This document shows, piece by piece, positions 1 through 40,901 of a stretch of DNA of 40,901 bases (positions within the stretch are counted from its first letter, which is position 1; every line of letters begins with the position of its first letter). The notes under the pieces were generated by a model. It saw only the letters and a list, made by a program, of their open reading frames with translations. It made no database searches and was not told the origin of the DNA. The position numbers and the translations under genes were made by a program. The DNA comes from Oceanispirochaeta sp. (lineage in GTDB: Bacteria > Spirochaetota > Spirochaetia > DSM-2461). The DNA lies in the NCBI RefSeq assembly GCF_027859075.1, contig NZ_JAQIBL010000124.1:1-40901 (forward strand). The letters are read 5' to 3'.

Positions 1-3
1 GTT

Positions 4-327
4 TTGAAATATAAGCCGGGGGCTGTAGTTTCCCTGGGGATTCTCAGGATTTGTGACAAAATCCTGGAAATGAAGCTGGAAGAGAGGATCAACCTATCGA
101 ACCTGGATGCAGAATATTCTTATCAGTCTGCCGAATTAGAAGCCGAGTCAGATTTTAATGACAAGGTTCAATCCCTGGAAGAACTGCTTCATAGCGGTGC
201 TCTCACGCAGGGAGACCTGATTGAAACAATCCGCATGCAGCAGTATGAGATCGATAAACTTAAAAAAGAAAACAGATTTATAAAATCGAAGCTCCTAAAA
301 GCTTCAGAATCGGGATTTCAAGTGTAA
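4..327 (+). CDS. Small coiled-coil protein, 5' end uncertain
   Basis: A 107-residue frame opening with TTG three bases from the window edge. The reading frame is still open at base 1, so the true start may lie outside. The product is charged and has no signal peptide or membrane segment. The C-terminal third is rich in Glu, Lys, Leu and Ile with heptad-like spacing (about residues 70-100) and probably forms a coiled coil. It stops six bases before the FapA-family gene, so the two are almost certainly co-transcribed. In several spirochaetes, as far as I recall, a small gene and a DUF342 gene follow the flagellar export genes flhA, flhF and flhG; if so here, the flagellar operon lies just upstream. 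I do not recognise a family and assign no function. Confidence 0.6.
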   Translation: MKYKPGAVVSLGILRICDKILEMKLEERINLSNLDAEYSYQSAELEAESDFNDKVQSLEELLHSGALTQGDLIETIRMQQYEIDKLKKENRFIKSKLLKASESGFQV

Positions 328-333
328 TAAGGT

Positions 334-3204
334 ATGAGTTTTGAATTCAGAGGAAAATTAAGTGTCCAGGTTGATGAAAAAAGACTGTCAGCCAAAATTC
401 ACTTTATACCAGACAACAGTACAGAGACTCAGAACCTGGAAAGTCTTCAGGCCCTCTTAAATAAAGAGGGTATTGTCTACGGAATTGACAATAAAAAACT
501 GGAAGAAACAGCAGAAGAGTTCTCTGATGCCATGGAACCTTATCTGTCGGATATTGTCGCAACGGGTGAACCGGCTCAGGCAGGAGAGGGGCTGACATAT
601 GACTTTTCTCCCTTTCAATATCCTGAGAACCTTCAGAGTGTCGCATTGAAAATCCGGAACATGAATAAGGCTCCCGATATTTACCAGACCATCTCAGTCA
701 AAGTCACTAAAGATAAGAGGGTTCGGGATAAGGGTCTTTTCAAGGGCGGGAAAGAAAGAATCATTGCCGTAGAAGAAGATGAGGAGAAGAAAATCCGGGT
801 TGATATCTCTGCAGAAGTTCTTGAGATTGGATATTTCGAAGAGGGAGATGTCATCTGCAGGATGAGTTCTTCCACGGGTGAAGCAAAGAACGGCAAGGAT
901 ATCAAAGGCAATGTTCTCATTCCACCCGATGTCATTGAAGGAGATTTCTGGCCCGGAAAATATATACGGAAAGAAAAATCTGAAATTCTTGCCGGGGAAA
1001 CCGGATTTGTTCGAAAAGGGAAAAACTGGCTGGACTTGTTACCATTTAAGATTAATAGCTGGACCGTCCGTCTCGGGGAAAATAAAATAGATTGTCTTAT
1101 CGATATCATCGCCGGCCATAAGGCGGCTCCCCCTCCTGTTTTAAAAGATGTCAAAGAGGCTGTTCGGGAATTGGGTTTTTCTGAGGAATCTCTGGTCAGT
1201 GATAAGAAAATCATTCAGTTTTTACTTAGCGGCTGCCGCAGTGAGGGGGCTCAATCCTACAGTTTGACAAAAGACAGGGATGGTTCATTCGATATTGAGA
1301 TCAATTCCCTTTCAACAGAAGCTCAACTTCACCTGTATAAAGGAACAGGACATGGAAAAGCACTGGACATGAAACAGGCCTGGACTCGAGTCCTGGAGCT
1401 CAAAATTGCAAATTTTGAAGCTGAGAGGGTTAAAAAGGCAATTCTGGATTTTAATAGCTCTGAGAGTAAAGAAATTTCTATTTTTCTTGCAAGCGGTCAG
1501 TATCCCAGGCGTGGAGATGACCGGGAAATCTCCATTGAAGCTGAGTATCTACCCCCTGAGGAAGCAGAAGACATAAAAAACAGAATCAAGGATCTTAGGC
1601 TGCTGGCTCCCTCTTTTAAAGATTTTCCTGCTGAAAAGATAGAAAAGATGTCTCGCGTCAAAAAAGGCATGAAGCTTTTTCAACTGGGAAAACATAAAGG
1701 CGGCAAAGACGGTAAGGATATCTATGGGCATATCATCAAAGGCATTGAAGGAAATGATCCTATCCTGAATATTTATGAGAATATAATTATACAGGATGAG
1801 GTAGCCACATCAAAAATTGACGGGATTCTGGATTATGCCTGTGAAAATATGGTCTACTCCCTCAGGGTGAGGGAACACGATGATGCCAAAATAGTGGTGT
1901 CCCTATCGGATAACAGTATGACCGCCTATGTCTCTTTTCTCTCTCCCCAGGGTAGCGGCCACTATGTTACGACAGAGCGAATCAGGTCCGCCCTGGAAGA
2001 GAAAGGCATTGTCAAAGGAATTCTGGAAGAAGAAATTCAGAAGATCAGTGTTCTTGCGGAAGAGGGAAAGATTGTCACAGACCATCCAGTAGCCGAGGGA
2101 AAAATTCCCTACCAGGGAGAACAGGCCCTCAAATTTCTGGTTGACCTGGAGCCTGGAACGAAAAACAGCGTTTCCATTGATGAAGGAGATATCATTGCGG
2201 AATTGCAGCAGCAGGGTGATGGAGAAACGACAGGTTTTAATGTCCTGGGAGAACGGCTGTACAATGAAAATGACAAGGGAATAGAACAGGGAAATAATGT
2301 TCTTCAGGAAGAACAGGATGGTAAAATAATTTTAAAAGCCGGGGCCAAAGGTCTCCTTTGTATCGAAAATAACAGTCTCTTCATTAAAGAAAAACTATCC
2401 ATCCGGGGAGATGTCTCAAGGTCAAGCGGAAGTGTTCAGTTTCCTGGATCCATAACCATTTCCGGTTCCGTATTGTCGGGAATATTTGTTAAAGCAGGTA
2501 AAGATCTGACTGTTCTGGAGGTCCTGGAAGCCTCTCTTCTTTCTGCAGGAGGGTCCATTCTGATAGGACAGGGAGTGAAGGGTGACCGGAAAGCTGTTCT
2601 TCGTGCGGGTGGAAATATTACCCTGGGTTTTGCAGAAGCAACAAATATTATGGTGAGTGGCGTCTTGACTGTCAAAAAGGCCTTGATGAACTGCATCGTC
2701 AAGTGTAACGGTCAAATTAAGTCAGACTCCGGCAATACCCGTATCATCGGTGGATTCCTGAAAGTCAAAAGCGGAATTTCCATCGGCTCTATCGGTTCTG
2801 AAAGGGAGACAAAAACCTTTATATCCTTTGGTCAGGATTACCTGGTGGAAGATCAGATCAATGTTGTGACAAAAGAGATTGAACAGATAAATCAGCAGCT
2901 TCCGGAAATCGAATCCCATCTGAGGATGGCAGAAGAAAAAAGAAATCATAAAAAACTGATGGCTCTCAGAAAGAAAAAGGTCCAGATGCTGAAAGTCCTC
3001 GAGAAGAAAGGGATTAAAAACTTTTTTCTCAAAGAAAAATTTGAGGTTCACTTTGATTCCATTATCAAGGTCAGTGATACAATTTTCCCTGGGGTTATCT
3101 TTGAAAGCCATGGGCGAATCTATGAAGTAAAAGAAAAACTCAGGTCTATCATGATATATTTTGAAAAAACAACGGGTAAGATTAGTTCAAAGCTCCTTTC
3201 CTGA
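334..3204 (+). CDS. FapA/DUF342-family protein, extra-long
   Basis: A 956-residue cytoplasmic-looking protein. The family usually runs to about 450-650 residues, with an N-terminal mixed domain, a glycine-rich right-handed beta-helix and a C-terminal coiled coil. Here the beta-helix-like stretch (short repeats with recurring G and V/I) is at about residues 680-835 and the coiled coil, rich in E, K, L and Q, at about 845-900. The long N-terminal part carries repeated FapA_N-like modules near residues 25, 265 and 530, each with a helix followed by a GIVxGI or GFSEES type turn. This suggests internal duplication. Function is poorly defined in the family: proposed roles include regulation of signalling, motility or polysaccharide production. 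It is tightly linked to the preceding small gene (6 bases) and to lgt (11 bases). Its ribosome binding site is weak, so it may depend on coupling. Confidence 0.85.
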   Translation: MSFEFRGKLSVQVDEKRLSAKIHFIPDNSTETQNLESLQALLNKEGIVYGIDNKKLEETAEEFSDAMEPYLSDIVATGEPAQAGEGLTYDFSPFQYPENLQSVALKIRNMNKAPDIYQTISVKVTKDKRVRDKGLFKGGKERIIAVEEDEEKKIRVDISAEVLEIGYFEEGDVICRMSSSTGEAKNGKDIKGNVLIPPDVIEGDFWPGKYIRKEKSEILAGETGFVRKGKNWLDLLPFKINSWTVRLGENKIDCLIDIIAGHKAAPPPVLKDVKEAVRELGFSEESLVSDKKIIQFLLSGCRSEGAQSYSLTKDRDGSFDIEINSLSTEAQLHLYKGTGHGKALDMKQAWTRVLELKIANFEAERVKKAILDFNSSESKEISIFLASGQYPRRGDDREISIEAEYLPPEEAEDIKNRIKDLRLLAPSFKDFPAEKIEKMSRVKKGMKLFQLGKHKGGKDGKDIYGHIIKGIEGNDPILNIYENIIIQDEVATSKIDGILDYACENMVYSLRVREHDDAKIVVSLSDNSMTAYVSFLSPQGSGHYVTTERIRSALEEKGIVKGILEEEIQKISVLAEEGKIVTDHPVAEGKIPYQGEQALKFLVDLEPGTKNSVSIDEGDIIAELQQQGDGETTGFNVLGERLYNENDKGIEQGNNVLQEEQDGKIILKAGAKGLLCIENNSLFIKEKLSIRGDVSRSSGSVQFPGSITISGSVLSGIFVKAGKDLTVLEVLEASLLSAGGSILIGQGVKGDRKAVLRAGGNITLGFAEATNIMVSGVLTVKKALMNCIVKCNGQIKSDSGNTRIIGGFLKVKSGISIGSIGSERETKTFISFGQDYLVEDQINVVTKEIEQINQQLPEIESHLRMAEEKRNHKKLMALRKKKVQMLKVLEKKGIKNFFLKEKFEVHFDSIIKVSDTIFPGVIFESHGRIYEVKEKLRSIMIYFEKTTGKISSKLLS

Positions 3205-3215
3205 ATGAGGTAAAA

Positions 3216-4172
3216 ATGCTGTATATATATTTTCCTGAATGGCTAAAACCTGAAATAATCCCCGGACTTCCTGTCCGCTGGTATGGTTTGATGTATCTTC
3301 TGGCATTCGGTGTAACCTATTTGATTTTTAAAAGACAGATAAAAGAAGAATCCCTGGATATCAGTGATGACGATGTGTCTAATCTGTTTTTTGCCGGGAT
3401 TCTGGGATTGATCCTGGGAGCCCGTCTGATGTCCGCCTTGGTCTATGATACATCCGGAATTTACTGGAGTAAACCCTGGTTGATCTTCTGGCCTTTTATG
3501 AGCGGTCGGTTTGTCGGTCTTCAGGGGATGTCCTATCATGGAGGCCTTATAGGTGCTCTGGTGGGAGCCATGATCTTCTGCCGCAGGCATAAATGGTATT
3601 TTCCTGCATTGGCGGATAGGATTATCCTAGGGGTTCCCCTGGGATATACTTTCGGCCGACTTGGGAACTTCATCAACGGGGAGCTCTTCGGAAGAGTCAC
3701 GACAAGCCGGGTCGGTATCGTTTTTCCCTATGCTGAACGATTTTCTCCCGCGGAAGATTGGGTTAAGGAAATGGCCCGGGTCATCGGGATGGATATCAGC
3801 GGAATGAGTGCTGTTAATCTGCCTCGCCATCCCTCTCAACTGTATGAAGCCTTTGGCGAAGGGATCCTGCTATGGTTTCTCCTGTGGTTTGTTATCAGGA
3901 AAAGTAAGAAATTTGAAGGAGCCCTGACGGGTTGGTATCTTATCGGATATGGTGTTGTTCGTTTCATTATCGAATACTTCCGGGAGCCTGACGCCGGTTT
4001 GGACTTTCCTCTCTTATGGGGAAATCCAGGTCCTAATTACGTCTTTTCATCCTTCTTCAATTTTACAACAGGACAGATCTTCTGCTTTGCCATGATACTG
4101 AGTGGATTGTTCTGTCTTGTTCTCTTTAGATGGAAGAGCCGCAAACGAGTAGGCTCCGGGCTGTTTTTATGA
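3216..4172 (+). CDS. lgt: Prolipoprotein diacylglyceryl transferase
   Basis: Lgt transfers the diacylglyceryl group of phosphatidylglycerol to the lipobox cysteine of prolipoproteins, at the inner membrane. The 318-residue product has several hydrophobic membrane segments and the family signatures: SYHGGLIG at about residue 108, GRLGNFINGELFGR at about 147 (the Lgt signature, with its essential Arg and Asn), and HPSQLYEAFGEG at about 207. Length is slightly above the usual 260-300 residues. The start is preceded by a GAGG motif. It overlaps the next gene by four bases (ATGA). The window encodes at least two likely lipoproteins, at 17119 and 34429, that would be substrates. Confidence 0.96.
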   Translation: MLYIYFPEWLKPEIIPGLPVRWYGLMYLLAFGVTYLIFKRQIKEESLDISDDDVSNLFFAGILGLILGARLMSALVYDTSGIYWSKPWLIFWPFMSGRFVGLQGMSYHGGLIGALVGAMIFCRRHKWYFPALADRIILGVPLGYTFGRLGNFINGELFGRVTTSRVGIVFPYAERFSPAEDWVKEMARVIGMDISGMSAVNLPRHPSQLYEAFGEGILLWFLLWFVIRKSKKFEGALTGWYLIGYGVVRFIIEYFREPDAGLDFPLLWGNPGPNYVFSSFFNFTTGQIFCFAMILSGLFCLVLFRWKSRKRVGSGLFL

Positions 4173-5338
4173 TCAGAAAGGGGTTCCTCCTTCTTCTTTT
4201 AATTTTCATCTGTCAGAGCCTCAGTGCTGGGGAATGGCTTCTGGCAGACAGCGGAAGCTCGGTGTTTCTCCCTGAGGGATGGGGGATCTACGATCAGGAT
4301 GAGCCGGGGCGTATTGCCTTTACCAACCCCGAGAACAGCATCAGATTCCAGGTCACTCTCTATCCCGGGAATACTTATGATTCTGATATGCGTATGATGG
4401 AAGATCATCTGTCAGCCCTGAATGTTCTGGAAGAGGAGCGCTCCCAATTTCTGTATCAGGGGAAGTCCTGTTCTCTGGCGGATATTCTCTTTAAATCCGG
4501 GGAGGCGCAGATCAGAGGCTGGTTTCTGTTTATCGACAGAGATGATTCTGACTATTATCTGACGGTGATCACAAACCCAGAGGATTATCAGACATCCCTG
4601 CCTTTGATTCTCTCCTGTCTTGATGGTTTTTCTGCGGATCAGGCCGGGAGGTGTGAACCGGGACCTGTGAGTGCCCTCATTTCTTCGGGTCAGGGGACGA
4701 TGCAGGAGGATTTGCTGAGCTTTCAGGGGCAGAACCTGACATACTTGTGGAACCAGGGCCGAGAGGAAGCCAGCAGGCTCCTGGTGGAGCGGGAGGCATC
4801 CATTCTTTCCGGCTATAAGGAGCCTGAGCTCTTTGATGAGGCCTGGAAACGGTATTATCAGATGATATACAGGGATAGTGCTCCCGACCTGGAAGATCTG
4901 TCATCCCGCTTAAAGAAAAAACTCCACGTTCTGGATAACCGTGAAAAAGCAGAAACACTGCTTTCCTGGCTGCAGGATTTTGAATATGGCAGTACTGACC
5001 GTTTTTCCGACCTCCTGACGCCGACTGAATGCCTTCTCAAGGAACGAGGTGACTGCGATGCACTGGCTCTTGTATACATCATGCTCCTCAATCACATGGA
5101 TATTCCCGCAGTTCTTATGGTTTCACGGAAATACAGCCATGCCCTGGCGGCAGTGGCTGTCGAAAAAGAGGGGGCACATTTTGCTCTGAATGGACAAAAC
5201 TATGTGGTCGCTGAAATGACAAAAAAAGTCGATCTTGGACAGATAAGTGCGGACATGGCCGATTTGAGACATTGGGTTGTTGTACCCTTTTCAGGATATG
5301 AAAAAGGAATTCTGCCCCTGGATAGTAGTAATAATTGA
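4169..5338 (+). CDS. Exported transglutaminase-like protein
   Basis: The start is placed at ATG 4169, which overlaps the lgt stop as ATGA. It gives an N-terminal signal peptide (MIRKG followed by a run of Leu/Ile, then SLSAGEW), whereas the longer frame from 4130 would bury it. The mature part ends in a transglutaminase-like core: a catalytic Cys in GDCDALAL near residue 295, then His in YSHALAAV near residue 324. An acidic third residue is plausible downstream (VVAEMT) but is not clear. Such domains act as cysteine peptidases or amide-bond enzymes in the envelope. Length is 389 residues. Substrate unknown. Co-transcription with lgt is likely but does not prove a link to lipoproteins. Confidence 0.75.
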   Translation: MIRKGFLLLLLIFICQSLSAGEWLLADSGSSVFLPEGWGIYDQDEPGRIAFTNPENSIRFQVTLYPGNTYDSDMRMMEDHLSALNVLEEERSQFLYQGKSCSLADILFKSGEAQIRGWFLFIDRDDSDYYLTVITNPEDYQTSLPLILSCLDGFSADQAGRCEPGPVSALISSGQGTMQEDLLSFQGQNLTYLWNQGREEASRLLVEREASILSGYKEPELFDEAWKRYYQMIYRDSAPDLEDLSSRLKKKLHVLDNREKAETLLSWLQDFEYGSTDRFSDLLTPTECLLKERGDCDALALVYIMLLNHMDIPAVLMVSRKYSHALAAVAVEKEGAHFALNGQNYVVAEMTKKVDLGQISADMADLRHWVVVPFSGYEKGILPLDSSNN

Positions 5339-5506
5339 CTACCCCCTGTCTAAAAAAGGATACACATCCAAAAAAAGTGGAATGTATATATATTATGGAA
5401 ATAACTAAAGACAACTATTGTAGGTAATTAACAAAAAATTTTAAAAATATATCTGTTTGGTATGAATATTGCATATATGTAAGCATATCAGGAGATAATA
5501 CAATAC

Positions 5507-6124
5507 ATGGTTCCTATTTATAGAACGGTAGATACAAAAAGACTTTTTCTGGATACCATCCAGAGAGAATTTGTCAGAAAATCAATTCATTTAATGATTG
5601 CCCTTGTTCCCACTATGGCTGCATGGAATTATCAATTTACCGTCATCCTTCTTATTGTTGGAATCCTGGTGTACACATATGCCGAGTTTTTAAGAGGAAA
5701 AGGGCAGAGCGTTCCCATCATTTCTGAACTTACTGCATTAGCCTCCCGGGATAGAGACAAGGGTCATTTTGTCCTTGGACCTGTCACTCTCGGTATTGGC
5801 GCCTTGTCAGCACTTCTTCTGTATCCTCATCCTGCGGCAACCATAGCGATTTATGCTTTGGCTTTTGGAGATGGATTTTCCAGTCTGGCGGGGAAGCTCT
5901 TTGGTGGAAAAAAAATACCCTGGACCGGCGGAAAGACGGTGGCAGGGTCTTTGACCTGTTTCCTATCAGTTCTGACAGCAGGCCTTTTTTTGTCAGACCA
6001 GCTGTTGCCTGTTCTGATCATCGCTATTGGCGCAACCATCCTGGAAGCTCTTCCTTCCAAAGATCTTGATAATATTATAATCCCCATCGGTACCGGCCTG
6101 ATTGCCGATTTTATCGCCTTCTAA
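5507..6124 (+). CDS. CTP-dependent lipid (diacylglycerol/polyprenol) kinase-like membrane protein
   Basis: A 205-residue protein with about six hydrophobic segments. It carries the motif FGDGFSSLAGKLFG (residues about 122-136) and GKTVAGSL (about 144-152). These are the conserved cytoplasmic signatures shared by the dolichol kinase, phytol kinase and phosphatidate cytidylyltransferase-like families. The expected role is CTP-dependent phosphorylation of a membrane lipid alcohol; the substrate cannot be read from sequence. The GGAG upstream is 13 bases from the ATG, longer than ideal. It stands alone between the lgt operon and a convergent gene that ends six bases away. The 168-base AT-rich gap upstream (5339-5506) contains runs of A and T but no promoter I can defend. 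Confidence 0.75.
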   Translation: MVPIYRTVDTKRLFLDTIQREFVRKSIHLMIALVPTMAAWNYQFTVILLIVGILVYTYAEFLRGKGQSVPIISELTALASRDRDKGHFVLGPVTLGIGALSALLLYPHPAATIAIYALAFGDGFSSLAGKLFGGKKIPWTGGKTVAGSLTCFLSVLTAGLFLSDQLLPVLIIAIGATILEALPSKDLDNIIIPIGTGLIADFIAF

Positions 6125-6130
6125 ATTTAC

Positions 6131-6943
6131 CTAACTCCAGAGAAACAGTTTTCGACTCGTCCTCGTAAAGAGAATCGTTCCCGGAATGAGGCAGGCAAAC
6201 CCTGGAATCATAAAGGGAGCATGGAGAAAAAAGAGCAGTTCATATCCCGTTATGACCAGAAGGCTGAGAAAGGCCAGACGGTAATATTCGATTCGTCCCT
6301 GGTGTTGTGCCGCTGCAATGTAATTCAGAACCGTTAATACTTCGAGAGTCGTGCAGAAGAGAGCCAGGTGCTTTTCTCTGGCGATTCTGTTAATGAGTGC
6401 CCCCGTGATGATGCTGGTGTTGACCGGAATCAATGAGGCAAGAGTAAAGGCTATCAGCATGGATATAAGCAGAACCATTCCAAATTTCTGGATCTGCAGG
6501 CCAGAGCTGAAAAGGGATGCCGCAAAGAGACAGGCCAGGCTTAGAATCCTGCTGAAATATATGATCCTTGTTGTCAGTCCTGATGCTGTTAAAAATGGAA
6601 ACGGATTTTCCAGGAGAAATGGAATCCTGAAAATCTGGAGAGAAAAACAAAAAAGGAAGAGATAGAAAAAAGATAACTCGGCAGAAGGGTTTCTCTTAAT
6701 CTGACGGGATATGATCAGTCCCGCCAGAAATGAGAAGATGAGCTGCCCTCCCAGGGAGATATATTTCAGCATTCCCGCTGTGGTGCTGTTTGAAAAAAGA
6801 GACCACCAAATCTGCTCCTCACTCCATGGTGTAGGAAATCCAGACCCTTTCGTGGCTATAAATAGGGCGACAAGGAGAAGCAGAAACAGAAATGAGAGAT
6901 TTAAGAGTATCCGGACTATGTATTTTCTAAATATGAGGATCAT
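6131..6943 (-). CDS. Multi-pass membrane protein of unknown function
   Basis: A 270-residue protein made almost entirely of hydrophobic helices, about eight, separated by short basic loops. The first segment follows a short MILIFRKY leader. No catalytic or transport signature is recognisable. The helix count would also suit an integral sensor domain of the 7TM type, but there is no attached signalling domain. The gene points away from the DUF2259 gene and shares a 121-base divergent intergenic region containing two tandem 24-bp repeats. Its 3' end meets the lipid-kinase-like gene head-on with a six-base gap. The frame is intact and codon use resembles the neighbours, so it is probably a real gene. 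Confidence 0.65.
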   Translation of the reverse strand: MILIFRKYIVRILLNLSFLFLLLLVALFIATKGSGFPTPWSEEQIWWSLFSNSTTAGMLKYISLGGQLIFSFLAGLIISRQIKRNPSAELSFFYLFLFCFSLQIFRIPFLLENPFPFLTASGLTTRIIYFSRILSLACLFAASLFSSGLQIQKFGMVLLISMLIAFTLASLIPVNTSIITGALINRIAREKHLALFCTTLEVLTVLNYIAAAQHQGRIEYYRLAFLSLLVITGYELLFFLHAPFMIPGFACLIPGTILFTRTSRKLFLWS

Positions 6944-6985
6944 ATTCTCTATTAAACCGTAAATCTTCTAAAACGTCAAAATAAG

Positions 6986-7033
6986 AAAAATTTTCTCTAG
7001 AATATTTCTAAAAATTTTCTTTAGAATATTTCC
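6986..7033. repeat. Two tandem 24-bp direct repeats in a divergent promoter region
   Basis: Units 6986-7009 and 7010-7033 match at 22 of 24 positions. Each runs AAAAATTTTCT, a variable base pair, then AGAATATTTC. The units lie 32 bases before the DUF2259 start codon and 43 bases beyond the start of the divergent membrane gene. Two helical turns separate equivalent positions, so a protein binding both units would sit on the same face of the DNA. Confidence 0.8.
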
Positions 7034-7064
7034 AGACGTTCGATAATGTTATTGAGGTGAAATC

Positions 7065-7757
7065 ATGAAGAAAAAGCTTCTAACCCTATCGGTTCTGATC
7101 CTGCTGATTTTAACAGGATTATATGCAGGAGATAAAGCTGAATTTATAAACATGGGCTTTTCGCCTGATGGAAAATATTTTTTATTCGGCCAATATGGTT
7201 TTGCTGCAGAAAAATCACAGAGCTATGCCGATTTGTTTCTGGTTGATGTAAGAAATAATAAATTCGTACCTGCCGCAGTGTTTTCAGGCGAATATAAGGG
7301 AACTCTGGAACCGGGGCAATCTCCGGACGGTGCTCTTTTTTCACTGCTGGAAACTGCAATACCTGCCAGAAAAAAATACAATATTGATTATCTGAAAAAA
7401 GGTCGACCTCTATATATTCGAATCAGTGACACAGAGGAATCAATCGATGTCCTTGATTTCAGAGATTTCGAGACAGGATCACGCTTTTCCATGGAACTGA
7501 TTCAAGATCTGAAGAGAAATGATGATGGCCTGGCCCTCGAATCATCCTTTTATATTGAAATGACATTTACCGGTTCGGGTGGTGTCACAGTTCCCTTTGT
7601 GATTGGGCATCCTGATTTTAAAAGGAAGGGAATTGGTGAATATCGAATTGAGCGAGTTTTAACAGATCCGACAAATCAGTCTGTTATCATCATTATTTCT
7701 AAAATTGATAATGAATTGAATGTCAGATATATGGTAGAGACTGTCAGAATCCGCTGA
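7065..7757 (+). CDS. DUF2259-like predicted secreted protein
   Basis: A 230-residue protein with a clear signal peptide (MKKK, a Leu/Ile-rich core, cleavage probably after GLYAG). The mature region begins with FINMGFSPDGKYFLFGQYG, a beta-propeller-like blade phrase. It goes on to describe a compact beta-rich domain with a second PDG phrase near residue 88. The pattern and length match the DUF2259 family of predicted secreted proteins, common in spirochaetes; the molecular role is unknown. A GAGG motif precedes the ATG by seven bases. It is followed by a rho-independent terminator at 7779, and preceded by the tandem repeats, so it looks monocistronic and individually regulated. Confidence 0.7.
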   Translation: MKKKLLTLSVLILLILTGLYAGDKAEFINMGFSPDGKYFLFGQYGFAAEKSQSYADLFLVDVRNNKFVPAAVFSGEYKGTLEPGQSPDGALFSLLETAIPARKKYNIDYLKKGRPLYIRISDTEESIDVLDFRDFETGSRFSMELIQDLKRNDDGLALESSFYIEMTFTGSGGVTVPFVIGHPDFKRKGIGEYRIERVLTDPTNQSVIIIISKIDNELNVRYMVETVRIR

Positions 7758-7778
7758 TTTTTCTCTTTCAGTATTTGA

Positions 7779-7806
7779 AAACCACCTTGAACAGGTGGTT
7801 TTTTTA
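7779..7806 (+). terminator. Rho-independent terminator after the DUF2259 gene
   Basis: An eight-base-pair stem, AAACCACC with GGTGGTTT, encloses a seven-base loop and runs straight into a T tract. It lies 22 bases past the stop codon. Confidence 0.9.
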
Positions 7807-7837
7807 TCTTTTGGGAAAAATTCAAAACCTTGCCGTA

Positions 7838-7865
7838 TTGAGATATTCCCCGCTTTAGCTATAAT
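7838..7865 (+). promoter_or_regulatory. Sigma-70-type promoter for proS
   Basis: TTGAGA at 7838-7843 and a perfect TATAAT at 7860-7865 are separated by 16 bases. Transcription would start near 7872, giving a leader of about 46 bases. That is too short for a T-box. Confidence 0.7.
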
Positions 7866-7917
7866 AGTCAGACCAATAACAGTTCAATAATACTGTGTTC
7901 ATATTCGAGGAGAATCT

Positions 7918-9639
7918 ATGCGAATCAGCCAGCTTTTTTATCAAACACAAAAAGAAGTCCCCCGGGATGCTCAGATCCCGAGTCATCAGCTTATGATTCG
8001 GGCTGGACGTATTCAGCAGCTGGCTACGGGCATGTATAATTATCTGCCTCTGGCTCATAAGAGTATTCGAAAAATTGAAACTATCATCCGTGAGGAATTG
8101 GAGAAAAAGGGCTGTCAGGAAGTTCTACTTCCAGTCGTGCAGCCCGCAGAGCTGTGGGAAAAAAGTGGTCGATGGGGATATTACGGTCCTGAATTGCTTC
8201 GCTTCAAAGACAGAAAAAACGGTGATTTCTGTCTGGGACCTACCCATGAAGAAGTCATTACGGATATGGTCTCTAAGGTTCTCAAGTCTTATAAACAACT
8301 GCCCTGGAACCTCTTTCAGATACAGGGGAAATTTCGGGACGAGGTCCGTCCCCGTTTTGGTCTTATGAGAGGCCGGGAATTCATCATGAAGGACGGGTAT
8401 AGCTTCGATACGGATGAAGAACGCTCTAAAGTAACATACTGGAAAATGTATGAAGCCTATACGGCCATATTCAAACGCTGCGGACTGACCTTCAGAGCCG
8501 TTGATGCTGCTACAGGAAATATTGGCGGAGACATGAGCCACGAGTTCCAGGTCCTGGCAAAAACTGGAGAAGACATGATCCTCAGCTGCGATCGCTGTGA
8601 TTATGCCGCGAATGCGGAAAAAGCAGTGACTCCACGGTCCGCCGCCGAGGCAGTTTCAGAAGGGCAGGAAGTCCTGGAGGATGTCCATACTCCAGGCAGC
8701 AGAACCATTGAAGAGGTTTCGGAATTTCTGAAGCGGGATGGAGCTGATTTTATCAAGAGCATTGTCTATATGATTGATGAAGAAGCCGTGCTGGTTCTGA
8801 TACGGGGAGATTTGGAAATCAATGAGTCCAAGCTCCAGACCCTCTGTAGCGCCAATGGTGTCGTTCTGGCGGATGATAGTGTTGTCCGTGAAGTAACTGG
8901 AGTCTCAACCGGATTTGCAGGGCCTGTGGGCCTTCAAAAAGAAGTAAAGATTGTCGCCGACTATTCTGTCACGGGTAGACTCAATATGGTCAGTGGTGCA
9001 AACCGCGATGATTACCATAAACTGAATGTGAATTACCTCCGGGATTTCAAAGCTGATATCCTGGGTGATTTGAGTTTCGCATCCGAAGGAGACCTCTGCC
9101 CCAAATGTGAGGGAAAGCTGGAAGAACACCGGGGTATTGAAGTCGGACAGGTTTTTTTCCTGGGAACAAAGTACAGTATACCCATGGAGTGCAGCTATCT
9201 GGACAAGGATGGGAAAAGTCAACCTGCCGTCATGGGCTGCTATGGTATTGGTGTCGGGAGGACAATGGCGGCTTCTATTGAGCAGAATCATGATGAAGAC
9301 GGTATTATCTGGCCGGTTTCCATTGCTCCCTTTGAAGTGATTATTCTTCCCCTGCAGATGAATAAGGAAGAGGTTGTTGAGGCAGGAAATTCCCTCTATG
9401 AGAGTCTGAAATCCGCCGGAATTGATGTTGCTCTGGATGATCGTGATGAACGGGCGGGTTTTAAATTCAAGGATGCCGATCTAATCGGATACCCCCTTCA
9501 GATTGTGATAGGGGCCCGTTCTCTTGAAGCGGGAGAGGTGGAGATAAAGATCAGAAAAACAGGGGAAAAAAAGAATATTCCTCTGGGTGATGCCCTTTCA
9601 TTTGCCCTGGATTTTATCAGAGAAGAAAAAAAAATATAA
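7918..9639 (+). CDS. proS: Prolyl-tRNA synthetase, bacterial type with editing domain
   Basis: Charges tRNA-Pro with proline in the cytoplasm. The 573-residue length is that of the bacterial class II ProS. Class II motifs are visible: motif 1 region near residues 45-75, motif 2 around FRDEVRPRFGLMRGREFIMKDGYSF (about residue 137), and motif 3 in GCYGIGVGRTMAASIEQ (about residue 440). Between motifs 2 and 3 sits the INS (YbaK-like) domain, about residues 225-400, which removes mischarged alanine. The C-terminal anticodon-binding domain carries DDRDERAGFKFKDADLIGYP. A GAGGAG ribosome binding site lies ahead of the ATG. It is a single-gene unit, with a promoter at 7838 and a terminator at 9661. 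Confidence 0.97.
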   Translation: MRISQLFYQTQKEVPRDAQIPSHQLMIRAGRIQQLATGMYNYLPLAHKSIRKIETIIREELEKKGCQEVLLPVVQPAELWEKSGRWGYYGPELLRFKDRKNGDFCLGPTHEEVITDMVSKVLKSYKQLPWNLFQIQGKFRDEVRPRFGLMRGREFIMKDGYSFDTDEERSKVTYWKMYEAYTAIFKRCGLTFRAVDAATGNIGGDMSHEFQVLAKTGEDMILSCDRCDYAANAEKAVTPRSAAEAVSEGQEVLEDVHTPGSRTIEEVSEFLKRDGADFIKSIVYMIDEEAVLVLIRGDLEINESKLQTLCSANGVVLADDSVVREVTGVSTGFAGPVGLQKEVKIVADYSVTGRLNMVSGANRDDYHKLNVNYLRDFKADILGDLSFASEGDLCPKCEGKLEEHRGIEVGQVFFLGTKYSIPMECSYLDKDGKSQPAVMGCYGIGVGRTMAASIEQNHDEDGIIWPVSIAPFEVIILPLQMNKEEVVEAGNSLYESLKSAGIDVALDDRDERAGFKFKDADLIGYPLQIVIGARSLEAGEVEIKIRKTGEKKNIPLGDALSFALDFIREEKKI

Positions 9640-9660
9640 GAAAATTTTAGTAAGTCATAA

Positions 9661-9690
9661 AGCCGGGGGCTCCTCCCTGCTTTTTTTTTT
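9661..9690 (+). terminator. Rho-independent terminator after proS
   Basis: A GC-rich hairpin at 9661-9681 (AGC, one mismatch, then GGGGG pairing with CTCCC and GCT) is followed by ten consecutive T. It lies 21 bases past the proS stop. Confidence 0.75.
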
Positions 9691-9715
9691 GCCCGATGCG
9701 ATATATATTGATGTC

Positions 9716-10372
9716 ATGAGGAAATTGTCTTTCATTTTATTGTTTATCTGTTTGATGTCTCAGACACCTTTTATGGATGCACTTGAACTGACATATCAGG
9801 GAATTGACGGTGAAATGGGGTTTCTTTGGAAAAATAATACGGGTTATGATACAGAGCCGGGAGACAGTGGACCAGATACGCTGACATTTATTCCAGGAGT
9901 CTCTTTCTTCTTTACCATCGATTCTCACTGGTTTTTCAGACCCTCTGTCTTTATTTACAGTCAGACACTGGAATACCTTCCCGACCGGGGATATACAATT
10001 CCTGTGGACTATTCCAATATCAATTCACTCTCGGTCACTGGATTGTTGATGCAGCCGGCAGCAGGATACAGATGGGTTATTGCCAAGAGGCATACCTTTG
10101 GGGTGCAGATGGCTCCTGCACTGAATGTGCAGGTTCCCCTCTTCGGACCGGGAAAGGATGACCGGGGAGACATGTTTGCAGCTCTGATTAAAGAATTCCT
10201 TTACTGGAACACATCCGTCTGGTATTACAATCCTCTGACAGAGCGCTTTGGTTTTAACTTTAAGATCGAGCTGGGACTGCCTGTTTACAACAGCTGGCTC
10301 AACAATGATCTAACCTTTGCCGATGGCCTGATGTTGAATTTTCAGGTGGGGATTCGGGTTCTGGCTCAATAA
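9716..10372 (+). CDS. Exported protein, possible outer-membrane beta-barrel
   Basis: The start is set at ATG 9716, where a typical signal peptide begins (MRKLSFILLF, then a hydrophobic core ending near MDA). The longer frame reaches back into proS and across its terminator, so it is rejected. The 218-residue product has alternating hydrophobic and polar residues, many aromatic residues, and strands ending in aromatic or Val-Arg-Val-Leu type tails. This suits a small beta-barrel, but I recognise no family. It lies beyond the proS terminator and probably has its own promoter in the T-rich 9682-9715 stretch, which I cannot pinpoint. It converges with the transporter gene, with one base between the stop codons. 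Confidence 0.65.
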   Translation: MRKLSFILLFICLMSQTPFMDALELTYQGIDGEMGFLWKNNTGYDTEPGDSGPDTLTFIPGVSFFFTIDSHWFFRPSVFIYSQTLEYLPDRGYTIPVDYSNINSLSVTGLLMQPAAGYRWVIAKRHTFGVQMAPALNVQVPLFGPGKDDRGDMFAALIKEFLYWNTSVWYYNPLTERFGFNFKIELGLPVYNSWLNNDLTFADGLMLNFQVGIRVLAQ

Positions 10373-10373
10373 A

Positions 10374-11627
10374 TCAGATAAAATCTTCAGGATCTTCGGG
10401 AATCCTGAACTCTCTGTCGTCATTGAAAAGCAGGGTCAGATAGGCTGTGTTGGATGCATCCAGAAGACCTGCTATCAAAAGAAGAAATGGCAGTACCGGC
10501 AGAATAAGAACATATCCGTCCTGAAGGCCTCTCCCATAAAGAGTGCAGGCTGTGATCAGGGCTGTATATATTCCCATGTATGATTGAGAAAAAAGTATAA
10601 AAGAGACAAGAATCGATATACCTATGACCCAGAAAATCTGAAAAGCCGTGAGTTCCAGGCTGGAATAAGATTTGAGGATCGTCAACATGGAAATGGCGGC
10701 TATCAGGGCTGATCCCGCTCTTGAAAAAAGGGTTAAAAACGGCAGGACAAGGCCGCTGACTTTTCTCTTCATGCCGGAATTTTCTTTCAGTACTCTTGTC
10801 ATAACCAGCATATTTACAAAATTATCCCCACTGAATAATGAGACAATAATTCCGGGAAGGAAGGCTCTCATTTCTCTGAAGGGGTTTTTTCTTGTGATAA
10901 TAAAGTAAGCCAGAGGCTGGACCACTGTCAGGATAATGAGGGTGGCCAGAAGAACCAGACGAATAAGACTGAAATAAGAAGAGAAGTCTGAAATTCTACG
11001 GATATGATTCAATGATTCATAGCTGAGACTGAACAGAGTCAGGACAAGTAGTCTGGTAAACAGGGTGTTCATCCTGTAGAACATCCGGCTGAAAGAATCA
11101 AAGAGGTTATAGACAGGTTCGCCTTCTTCCATGTCATGAAAAAGCTGAGTCCCTAAAATAAAGGCGAAGATCAACGCCGGAAGGATGAAGTCAGCGGATT
11201 GACGAAAAATCTGGAAAGCATTTACTGGAAGAAGCTGTCTCAGATATTCACTGAATCCCGGATGAAACTGTTCATTTCTGAAAGGAATTCCCGACAGCCA
11301 ACCTGTTGAATCGGATAATATGGGAATTCGGTTCACCGGAATAATAACGGACATTCCCTCAGCCAGGAGGGTATATATCCCGGCCGCTGCCGACGTCAGT
11401 ACTAAAAGCTTTAGGATGACTTTGCCAAGGCGCTGATCCCTTCTCAGTTGGCAGACAGAAACAGTCAGTGTAAAAAATGCAAGGGGAAAGACCAGGAATC
11501 GGCCGGCTCTCAATGAAAACTCTGCCACAGCGCGAATAATAATGTCTAATATCTGGTTTTCAGGCAGAAAAAATGCCAGCAGAATCCCCAAACAGGCGGA
11601 AAATGTATATTTCATCCATAGTTTCAT
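10374..11627 (-). CDS. Divergent SDF-type (dicarboxylate/amino acid:cation) symporter
   Basis: A 417-residue membrane protein. The start is at ATG 11627, with GGAGG eight bases upstream; a longer frame to 11645 has no such signal. About eight to ten hydrophobic segments are present. The C-terminal half has the layout of the sodium:dicarboxylate symporter family: a polar SRAGSALIAAIS stretch near residue 295 where the first hairpin-loop serine-rich motif would sit, and LLDASNTAYLTLLFN near residue 385 where the TM8 substrate-binding helix would be. Both are unlike the standard motifs, so substrate and coupling ion are uncertain. It is the last gene of the lysA operon, 42 bases after the SDR-like gene. 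A link to amino acid uptake is possible but unproven. Confidence 0.65.
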   Translation of the reverse strand: MKLWMKYTFSACLGILLAFFLPENQILDIIIRAVAEFSLRAGRFLVFPLAFFTLTVSVCQLRRDQRLGKVILKLLVLTSAAAGIYTLLAEGMSVIIPVNRIPILSDSTGWLSGIPFRNEQFHPGFSEYLRQLLPVNAFQIFRQSADFILPALIFAFILGTQLFHDMEEGEPVYNLFDSFSRMFYRMNTLFTRLLVLTLFSLSYESLNHIRRISDFSSYFSLIRLVLLATLIILTVVQPLAYFIITRKNPFREMRAFLPGIIVSLFSGDNFVNMLVMTRVLKENSGMKRKVSGLVLPFLTLFSRAGSALIAAISMLTILKSYSSLELTAFQIFWVIGISILVSFILFSQSYMGIYTALITACTLYGRGLQDGYVLILPVLPFLLLIAGLLDASNTAYLTLLFNDDREFRIPEDPEDFI

Positions 11628-11669
11628 GAAAGCCTCCAGGAGCAAGTCGGAATCAGAACCGGCAGTTGT

Positions 11670-12332
11670 TTATTTTCTTTTAAGGATGGGAAGAGACTGA
11701 AAGATATTTTTCTTCTCTGAATACTGCAGCCATTCACCATTGATTTTAGGATCCTCCGATTCTAGAATCCTCTTGATGAATTGTGCATAGTCTTCCATTT
11801 CCGTCAAGCGGGATGTAAACCCGCATCGTTTCAGTCCTTCGAATTTTGAGAGAAGAATACCCTCCGCGGTGTTATGGAAGGCGGCGCTGATTATAGCTGG
11901 AAGCACGGTTGTCGGAGTCAGCCCTTTTTCGGTTTCAGCAAAAGCGAGAGTCCCAGCCTCCCGGGAGTTAAAAAAATTGAGGATTTCACGGATAAGATAC
12001 AGAGTCCCATGGATATAGGTATTGAGAATCTCATCCATCACTTCGGTCTCCGTGTCTTCCAGGGCGGGTGCCGAGGTCGGCTCAGGATTGACAATGATAG
12101 CCTTATTCAGGTCTCCGAATACCCGAACCGTTTCTCTAAATACGGTTTTCGTCGAAATCAGGGAACTACGGTTCCAGGGGATGACCAGAAGATTTTTCTT
12201 CTTAGATTCCTTCATTGTTTCCTGAGAGGTCATAATCGGTGCAATGACCTTCCAGCCGGAATTAAGATAAACTTCAATCAATTTGCGGCCGAGGAGAGTT
12301 TCACTTCCGATTATCAGAACTGCTTTATTCAT
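11670..12332 (-). CDS. Atypical short-chain dehydrogenase/reductase-fold protein
   Basis: A 220-residue protein with an N-terminal Rossmann beta-alpha-beta unit: VLIIGSETLLGRKLIEVYLNSG, whose glycine pattern fits SDR nucleotide binding. The later strand-helix order also fits the SDR fold. However, the catalytic Tyr-x-x-x-Lys is absent. At the matching place, about residues 148-160, the sequence is LPAIISAAFHNTAEG. The NAG-type motif is replaced by VNPEPTS. It may bind NAD(P) or a nucleotide sugar without classical SDR chemistry. A GGAG site six bases before the ATG supports the start. It lies 28 bases after the GH13-like gene in the lysA operon. Confidence 0.65.
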   Translation of the reverse strand: MNKAVLIIGSETLLGRKLIEVYLNSGWKVIAPIMTSQETMKESKKKNLLVIPWNRSSLISTKTVFRETVRVFGDLNKAIIVNPEPTSAPALEDTETEVMDEILNTYIHGTLYLIREILNFFNSREAGTLAFAETEKGLTPTTVLPAIISAAFHNTAEGILLSKFEGLKRCGFTSRLTEMEDYAQFIKRILESEDPKINGEWLQYSEKKNIFQSLPILKRK

Positions 12333-12360
12333 ATGATCTCCATGTCAAATCAGTTTTCAC

Positions 12361-15300
12361 TTATACCAGTATTTGAGAAATCCGATACTCAGATTCAGAA
12401 ATAATCTTTTGAAGATCACTCAAAAAAATCGAAAGCTCGGTCATCAAACCATAATCATTTTCTGAGCTTTTCCGCCCCAGGCAGCTGAGGGAACTGAGTG
12501 TACTGAACCACCAGAATGCCTCATCCATACACTCTTTATTGTACCACAGGATATCTTTGTATTGATTGATTCCGAACCAGGAGGTAAAGTCCGAGCTCTT
12601 CAGAGTTTCCTTCCAGAACCTCTTGATCGAATCAATGTCACTTATAGCCTCTTCTGTCCACCTTTGATAAAAGCGTGCCATGTAAAAGAGCCGGTTATCA
12701 TCAAGGTCACAGAGCATGAGAGACATAAAAGAAGGACGTATTATATCCTCCAGTACAGTCTGTTCCCTCCTGATGACTCTTTTATTCCGTGGATTTACCT
12801 TCCGGTCCAGGATCTTTCTGATGCGATTCAGTTTTTTTGACAGTCCGGTTATCAGGTCACTCATGACGGGTGTATCAATGACTCGGGACTCCAGAAAGGT
12901 TTTCATCATGTGGATCAGCGGTTCCAGTTCTGAAAAGGTCAGGGCCCTGTTCAAGTCGGGGACTCCCCGTCCGCCCACTTTCAGTATCAGCTTTTCCAGT
13001 CTTCTCTCTTCATCGTCTTCCTGCTGTCTGATGGGATAGAAAACCTTGCATTGGTATCCATAAAGCTTTACGGGAAGACCCCTTTCCAGGATATCCCTGT
13101 TTCTATGGATGTACCACAGCCTTTTCTTTGTTTCAAAAAGGAGAGTGAAGCTGTTTGGATTGAGGTTTAATATAGAGCCGATCTTGTCAGAAACTTCACC
13201 CAGCCTTTCCCCTCCTTCAGAATTGATTCCTTTTATTACCTCATTCTGTATCGTTCCCTCTGTCAGTGTATTGCTGTTATTGAACAGGACAAGAGCATGC
13301 TGCTCTTCCAGGGAGTTACAATAGGCATAGACATCTTCATTGATACTGTCCCTGGAGAGGAAGTCAAAAAGGTGAAATTGCCTGGCTCCGGCAAAGAGGA
13401 GCCGTATTTTCATAAGGGGATAAATTTCACGTTCATGCCGATTCATCAGCTCCTGATCCGGCTCTTCATTAAAGTAGGCCCGGCGGTATTCCATACCATA
13501 TTTTTCAGAAAGGCCTTCAAATTGTCCATGACCGATCATAGGCAGACCCGGAAGGGTAACCAGGAGTGTGCAGATTCCAAAGTATTTATCACCCTTTCCG
13601 AACTGACTTACAGCTGTGTCTTCATCGGGATTGTTCATGAAATTGACAAAGCGTTTGAGTATGCGGGGGTTGGATTTCAGCGTGTCCTTCAAGAGCTTCC
13701 GGAATCCCTTGTTTTCTTCCATTTTCAGGAGGTTCATAAAGGCGGAATTGTAGACCCGGTGCATACCAAGGTTCCGTACAAAGTATCCCTCCATCATCCA
13801 GAAGGCTTCTGCCAGAAGGAGAGTGTTGGGAGCCTCACTGTTTATCCGGTCCACCACTTCTCTCCAGAACTCTTCGGGCATGTGCTCCCGGAATTCTTTT
13901 TCTGTCATGCTGTAGGCCGAACGGGAGGGGATGGCCCCGCCATCTCCCGGTTGCGGGTACCAGAGCCGCTGTATGTGCTTTCTGGCCAGGGTCATGGCGG
14001 CATCAAAACGGATGATGGGGAAGTGTTCAGCAACCTGAAGAATTAAATTAATGAGTTCTTCCCGGACAAGAGGATTCATAAAATCCAGTTGGGCCGTATC
14101 GTTCCAGGGCATGGAGGTGCCGTCATTTCCATGATAGATGTATTTTTTTTCATTTCTGACCCGGTCTTCTCTCATAAAGACTACAGAGGCATCGCTTTTA
14201 TCATAATAGCCGTCTTCCAGGAAAAGGCCGATCCTGGGGTCGGGGCTTAGGTCTAAACCCTGAAAAGTATACCCCGGATAAGGACTCTGATTCGTCTGCA
14301 GGAAGTAATCCGGCTTTTCTATCATCCAGTCGGAATCAATACCGGTATGATTGGGTACCATATCGCTGGCCAGTCGTATTCCTTTCTGAAGACAGCGCTG
14401 AGTTAAGGCTTGAAGGGCTTCCCTGGCGCCCAGGTCTTCGGAAATGGTGTAATTTTTAAGTGAATAGGCCGAGGCCTCGGCTTCGGGGTTTCCGCAGACC
14501 CTCTTGATGGTCCGGCTTGCCGTACTTCTTTTCCAGATGCCGATGAGCCAAAGGCCTGTAATTCCCCTGCGGCTTATTTCATCCAGTTCTTCACCAGGAA
14601 TATCATTCAGAGTCTTGATGTCTCTTTTATGTTTATCAGACAATTGATTCAGCCATACATAGCAGTTTTTAGCCAGTAGGATCAGGTTGGGCATCCAGTC
14701 GGAGTCAATGCTGAAGTGAGCTATATCGTCTTCATGAAATGACAAATCGATCCCTTCAACGGGGCCCGGACCAGACAGGCCGATTTTGTTCTCCTCTCTA
14801 GAGAGATCAAGGGCGCTCAAATAGGCCGTTTTATTTTTGATGAATCCATATTTATTTGTGATATATCGAATCTGTTCTTCCAGAGAACCCGGATAGAGCC
14901 TGGAAGGAGTCAGAAGTATTTCAGTGAGAGGAATTTCCCAGTCCAGAGGCAGAGAACTGGCGGATATAAATTGCATCAGACTATCTAAAAGGCTATTGTA
15001 GGCCTTTCCCTGGAGTGTTTTGTCGGGAAAGAGAAGCTTCAGATTCTTGCAGCCCTCATTCCCGTTTAACAGCTTCAGAATAAGGGCACTCGTTAATCGG
15101 CTCTCCAGTTTAAGGGGGTCCGTCGAAAGATCAAAGCGTTTTCCCGCAGGATAATTTTCATCCATCCTGCTGAGCAGGGCATTCCAGGCTCCCTCGAATT
15201 CCGGCGGTATCATATCTTTGAGAGTCAGTGGGCCATGTATTCCCCGCAGGGCTTTCATATATTCGTTCACTGCCTGGCTGTAGAAATCAATGAGCATGGC

Positions 15301-15483
15301 AGTCATATACAATTCTCCCGCCTTTATGAACGTGGGAGGGGAGAGTCTTTCATTGATCTCCAGGGCGAGTTGTCTGGCTTCGATCTGTGAGGAAACAATC
15401 AGCATCTGATGGTCACTCAGATGAAGGTCTGTCAGTTTCAGAGTGTTCAGGATCGTTTTTTCTATATACAAGCCGCTGGACAT
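12361..15483 (-). CDS. Large GH13 (alpha-amylase family) glycosidase-like protein
   Basis: A 1040-residue protein without a signal peptide. The central TIM-barrel portion, about residues 310-720, has alpha-amylase family signatures: DMVPNHTG near residue 377 (region I), IRFDAAMTL near 491 with the nucleophile Asp (region II), LLLAEAFW near 557 with the acid/base Glu (region III), and MNNPDEDTA near 618 with the third Asp (region IV, where the usual His before Asp is Pro). It is flanked by a helical N-terminal domain of about 300 residues and a C-terminal region of about 300 residues with no family I can name. It probably acts on cytoplasmic alpha-glucans or a related sugar; hydrolase and transferase cannot be told apart. 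It starts 14 bases after lysA. The ribosome binding site is weak. Confidence 0.8.
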   Translation of the reverse strand: MSSGLYIEKTILNTLKLTDLHLSDHQMLIVSSQIEARQLALEINERLSPPTFIKAGELYMTAMLIDFYSQAVNEYMKALRGIHGPLTLKDMIPPEFEGAWNALLSRMDENYPAGKRFDLSTDPLKLESRLTSALILKLLNGNEGCKNLKLLFPDKTLQGKAYNSLLDSLMQFISASSLPLDWEIPLTEILLTPSRLYPGSLEEQIRYITNKYGFIKNKTAYLSALDLSREENKIGLSGPGPVEGIDLSFHEDDIAHFSIDSDWMPNLILLAKNCYVWLNQLSDKHKRDIKTLNDIPGEELDEISRRGITGLWLIGIWKRSTASRTIKRVCGNPEAEASAYSLKNYTISEDLGAREALQALTQRCLQKGIRLASDMVPNHTGIDSDWMIEKPDYFLQTNQSPYPGYTFQGLDLSPDPRIGLFLEDGYYDKSDASVVFMREDRVRNEKKYIYHGNDGTSMPWNDTAQLDFMNPLVREELINLILQVAEHFPIIRFDAAMTLARKHIQRLWYPQPGDGGAIPSRSAYSMTEKEFREHMPEEFWREVVDRINSEAPNTLLLAEAFWMMEGYFVRNLGMHRVYNSAFMNLLKMEENKGFRKLLKDTLKSNPRILKRFVNFMNNPDEDTAVSQFGKGDKYFGICTLLVTLPGLPMIGHGQFEGLSEKYGMEYRRAYFNEEPDQELMNRHEREIYPLMKIRLLFAGARQFHLFDFLSRDSINEDVYAYCNSLEEQHALVLFNNSNTLTEGTIQNEVIKGINSEGGERLGEVSDKIGSILNLNPNSFTLLFETKKRLWYIHRNRDILERGLPVKLYGYQCKVFYPIRQQEDDEERRLEKLILKVGGRGVPDLNRALTFSELEPLIHMMKTFLESRVIDTPVMSDLITGLSKKLNRIRKILDRKVNPRNKRVIRREQTVLEDIIRPSFMSLMLCDLDDNRLFYMARFYQRWTEEAISDIDSIKRFWKETLKSSDFTSWFGINQYKDILWYNKECMDEAFWWFSTLSSLSCLGRKSSENDYGLMTELSIFLSDLQKIISESEYRISQILV

Positions 15484-15497
15484 TCTATCGATCCCGC

Positions 15498-16754
15498 TTA
15501 CAGATCTGAAAAGTCCAGGGTCGCAAAGTAATCCTCGATGGTTTCTTTTCTTCTGATTTGCCGGACTGTTTTGTCTTCATTCAGAAGGTACTCTGCATGT
15601 CTGAGTTTTCCATTATAGTTGAATCCCATGGCATGGCCGTGGGCACCCGTATCATGAATCACGATGTAGTCTCCTGTTTCAATGACGGGAAGCTTTCTAT
15701 CAATGGCGAATTTATCATTATTCTCACACAGAGATCCCGCCACATCATAAACCTGATCACTCGGATATGATTCCTTTCCGGGAATGCTGATGTGGTGGTA
15801 GGCACCGTACATGCCGGGTCTCATCAGGTCTGCCATACAGGCATCGACACCGATATAGTTTTTATAAGTATTTTTCTTATGAATGGCTTTTGTTACAAGG
15901 TAACCGTAGGGTCCCGTAATCACTCGTCCGCACTCCATCAGAACCCTCAGTTTCCCATCATGAACAGTTCCTCTGAGTTTTTCACGGTAGGCTTTCTCAC
16001 TCTCTGTGGCAATGAAGGGAATGTCTACGGGAGAGTCTTCGGGTTTGTAGGGGATTCCGATTCCTCCGCCTAAATTGATGAACTCGAAGGTGATTCCACA
16101 CTCCTGGGATATTTCATTCACCAGATCGATCAGAAGAACAGCAGTTTCTACAAAATATGAGGAATTCAGTTCGTTTGAGGCAACCATTGTATGGAGTCCG
16201 AAACGTTTCACACCATAGGATGCTGCTTTTTTGTACCCCTCCTTCAACTGTTCTCGTGTAAAGCCATATTTGGCCTCTTCGGGAGAACCGATGATGGCAT
16301 TTCCTTTTTTTAATGGACCGGGATTATAGCGGAAACAGATCAGCTGGGGAAGTCCTGGACCTTCTTTGAGGTAGTCCAGATGGGTTATGTCGTCCAGGTT
16401 GATGATGGCACCCAGATCAAGGGCCTTTTCATACTCTTCCATGGGTGTGTCATTGGAGGTGAAAATTATTTCTTCACCCTTTAGACCTGCTTTTTCTGCA
16501 AGAATCAGCTCAGGAAGAGATGAGCAATCCGCTCCCATCCCCAGTGTGGCGAGCATTTTAATGATATGAGGATTGGGAAGTGCCTTGACGGCAAAAAAGT
16601 TTGTGTAACCACCGGGGACCCAGGAAAACGCCTGATTTATGGCTCTGGCATTTTTCATAATGGCTGTTTTATCATATATATGAAAAGGGGTCTGATGGTC
16701 TTGGCAAATCCGTTCCAGATCACTTTTTGAAAAGGGCATTGTTTTTTGGTTCAT
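15498..16754 (-). CDS. lysA: Diaminopimelate decarboxylase
   Basis: Catalyses the last step of lysine synthesis, meso-diaminopimelate to lysine, using pyridoxal phosphate. The 418-residue product has fold-type III features: the Schiff-base lysine in FFAVKAL (Lys57), a glycine-rich phosphate-binding stretch NLGGGIGIP near residue 227, ECGRVITGPYG near 272, the Cys-Glu pair in SLCENNDKF near 343, and the C-terminal Tyr/Gly phrase GAHGHAMGFNYNG near 373. Ornithine/arginine decarboxylases of the same fold are less likely given the CENND motif. The start ATG overlaps the stop of the small upstream gene (ATGA), so translation is probably coupled. It is the second gene of a five-gene minus-strand operon. 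Confidence 0.9.
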   Translation of the reverse strand: MNQKTMPFSKSDLERICQDHQTPFHIYDKTAIMKNARAINQAFSWVPGGYTNFFAVKALPNPHIIKMLATLGMGADCSSLPELILAEKAGLKGEEIIFTSNDTPMEEYEKALDLGAIINLDDITHLDYLKEGPGLPQLICFRYNPGPLKKGNAIIGSPEEAKYGFTREQLKEGYKKAASYGVKRFGLHTMVASNELNSSYFVETAVLLIDLVNEISQECGITFEFINLGGGIGIPYKPEDSPVDIPFIATESEKAYREKLRGTVHDGKLRVLMECGRVITGPYGYLVTKAIHKKNTYKNYIGVDACMADLMRPGMYGAYHHISIPGKESYPSDQVYDVAGSLCENNDKFAIDRKLPVIETGDYIVIHDTGAHGHAMGFNYNGKLRHAEYLLNEDKTVRQIRRKETIEDYFATLDFSDL

Positions 16755-16939
16755 GATTGTTCCTTACTAAGTTTATTACACCAATCTCGAAAAGTCACTT
16801 CCGAAATTCGCTTCAAATGATCCAGTTCCTCTTCTTGGAGAGCTTCAAGTTTCTGCTGGACCTTCTCGAGCTGGTCCTGGGTATATCCGCACTCTTCGGC
16901 ACGAAGATGGATGTATCGGATGCTTTCATGTCTGGTCAA
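16751..16939 (-). CDS. Small coiled-coil protein ahead of lysA
   Basis: A 62-residue frame with a TTG start. GGAGA lies seven bases upstream and no other Met occurs in the frame, so TTG is the only sensible start. The product is charged and helical, with an E/K/L/Q-rich stretch (QLEKVQQKLEALQEEELDHL) typical of a coiled coil. It overlaps the lysA start by four bases, a common arrangement for genuine coupled genes. No known family recognised. It could serve mainly to couple translation to lysA, or be a small partner protein. Confidence 0.55.
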   Translation of the reverse strand: MTRHESIRYIHLRAEECGYTQDQLEKVQQKLEALQEEELDHLKRISEVTFRDWCNKLSKEQS

Positions 16940-16989
16940 GGCATCTCTCCGATTTTGGGATCTGAATCTCCATTTTATTGTTGATGAGT

Positions 16990-17018
16990 ATTTTATGCTA
17001 TATCTGTTTCATTGGGAA
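16990..17018 (-). promoter_or_regulatory. Possible promoter of the lysA operon
   Basis: On the minus strand, TTCCCA (17013-17018) and TAAAAT (16990-16995) are 17 bases apart. Transcription would start near 16983, about 44 bases before the TTG start. The -35 element is weak. Confidence 0.35.
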
Positions 17019-17118
17019 TAGCCATGCCTAAGAATTCCGGGGGATCCTTCACCGTTAGTATTTCATTAAACCAGGGGATTCTATACAATAGGAGTAAATT
17101 ATATGTAAAAGGATTCCC

Positions 17119-18090
17119 ATGAATCGACACATTCCTGCAGTTTTCCTGTTGGCCTTAATTACTGTTTCCTGTAGCAAAACCCTCTATCCCGTCTCTGAAA
17201 ATGAGAAGGTGGGTTACATCGACCATACAGGCTCTATGGTACTGGACCCTGTTTTTGACAAGGGAGATGATTTTTCAGAAGGCTGGGCTCTTGTCTCAGA
17301 AAATGAAAGTCTCCATTACATCAATGCAAAAGGGGAATCGATCAATTCTGCTGTCTATGAGATGGCTGCGTCTTTTCAGGATGGTATGGGACTTGTTGTG
17401 AGGAACGGTCTGGTGGGGTATATAAACAGAAAGGGAGAGGAGGTCATCCCTCCGGTCTATCTGCGGGGCGGCAACTTTTCCAATGGCGTTTCTTCCGTTT
17501 TTTCACAGGATAAGAAAACATTTCTGATCAACAAAAAAGGGGAGCTCCTGAAGGAACTGCCCTATGAATATATGGGAGATTTTAAGGATGGTCTGGCTCT
17601 GGTGGTTGAAGACGGTCTCTGCGGGTTTATCAATACAAAAGGGACCGTTGTTATCCCTCCGGTTTATGAGTTTGCCGGTGATTTTTCCGAGGGTCTTGCC
17701 CTGGTTGTTTCAGAGAGCCTGGGGGGGTATATCAATACAAAAGGAACCCTTCTGATTCCCCATCAATATACTTTTTCATCAGCATTTTCTGAAGGTCTGG
17801 CTCTCTTTGTTGACCAGGGCAAGGCCGGTTTTATGGATAAAAAAGGTAAAACCGTGATTCCTCCGGAATACAGCTTCGCCAGTGATTTCAGCCAGGGTCT
17901 GGCCCGTGTTCAGATTGACGGTAAAATGGGTTTCATCAATAAAAAAGGAGAACTCGTTATTGATGCCCGCTTTGACTATGGAGAAAACTTCAAAAAGGAT
18001 CTTGCCCTGATGGTTGAGGGAAACACTCTTTTATATATTGATCGTGAAGGCCGCGTTGTCTGGACAGGAACGGAACAGGAAGAGGAGTAA
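17119..18090 (+). CDS. WG-repeat lipoprotein
   Basis: A 323-residue lipoprotein. The signal peptide ends in a lipobox-like TVSC with the acylated Cys at residue 18. The rest is about eight WG-type repeats of 33-36 residues. Each has a GYI/GFI NxKG phrase, then hydrophobic-I-P-P-x-Y, then DFSEGLALV. The repeats probably form a beta-propeller-like or solenoid ligand-binding surface. Function is not known; these proteins are common surface or periplasmic proteins. It ends five bases before pyrC, whose ribosome binding site lies inside this gene, so it heads the operon. The ATG has GGA upstream. The 179-base gap before it (16940-17118) carries the divergent promoter region. Confidence 0.85.
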   Translation: MNRHIPAVFLLALITVSCSKTLYPVSENEKVGYIDHTGSMVLDPVFDKGDDFSEGWALVSENESLHYINAKGESINSAVYEMAASFQDGMGLVVRNGLVGYINRKGEEVIPPVYLRGGNFSNGVSSVFSQDKKTFLINKKGELLKELPYEYMGDFKDGLALVVEDGLCGFINTKGTVVIPPVYEFAGDFSEGLALVVSESLGGYINTKGTLLIPHQYTFSSAFSEGLALFVDQGKAGFMDKKGKTVIPPEYSFASDFSQGLARVQIDGKMGFINKKGELVIDARFDYGENFKKDLALMVEGNTLLYIDREGRVVWTGTEQEEE

Positions 18091-18095
18091 AAGAC

Positions 18096-19103
18096 ATGGA
18101 GACTCTGACAATAAGAAAGCCTGATGATTTTCACCTGCATTTAAGACAGGGACCGGAAATGGGTCACTTTGCCCGCGAAACGGAACGTTCCTTTGCCCGG
18201 GCTCTGATTATGCCCAATACTCTGCCTCCTATCATTGATCCCGCCGGATTGCACAGTTACAAGGCGGCCATTGAAAAAGAGGCTCCCGGACTGGAGGCTC
18301 TGATGGCCTTCAAGCTCCTTCCGGATATGGCTCCCGGGGTTATCCTTGAAATGCAGAGGGCCGGAGCCCTGATCGGGAAGTTGTATCCAGCGGGAACCAC
18401 CACCAATTCGGAAGATGGAATCTCCTCGTATGAGCAGATCCGGGACCTCCTTTCTGCCATGGAAGAGTGCGGGATGGTGCTGAGCATCCATGGAGAGCAC
18501 CCTGAGGCTCCTGTTCTTGAAAGAGAAATTTCCTATCTGAAGGAACTGGAAATGATTATTCGTGACTATCCAAGGCTGAGGATAGTACTTGAGCATCTCT
18601 CCTGCCGGGAAAGCCTCCGCTTTATCGAAGAGATGCCCGGCCATATTGCAGGCACTGTGACAACTCATCACCTGTTGTATACCCTTGATGACCTGCTGGG
18701 AGGAGCCCTAAAACCGCATCTTTTCTGCAAACCTGTTGTGAAAAAGAAAGAGGATCGGGCTGCTCTGGTAGAAGCCGCCTGCTCTGGTCATCCCAAATTG
18801 TTTTACGGCTCCGATAGCGCTCCCCATCCAAAAAATCGGAAAGAGTGGGGCAGCTGCAGTGCCGGTGCCTTTACAGCCACAGTGGCTCTCCCCCTTTTAG
18901 TGGATTTATTTGAGAGGGAAGGTGCTCTTGCTCAGCTGGAGTCCTTTACGAGTCAGCGGGGGGCTGATTTTTACGGACAGCCACTGAATCAGGTGACGGT
19001 GACCCTGAAAAAAGAATCCTGGCGGGTTCCACCGCTTATCGGTGGATCTGTCCCACTGGGGGCAGGGGAACTGATGTCCTGGAAAGTCATGGAAAAGGAT
19101 TAG
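18096..19103 (+). CDS. pyrC: Dihydroorotase, class II (PyrC type)
   Basis: Catalyses reversible cyclisation of N-carbamoyl-aspartate to dihydroorotate in pyrimidine synthesis. The 335-residue length and motifs match the E. coli-type PyrC: HLHLRQG near residue 12 (first two zinc-binding His), PNTLPPI near 41, a KLYPAG phrase near 92 with the carbamylated Lys, SIHGEHP near 130, TTHHL near 190, and GSDSAPH near 239 with the catalytic Asp. It lies in an operon behind the WG-repeat lipoprotein and ahead of hisA, a mix of unrelated pathways. A GAGGAG site sits seven to ten bases before the ATG. Confidence 0.95.
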   Translation: METLTIRKPDDFHLHLRQGPEMGHFARETERSFARALIMPNTLPPIIDPAGLHSYKAAIEKEAPGLEALMAFKLLPDMAPGVILEMQRAGALIGKLYPAGTTTNSEDGISSYEQIRDLLSAMEECGMVLSIHGEHPEAPVLEREISYLKELEMIIRDYPRLRIVLEHLSCRESLRFIEEMPGHIAGTVTTHHLLYTLDDLLGGALKPHLFCKPVVKKKEDRAALVEAACSGHPKLFYGSDSAPHPKNRKEWGSCSAGAFTATVALPLLVDLFEREGALAQLESFTSQRGADFYGQPLNQVTVTLKKESWRVPPLIGGSVPLGAGELMSWKVMEKD

Positions 19104-19129
19104 AAGAAATAAAGTTGAAGGACTGAAAT

Positions 19130-19876
19130 ATGCTGATCATACCGGCAATCGACCTCCTGAACGGAGAGTGTGTCCGTCTCTATAAGGGCGATTATAGTGA
19201 AGTAAAATCTTATGAGCGGGATCCGTCTCGGGTCGCATTGGATTTTGAAAAGATGGGTATCAAGCGACTCCACCTGGTCGACCTGGACGCAGCCCGGGGT
19301 GAGGGACAACATAATAGAGACGCAGTACGAAAGATCCGGGCCGTTTTTTCGGGGATCATAGAACTGGGGGGGGGCGTCAGGAGTGCAGAAGATGTGAGAG
19401 AACTCCTGGAGATCGGTGTCGACAAGCTTATTGTCGGTACCGTCCTGGCCCGGGAACCTGAAAAAGTTGAGTCCTGGATTCAATCCTTCGGGAAGGTGTT
19501 TATTGCCGGTATTGATGCCCGGAATGGGGAAGTCAAGGTTTCAGGATGGGAAAAAGGAACGGCTCTGAGGGATACCGCCCTGGCTGAAAAATGTGCTTCC
19601 ATGGGAATTACAAATATTATTTATACCAATATTGACCGCGATGGTACGCTGGCAGGTCCGGACCTGGAAAATACCAATAGAATTGCGTCAGAATCAGGGA
19701 TCATCGTGACTCTTTCCGGAGGAATCAGCAGTCAAGACGATTTTAAATCCGTTTTTGAAAAGGGACATCCCCTTCTCAGGGGTGTTATCACGGGTAAAGC
19801 CTACTATGAAGGACGTCTGGATCTGGAAAAAGCAATTCATGACTATCAGAAGAGGGATGAGGAGATAGGGTGGTGA
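19130..19876 (+). CDS. hisA: Phosphoribosylformimino-AICAR-phosphate isomerase
   Basis: Amadori isomerase of histidine synthesis, acting on ProFAR in a TIM barrel. The 248-residue product begins MLIIPAIDLLNGECVRLYKGDY, the HisA signature with catalytic Asp8. A second half-barrel contains GIDARNGEVKVSGWEKGT and a catalytic Asp in TNIDRDGTLAGPD. Two phosphate-binding glycine stretches (LGGGVRS, LSGGISS) are present. HisF would have KGDPV-type differences, so HisA is preferred. The next gene starts seven bases before its stop codon. Confidence 0.95.
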   Translation: MLIIPAIDLLNGECVRLYKGDYSEVKSYERDPSRVALDFEKMGIKRLHLVDLDAARGEGQHNRDAVRKIRAVFSGIIELGGGVRSAEDVRELLEIGVDKLIVGTVLAREPEKVESWIQSFGKVFIAGIDARNGEVKVSGWEKGTALRDTALAEKCASMGITNIIYTNIDRDGTLAGPDLENTNRIASESGIIVTLSGGISSQDDFKSVFEKGHPLLRGVITGKAYYEGRLDLEKAIHDYQKRDEEIGW

Positions 19877-20451
19877 CAAGAGGAACCGTATTGGCATTAA
19901 TCATTGAGACCGAAAAGGGTGGAACAAGTGCCGCTCTGATGGATGAAAAAGGATTTTCAAAAAGCCGGGAACAGGGACAGCTCTGGGTCAGCCATCCTGA
20001 GACGGGCCGGATTCTTCCATTTGCCGGAGAGGGACAATTCCTGAAGCTTGAAAAGCGCAGGAACCACTACTATGCTCTCCTTCCCGCTGGATCCTCCGGG
20101 GAAGCCTATGAAGATTTGATCGAAGAAACAGATATAGAAGAGCATGATGCTCTGGAAGGTTCTTTGAAAGAGAGGGGTACCACAGAGATCCTGGTCTCAC
20201 TGACCGGAACCATCCAGAAAAGGCATTTGGAAATGCCTTCAGGGTCCTACACAACTCATCTTTTTGAAAAGGGCAGCGCCAAGATTAAGAAGAAATGCGG
20301 TGAAGAAGCGATTGAGCTTGTTCTGGCCGAAACAAGAGAAGACCTAGTCTATGAATCTGCCGACTTGATTTACCATATGATGGTTCTTTTAGAGAATGAA
20401 GAACTCTCCATCATGGATGTTCTGGCAGAGTTGAAAAAAAGAGACTCCTGA
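19870..20451 (+). CDS. HisIE-like protein: functional HisE domain, degenerate HisI domain
   Basis: A 193-residue product, close to the usual 200 of bifunctional HisIE. The C-terminal 90 residues (from SGSYTTHLFEKG) fit phosphoribosyl-ATP pyrophosphatase: KIKKKCGEEAIELVLA and YESADLIYHMMVLL with the expected metal-binding Glu and Asp. The N-terminal half follows the HisI outline (ALMDEKGFSKSREQGQLW) but the zinc and magnesium sites are missing: the Asp-Cys-Asp-x-Asp segment reads KRRNHYY and the CHTG segment is absent. The start is GTG 19870, with GAGGAG about five bases upstream; GTG 19873 is also possible. It overlaps hisA by seven bases. PRA cyclohydrolase activity must be supplied elsewhere if the pathway is complete. 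Confidence 0.8.
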   Translation: MVTRGTVLALIIETEKGGTSAALMDEKGFSKSREQGQLWVSHPETGRILPFAGEGQFLKLEKRRNHYYALLPAGSSGEAYEDLIEETDIEEHDALEGSLKERGTTEILVSLTGTIQKRHLEMPSGSYTTHLFEKGSAKIKKKCGEEAIELVLAETREDLVYESADLIYHMMVLLENEELSIMDVLAELKKRDS

Positions 20452-20492
20452 ACCCTACCGGGTAGAGATGCCCGGAGGGATGAGCAGGAGTC
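20434..20492 (-). terminator. Rho-independent terminator for the nfnAB operon
   Basis: On the minus strand a long hairpin is formed by GACTCCTG (20443-20450) pairing with CAGGAGTC (20485-20492). An inner arm of CCCT and CCGGG pairs with CCCGG and AGGG. The hairpin is followed by seven T (20434-20440). It extends into the 3' end of the hisE-like gene, and without a T run on the plus strand it may work less well that way. Confidence 0.75.
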
Positions 20493-20500
20493 CAACCTCT

Positions 20501-21985
20501 TTATTTCAATTCTTCATTGAGAGCGGCGGCAGCACGACGGCCGTCACCCATGGCCAGGATGACCGTAGCGGCTCCCTGGGAAATATCACCCCCGGCATAC
20601 ACGCCATCCAAAGATGTTTTCTGCCTGTCATCAACCACCACGGTACCCCAATCTGTAAAATCAAGACCTGGTGTGGTCTGTTTGATCAACGGATTGGAAG
20701 AGTTCCCTATGGAGGGAATGCAGGTTTCTACTTCAATGAAAAACTCACTGCCTTCTATCGCGATAGGACGGCGGCGGCCTGAATCATCGGGTTCTCCCAA
20801 TTCATACTTCTGACACTCTATGGCCTTAACGCGCCCATTTTCATCACCCAATATTCTGACAGGGTTTGTCAGGGTCTTGAAGATGACCCCTTCTTCGTGG
20901 GCATGGTGGACTTCTTCCACACGGGCGGGCATTTCATTTTCGGTCCGTCGGTAGATGATGTACACCTCTTCGGCTCCCATTCGTACGGCAGTTCTGGCTG
21001 CATCCATGGCCACGTTCCCGCCTCCGAAAACGGCGACTCTACGAGCCTGATAGATCGGTGTTTCCGCATTTTCCCGATCGTAGGCCTTCATCAGGTTGGA
21101 TCTTGTCAGAAACTCATTGGCCGAGAAGACTCCTACCAGATTTTCTCCTTCAATATGCATGAACTTGGGGAGTCCAGCACCGGAGGCCACATAGACGGCA
21201 TTGTAACCGTCTTTTTCCATCAGATCCTTCAGTTTTCGGGTTCGTCCGACCAGGAAGTTAGTCTCGAAGCGGACTCCCATCCTTTTCAGTCCTTCCACTT
21301 CCAGGTTTACGATTTCTTTGGGCAGTCTGAACTCGGGAATACCATATACCGTGACTCCGCCGGGTTTGTGAAAGGCCTCAAAAATGGTGACTTCATGCCC
21401 GGCTTTTCGGAGGTCTGCCGCGGCGGTCAGCCCTGAAGGTCCGCTCCCTACGATGGCCACTTTTTTCCCGGAAGGGGCGGGCTGTATGAATTCCGCATCG
21501 GGCCGGTTTTCTCTATCCCAGTCGGCCAGGTACCTTTCGACGCGGCCGATGGCCACTGATTTCTCGGGATCTTTGAGTATCTTACCGAGGGTACATTCGG
21601 CCATGCACTGTTTTTCCTGGGGACAGACCCGTCCGCAGATGGCGGGGAGCATGCTGCTCTCCTTGATGACATCGATAGCCTCTCCAAAGTTCCCCTCACC
21701 GGCTTTTTGAAGGAACCGGGGAATATCGATACTCACGGGACAGCCTTTGATACAGGGCTCGTTTTTACACTGCAGGCAGCGAGCGGATTCCACCAGAACC
21801 TGCTTTTCCGTATAACCCAGAGCCACTTCGCCCATATTGGCCCGTCTTACCTTCGGGTCCTGGGCGGGCATGTCCTGCTGAGGGATGTCCCGTCTCATCT
21901 TTGCCGTCATTTGGGCGGGTTTCAGATTTTTCCAGATCTCTTCGGCTTCCTGGTTCAATACTTCGATTGATTTATATTCGCTCAT
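20501..21985 (-). CDS. nfnB: NfnB-type NADPH-dependent flavoprotein (glutamate synthase small-subunit-like)
   Basis: A 494-residue protein. The N-terminal part carries two four-Cys iron-sulfur segments, CLQCKNEPCIKGCP near residue 70 and CGRVCPQEKQCMAEC near 117. Two Rossmann domains follow: VAIVGSGPSGLTAAADLRKAG near 177 for FAD, and VAVFGGGNVAMDAARTA near 315 for NADPH. GVYAGGDISQGAATVILAMGDGR closes the FAD domain. GltD-like and SudA proteins share this layout. The four-base overlap with an NfnA-type partner makes the electron-bifurcating NADH-dependent reduced ferredoxin:NADP oxidoreductase the best call. It would exchange electrons between NADPH, NADH and ferredoxin in an anaerobe. The gene is last in its operon. 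Confidence 0.9.
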   Translation of the reverse strand: MSEYKSIEVLNQEAEEIWKNLKPAQMTAKMRRDIPQQDMPAQDPKVRRANMGEVALGYTEKQVLVESARCLQCKNEPCIKGCPVSIDIPRFLQKAGEGNFGEAIDVIKESSMLPAICGRVCPQEKQCMAECTLGKILKDPEKSVAIGRVERYLADWDRENRPDAEFIQPAPSGKKVAIVGSGPSGLTAAADLRKAGHEVTIFEAFHKPGGVTVYGIPEFRLPKEIVNLEVEGLKRMGVRFETNFLVGRTRKLKDLMEKDGYNAVYVASGAGLPKFMHIEGENLVGVFSANEFLTRSNLMKAYDRENAETPIYQARRVAVFGGGNVAMDAARTAVRMGAEEVYIIYRRTENEMPARVEEVHHAHEEGVIFKTLTNPVRILGDENGRVKAIECQKYELGEPDDSGRRRPIAIEGSEFFIEVETCIPSIGNSSNPLIKQTTPGLDFTDWGTVVVDDRQKTSLDGVYAGGDISQGAATVILAMGDGRRAAAALNEELK

Positions 21986-22836
21986 TTCTGTTTTGCCTCC
22001 AGTTTTTCAGCTTCAACATCCAGATTACAACGATGAGCTTCATGTTTTTTATATGCTTTCTGACGAAGCATCATATTATCAAAATCAACCAGATGACCGT
22101 CAAATTCGGGTCCGTCTACACATACAAATTTAGTTTCATTTCCAATGGAAACCCGGCAGCCACCGCACATCCCGGTTCCGTCTACCATGATGGTGTTCAA
22201 AGAGACCATGGTCGGCACAGCAAAGGGGCGCGTTGTTTCGGCACAGAATTTCATCATGATGGGCGGACCGATGGCGAACACTTCCGAGGGGGGATTCTCG
22301 GATTCACACAATTCCTTGAGGGGAACTGTGACCAGATCTTTCCTCCCGTATGAACCATCGTCGGTACAAATAATCAATTCATCCGATAAGGCTCTCATTT
22401 CATCTTCCATGATAAGCAGCTCTTTATTTCTGGCTCCCATAATGGTAATGACCTTGTTCCCGGCCTTGTGATGAGCCTCTACAATGGGATGCATAGGAGC
22501 CACACCGATCCCGCCCCCGACACAGACGACAGGGCCGTCTTTCTTTTCTATATGGGTAGGTTGACCCAGAGGTCCCAGGACATTTTCAATAAAATCACCC
22601 ACATTCAAGCGGCTTAATTTCTGGGTTGTTGCCCCTACAGCCTGAAATATTATTTCAACAAAACCTTCTTCGGCATTGGCATTGGCAATTGTGAGGGGAA
22701 TTCTTTCTCCATAGTTCTGGTCAATCTGAATGATCAGGAACTGCCCGGCCTGTCTTTCTTCCGCAATCAGAGGGGCCTCGATTTTCATTCGGAAGACATC
22801 CGCAGAAAGCTGTTTTTTCTCAAGAATTTTCTTCAT
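21982..22836 (-). CDS. nfnA: NfnA-type ferredoxin-NADP reductase-like subunit
   Basis: A 284-residue partner of the following gene. It has an N-terminal FAD-binding beta-barrel (ERIPLTIANA near residue 45, GPLGQPTHI near 90) and an NAD-binding domain (VCVGGGIGVAPMHPIVEAHH near 105). A C-terminal [2Fe-2S] site is formed by DGTGMCGGCRVSI and KFVCVDGPEFDGH, near residues 217-245. This is the arrangement of the NfnA/SudB subunit, which carries the bifurcating chemistry together with NfnB. It could equally be a sulfide dehydrogenase or dihydroorotate dehydrogenase-type electron subunit, but PyrD is not adjacent. A 96-base gap separates it from the Lrp gene and holds an AATATT-CC-AATATT palindrome. 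Confidence 0.88.
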   Translation of the reverse strand: MKKILEKKQLSADVFRMKIEAPLIAEERQAGQFLIIQIDQNYGERIPLTIANANAEEGFVEIIFQAVGATTQKLSRLNVGDFIENVLGPLGQPTHIEKKDGPVVCVGGGIGVAPMHPIVEAHHKAGNKVITIMGARNKELLIMEDEMRALSDELIICTDDGSYGRKDLVTVPLKELCESENPPSEVFAIGPPIMMKFCAETTRPFAVPTMVSLNTIMVDGTGMCGGCRVSIGNETKFVCVDGPEFDGHLVDFDNMMLRQKAYKKHEAHRCNLDVEAEKLEAKQK

Positions 22837-22891
22837 TTTTTTTCCTTGCCCCGTTGGTGAAATAGGGGGAACTTTAACATAGTATTTTTCT

Positions 22892-22905
22892 AATATTCCA
22901 ATATT
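22892..22905. promoter_or_regulatory. Palindrome ahead of nfnA, possible operator
   Basis: AATATT, two bases CC, AATATT: a 14-base sequence reading as an inverted repeat, in the AT-rich gap between the Lrp gene and nfnA, 56 bases upstream of the nfnA start. The regulator encoded next door is an obvious candidate to bind here, but AT-rich palindromes also arise by chance. Confidence 0.3.
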
Positions 22906-22932
22906 GTAAATGCAAATGATAATTTTGAAAAG

Positions 22933-23367
22933 CTAAACAAACTTATTGAAGCTTTTCAGCATCAGGAAGCTTTCAGTTGAACTTACTCCCTGCACTAATG
23001 CCAGCTCTCTGGTCAGAAAACTGACCAGACCATGATTTGAATCTACCAGGACCTGAACAAACAGATCAAAACGACCGGAAGTTATGGACACATCCAGCAC
23101 ATTGGGGAGCTCGGCTATTTCTTTAGCCTTAGACTCCAATTGGGAGGATTCTACAACATTAACAGCCACTGTGGCCAGCTGTTGATTCTCTAGGACCTCT
23201 GGATTGATCAGAGCCTTGATCTTGACGATCTCCAGTTCTTTCAATTTTTTCAGGCGCTGCCTGACGGTTCCCTCTGAGATTCCCAGAATCCTGGCAATGG
23301 CATTGTTATTCTGGTAGCTCTCTCTGAGTAAGTTGATTATTTTCCAGTCTATTTCATCGGGCTGCAT
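22933..23367 (-). CDS. Lrp/AsnC family transcriptional regulator
   Basis: A 144-residue regulator. Residues 1-55 hold the Lrp-type helix-turn-helix (DEIDWKIINLLRESYQNN, then ISEGTVRQRLKKLKELEIV). Residues about 65-140 form the RAM ligand-binding and oligomerisation domain (LATVAVNVVESSQL, then VLDVSITSGRFDLFVQVLV). Such proteins sense amino acids or related acids. It sits between the giant acyl-CoA dehydratase activase and nfnA, on the same strand and 15 bases after the activase, and may control this redox locus. The effector cannot be predicted. Confidence 0.9.
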   Translation of the reverse strand: MQPDEIDWKIINLLRESYQNNNAIARILGISEGTVRQRLKKLKELEIVKIKALINPEVLENQQLATVAVNVVESSQLESKAKEIAELPNVLDVSITSGRFDLFVQVLVDSNHGLVSFLTRELALVQGVSSTESFLMLKSFNKFV

Positions 23368-23382
23368 AGGAAATCCTCCTGA

Positions 23383-26300
23383 TTAATCATCACCGGATAC
23401 TTTGACGTTCTTTCTGTTCACTTCCGGCTTGTCCTTTTCTATCAGGGTTGCTGAATCAGGATTTGACTTGAAGCGTATGACATTCATCATAAAAATGTTG
23501 AGCTTGTTTATAATATTGGGGGGCAAAATATTGCCATCAATTTCCAGTGAGAAAACCGGGTAGTTTTTTTCCCGGGCCCAGGGAGTGATCAGTCCTTCAA
23601 TCACACGCCCGATAAGGCAGGCAAAGGGGGAAATGTTGACAATTCCTGAGTAGCCCTCTTCCATGGCCGTGGCCGCAACTCCGCTGGATATGGCAATTTC
23701 CGAGTTCAATTCCAGGTTCACAAAATTATCAGAACTGTTTTTCATGATCTTTTTCATATTATAAGGCGTATGAGGGATGAGCCCTGATTTATCCAGGCGG
23801 GTCTTGACTCCTCTTTCAACCGAATGCTTCCAGATCATCTCAATATATAGAATCAAAAGGCTCTTCAATTCCTTAGAGAAAGGCCGTTTGTACCAGGTTG
23901 TCAGTTTGAGGCGTTTCTTCAGATCATAATCGCGGACAAAGTCCAGGTAATGAATCCATTCTGAAATGCCTGATACCTTGGCAATGATATTTTTCCGGCT
24001 CATCAGATCTACAAGTTCGTCTACGGCAAAATCATCCCGTCTGACATAAATTTCTCCTACGATCAGAATACGGGGCACTTCATTCATTGTCTTTTTCAGA
24101 GGGATGGATGCAACAGACCGGGCAATTTTTCTGAGGGAGGGATACACTTTTTTGAAATCATCCTCTATGGCCGTGATCATTTCATGCCAGAGCGTACTGT
24201 ATAGTACCATTGCTTCTTCCGGGTTCTGTGCACAGGCTCGGAGAGTCGTCTGAATGTCTTTCATATAATCGGCGATCACAAGGCCCCACCACATATTCTT
24301 ACTGAAATCCGGTCCCAGTTCGTTATAGGAGTTGTCGGCACTCATGGTGATGACAATTATATTTTCCAGGCGCATGTCCTTAAAAAGATTCTCATAAAAA
24401 ACGAAGTACTGCCCCGTGCGGCAGGGCCCGGTTGTGATAGGTACAAAAAGCAAATAGATTTCATCTTTTCTGTAATCCTGAGAATTCAGAAATTTCAAGG
24501 CACTTCCCAGGACCAGATGAGAGGGGACACACTCTTTTCCTGACGCATGACTTCTGGCCAGCTGCAATGTTTTAGAATCAGATATTGGAAGAGCCTGGGC
24601 ATTGATTCCTGTGTTCCGAATAATGGAAGCCATCATGGCAGTAGACAGGTCTCCCATGTTGGATAGGAGTATCTTGACCTTTTTATTATCTTTGACAGGA
24701 ATGGTTTTTCCAGTGTTTAAATTTTTCAGGTGCAGAGGGTCTGTCCCATTGTTAATAAATCGTAATCCGTTGTCATAGCGTTCTTCTTTCGTTGATGTGA
24801 GGCGGGAACGATATCCGGTGATAATATCCAGAAAGGCTTCGATTCTTGTATCGATTCCTGCATCGGCGGAGTGAGAATCCAGCTCCAGAACCAGGAAGGG
24901 TTTTGTCCCCATCATCCATTTGATGTAGTGAAGAATAAAGGAGTCGGGAGCGCAGGAGAAGTTGGTAATGTAGGTGACATATACATTGGGCTCGTCTTTG
25001 AGACGGGCGGCGGTCTTCATGTCCAGCTGGCCGTAATACCAGTACATGTTTTCGTAAATTTCCTCATCCCCTTCGGGGAGGATGTCAAAAGGGATCACCG
25101 AATAACCGCGGCTGCTGAATTTTCGCGGTATTCCCATATTCGCTTCAGGAGTAAAGGCATTATAGGGGCGGCCCAAAAGGGCAATGACGGGGTGATTCTG
25201 TTCTTTGGCGAGCTTCAGGGCCTCTTTTCCCAGAACCTTGGAGGCGATCAGGTAGTCCTGCTGCTTTTTCATGGCGATATGAAAGGCCGCTTTAATTTCA
25301 GCGGCGGGAATGGACAGCTGTTCTCCCAGTTCGTAAAAGAATTCCAGAGCCTTTGACTCTCCAAATTTAAAGGTCACAATCAGGGGTATGAATTTTTCTT
25401 CGGGAACCTGTGGGAATGCTTTTTTGATGTAGTAGGGAAGGCTTTGTGTGATGGGGCAGAAGTTGGCATGCACATCTTTTTCCATGCTGGGCATGTCTCT
25501 GAAATGGGGTACAAAAATATAGTCAGTTCCCTTATTCAGAATATCCTGGACCGCTCCATGAGCTATCTCGGCAGGAAAGCAGTAGGCACTTTCCACACGG
25601 GCAATACCTTCAGGGGCAATTTCATCGGAGAGGACTGTTTTTATGCCCAGTTCATGAAAAAACCAGGAATACAGGGGGTACAGGGTATGGACAGAGAAAC
25701 ATCTTGGAATTCCGACGCTAAAGTCTCTTTTTCTTTTAAAATCCAGAACAGAAGGAGCAAAACTCTCAAAGAGCATTTCATTTCGTTTATCTACATAGTT
25801 TATGATTTGAACTTCTGATTTTACCTTTTTGCTGCTGTTGGTATATTTGCTGCAGCGACCTCCAAACATGTATTTGTGGCCATTTACCTTGAGAACCTGG
25901 ATGGAGCAGAAATTCTCGCAGGACTTACAGCCGAATACACGTTCGTAATCTATCTGTGTATCCAGGATGGCTTCCAGGTCAATGCTGCCTTTCTGGAGCA
26001 GACCATCCTGCAGCTTCTGGCGTGCCAGAATACCTACACCGAAACAACCCATCAGTTCAGGAGACGGGGGCACCAGTATTTCCTTGTTCAGGAGCATAGC
26101 AAAGGCTAGGGGGACTGCTTTGTTTTTAGCCACACCTCCCTGGAGAAAAATCTTCTTCCCGATGGTTCTGTTTCCGACGACCCTGTTGAGGTAGTTGGAG
26201 ACAATGGAAGTCACGATACCGGCGGTAATATCTTCTCTCTTTGCTCCCTGCTGGATGGCCTTGCGGATGTCCGAATTAATAAAGGCACTGCAATGTTCTC

Positions 26301-27699
26301 CGAATTTCAGCGGATTCTCCGCCTTGAGGGCTATCTCTCCGATTTCCCGTGCATGAGGGATGTTCAGGTCTCCTGCGGCAGATTCTTCCAGAAAAGATCC
26401 AGTTCCTGCTGAACAGGCTTCATTCATGGCATAATCAATGGGGACCTTGTTTTCCAGAAGTACGTATTTGGCGTCCTGCCCTCCAATTTCAAAGATGGTA
26501 TCCACATCATTGCTGAAGTGGGTCGTTCCAAAGGCATGGGCAATAATCTCATTGTAAACGGCCTCTGTCTCTATAAACACACCCAGAATTTCCCGGGATG
26601 ATCCGGTGGTGGCCGCCAGTGATATAGTTATGGATGAATCATCACCCAGGTCTTTATGGATTTTTTTACGAAGCTCTATTATACAGTTTTTTAGAGCCTG
26701 CACCGGGTCTCCATGGGTTCTCCCGTAATGGGCAGCTACAACTTCACAGTTTTCCATATCAATGAGGCAGGCTTTTGTGGTTGTAGAACCACCGTCAATT
26801 CCCAGGATATACTCCCGTCCTTTTTGGACGGGTTTGACATCAGAATAGAAATACTTGACCTTGCCTTCAGCATTTTTGAGATCATCATAGCGGTCAAATT
26901 TGACCCTGCTGTCTTTGAGTATCTTATCGACTGAAGGGAGGGCTGATCCGTTCTCAATGGCCAGATGAGCGGCACCGAAGGCTTCAAAATAAGTAGCTTC
27001 CCTGGGTATGATGAATTCAATCCCGGGTGTTTTTTCTTTCATAAACCGAAGAATATGTTTGTTTTTTGTGATGCCTCCGCTCAAAAGGACAAGACCTGAG
27101 CTAATTTTTGCACGGCTTAGAAAATCGCAGACCTTTGTGGCCATGACATTACTAAGGGACAGGACAATATCATCTTTACTGGCTTCTTTTTTGTTCAGCT
27201 TGTGGGTACAGTCGCTTTTCATAAACACAGAGCATCGGGCAGAAAGGGGACGTACCACGCTGTCTGGGGAGGCATGGTTCACATTGTCCAGGGTCATATC
27301 CATACGGGCCAGCTGCTGTTTGAAGAATTCTCCTGTCCCTGATGCACATTTGCTGCCTGAAAAATTGTTTGTGATTTTCCCCTGTCTGTTCACAGCATAG
27401 ACGACCAGGTCTTCACCCCCCATACTGACCACTGCATCAACCTGATGACCTGTTATTTCCAGGGCTTTTTCAATACAGACAGGCTCAATGACGGAATGAG
27501 CTGATAAGAGGAACCGTCCATCTGTCCCGGTCACTAAAAGGGGAATTCCTTCCTCTATTTCGTTGTCCCTTAACAGGGTCACAACAGCATTCTGGAAGTC
27601 TCCCTCATGAGGGATAACATTGCTCCAGATCTCTTTTCCATTTTCAAGAACGACGGTTTTCAGGCTTGAACTGCCAATATTGATTCCAATGCTTTTCAT
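23383..27699 (-). CDS. Giant acyl-CoA dehydratase activase, two activase domains fused to DUF2229 and HgdB-like regions
   Basis: The start is set at ATG 27699 (GAGGAA six bases upstream), giving 1438 residues that begin MKSIGINIGSSSLKTVVLE, an ATPase phosphate-loop phrase. The first BadF/HgdC activase-type ASKHA domain spans about 1-290, with cluster Cys in KCASGTG (about 119) and RCSVF (about 156). The second spans about 300-590, with GIDGGSTTTKACLID (about 303), EACSAGTG (about 427) and EHCSAF (about 468). Then comes a Cys-rich DUF2229-type segment (FGCKSCENFC, about 593) and a long HgdB/dehydratase-like part. Classical activases are homodimers with one [4Fe-4S] cluster bridging two subunits; here the pair may be intramolecular. 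The reductive ATP-driven role is inferred; the substrate is unknown. Confidence 0.85.
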   Translation of the reverse strand: MKSIGINIGSSSLKTVVLENGKEIWSNVIPHEGDFQNAVVTLLRDNEIEEGIPLLVTGTDGRFLLSAHSVIEPVCIEKALEITGHQVDAVVSMGGEDLVVYAVNRQGKITNNFSGSKCASGTGEFFKQQLARMDMTLDNVNHASPDSVVRPLSARCSVFMKSDCTHKLNKKEASKDDIVLSLSNVMATKVCDFLSRAKISSGLVLLSGGITKNKHILRFMKEKTPGIEFIIPREATYFEAFGAAHLAIENGSALPSVDKILKDSRVKFDRYDDLKNAEGKVKYFYSDVKPVQKGREYILGIDGGSTTTKACLIDMENCEVVAAHYGRTHGDPVQALKNCIIELRKKIHKDLGDDSSITISLAATTGSSREILGVFIETEAVYNEIIAHAFGTTHFSNDVDTIFEIGGQDAKYVLLENKVPIDYAMNEACSAGTGSFLEESAAGDLNIPHAREIGEIALKAENPLKFGEHCSAFINSDIRKAIQQGAKREDITAGIVTSIVSNYLNRVVGNRTIGKKIFLQGGVAKNKAVPLAFAMLLNKEILVPPSPELMGCFGVGILARQKLQDGLLQKGSIDLEAILDTQIDYERVFGCKSCENFCSIQVLKVNGHKYMFGGRCSKYTNSSKKVKSEVQIINYVDKRNEMLFESFAPSVLDFKRKRDFSVGIPRCFSVHTLYPLYSWFFHELGIKTVLSDEIAPEGIARVESAYCFPAEIAHGAVQDILNKGTDYIFVPHFRDMPSMEKDVHANFCPITQSLPYYIKKAFPQVPEEKFIPLIVTFKFGESKALEFFYELGEQLSIPAAEIKAAFHIAMKKQQDYLIASKVLGKEALKLAKEQNHPVIALLGRPYNAFTPEANMGIPRKFSSRGYSVIPFDILPEGDEEIYENMYWYYGQLDMKTAARLKDEPNVYVTYITNFSCAPDSFILHYIKWMMGTKPFLVLELDSHSADAGIDTRIEAFLDIITGYRSRLTSTKEERYDNGLRFINNGTDPLHLKNLNTGKTIPVKDNKKVKILLSNMGDLSTAMMASIIRNTGINAQALPISDSKTLQLARSHASGKECVPSHLVLGSALKFLNSQDYRKDEIYLLFVPITTGPCRTGQYFVFYENLFKDMRLENIIVITMSADNSYNELGPDFSKNMWWGLVIADYMKDIQTTLRACAQNPEEAMVLYSTLWHEMITAIEDDFKKVYPSLRKIARSVASIPLKKTMNEVPRILIVGEIYVRRDDFAVDELVDLMSRKNIIAKVSGISEWIHYLDFVRDYDLKKRLKLTTWYKRPFSKELKSLLILYIEMIWKHSVERGVKTRLDKSGLIPHTPYNMKKIMKNSSDNFVNLELNSEIAISSGVAATAMEEGYSGIVNISPFACLIGRVIEGLITPWAREKNYPVFSLEIDGNILPPNIINKLNIFMMNVIRFKSNPDSATLIEKDKPEVNRKNVKVSGDD

Positions 27700-27747
27700 A
27701 CGCTTCCTCAAACATTGTAGCTGTAATGGACGGCTTGTCTTCATTCC

Positions 27748-27768
27748 GACAAAAAGAGGCTTTTTGTC
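27748..27768. promoter_or_regulatory. Inverted repeat in the leader of the activase operon
   Basis: GACAAAAAG, three bases AGG, CTTTTTGTC: a perfect nine-base inverted repeat with a three-base centre. It lies just downstream of a perfect minus-strand TATAAT, and 49 bases ahead of the activase start. As RNA it would form a hairpin near the 5' end; as DNA it could be an operator. Confidence 0.5.
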
Positions 27769-27780
27769 CATTAAAAGCTG

Positions 27781-27786
27781 ATTATA
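27781..27786 (-). promoter_or_regulatory. -10 element for the activase operon
   Basis: TATAAT on the minus strand, about 80 bases before the start codon. No convincing -35 hexamer is seen at 16-18 bases (CTCAAA at 17), so it may need an activator. Confidence 0.35.
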
Positions 27787-27889
27787 AGTCATTATTGAAG
27801 ATCTTTGAGGTTTTGTCTATCCGCGTATTGTCAGATTGAGGAACTCAGGATCTTGCCAAAGAGATTCAACTCTGAAAGAATCGGATGGA

Positions 27890-28942
27890 ATGAAGATAGC
27901 ACTATTATTATCCGGAGGAGTGGACAGTTCTGTCGCTCTGTACCGGCTCCTGGAAGAAGGATATTCAGATATTACAGCCTATTATCTCAAGATCTGGCTG
28001 GAAGATGAGCTCAGCTTTATGGGAACCTGCCCCTGGGAGGAGGATCTGGAGTATGCCAGAGCCGTTTGCGATGCAAAATCCGTCCCGTTGAAGGTTTTAC
28101 CCCTTCAGCAGGAGTATTATGACCAGGTTGTATCCTACACACTTTCAGAATTGAAGAAAGGAAGGACTCCCAGTCCCGATATTTTTTGTAACCAGAGAAT
28201 CAAGTTCGGTGCGTTTTTCGATAAAGTCAACGAACACTACGATAAGGTTGCCACCGGTCATTATGCTGTTGTGGAAGAAGTCAATGGTCTGACCTGGCTG
28301 CACCGTTCTCCCGACCCGGTCAAGGATCAGAGTTACTTTCTGTCTCATCTCTCTCAGGAACAACTGCGGAAGATCATGTTTCCTATCGGTTCAATGATGA
28401 AAGAGGAGGTCCGGGTTTTGGCAGAGAAATACGATCTGCCCAATAAGGACCGCAGGGACAGTCAGGGAATCTGTTTTCTGGGGAAAATAAAATATTCTGA
28501 TTTTGTTAAACACTACCTGGGTGAAAAAGAAGGTGAAATCCGTGAACTCGAAAGTGAAGAGGTCCTGGGAAGGCATAAGGGATTCTGGTTTCACACCATT
28601 GGTCAGAGGCAGGGCCTGGGACTCAGCAACGGTCCCTGGTACGTCACATCCAAAGATCTTGAAAAGAACATCATCTATGTCTCATCCAGCAAGAATGTTC
28701 TGGAGCGGAAAAGAACTGTTTTTACGGTGTGCGAACCGAATTGGATCAGCAGGAAGCCCTCCGGAGAAGAACTCTCTCTAAAGTTGAGGCATGGGCCCCA
28801 TCTTCATGACTGCCGGATCAAATGGCTCAGTCCGGATCGACTGGAAGTCACTCTGGACGAGGGTGACAAAGGGATTGCACCAGGACAGTTCGCTGTCTTT
28901 TATGAAGATAATATCTGTCTGGGCGGTGCCAGAATCGAATAG
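27890..28942 (+). CDS. mnmA: tRNA-specific 2-thiouridylase
   Basis: MnmA introduces sulfur at uridine 34 of Lys, Glu and Gln tRNAs, using ATP. The start is ATG 27890, where the product begins MKIALLLSGGVDSSVALYRL, the PP-loop signature; a longer frame back to 27836 adds an unconserved leader. The 350-residue protein has FCNQRIKFG with a catalytic Cys near residue 95, GHYAVVEE near 125, and the SQGICFLG phrase near 191 that holds the second active-site Cys. The following C-terminal barrel segment carries the HTIGQRQGLGLS phrase near 238. The ribosome binding site is poor. It is a single gene, divergent from the activase operon and convergent with the alcohol dehydrogenase gene, 33 bases away. 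Confidence 0.93.
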   Translation: MKIALLLSGGVDSSVALYRLLEEGYSDITAYYLKIWLEDELSFMGTCPWEEDLEYARAVCDAKSVPLKVLPLQQEYYDQVVSYTLSELKKGRTPSPDIFCNQRIKFGAFFDKVNEHYDKVATGHYAVVEEVNGLTWLHRSPDPVKDQSYFLSHLSQEQLRKIMFPIGSMMKEEVRVLAEKYDLPNKDRRDSQGICFLGKIKYSDFVKHYLGEKEGEIRELESEEVLGRHKGFWFHTIGQRQGLGLSNGPWYVTSKDLEKNIIYVSSSKNVLERKRTVFTVCEPNWISRKPSGEELSLKLRHGPHLHDCRIKWLSPDRLEVTLDEGDKGIAPGQFAVFYEDNICLGGARIE

Positions 28943-28975
28943 ATCCGCTTAGGAAGAAGGAGTGAAAAAATCCAC

Positions 28976-30142
28976 TTAATACACGGACCTGAGAAAGGAG
29001 AGACGCTCTTCTTCTGAAAAAGAATAGGGATTATTTTTATTTCCCGATTCCATGGCCGTGCGAACCAGCAGTTCTTCTGTTAACCCCAGAGTCTTCAGCC
29101 CGGGGAGGGCAGCCAGGGTCGTCCAGCGATCCAATTCTTCCATCAATATCTGTATGGATTCCTCAGTTTTCAGATCCATCCTTCCCGATAGAAACTGTCC
29201 CAGTCCTGCTGCTTTTTGGAGAGTCGGATGGTCTTCATCCAGTTTCAGCAGTTCCTGAAAGGTCCCGTTCATGACCGGAGGGAGGAGAAGACCGCAGGCT
29301 GTTCCATGAGGAATCTCTATCAGTCCCCCCAATACTCCAGCTATTCCGTGAACCGTACCAAGTCCGGCATTCGCCAGGGTGAGGCCGGAGAGGGTTGCTC
29401 CCAGGGCGATGGAGGAGAACTCATCTTTTCCTGCATTTCCCTCCAGAACAACCCCAAAGGCTTCCAGGAACTCTGTCAGTCCCTCTTCGGCAAGAGCATC
29501 GCTCAGGGGCGAAGCTTCTGTGGAAATATAGGATTCCAGCAGTTGGGAGAAGGCATCCATGCCGCAGGATGCAATGACCTCCCGGGGAAGGCTTTCCAGC
29601 CATTGGGGGTCAATCAGGGCCAGATCGGGAATGTAGTTGTCATGACGGAGGGATTTTTTAAAACCTTTTATTCCGGGACGGCTGAGGACCGCATTTTTTG
29701 TGCACTCACTGCCTGTTCCAGCCGTGGTGGGGAGTGCAAAAAATGGTATTTTTGCACCGCTCGGTTTTTTCGTCCCCACTCCCTCCAGGTATTCCATGAC
29801 GGAACCAGTTTCTCTCAGCATGGCGGAGACGGCCTTTCCAGCATCCAGAACACTCCCTCCTCCCAGGGCAACAACGACTGCGGGAGGGGAAGATCTGTAT
29901 TGTTCACAGAGAGAGTCGACATCCTCGGGTGAGGGTTCTCCCGAGATTTCTTCAAAATCAGCCTTGATCCCTTCTCTGCGTAGCTCTAGTTCCAGAGATT
30001 TCCAGAGGGGGTTCTTTTTGACGGATTTTCCGGTAATAAAAAAGACTCTCCCCTTCTGATCTTTTAAAAGGGGAACAAGAGAAAGAGTTTCACCCCATCC
30101 GAAGAGGATTTTTTTATTGGCAGAAAATGAGAAACCTACCAC
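28976..30142 (-). CDS. Iron-type alcohol dehydrogenase
   Basis: A 388-residue NAD(P)-dependent type III alcohol dehydrogenase. Seen: GGGSVLDAGKAVSAM near residue 92 for nucleotide binding, TAGTGSECTKNAV near 141, GMDAFSQLLESYIS near 193, and TVHGIAGVLGGLIEIPHGTACG near 260 with two metal-binding His. In the usual motif the position four residues after the metal-binding Asp is His; here it is Gln, which I have seen in one branch of the family. The start is GTG 30142, with GAGG seven bases upstream, overlapping the LsrG-like gene by seven bases. Substrate unknown. It closes a four-gene operon. Confidence 0.88.
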   Translation of the reverse strand: MVGFSFSANKKILFGWGETLSLVPLLKDQKGRVFFITGKSVKKNPLWKSLELELRREGIKADFEEISGEPSPEDVDSLCEQYRSSPPAVVVALGGGSVLDAGKAVSAMLRETGSVMEYLEGVGTKKPSGAKIPFFALPTTAGTGSECTKNAVLSRPGIKGFKKSLRHDNYIPDLALIDPQWLESLPREVIASCGMDAFSQLLESYISTEASPLSDALAEEGLTEFLEAFGVVLEGNAGKDEFSSIALGATLSGLTLANAGLGTVHGIAGVLGGLIEIPHGTACGLLLPPVMNGTFQELLKLDEDHPTLQKAAGLGQFLSGRMDLKTEESIQILMEELDRWTTLAALPGLKTLGLTEELLVRTAMESGNKNNPYSFSEEERLSFLRSVY

Positions 30143-30444
30143 CCGGAAACCTCAAGAGGAGCGCAGACCCTATGGGATGTCCCTTTCCGGGGCTCTGCCA
30201 TCCAGGGAGCCACAAGGTCTCTCCATTTCAGGTAGTGAGGGGTTTCCTTGTGAGCCTTGACCGCCTCGGGGCTGGAATAGGCCTCATATAGAAAGAAGGA
30301 ACCGGGATTATCACTCTGCTGGAGCACATCAAAACGGTGATTCCCCTCTTCCTTTCTCGTCCCTTTTCTGTTTTCCAGGCAGGCCTGTTCAAATACCCCT
30401 TCTTTACCGGAAATAACTTTAACTTCAACACAATAAACAATCAT
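30136..30444 (-). CDS. LsrG-like antibiotic-biosynthesis-monooxygenase-fold protein
   Basis: A 102-residue protein of the ABM ferredoxin-like fold. The start is ATG 30444, with AAGGA five bases upstream. The centre and C-terminus, NRKGTRKEEGNHRFDVLQQS, then FFLYEAYSS, HKETPHYLKW and PRKGTSH, closely follow LsrG. LsrG is the E. coli isomerase that degrades phosphorylated autoinducer-2. The EYxS type monooxygenase members share less of this. No other lsr gene is in the window, so AI-2 catabolism is not shown. Its translation overlaps that of an alcohol dehydrogenase, suggesting the two process one small hydroxy-carbonyl compound. The 47 bases before it include a short hairpin. Confidence 0.75.
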   Translation of the reverse strand: MIVYCVEVKVISGKEGVFEQACLENRKGTRKEEGNHRFDVLQQSDNPGSFFLYEAYSSPEAVKAHKETPHYLKWRDLVAPWMAEPRKGTSHRVCAPLEVSGW

Positions 30445-30491
30445 TGTTCCTTCTCCTTGCTGCACATTCATCCTGATTTAAGCTCTCCCTT

Positions 30492-32030
30492 TCAGGGGAG
30501 GGTTTCCATTTTACCATAACAGTCGACATTCCATTGCATATAGTTGTTCCTGTATTCCTGAAAGCAACGGGGGAGGGCTTCGATAATATCAGAGGCCGTA
30601 AAGCTCTCCCGGGCTCCTGGAAAGAGTTCCGCTGCCAGTCCATGAAGAAGCACAGCCTTCCTGACTCCCTGAATCTCTGATTCTTCCGAGGCCATCAGAG
30701 CCGAGATCATTCCGGCCAGGACATCCCCGGTGCCGGCGGTCCCCAGGGCGTCATTTCCGGTGAGGTTGATAAACTCCTCCCCTCCGGGGAGGCAGATTCT
30801 GCTGTGCGGTCCCTTATAGATACAGAGGGCATTGTATGCCTCCTCAATCGTCTGTTCCGGAGCTAGGCCGGAACGTAAACGTTTCTGTTCTCCTATATGG
30901 GGAGTGAGTACCGTCAGAGGCGATCTCTTTATTGTCAGATCACAGAATCCGGCCAGTGCATTCAATCCGTCTGCATCCACGACAAGAGGCACCCTAATGG
31001 CGGGAATGAGCTTTCGGATAAGAGAGGCTGTAGACTCATGACGGGTCATGCCCGGGCCTATGAGGACGGCATCATGCTTTGTGGCCAGTGACAGAAGAAG
31101 GTCTTCATTCTCTTCTGAAATTGTTTTTTCTCCTGTCTCCAGAAGACCCTGAATGACTGCCTCAGGGCATTGGGCTGAAAATCCACTGACTTGAGACTGG
31201 GGAATCGCCACCGTCACAAAGCCGGCCCCTGAACGGTAGGCGGCTCGGGCAGACAGGGCCGGTGCTCCCTGGTAGTTCTTTCCTCCTCCGATGATGAGAA
31301 CTCTGGCAAAGCTATTTTTATAACCCAGAGGATCTCTTTCTTTCAGAGGGGAGGGCAGATTTAGTTTGGAGTTACAGGGCCAGTCTCTGTAGAGTTCCGG
31401 AGGAAACGAGATTCTGGATAAGAAAATTCTTTTGCTATATAAAAACCCCGGACTGAGAAAATTTCCTCTTTTCGGTGCACCGAAACAGATGGTCATGTCT
31501 GCCTGAATCGCGGCTCCCCGGGGGAGGCCTGTTTCTCCGTCAAGACCCGAGGGGATATCGAGGGAAAGAATCGGTGCTCCGCTGCTATTCATCAGCTTGA
31601 TCAGTCTTCTCCTTTCATCATCCACATCCCTATTGAGACCGATACCCAGAAGAGCATCCACAATAAGTTGCCTTTCATGGAACATCTGAGTGAGCGTTTT
31701 TTCAGAAGGGTTGAGAAAAAGGGGGGTATCAGTCTTGCGAAGGGCTTTTAAATTCTGTGAGGCTTCAGCGGAATACTTTTCCGGATTTCCACAGATGAGA
31801 ACCTTTGTGTTTCTTTCCAGTGAATGAAGCTGCCGGGCCAAAGCCAGTCCGTCGCCCCCATTGTTCCCTGTACCGCAAACGATCAAAATAGAAAGATCGG
31901 GATACTCCCTCTGGATGAGGGCCCGAGCGGATGAGGCCGCATTCTCCATCAGGATTAAGGCGGGGATTTTATATTGACGGATGCAGGTCTCATCCATCCG
32001 ACGCATTTCATCCGGACTGAGAACCTTCAT
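30492..32030 (-). CDS. nnr: Bifunctional NAD(P)H-hydrate epimerase/dehydratase
   Basis: Repairs hydrated NADH and NADPH. The 512-residue protein fuses an N-terminal YjeF_N epimerase domain (about 1-215: VLSPDEMRRMDE, then VCGTGNNGGDGLALARQL near 50, LLGIG near 121, and SLDIPSGLDGETG near 155) to a C-terminal ADP-dependent dehydratase domain (about 225-500: NYQGAPALSARAAYRSGAGFV, then LIGPGMTRHES, and NDALGTAGTGDVLAGMISAL near 430). Both domains look intact. It starts three bases after the stop of the 90-residue gene. The enzyme name nnrE/nnrD covers the two domains. Confidence 0.93.
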   Translation of the reverse strand: MKVLSPDEMRRMDETCIRQYKIPALILMENAASSARALIQREYPDLSILIVCGTGNNGGDGLALARQLHSLERNTKVLICGNPEKYSAEASQNLKALRKTDTPLFLNPSEKTLTQMFHERQLIVDALLGIGLNRDVDDERRRLIKLMNSSGAPILSLDIPSGLDGETGLPRGAAIQADMTICFGAPKRGNFLSPGFLYSKRIFLSRISFPPELYRDWPCNSKLNLPSPLKERDPLGYKNSFARVLIIGGGKNYQGAPALSARAAYRSGAGFVTVAIPQSQVSGFSAQCPEAVIQGLLETGEKTISEENEDLLLSLATKHDAVLIGPGMTRHESTASLIRKLIPAIRVPLVVDADGLNALAGFCDLTIKRSPLTVLTPHIGEQKRLRSGLAPEQTIEEAYNALCIYKGPHSRICLPGGEEFINLTGNDALGTAGTGDVLAGMISALMASEESEIQGVRKAVLLHGLAAELFPGARESFTASDIIEALPRCFQEYRNNYMQWNVDCYGKMETLP

Positions 32031-32033
32031 GGT

Positions 32034-32306
32034 TTATTCCGGATTCATTCCTGCGAATTTAAAAATCTCCGACTGTACCCACATAAAATTCTGATTTTCT
32101 GTAGGGACAAGAAACTGCGAAGTTTCAATGACCGAATCATCATCAGCAATGATGGTTACGTCCTTGACAGCGAGAACGGGATATCTTTTACCAGGTTTGA
32201 AATTCTTGGCTATTTTTACATATTCTGCTGATATATAGGGAAAAAAATCATTATGATCGGTGTCATAGTTTTCTCGATTAACAACATAAAAGGTACAGCT
32301 TTTCAT
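32034..32306 (-). CDS. Conserved-looking 90-residue protein, unknown
   Basis: A compact, soluble 90-residue protein with alternating beta-type stretches (CTFYVVN, RYPVLAVKDVTIIADDDSVIETSQFLV). GGAGG sits seven bases before the ATG and the gene is three bases from nnr, so it leads that operon. No signal peptide or recognisable motif. The beta-rich middle part could be a small SH3-like or DUF-type fold. Confidence 0.6.
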   Translation of the reverse strand: MKSCTFYVVNRENYDTDHNDFFPYISAEYVKIAKNFKPGKRYPVLAVKDVTIIADDDSVIETSQFLVPTENQNFMWVQSEIFKFAGMNPE

Positions 32307-32343
32307 TGGATCCTCCGTGAAGCTGAGTTACAATTTCATACTC

Positions 32344-32349
32344 ATTATA
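32344..32349 (-). promoter_or_regulatory. -10 element of the nnr operon
   Basis: A perfect TATAAT on the minus strand, 38 bases ahead of the 90-residue gene's start, preceded by TG directly upstream. No good -35 hexamer is visible. Confidence 0.4.
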
Positions 32350-32406
32350 CAGGATCAAAAGAAATTTCTCCTGCCTTTTTTTTAAAACAATCAGTATTGT
32401 GAATTT

Positions 32407-34251
32407 TTACTCCACACTTGTTTCTGCCCCGGGAAGGGATTCCCGGCTTGTTGAACCAGTCCCGGAAGGCAGATCCCCGACTGAATCTGTCCCATTATCG
32501 AGGGGCTCAGCATCGACATCCATTTTTGGAGATGAATCCTCTTCTTCGGCCGGATTAAATTGTATCCGAATCATTTCTTCTTCTACTCTGTGTTTTATTT
32601 TTACATACAGGGTTTTATTGACCGCATCATAGACCCAGCCATCGGAATATCTTTGAAAACGCGGGTCACTTTTCCAGCGAATATTATGGAGGAAAACACG
32701 GTCAAAGGGCTCTATCCCTTTTAATACAAGATGATGGATCTGGCCTTTCGGAAATTGAACCTTCAATTCCAGAAACTGATCGTTACTTATAACTGAGCTA
32801 CTCCTGGCAGCCGTGTAGAGCCAGGTTTCCTTGTCCTTTCCATTGCTCAGATCTATGAACCTGGGAGCAAAGGCTGTCTCCTGGTACAAGCCGTATACAT
32901 CTTCGGGGACAATGGCACCTTCTCCCAATGAGGCCCGCTCTCTTGAAAAGGTGATCTTTTCGGGGAGGATTCCATTCTCATCTGCCCGGCTTAGAATGGT
33001 GGCCCTGATTTTAGAGGAAATAGAAAGAAGGTTCTCATCCCCTGTTCTGATGGCGGCGCTCTTCAGTAGTTCGGCGGCTTCCAGAGTAAAAAGGGTACTG
33101 CTTTCAGGATTGTCCGGATGGAGGATGTACAGGCCTTCTTCCAGCCAGACGATTAGGGGATAGATATTTTCCTCAATCCAGGGAACCGGGTCTTCCGATT
33201 CTGAATTGGTCAGTAATTTTTTGAGTTCCAAAATCTCTCTATAGGGTGACACATCCGGGTTGGCGGTCAGATTCAGGGAGGTTTTTCCTTCCAGAAGACT
33301 GACATAACCGCTCCGCAGAAGAGGGGCGGTCCGATTGACAATATCACCGATGAAAGGACTGGAGTACCAGCTTAGGGCTGAAATGTTTTTCTCGGCAGAC
33401 TTCAGCAGATCTGCGGCTGTCAGGGTCTGTTCTCCCCGTCTATATGATTCGGCCATAAACTGAACCAGAGCTTTTTCTTTAAATGAAGGAGCACCCTCAG
33501 GCATCGTCCAGTTTCCTGTACTTTTATCAAATCTGGATTTCCAACCCGAGTAGGATTTGTCAGAGTACCGAGCCAATGTCTCTCTGTCTGAAGGGATTAT
33601 CTTTTCGCTGTCTGCCAGCCATTCCCTGACGGAACGTCCCAAACCGGGAGCTTCGTCTTCCATGGTTATTCTATTGCTGACTCGATCATCCATAGAGATC
33701 GATAGGATTGAACTTTTGAAATCAAGGATTCCGCTACTGTTCATGAAGTAGGTGCTCGTACCATCGCTCAAGGTAATTCTTCCCTCATTATCCTTGTTTA
33801 AGAGGTAGCTGTCCTGGGCTTGTGCCCTGATTCTCAGCTCTTTGATGGGGGGGATAGTCTGAGGAATGGTGATGTTGATATAACTGTCACTGCTCTGGGG
33901 CTTGCTGCTGATGTTGATGGAAATATCATACTTGAAATGAAGAACTACCCCCGTATCTGTTCTCTCAAGACGGTCCAAAGTCAATTCTCTGACAATGCCG
34001 TCTTCGGTGATGACTTTAAGAGTTTCTGCGGAAGAAAAACTGAGCTTCAGTCCGTTTGTATATACCGCCATTCTGGAGATCCTGGCAGGGGACAACCCTG
34101 TGGCCATAGTCTTTGTTCCTTTAAAGGAGACATTGTCCATAACCAGTGATATTTCTTCATATCGAGAAAAATGGAGGAATAGGAAAAAAATTATTATAAG
34201 AGCATAAAAGACAGGTATGATTGTCAAAAATGATCCGGATTTTCGTTTCAT
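32407..34251 (-). CDS. 614-residue signal-anchored extracytoplasmic protein, unknown
   Basis: The N-terminus (MKRKSG, then about 20 hydrophobic residues) is an uncleaved signal anchor, placing the rest outside the membrane. The product is mixed alpha/beta, with a SIS-like region of alternating strands from 40-170, an alpha-helical middle, and a beta-rich domain near 470-580. The tail, about residues 580-614, is acidic and rich in Ser, Gly and Pro, probably disordered. I do not recognise the family; the anchored-body layout is common in spirochaete envelope proteins. The ribosome binding site is weak. It diverges from the TPR lipoprotein gene across a 177-base gap. A weak terminator-like hairpin (ACAAT, four bases, ATTGT with a TTTT run) follows its stop. 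Confidence 0.65.
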   Translation of the reverse strand: MKRKSGSFLTIIPVFYALIIIFFLFLHFSRYEEISLVMDNVSFKGTKTMATGLSPARISRMAVYTNGLKLSFSSAETLKVITEDGIVRELTLDRLERTDTGVVLHFKYDISINISSKPQSSDSYINITIPQTIPPIKELRIRAQAQDSYLLNKDNEGRITLSDGTSTYFMNSSGILDFKSSILSISMDDRVSNRITMEDEAPGLGRSVREWLADSEKIIPSDRETLARYSDKSYSGWKSRFDKSTGNWTMPEGAPSFKEKALVQFMAESYRRGEQTLTAADLLKSAEKNISALSWYSSPFIGDIVNRTAPLLRSGYVSLLEGKTSLNLTANPDVSPYREILELKKLLTNSESEDPVPWIEENIYPLIVWLEEGLYILHPDNPESSTLFTLEAAELLKSAAIRTGDENLLSISSKIRATILSRADENGILPEKITFSRERASLGEGAIVPEDVYGLYQETAFAPRFIDLSNGKDKETWLYTAARSSSVISNDQFLELKVQFPKGQIHHLVLKGIEPFDRVFLHNIRWKSDPRFQRYSDGWVYDAVNKTLYVKIKHRVEEEMIRIQFNPAEEEDSSPKMDVDAEPLDNGTDSVGDLPSGTGSTSRESLPGAETSVE

Positions 34252-34291
34252 ATGGCACGAATATTACCAGCAGGAAACTAAAAATGCAACC

Positions 34292-34320
34292 TTGTCCAAA
34301 TCTGTTTCCAGAGGTATATT
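34292..34320 (+). promoter_or_regulatory. Promoter of the TPR lipoprotein/TraB operon
   Basis: TTGTCC (34292-34297) and TATATT (34315-34320) are separated by 17 bases. Transcription would start near 34327, about 100 bases before the start codon. Confidence 0.5.
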
Positions 34321-34428
34321 ATCAACTGTATTCTGAAGGTCATTTCCCGAGGATATTCAACCCCATTCAATAATTCTGAAAGTTGTCATTCATTTCCGAA
34401 TCCTTTCAGTCCATCATAAGGAGACAAA

Positions 34429-35841
34429 ATGAATCTGAGCCGACTGACTCTTTATGGGACATTGCTGCTGGTACTTGTTCTATTTCTGCCTCTCTCATGC
34501 ACCAGTACTGTCACAGAAAAACAGGGTGATTCAAGTTCTGAAGCAGGGAATGCTCCTGAAAAACCGAAAGAAATTCTACCGGTAGAACCTGAACCGACTC
34601 TATTAGAGTCGTTGACTGAGCTCAACGCTGTTGAGGATGGTCAGAAGGATCTTGCTCTTCTGGAAAAGGCTGAGACTCTGACCCTGGAAGAACGGATTTT
34701 AAAATCGGCTCTTATGGTTTCTGAAGGATACTGGAAAGAGGCCCGGGAGGAATTAAACCGGCTGCTGGAGGAGAATCCGGGACATCCTGATGTCCTTTAT
34801 AACTTAGCCCTTCTTGAAAATGCTGAAGGTGATAATGCAGCCCGGGATGAGACCATCGGGGCCATTCTCAAAACAAATCCTGATCATGAAGATGGACTGC
34901 TTTTAAAGGGAACTATAGATTTTTCAGCCAAGCGTTATAAACAAGCGGATCAGAGTTTCAGTCGGATCTTGAGTAAAAATCCAAAGAATTTTATGGCCCT
35001 CTCAGGAGCCGGTTCCGCCCAGATGAATCTGGATAATCTGGAGGGAGCTGTGAAGCTTCTGAACAGAGCCATAGAACTGGAACCTGATTTCGCCTACCTT
35101 TATGTGGATAGAGCCCGGGCTTTTCGAGGGCTTAAAAAATACGGTAAGGCTGAAGAGGACTATGGAAGAGCGATTGAGCTGGAACCGGATGTGGAGTGGC
35201 ATTACCTGGACCGCACACGGATTTTCATACAGTATTTTCATGACCTGGAGAATGCCTGGGAAGATCTGGAGCAGATCGAAAGAATCAATCCTGACAATCT
35301 TTTCGCCAACATATATAAGGCGGGAGTCCTGGATGAGTGGCAGCGTTATGATGAAGCTGAAGTTTATTATGAAAAGATCCTGAGGGCCCGTCCAGACTAT
35401 GGTTACGCCCATGAACCCCTGGCAAAATATGCCTATATGAAGGGAGATTTTAAAAAAGCAAAAAATCATTTTTTGCAAGCCTATGAATTTGAAAGCCGGG
35501 ATGTTATGTATGTGTTGGCTGCCGCCCTCTGTATGGAGAAATCGGGAGACCGAAAAAATGCCGAGAAACTCCTGAAAGAAGTTATTCCCCGAGTGACGAG
35601 AGACAGCATTGAATATGAAATGTTCAGGTACTATCTCCAGCCGGGTTCCAATTATTTTATTACCGACAAGATTGCTAAAGAAACTAATGAAGACCTACGC
35701 AGCCGGATGTATTTTTATCTGGGAGCTCGTGATGATCTACAAGGGCTTAGAAGAAGTGCCCTGGCCAGCTATGAGCAGGTTGATGATTACACAGGCTTCT
35801 TTGAATCTGAACTGGCCGCCTGGGAAAGGAATAATCCATGA
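34429..35841 (+). CDS. TPR-repeat lipoprotein
   Basis: A 470-residue lipoprotein. A long hydrophobic signal ends in LPLSC, with the acylated Cys at residue 24, followed by a low-complexity Ser/Glu/Pro spacer. From about residue 95 to 420 there are eight or more tetratricopeptide repeats, with the typical A-Y/A-L-x-P-x pattern (for example NPGHPDVLYNLALLENAEGD, NPKNFMALSGAGSAQMNLDN and ELEPDFAYLYVDRARAFRGL). They form a helical scaffold for protein binding in the periplasm or on the cell surface. AAGGAGA precedes the ATG. It overlaps the TraB-family gene by four bases, so they are co-translated. Partner unknown. Confidence 0.9.
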   Translation: MNLSRLTLYGTLLLVLVLFLPLSCTSTVTEKQGDSSSEAGNAPEKPKEILPVEPEPTLLESLTELNAVEDGQKDLALLEKAETLTLEERILKSALMVSEGYWKEAREELNRLLEENPGHPDVLYNLALLENAEGDNAARDETIGAILKTNPDHEDGLLLKGTIDFSAKRYKQADQSFSRILSKNPKNFMALSGAGSAQMNLDNLEGAVKLLNRAIELEPDFAYLYVDRARAFRGLKKYGKAEEDYGRAIELEPDVEWHYLDRTRIFIQYFHDLENAWEDLEQIERINPDNLFANIYKAGVLDEWQRYDEAEVYYEKILRARPDYGYAHEPLAKYAYMKGDFKKAKNHFLQAYEFESRDVMYVLAAALCMEKSGDRKNAEKLLKEVIPRVTRDSIEYEMFRYYLQPGSNYFITDKIAKETNEDLRSRMYFYLGARDDLQGLRRSALASYEQVDDYTGFFESELAAWERNNP

Positions 35842-37043
35842 GTGAAGAAATAAAAATCGACCATGAAGGGGATACGGTCAGCCGTATCCATCTGGCAAAT
35901 AGGGAGATCCTTCTGTTAGGAACGGCCCATGTCTCCCTTGATAGTGTAGAAGAAGTAACAAACGCCATACGGGAAGAACTTCCCGACCGTATTTGTGTTG
36001 AAATTGATGCCGGGCGGTATCAGTCTCCCTCTAAGAATGAAAAATGGCAGCAGATGGACCTGACAAAGGTCTTTCGCCAAAAGAAGGGTTTCCTCCTTTT
36101 AGCGAATCTTGTGCTGACCTCTTTTCAGAGAAAGGTCGGGATGAATACGGGGATAAAGCCTGGTGAAGAGATGAAAATGGCCATCGAAGTGGCGGAAGAA
36201 CTTTCTATCCCCTATTCCTTCAGTGACAGACCGGTACAGATGACTCTTCAGCGGGCCTGGGGAATGAGCACCCCCTGGAACAAGATGAAGCTTCTGGCAT
36301 CCCTGCTCGGTTCCGTATTTACCACTGAAAATGTAAATGCCGAAGAAGTGGAGTCTCTGAAAGAAAAGGGGGCTCTTGAGGATATGATGGAAGAGTTGTC
36401 AACTTTTCTGCCTTCGGTTAAGCAAGTTCTTATTGATGAGCGGGACCAGTATCTGGCGACCAATATCTATGAAGCTCCGGGGAATAAGATCATCGCTGTG
36501 GTTGGTGCCGGTCATATGCCGGGGATTATCCGCTGGATTGAGGACCTACACAGCGGCAGGAAGGAATCAGATTTAAAAGAAATTTCATCCCTTCCGGTAC
36601 GGGGATTAGGCAGCAAGATGCTTCCCTGGATTATTCCTGCCCTGATTTTAGCGATTGTTGTTACAGGATTTATCACGTCAGGTATAGACGTCGGTCTCCG
36701 CATGCTTCTGGTCTGGGTTCTGGCGAACGGTACTCTCGCCGCCCTGGGAGCCATCTTGGCTTTGGCTCACCCACTGACCATACTTGGATCTTTCCTGGCG
36801 GCACCGATCACAAGTATGAACCCCACCATCGGTGTCGGTATGGTCTCAGGCATTATGGAATATTTTTTCAGGAAGCCCCGGGTTAGCGACATGGAATCTC
36901 TTCAGGATGATGTCACCAGCCTGAGGGGTTGGTATAGAAATAGAATTTCCAGAATCCTTCTGGTTTTTTTCTTCTCTTCTCTGGGCAGTTCCATCGGTAC
37001 ATTTTATGCTCTGCCCCGTATTTCCATGCTATTGGGGGGCTGA
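35838..37043 (+). CDS. TraB/PrgY-family membrane protein
   Basis: A 401-residue protein of the TraB family, related to PrgY, which in enterococci is thought to inactivate a pheromone. The soluble N-terminal domain has the family's motifs: ILLLGTAHVS near residue 27, RICVEIDAGRY near 50, and VVGAGHMPGI near 225, where the Glu and His residues are thought to form a metal site. Four hydrophobic helices follow from about 255, with a short basic segment and a last helix near 375. The start overlaps the TPR gene (ATGA). The 3' end runs 15 bases into the radA 3' end on the opposite strand. Confidence 0.85.
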   Translation: MSEEIKIDHEGDTVSRIHLANREILLLGTAHVSLDSVEEVTNAIREELPDRICVEIDAGRYQSPSKNEKWQQMDLTKVFRQKKGFLLLANLVLTSFQRKVGMNTGIKPGEEMKMAIEVAEELSIPYSFSDRPVQMTLQRAWGMSTPWNKMKLLASLLGSVFTTENVNAEEVESLKEKGALEDMMEELSTFLPSVKQVLIDERDQYLATNIYEAPGNKIIAVVGAGHMPGIIRWIEDLHSGRKESDLKEISSLPVRGLGSKMLPWIIPALILAIVVTGFITSGIDVGLRMLLVWVLANGTLAALGAILALAHPLTILGSFLAAPITSMNPTIGVGMVSGIMEYFFRKPRVSDMESLQDDVTSLRGWYRNRISRILLVFFFSSLGSSIGTFYALPRISMLLGG

Positions 37044-38399
37044 AAAGACCTTTCGGATGGCGTCTTTGATATCCCCCGCTATGATGGGGGGGGCTCCCGT
37101 CCAGTCCCGTGTCTCTTCAGATTTTTCAGGAATAAGAATCCTTTTGAAACCCATCTCCTCAGCGGCTTTTAACCGCCGGCGGAGCTGGGCAACAGGCCGG
37201 ATTTCTCCAGTGAGGCTCATCTCACCAAAGGCGATAAGGTCTGAGGGAATCTGTATCCCTGTCCTGGCGGAATAGATGGCCAGGGCCAGGGGAAGTTCCA
37301 TACCGATTTCGGCAATTTTCATACCGCCGGCTACATTGATATAAATGTCCTGATCGGAAAATTTTATTCCCAGATGTTTTTCCATTATGGCGGCCACACG
37401 GGAAACCCGGCTGCTTTCCACTCTGTCTGAGAAAATACGGGAGACCGCTCCTTTCGCTGCTACGGTGAGAGACTGAATTTCCACCAGCAGGACTCTGGAT
37501 CCTTCAAATACCGGTGCCACAGAAATACCTGGAGGCAGATCGCCCTCCCTGCTTTCCAGAAAGAGGCCCTCAGGATGACCGATCTGTATCAGGCCCATTG
37601 CGCTCATCTGAAAGAGCCCAATTTCATCCACAGAACCAAAGCGGTTCTTTGTGGCCCTGAGGACCCTCAATTCGTTTCCAGAATGGTCAAAATAAAGAAC
37701 CGTATCCACCATATGTTCGATGACTTTGGGTCCGGCAATGGCCCCATCTTTTGTCACATGGGCGATAAGAAAGAGTACGGCATCTCTCCGGCGGACCCAG
37801 TTGATCAGTTCAAAACATCCATATTTCAGCTGATTCACCGTGCCGGGGACCATGCCTTGTGAGGGGGATTGAATGGTCTGTATGGAATCCATGATGACCA
37901 GACCCGGTCTTCTCTGTTCCAGGGTAGTGAGGATCTCCTCTACCCTGGATTCGCAGTAGAGGATGAGCTTGTCAGAATTGATTCCCAGGCGTTCTGCCCT
38001 GAGTTTGATCTGCCGGGGAGACTCCTCACCCGATATGTAGAGCACTTCCTGGTCTTGAGCCGCCATGAGGGCGATCTGAAGCATCAGAGTTGATTTCCCT
38101 ATGCCCGGCTCACCTCCCAGTAATACAGCGGACCCTTCCACCAGTCCTCCCCCCAGGACTTGATCGGCTTCGGGTATTCCTGTTGAGCGTCGTGTGACAT
38201 CCTTCAGGACAATGCTGCTGAGTTTTTGGGGTTCCGGTGACTCTGCATAGAATCCGGAAGGAGTCTGCGGCGCCGAGGGGAGTGATTTTTCCTTGAAGCT
38301 GTTCCATTCACCGCAGCCGGGACATCGTCCCAGCCATTTGGGCTCTTCATGACCGCAGGAGGAACAGCTGAAAACCGTTTTATTTCTGCTTTTAGCCAT
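37029..38399 (-). CDS. radA: DNA repair protein RadA
   Basis: A branch-migration ATPase used in recombinational repair. The 456-residue product has a four-Cys zinc finger (Cys12, Cys15, Cys26, Cys29), a RecA-like core with Walker A GGEPGIGKST near residue 95, the RadA-specific KNRFGS motif near residue 258, and a C-terminal Lon-protease-like S16 domain (GGMKIAEIGMELPLALAIYSA near 363). It starts four bases after the stop of the upstream isomerase gene and is the last gene of that operon. Its tail overlaps the TraB gene head-on. Confidence 0.97.
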   Translation of the reverse strand: MAKSRNKTVFSCSSCGHEEPKWLGRCPGCGEWNSFKEKSLPSAPQTPSGFYAESPEPQKLSSIVLKDVTRRSTGIPEADQVLGGGLVEGSAVLLGGEPGIGKSTLMLQIALMAAQDQEVLYISGEESPRQIKLRAERLGINSDKLILYCESRVEEILTTLEQRRPGLVIMDSIQTIQSPSQGMVPGTVNQLKYGCFELINWVRRRDAVLFLIAHVTKDGAIAGPKVIEHMVDTVLYFDHSGNELRVLRATKNRFGSVDEIGLFQMSAMGLIQIGHPEGLFLESREGDLPPGISVAPVFEGSRVLLVEIQSLTVAAKGAVSRIFSDRVESSRVSRVAAIMEKHLGIKFSDQDIYINVAGGMKIAEIGMELPLALAIYSARTGIQIPSDLIAFGEMSLTGEIRPVAQLRRRLKAAEEMGFKRILIPEKSEETRDWTGAPPIIAGDIKDAIRKVFSAPQ

Positions 38400-38403
38400 G
38401 AAC

Positions 38404-39408
38404 TTACTGGAAGTCTATAAGTTCTATATCAAATATAAGCCAGGATCCCGGGGGGATGGGGCCGTAACCCTTTTCACCATAGGCCAGGGCGGGAGGTAGT
38501 ATGATGGTTCTCTTTTCTCCAGCCTGCATGCTCAGGGCTGTTTCGATCCATCCGGGTATGACTCCGTCTCTGCCGATAACAAACTGAAAGGGCTCTCCTC
38601 TCATATAGGAATTATCAAATTCTTCACCCGAGAGGAGTCGGCCCGAGTAATGCATTCGGACGGTATTCCCGGGACGGGGCTTTCCACCTTTTCCCTCATT
38701 TATGATCTTAAAGAATATTCCTGTTTCAGATTCCTCAACACCATCGCCCAGTTGGTCCAGTAACAGTGCTACTTCTGGATATTCATCGGCAAAGGCCTGT
38801 CTGGATTCAATCCGGGCCTGCATGATCATATCCCGAACCACAGTATCATCCGGGCTGAAGGACTCGGCTTTGCTTCCTATCCTTATGATCTCAACCGAAT
38901 TGATGATGTCCCCTCTTTTCAGCTTGGAGAGAGTCTTTTCCCCCGTAATAAGCTGTCCGAAGGTCGTATATTTCTGGTCCAGAAAGGGATCGCCATTGAT
39001 CATGATCATAATCTGGCTACCCTGGTCTTCGTTCTGACGGGAGACCATGACCAGTGAACCGGGAGTTCCGGATGAAAGGACAGATCCTTTTTCCCGGGGG
39101 ATGGTATAATCCACGGGAGTATCGGGATCTCCCAGAAAGAGGGCATAACCCTGAACTTCCCTGTAGATCTTTTGATTCGTATAGTAAGGACCCTCTGAAT
39201 CGGCAATTTTCATCTTGCCTTCTGCCAGAGCCACAAAATTGGACACCGTCCTGGGAAGCTGCTCATAGTCCAGACGGTACAGGAGCGCACCACTTGGGGA
39301 GAGGAATCGTGCATAAAGACCCGGAGGAAGGGGGTCTTCCTGAGCCGTGAGCATCAGGGGACTTAACAGCAGTATCAATATAAGAAACCATAGGGTTTTC
39401 TGTTTCAT
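38404..39408 (-). CDS. Exported cyclophilin-FKBP fusion, cyclophilin half degenerate
   Basis: A 334-residue exported protein: signal peptide (MKQKTLWFLILILLLSPLMLTAQ), a cyclophilin-like domain at about 30-190, and an FKBP domain at about 230-334. The FKBP domain is complete: VRMHYSGRLLSGEEFDNS, PFQFVIGRDGVIPGW, and [37 protein letters not shown]. The cyclophilin domain lacks several active-site residues compared with its neighbour at 39446: QGGDP is [12 protein letters not shown] is QGSQIMIM, and the WL-KHT segment is FLDQKYTT. So only the FKBP half is likely to isomerise proline peptides. It could still serve as a periplasmic chaperone. GGAGA precedes the ATG, and it lies 37 bases after the paralogue. 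Confidence 0.85.
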   Translation of the reverse strand: MKQKTLWFLILILLLSPLMLTAQEDPLPPGLYARFLSPSGALLYRLDYEQLPRTVSNFVALAEGKMKIADSEGPYYTNQKIYREVQGYALFLGDPDTPVDYTIPREKGSVLSSGTPGSLVMVSRQNEDQGSQIMIMINGDPFLDQKYTTFGQLITGEKTLSKLKRGDIINSVEIIRIGSKAESFSPDDTVVRDMIMQARIESRQAFADEYPEVALLLDQLGDGVEESETGIFFKIINEGKGGKPRPGNTVRMHYSGRLLSGEEFDNSYMRGEPFQFVIGRDGVIPGWIETALSMQAGEKRTIILPPALAYGEKGYGPIPPGSWLIFDIELIDFQ

Positions 39409-39445
39409 TCTTGTCTCCAGGCCTTTATTATATTAAAAAAATTTA

Positions 39446-40474
39446 TCAGAAATCGAGGAGTTCCACTTCAAAAACCAACCATGCATCGGGAGGAATCACT
39501 CCGCCTGCTCCTCTGCTGCCATAGGCCATTTCGGGGGGTAGGATGATGGTTCGTTTTTCGCCTTTTTTCATATCAAGAATGGTTTCGTCCCATCCTGAGA
39601 TAACACGTCCGCCTCCGGCAGGAAATTCGAAGGGAGTTCCCCGGGCAACAGAACTGTCAAAGGTCTTTCCATCCATAAACATTCCTGTGTAATGAACTTT
39701 TACATTGGTACCGACTGTCGGTTTGGCGCCGCTGCCTTCTTTTTCGACAATAAAGTGAATTCCCGATTTAGAAACCTGGGCCTCGGGCCATCTTTTACTT
39801 ATTTCTTCCAGAATACCTTTCTGAGCTTCTTTTTTCTTTCTCATCTCTGCTCCTGCGAGGTCTTCCAGGGCTGCATCGAAGGCTTTCTGGTCGTTTTTAA
39901 AGGCTTTAGCCGATGCTCCAACCCTGATGATTTCCATCGTATTGATCTTGTCATTTGCCTTGATGCTGTCTACGACCTTCTGGCCTTCCAGAACCTGTCC
40001 GAATATGGTGTGTTTACCCTGTAGCCAGGATGTTTCCACATGAGTTATAAAGAACTGACTTCCGTTTGTTCCCGGGCCTGAATTGGCCATAGCCAGAATT
40101 CCGGGTCCGTTGAACTGAAGGGAGTTATCAATTTCATCGGGGAAGTTATATCCGGGGCCGCCGGAACCTGTTCCCGTGGGGTCTCCTCCCTGAACCATAA
40201 AATTATCAATGACACGGTGGAATTTAATACCGTCATAGTATTTACCCTTCCGGTTTGATTCAATCTTTCCTTCCGCCAGACCGGTAAAATTAATGACAGT
40301 CAGGGGAGTTTTTTCAAATTCAAGGTTAAGAAGAATCTCTCCCCTGTTGGTATCGATAAGGGCATAAAGCCCGTCTTTCAGTGAATCTCTATCTATTGCA
40401 ATTGCACTCATAGTTGTTGTCATGAGCAGCACGCCTGCCAGCAGAACTGTTTTGAGGGTGTTAAGCTGCTTCAT
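39446..40474 (-). CDS. Exported cyclophilin-FKBP fusion, both halves intact
   Basis: A 342-residue exported peptidyl-prolyl isomerase. The signal peptide ([20 protein letters not shown]) is followed by a cyclophilin domain with [25 protein letters not shown] near residue 80, [31 protein letters not shown] near 130, and a helical linker of Glu, Lys and Ala. An FKBP domain follows ([18 protein letters not shown], then [15 protein letters not shown], and [33 protein letters not shown]). Both catalytic sets look present. It probably helps folding of exported or surface proteins. GGAGG lies five to six bases before the ATG. It heads the operon with its degenerate paralogue and radA. Confidence 0.93.
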
Positions 40475-40498
40475 AATTCCTCCTGTATTTAATTAGAA

Positions 40499-40533
40499 AC
40501 CGGTAAACCAGGGTATGTTACAAGTTTACCGGT
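40499..40533. repeat. Perfect 10-bp inverted repeat ahead of the isomerase gene
   Basis: ACCGGTAAAC (40499-40508) and GTTTACCGGT (40524-40533) with 15 bases between. It lies just downstream of the predicted minus-strand transcription start (near 40539), in the isomerase mRNA leader. AATTTTT follows on the plus strand only, where no gene precedes it. Confidence 0.7.
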
Positions 40534-40545
40534 AATTTTTATGAG

Positions 40546-40574
40546 AGCATAACATTAAAAACGGGTAGAATCAA
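40546..40574 (-). promoter_or_regulatory. Promoter of the isomerase-radA operon
   Basis: On the minus strand, TTGATT (40569-40574) and TATGCT (40546-40551) are separated by 17 bases. Each matches consensus at four of six positions. Transcription would run through the inverted repeat at 40499. Confidence 0.4.
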
Positions 40575-40630
40575 TTCGCATATCCCCCTGGTTTCAATCG
40601 AAAAGGATGGATATTGGAAGGACCCATTTA

Positions 40631-40659
40631 TTGACAGCCCAGGAAGAAGCCTATAAAAT
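40631..40659 (+). promoter_or_regulatory. Strong promoter of the phenylalanine leader
   Basis: A perfect TTGACA (40631-40636) and TAAAAT (40654-40659) are 17 bases apart. The predicted transcription start, near 40665-40669, falls at or just before the leader ATG, so the leader RNA may have almost no 5' untranslated region. An overlapping TATAAA at 40652 with a 15-base spacer is less good. Confidence 0.6.
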
Positions 40660-40668
40660 TACAAAATT

Positions 40669-40749
40669 ATGAGAAATCCGAAATTCTTCTTTATCTATTT
40701 TTTTAACTTTTTCTTTTTTACCAGAAGGGTAACCCCGGGGCTTTCATAA
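40669..40749 (+). CDS. Putative phenylalanine-rich leader peptide
   Basis: A 26-codon open frame from ATG 40669 to TAA 40747-40749. Nine of the codons are phenylalanine, clustered as three, two and four in a row between residues 6 and 17, with Ile, Tyr and Asn between them. The upstream frame closes at a stop at 40654, so ATG is the only start. The form resembles the leader peptides of pheA and pheST in enterobacteria, where ribosome stalling at Phe codons controls a terminator. Against it, no ribosome binding site is near: AGGAAGAAG is 20 bases upstream, so translation would have to be leaderless or weak. The T-rich DNA also biases the frame to Phe. Too short to confirm by sequence alone. 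Confidence 0.5.
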   Translation: MRNPKFFFIYFFNFFFFTRRVTPGLS

Positions 40750-40787
40750 AGAACGGATGTTCATAAGAGCCGCAGAGGGTTTCCTTA
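40725..40787 (+). promoter_or_regulatory. Possible antiterminator pairing
   Basis: AAGG and AACCC (40725-40735) can pair with GGGTT and CCTT (40777-40786), with a small internal loop. This uses the 5' arm of the downstream terminator, so the two structures exclude each other. A ribosome near the leader stop codon would cover the 40725-40735 arm and favour termination, whereas a stall at early Phe codons would leave it free. Confidence 0.4.
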
Positions 40788-40814
40788 TAGGAGACCCTCT
40801 GCGGCTCTTTTTTT
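40766..40814 (+). terminator. Strong rho-independent terminator, likely attenuator
   Basis: AGAGCCGCAGAGGG (40766-40779) pairs perfectly over 14 bases with CCCTCTGCGGCTCT (40795-40808), and the inner TTTCC/GGAG bases extend it. The stem ends in a tract of seven T (40808-40814). No T run follows on the minus strand, so it acts on plus-strand RNA. It starts 17 bases after the leader stop codon, about 100-150 bases from the predicted transcription start. Confidence 0.85.
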
Positions 40815-40847
40815 GCATCATTAAGTTTTTTGATGTGGGAGGTATGT

Positions 40848-40901
40848 TTGGTCGTGGGGAATCTTTCTACTATGCGCAGTGCCTCACGTTATATATATGA
40901 G
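40848..40901 (+). CDS. Possible 5' end of the attenuated gene, cut by the window
   Basis: An open frame that continues past the end of the window. The best start is TTG 40848, five bases after GGGAGG (40837-40842); ATG 40833 and ATG 40872 are in the same frame. Eighteen residues are visible and none identifies a family. A second frame from ATG 40844 closes at 40900, so the choice is not certain. Expected products for a Phe-controlled gene include prephenate dehydratase, DAHP synthase or PheS. Confidence 0.3.
   Translation, partial: MVVGNLSTMRSASRYIYE

Follow-up and report, generated by a model that had tools for sequence, protein, structure and literature searches.

Organisation of the locus

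The window analysed here is one whole contig (C124) of 40,901 nucleotides from an Oceanispirochaeta sp., and the element of interest lies close to its right-hand end, on the plus strand. It is preceded by a divergent gene for a cyclophilin-FKBP fusion (39446-40474, minus strand). The minus strand carries two such genes in tandem at 38404-40474, each encoding a cyclophilin domain fused to an FKBP domain. On the plus strand, a TTGACA-17-TAAAAT promoter occupies positions 40631-40659 and matches the consensus at 11 of 12 bases (TTGACA at 40631-40636, a 17-nt spacer, TAAAAT at 40654-40659). Nine nucleotides separate the end of the -10 box from the ATG of a leader peptide ORF, MRNPKFFFIYFFNFFFFTRRVTPGLS (40669-40749, plus strand), which lacks a Shine-Dalgarno sequence and is predicted to be leaderless or nearly so. 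Nine of its 26 codons specify Phe, the richness in the codons of the regulated amino acid that is expected of a short attenuator ORF. These candidate control codons are leader codons 6-8, 11-12 and 14-17 (40684-40719, plus strand), and the stop codon lies at 40747-40749. Both the promoter and the 26-codon frame with nine Phe codons had been recorded in the initial annotation and are present as described. Dinucleotide shuffling produced no equally Phe-rich ORF, either in 2000 trials on the final 301 bases or in 5000 on 40661-40760.

The downstream gene was found through comparison with relatives, since the window is a single contig. The homologous region was found in five other genomes of the genus, and all five share one gene order: the divergent cyclophilin-FKBP gene, the promoter, the Phe-rich leader, the terminator, pheS and pheT. 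The downstream genes were assigned by NCBIfam (pheS, TIGR00468; pheT, TIGR00472). The genome to which the window belongs has a single pheS, located on another contig (C123), and the junction between leader and pheS falls in the contig gap. Read in the same direction, C123 starts with CATTATAATTAAAGGGC, 52 nt upstream of the pheS start, and comparison with a congener (G002) identifies this as the sequence expected 3' of TTTTTTTGCATCATTA in the window. The initial annotation had proposed identification of the downstream gene as a check, and the gene proves to be Phe-related, as pheS followed by pheT in the five congeners and, across the gap, in the genome itself. The operon downstream thus concerns the same amino acid as the leader.

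The last bases of the window do not belong to this arrangement. After GCATCATTA, which ends at 40823, the window leaves the sequence of its relatives, and the roughly 78 bases that follow (40824-40901, plus strand) lie outside the switch and occur at this place in no congener. A search for this tail elsewhere in the same genome, in relatives and in plasmids gave no match, and the overlap between C124 and C123 is limited to 5 bp, CATTA. The tail may be an insertion between the attenuator and pheS with a 5-bp target duplication, or it may be an assembly artefact. The open frame running off the window, which the initial annotation had placed at the end of the element, was considered as the regulated gene and rejected: pheS lies on C123, and the tail that carries the frame is foreign to the leader-pheS junction and unrelated to the switch.

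RNA segments and the predicted switch

From the start of the leader to the T tract, the transcript can be divided into four segments. Segment 1 (40667-40680, plus strand) is the 5' end of the leader, from the start codon to codon 4, and acts in the predicted folds of the six genus genomes as a 1:2 protector that pairs with the end of the ORF. Segment 2, AAGGGTAACCCCGGGGCTTTCATA (40725-40748, plus strand), overlaps the leader stop codon and forms the 5' arm of the antiterminator; its nine-base core, CCGGGGCTT, is invariant in the genus. The apex of the antiterminator stem, GAAC-NNNN-GTTC (40751-40762, plus strand), has invariant arms in all six genomes. Segment 3, AGAGCCGCAGAGGGTTTCC (40765-40786, plus strand), contains the invariant GAGCCGCAGAGGGTTTC and serves both as the 3' arm of the antiterminator and as the 5' arm of the terminator. 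Segment 4 (40789-40814, plus strand) is the 3' arm of the intrinsic terminator together with the T7 tract (40808-40814).

The antiterminator pairing at 40725-40786, as proposed from the first reading of the sequence, folds at a predicted -23.1 kcal/mol. The terminator (40765-40809) reaches -40.8 kcal/mol; the hairpin with seven T was correctly seen at that stage, its stem being 18-21 bp rather than the 14 bp then given. Compared with shuffles, the 170-nt region has a fold z of -7.2. The locus thus has an intrinsic terminator placed after the leader ORF and ahead of the structural gene, and a mutually exclusive antiterminator that uses the terminator's 5' arm, a feature that is weak in one other genus (g3).

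Taken together with pheS-pheT downstream, the conserved parts and equivalents in six family groups, these features support the original reading of the element, which is very probably a ribosome-mediated transcription attenuator of the phenylalanyl-tRNA synthetase operon pheST. The start of transcription, the stalling and the regulation are deduced from the arrangement of these parts. Transcription would start at, or at most about 4 nt from, the leader AUG, and ribosomes would load straight onto this 5' AUG without a Shine-Dalgarno sequence. With charged tRNA-Phe plentiful, the ribosome would pass the nine Phe codons, reach the stop codon at 40747-40749 and mask segment 2; segment 3 would then pair with segment 4, and RNA polymerase would stop at T7. 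With charged tRNA-Phe scarce, the ribosome would stall at the Phe codons between codons 6 and 17 and mask segment 1, leaving segment 2 free. Free segment 2 could then pair with segment 3 while segment 4 is still to be made, forming the antiterminator (40725-40786) and allowing pheST to be transcribed.

Folding of the RNA downstream of a stalled ribosome, with the polymerase only at segment 3, gave the antiterminator at -23.5 kcal/mol for stalls at codons 6-14 and at -16.3 kcal/mol for a stall at codon 17. As soon as segment 4 has been made, the terminator greatly exceeds the antiterminator in stability. Given a difference this large, the outcome must be decided kinetically, while the RNA is being transcribed, as it is in classical attenuators.

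An alignment of six genomes of the genus, including that of the window, was used to follow the conservation of these parts. TTGACA, the ATG, the core of segment 2, GAAC....GTTC, the invariant part of segment 3 and the T tract are the same in all six. Segment 4 drifts and segment 3 is fixed, the pattern to be expected of a segment 3 constrained by two pairing partners. A like antiterminator fold using the terminator's 5' arm was found in 6/6 genomes, including the diverged G005, and in each of them the first leader codons are predicted to pair with the last part of the ORF. In the antiterminator alignment, 92.4% of cells are paired, against 30-53% when the alignment is slid, and three pairs changed on both sides; the covariation is modest, the observed scores being reached in 31-43 of 500 shuffles. 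In the terminator alignment 92.6% of cells are paired, with one-sided changes only. Of the conservation that the initial annotation had looked to relatives for, the Phe-rich frame, both structures and the position of the stop codon are thus kept in the genus; compensatory change is modest for the antiterminator, and no two-sided change was found in the terminator.

It is extremely improbable that another sensor of uncharged tRNA or Phe, such as a T-box or a riboswitch, acts on this terminator. Synthetase genes of Firmicutes are commonly under T-box control (PMC1262725), but here the RNA from the start site to the terminator is about 150 nt long and largely consists of the Phe ORF. Rfam searches gave no match in the window at the gathering score, the T-box covariance model included, and none in nine leader loci at E values up to 0.1. 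A DNA-level reading was also considered, in that GAACNNNNGTTC resembles a Gram-positive LexA box. The RNA reading was preferred, as the same bases form the antiterminator apex in 6/6 genomes of the genus.

Distribution of the leader and its predicted leaderless design

Regions upstream of pheS were screened for ORFs starting with ATG in which Phe accounts for no fewer than 6 residues and no less than 20%. Within the class, such a leader precedes 24 of 42 bacterial-type pheS loci, whereas shuffling these regions produced one in 46 of 4200 cases. The 24 loci represent 11 genera in six family groups (f1, f4, f6, f19, f24 and f31). The same screen found no Phe-rich leader at any of the 20 archaeal-type pheS loci of the class, and none that was convincing at the 27 pheS loci examined in other classes of this phylum. 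Bacterial-type pheS without a recognisable leader also occurs in the class (g4, f5, f7, f21 and f22). The leaders have 20-29 codons, 6-11 of them Phe. For 23 of the 24 loci, the scan detected an intrinsic terminator with a T tract after the leader and before pheS, and in the last one (G009) a GGCTCCCTCAAGGGAGC-like hairpin followed by T8 is visible by eye. An antiterminator on the 5' arm of the terminator is predicted in most of the other lineages.

A second genus of the same family (g2) has a weaker leader in four genomes (L051, L040, L035 and L052; for example MTFRSVYSLFTGFIFSG...), with a terminator detected in three. It appears as a degenerate Phe/Tyr version, MTFRSVYS.F..FIF..., and perhaps the attenuator of this genus is relaxing, or answers to two amino acids.

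These data bear on the reading of the hairpin as an ordinary terminator or bidirectional insulator, with a Phe-rich frame produced by chance in a T-rich tract. The hairpin alone is indeed an excellent intrinsic terminator, nearly palindromic, and the leader tract is 42% T. It cannot be the end terminator of the cyclophilin-FKBP gene, however, because the flanking genes point apart, and this divergence leaves no gene end for the hairpin to terminate. The leader frame is the richest in Phe in 25 of 25 leaders, where it holds 216 Phe and the other two frames 108 and 127; the test is partly circular, the leaders having been picked for Phe, but the proper yardstick is given by the alternative frames, which read the same T-rich tract. 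With a leader kept before pheS in six families and absent before archaeal-type pheS, this reading is highly improbable. Fortuitous Phe codons in a T-rich tract, the main doubt raised in the initial annotation, are rejected by this frame test and the shuffle controls.

The second common feature of the leaders is the position of the promoter. In all 25, the end of the -10 box lies 8-12 nt before the ATG, the promoter matches at 11 or 12 of 12 bases and the -35/-10 spacing is constant; in five genomes, promoter spacing marks an inner ATG as the correct leader start. A Shine-Dalgarno sequence was sought before the leader ATG and was absent in all 25, while most pheS starts have one. A TA-like -10 box about 10 bp upstream of the start codon is a mark of leaderless genes in bacteria (PMC3160421), and the leaders have this layout throughout. 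From the promoter spacing, transcription is predicted to start 0-4 nt before the leader AUG. Given a -10 box 8-12 nt from the ATG and no Shine-Dalgarno sequence, the leader ORF is therefore predicted to be leaderless. The element could instead be a Phe attenuator whose leader ORF has a normal 5' UTR made from an upstream transcription start. Upstream promoters are possible, yet a near-perfect sigma-70 promoter stands at a constant 8-12 nt in 25/25 leaders that have no Shine-Dalgarno sequence, and a normal 5' UTR is considered unlikely.

When the six genus genomes were searched with a strict promoter-ATG pattern, the only short ORF of leaderless type that occurred in all of them, showed a strong amino-acid bias and preceded a related gene was the pheS leader. 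The layout TTGACA-TACAAT-7 nt-ATG was also observed for a conserved gene of 92 codons (MIKSFKHKGLEQFFISGSKKGI...) at L229 and L233 (in G002 and G000), which is likely another leaderless gene of the genus.

Related systems, evolution and significance

In E. coli, pheM encodes a Phe-rich leader peptide, and a choice between antiterminator and terminator is made before pheST. The pheST attenuator is known in gamma-proteobacteria (PMC1262725). The spirochaete element resembles this pheM-pheST system in its operon, its Phe-rich leader and its antiterminator/terminator choice. It differs in its host and in a leader ORF that is predicted to be leaderless, and, judged by the lack of an Rfam match, the two appear to share no sequence family. 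Attenuator RNA that begins at the AUG of the leader ORF has been described for Sinorhizobium meliloti trpL (PMC7298713), and the Corynebacterium glutamicum ilvBNC leader is treated as leaderless (PMC11857589). Both resemble the RNA start predicted here at the leader AUG, but they respond to Trp or to branched-chain amino acids and control biosynthesis operons, whereas the spirochaete leader would sense Phe and control a tRNA synthetase operon, and belongs to another phylum. The uORFC-13-1 motif upstream of aroF has been proposed to contain a uORF reading Phe codons beside a terminator (PMC8632094). It shares the Phe-codon uORF next to a terminator, and differs in its gene (aroF), in having only one or more Phe, and in its structure.

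Known cases of leader-peptide attenuation come from Proteobacteria, Actinobacteria and some Firmicutes (PMC2965389, PMC1262725). A literature search that covered few subscription papers returned no account of the element in spirochaetes, and an earlier description is possible. The novelty seen in the initial annotation holds as far as the phylum is concerned. It is narrowed in that pheST attenuation itself is classical, and what is distinctive is the predicted leaderless leader ORF, which that annotation had missed.

Replacement of PheRS by the archaeal type has been reported in spirochaetes, where most genomes of the class use the archaeal type (Andam and Gogarten, PMC3191353). Among the class relatives, the attenuator accompanies the bacterial type only. 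In a PF01409 search of the class Spirochaetia, bacterial and archaeal PheS types were found side by side in single family groups (f4, f25 and f31 among them), a pattern that is patchier than a single archaeal replacement would give. On a quick PheS tree, five changes of leader presence are needed; because the tree has many open forks and some long branches, gain and loss of the leader cannot be told apart on it. Joint transfer of attenuator and pheS from the nearest non-spirochaetes was considered and rejected, as Bacteriovoracaceae, which are among these, are without a convincing leader. In the PheS tree, the pheS of Desulfogranum marinum falls inside a spirochaete clade. Upstream of it (L107, 199-345) lies TTGACA-17-TATATT-10-ATA CAA AGG GTA TAT TTT TTC CTC TTT CTC, followed by an GGCTCCCCATGGGGAGC-T6 terminator, and this element is perhaps a transferred leader whose start ATG has turned into ATA.

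Overall, the spirochaete clade that keeps the bacterial-type PheRS probably carries a conserved leaderless Phe attenuator before pheST, with a near-consensus promoter, a 5'-end AUG for 70S ribosomes to read and a three-way RNA switch, which is absent with the archaeal-type PheRS. If true, Spirochaetes would gain their first described family of leader-peptide attenuators, and tRNA synthetase operons their first leaderless one. A conserved spirochaete family widens the known range of leader-peptide attenuation, and its predicted leaderless design poses the question of how a ribosome on a 5'-terminal AUG keeps up with RNA polymerase over about 150 nt. Its limitation to the bacterial-type enzyme would also provide a regulatory marker for the archaeal PheRS replacement in spirochaetes (PMC3191353).
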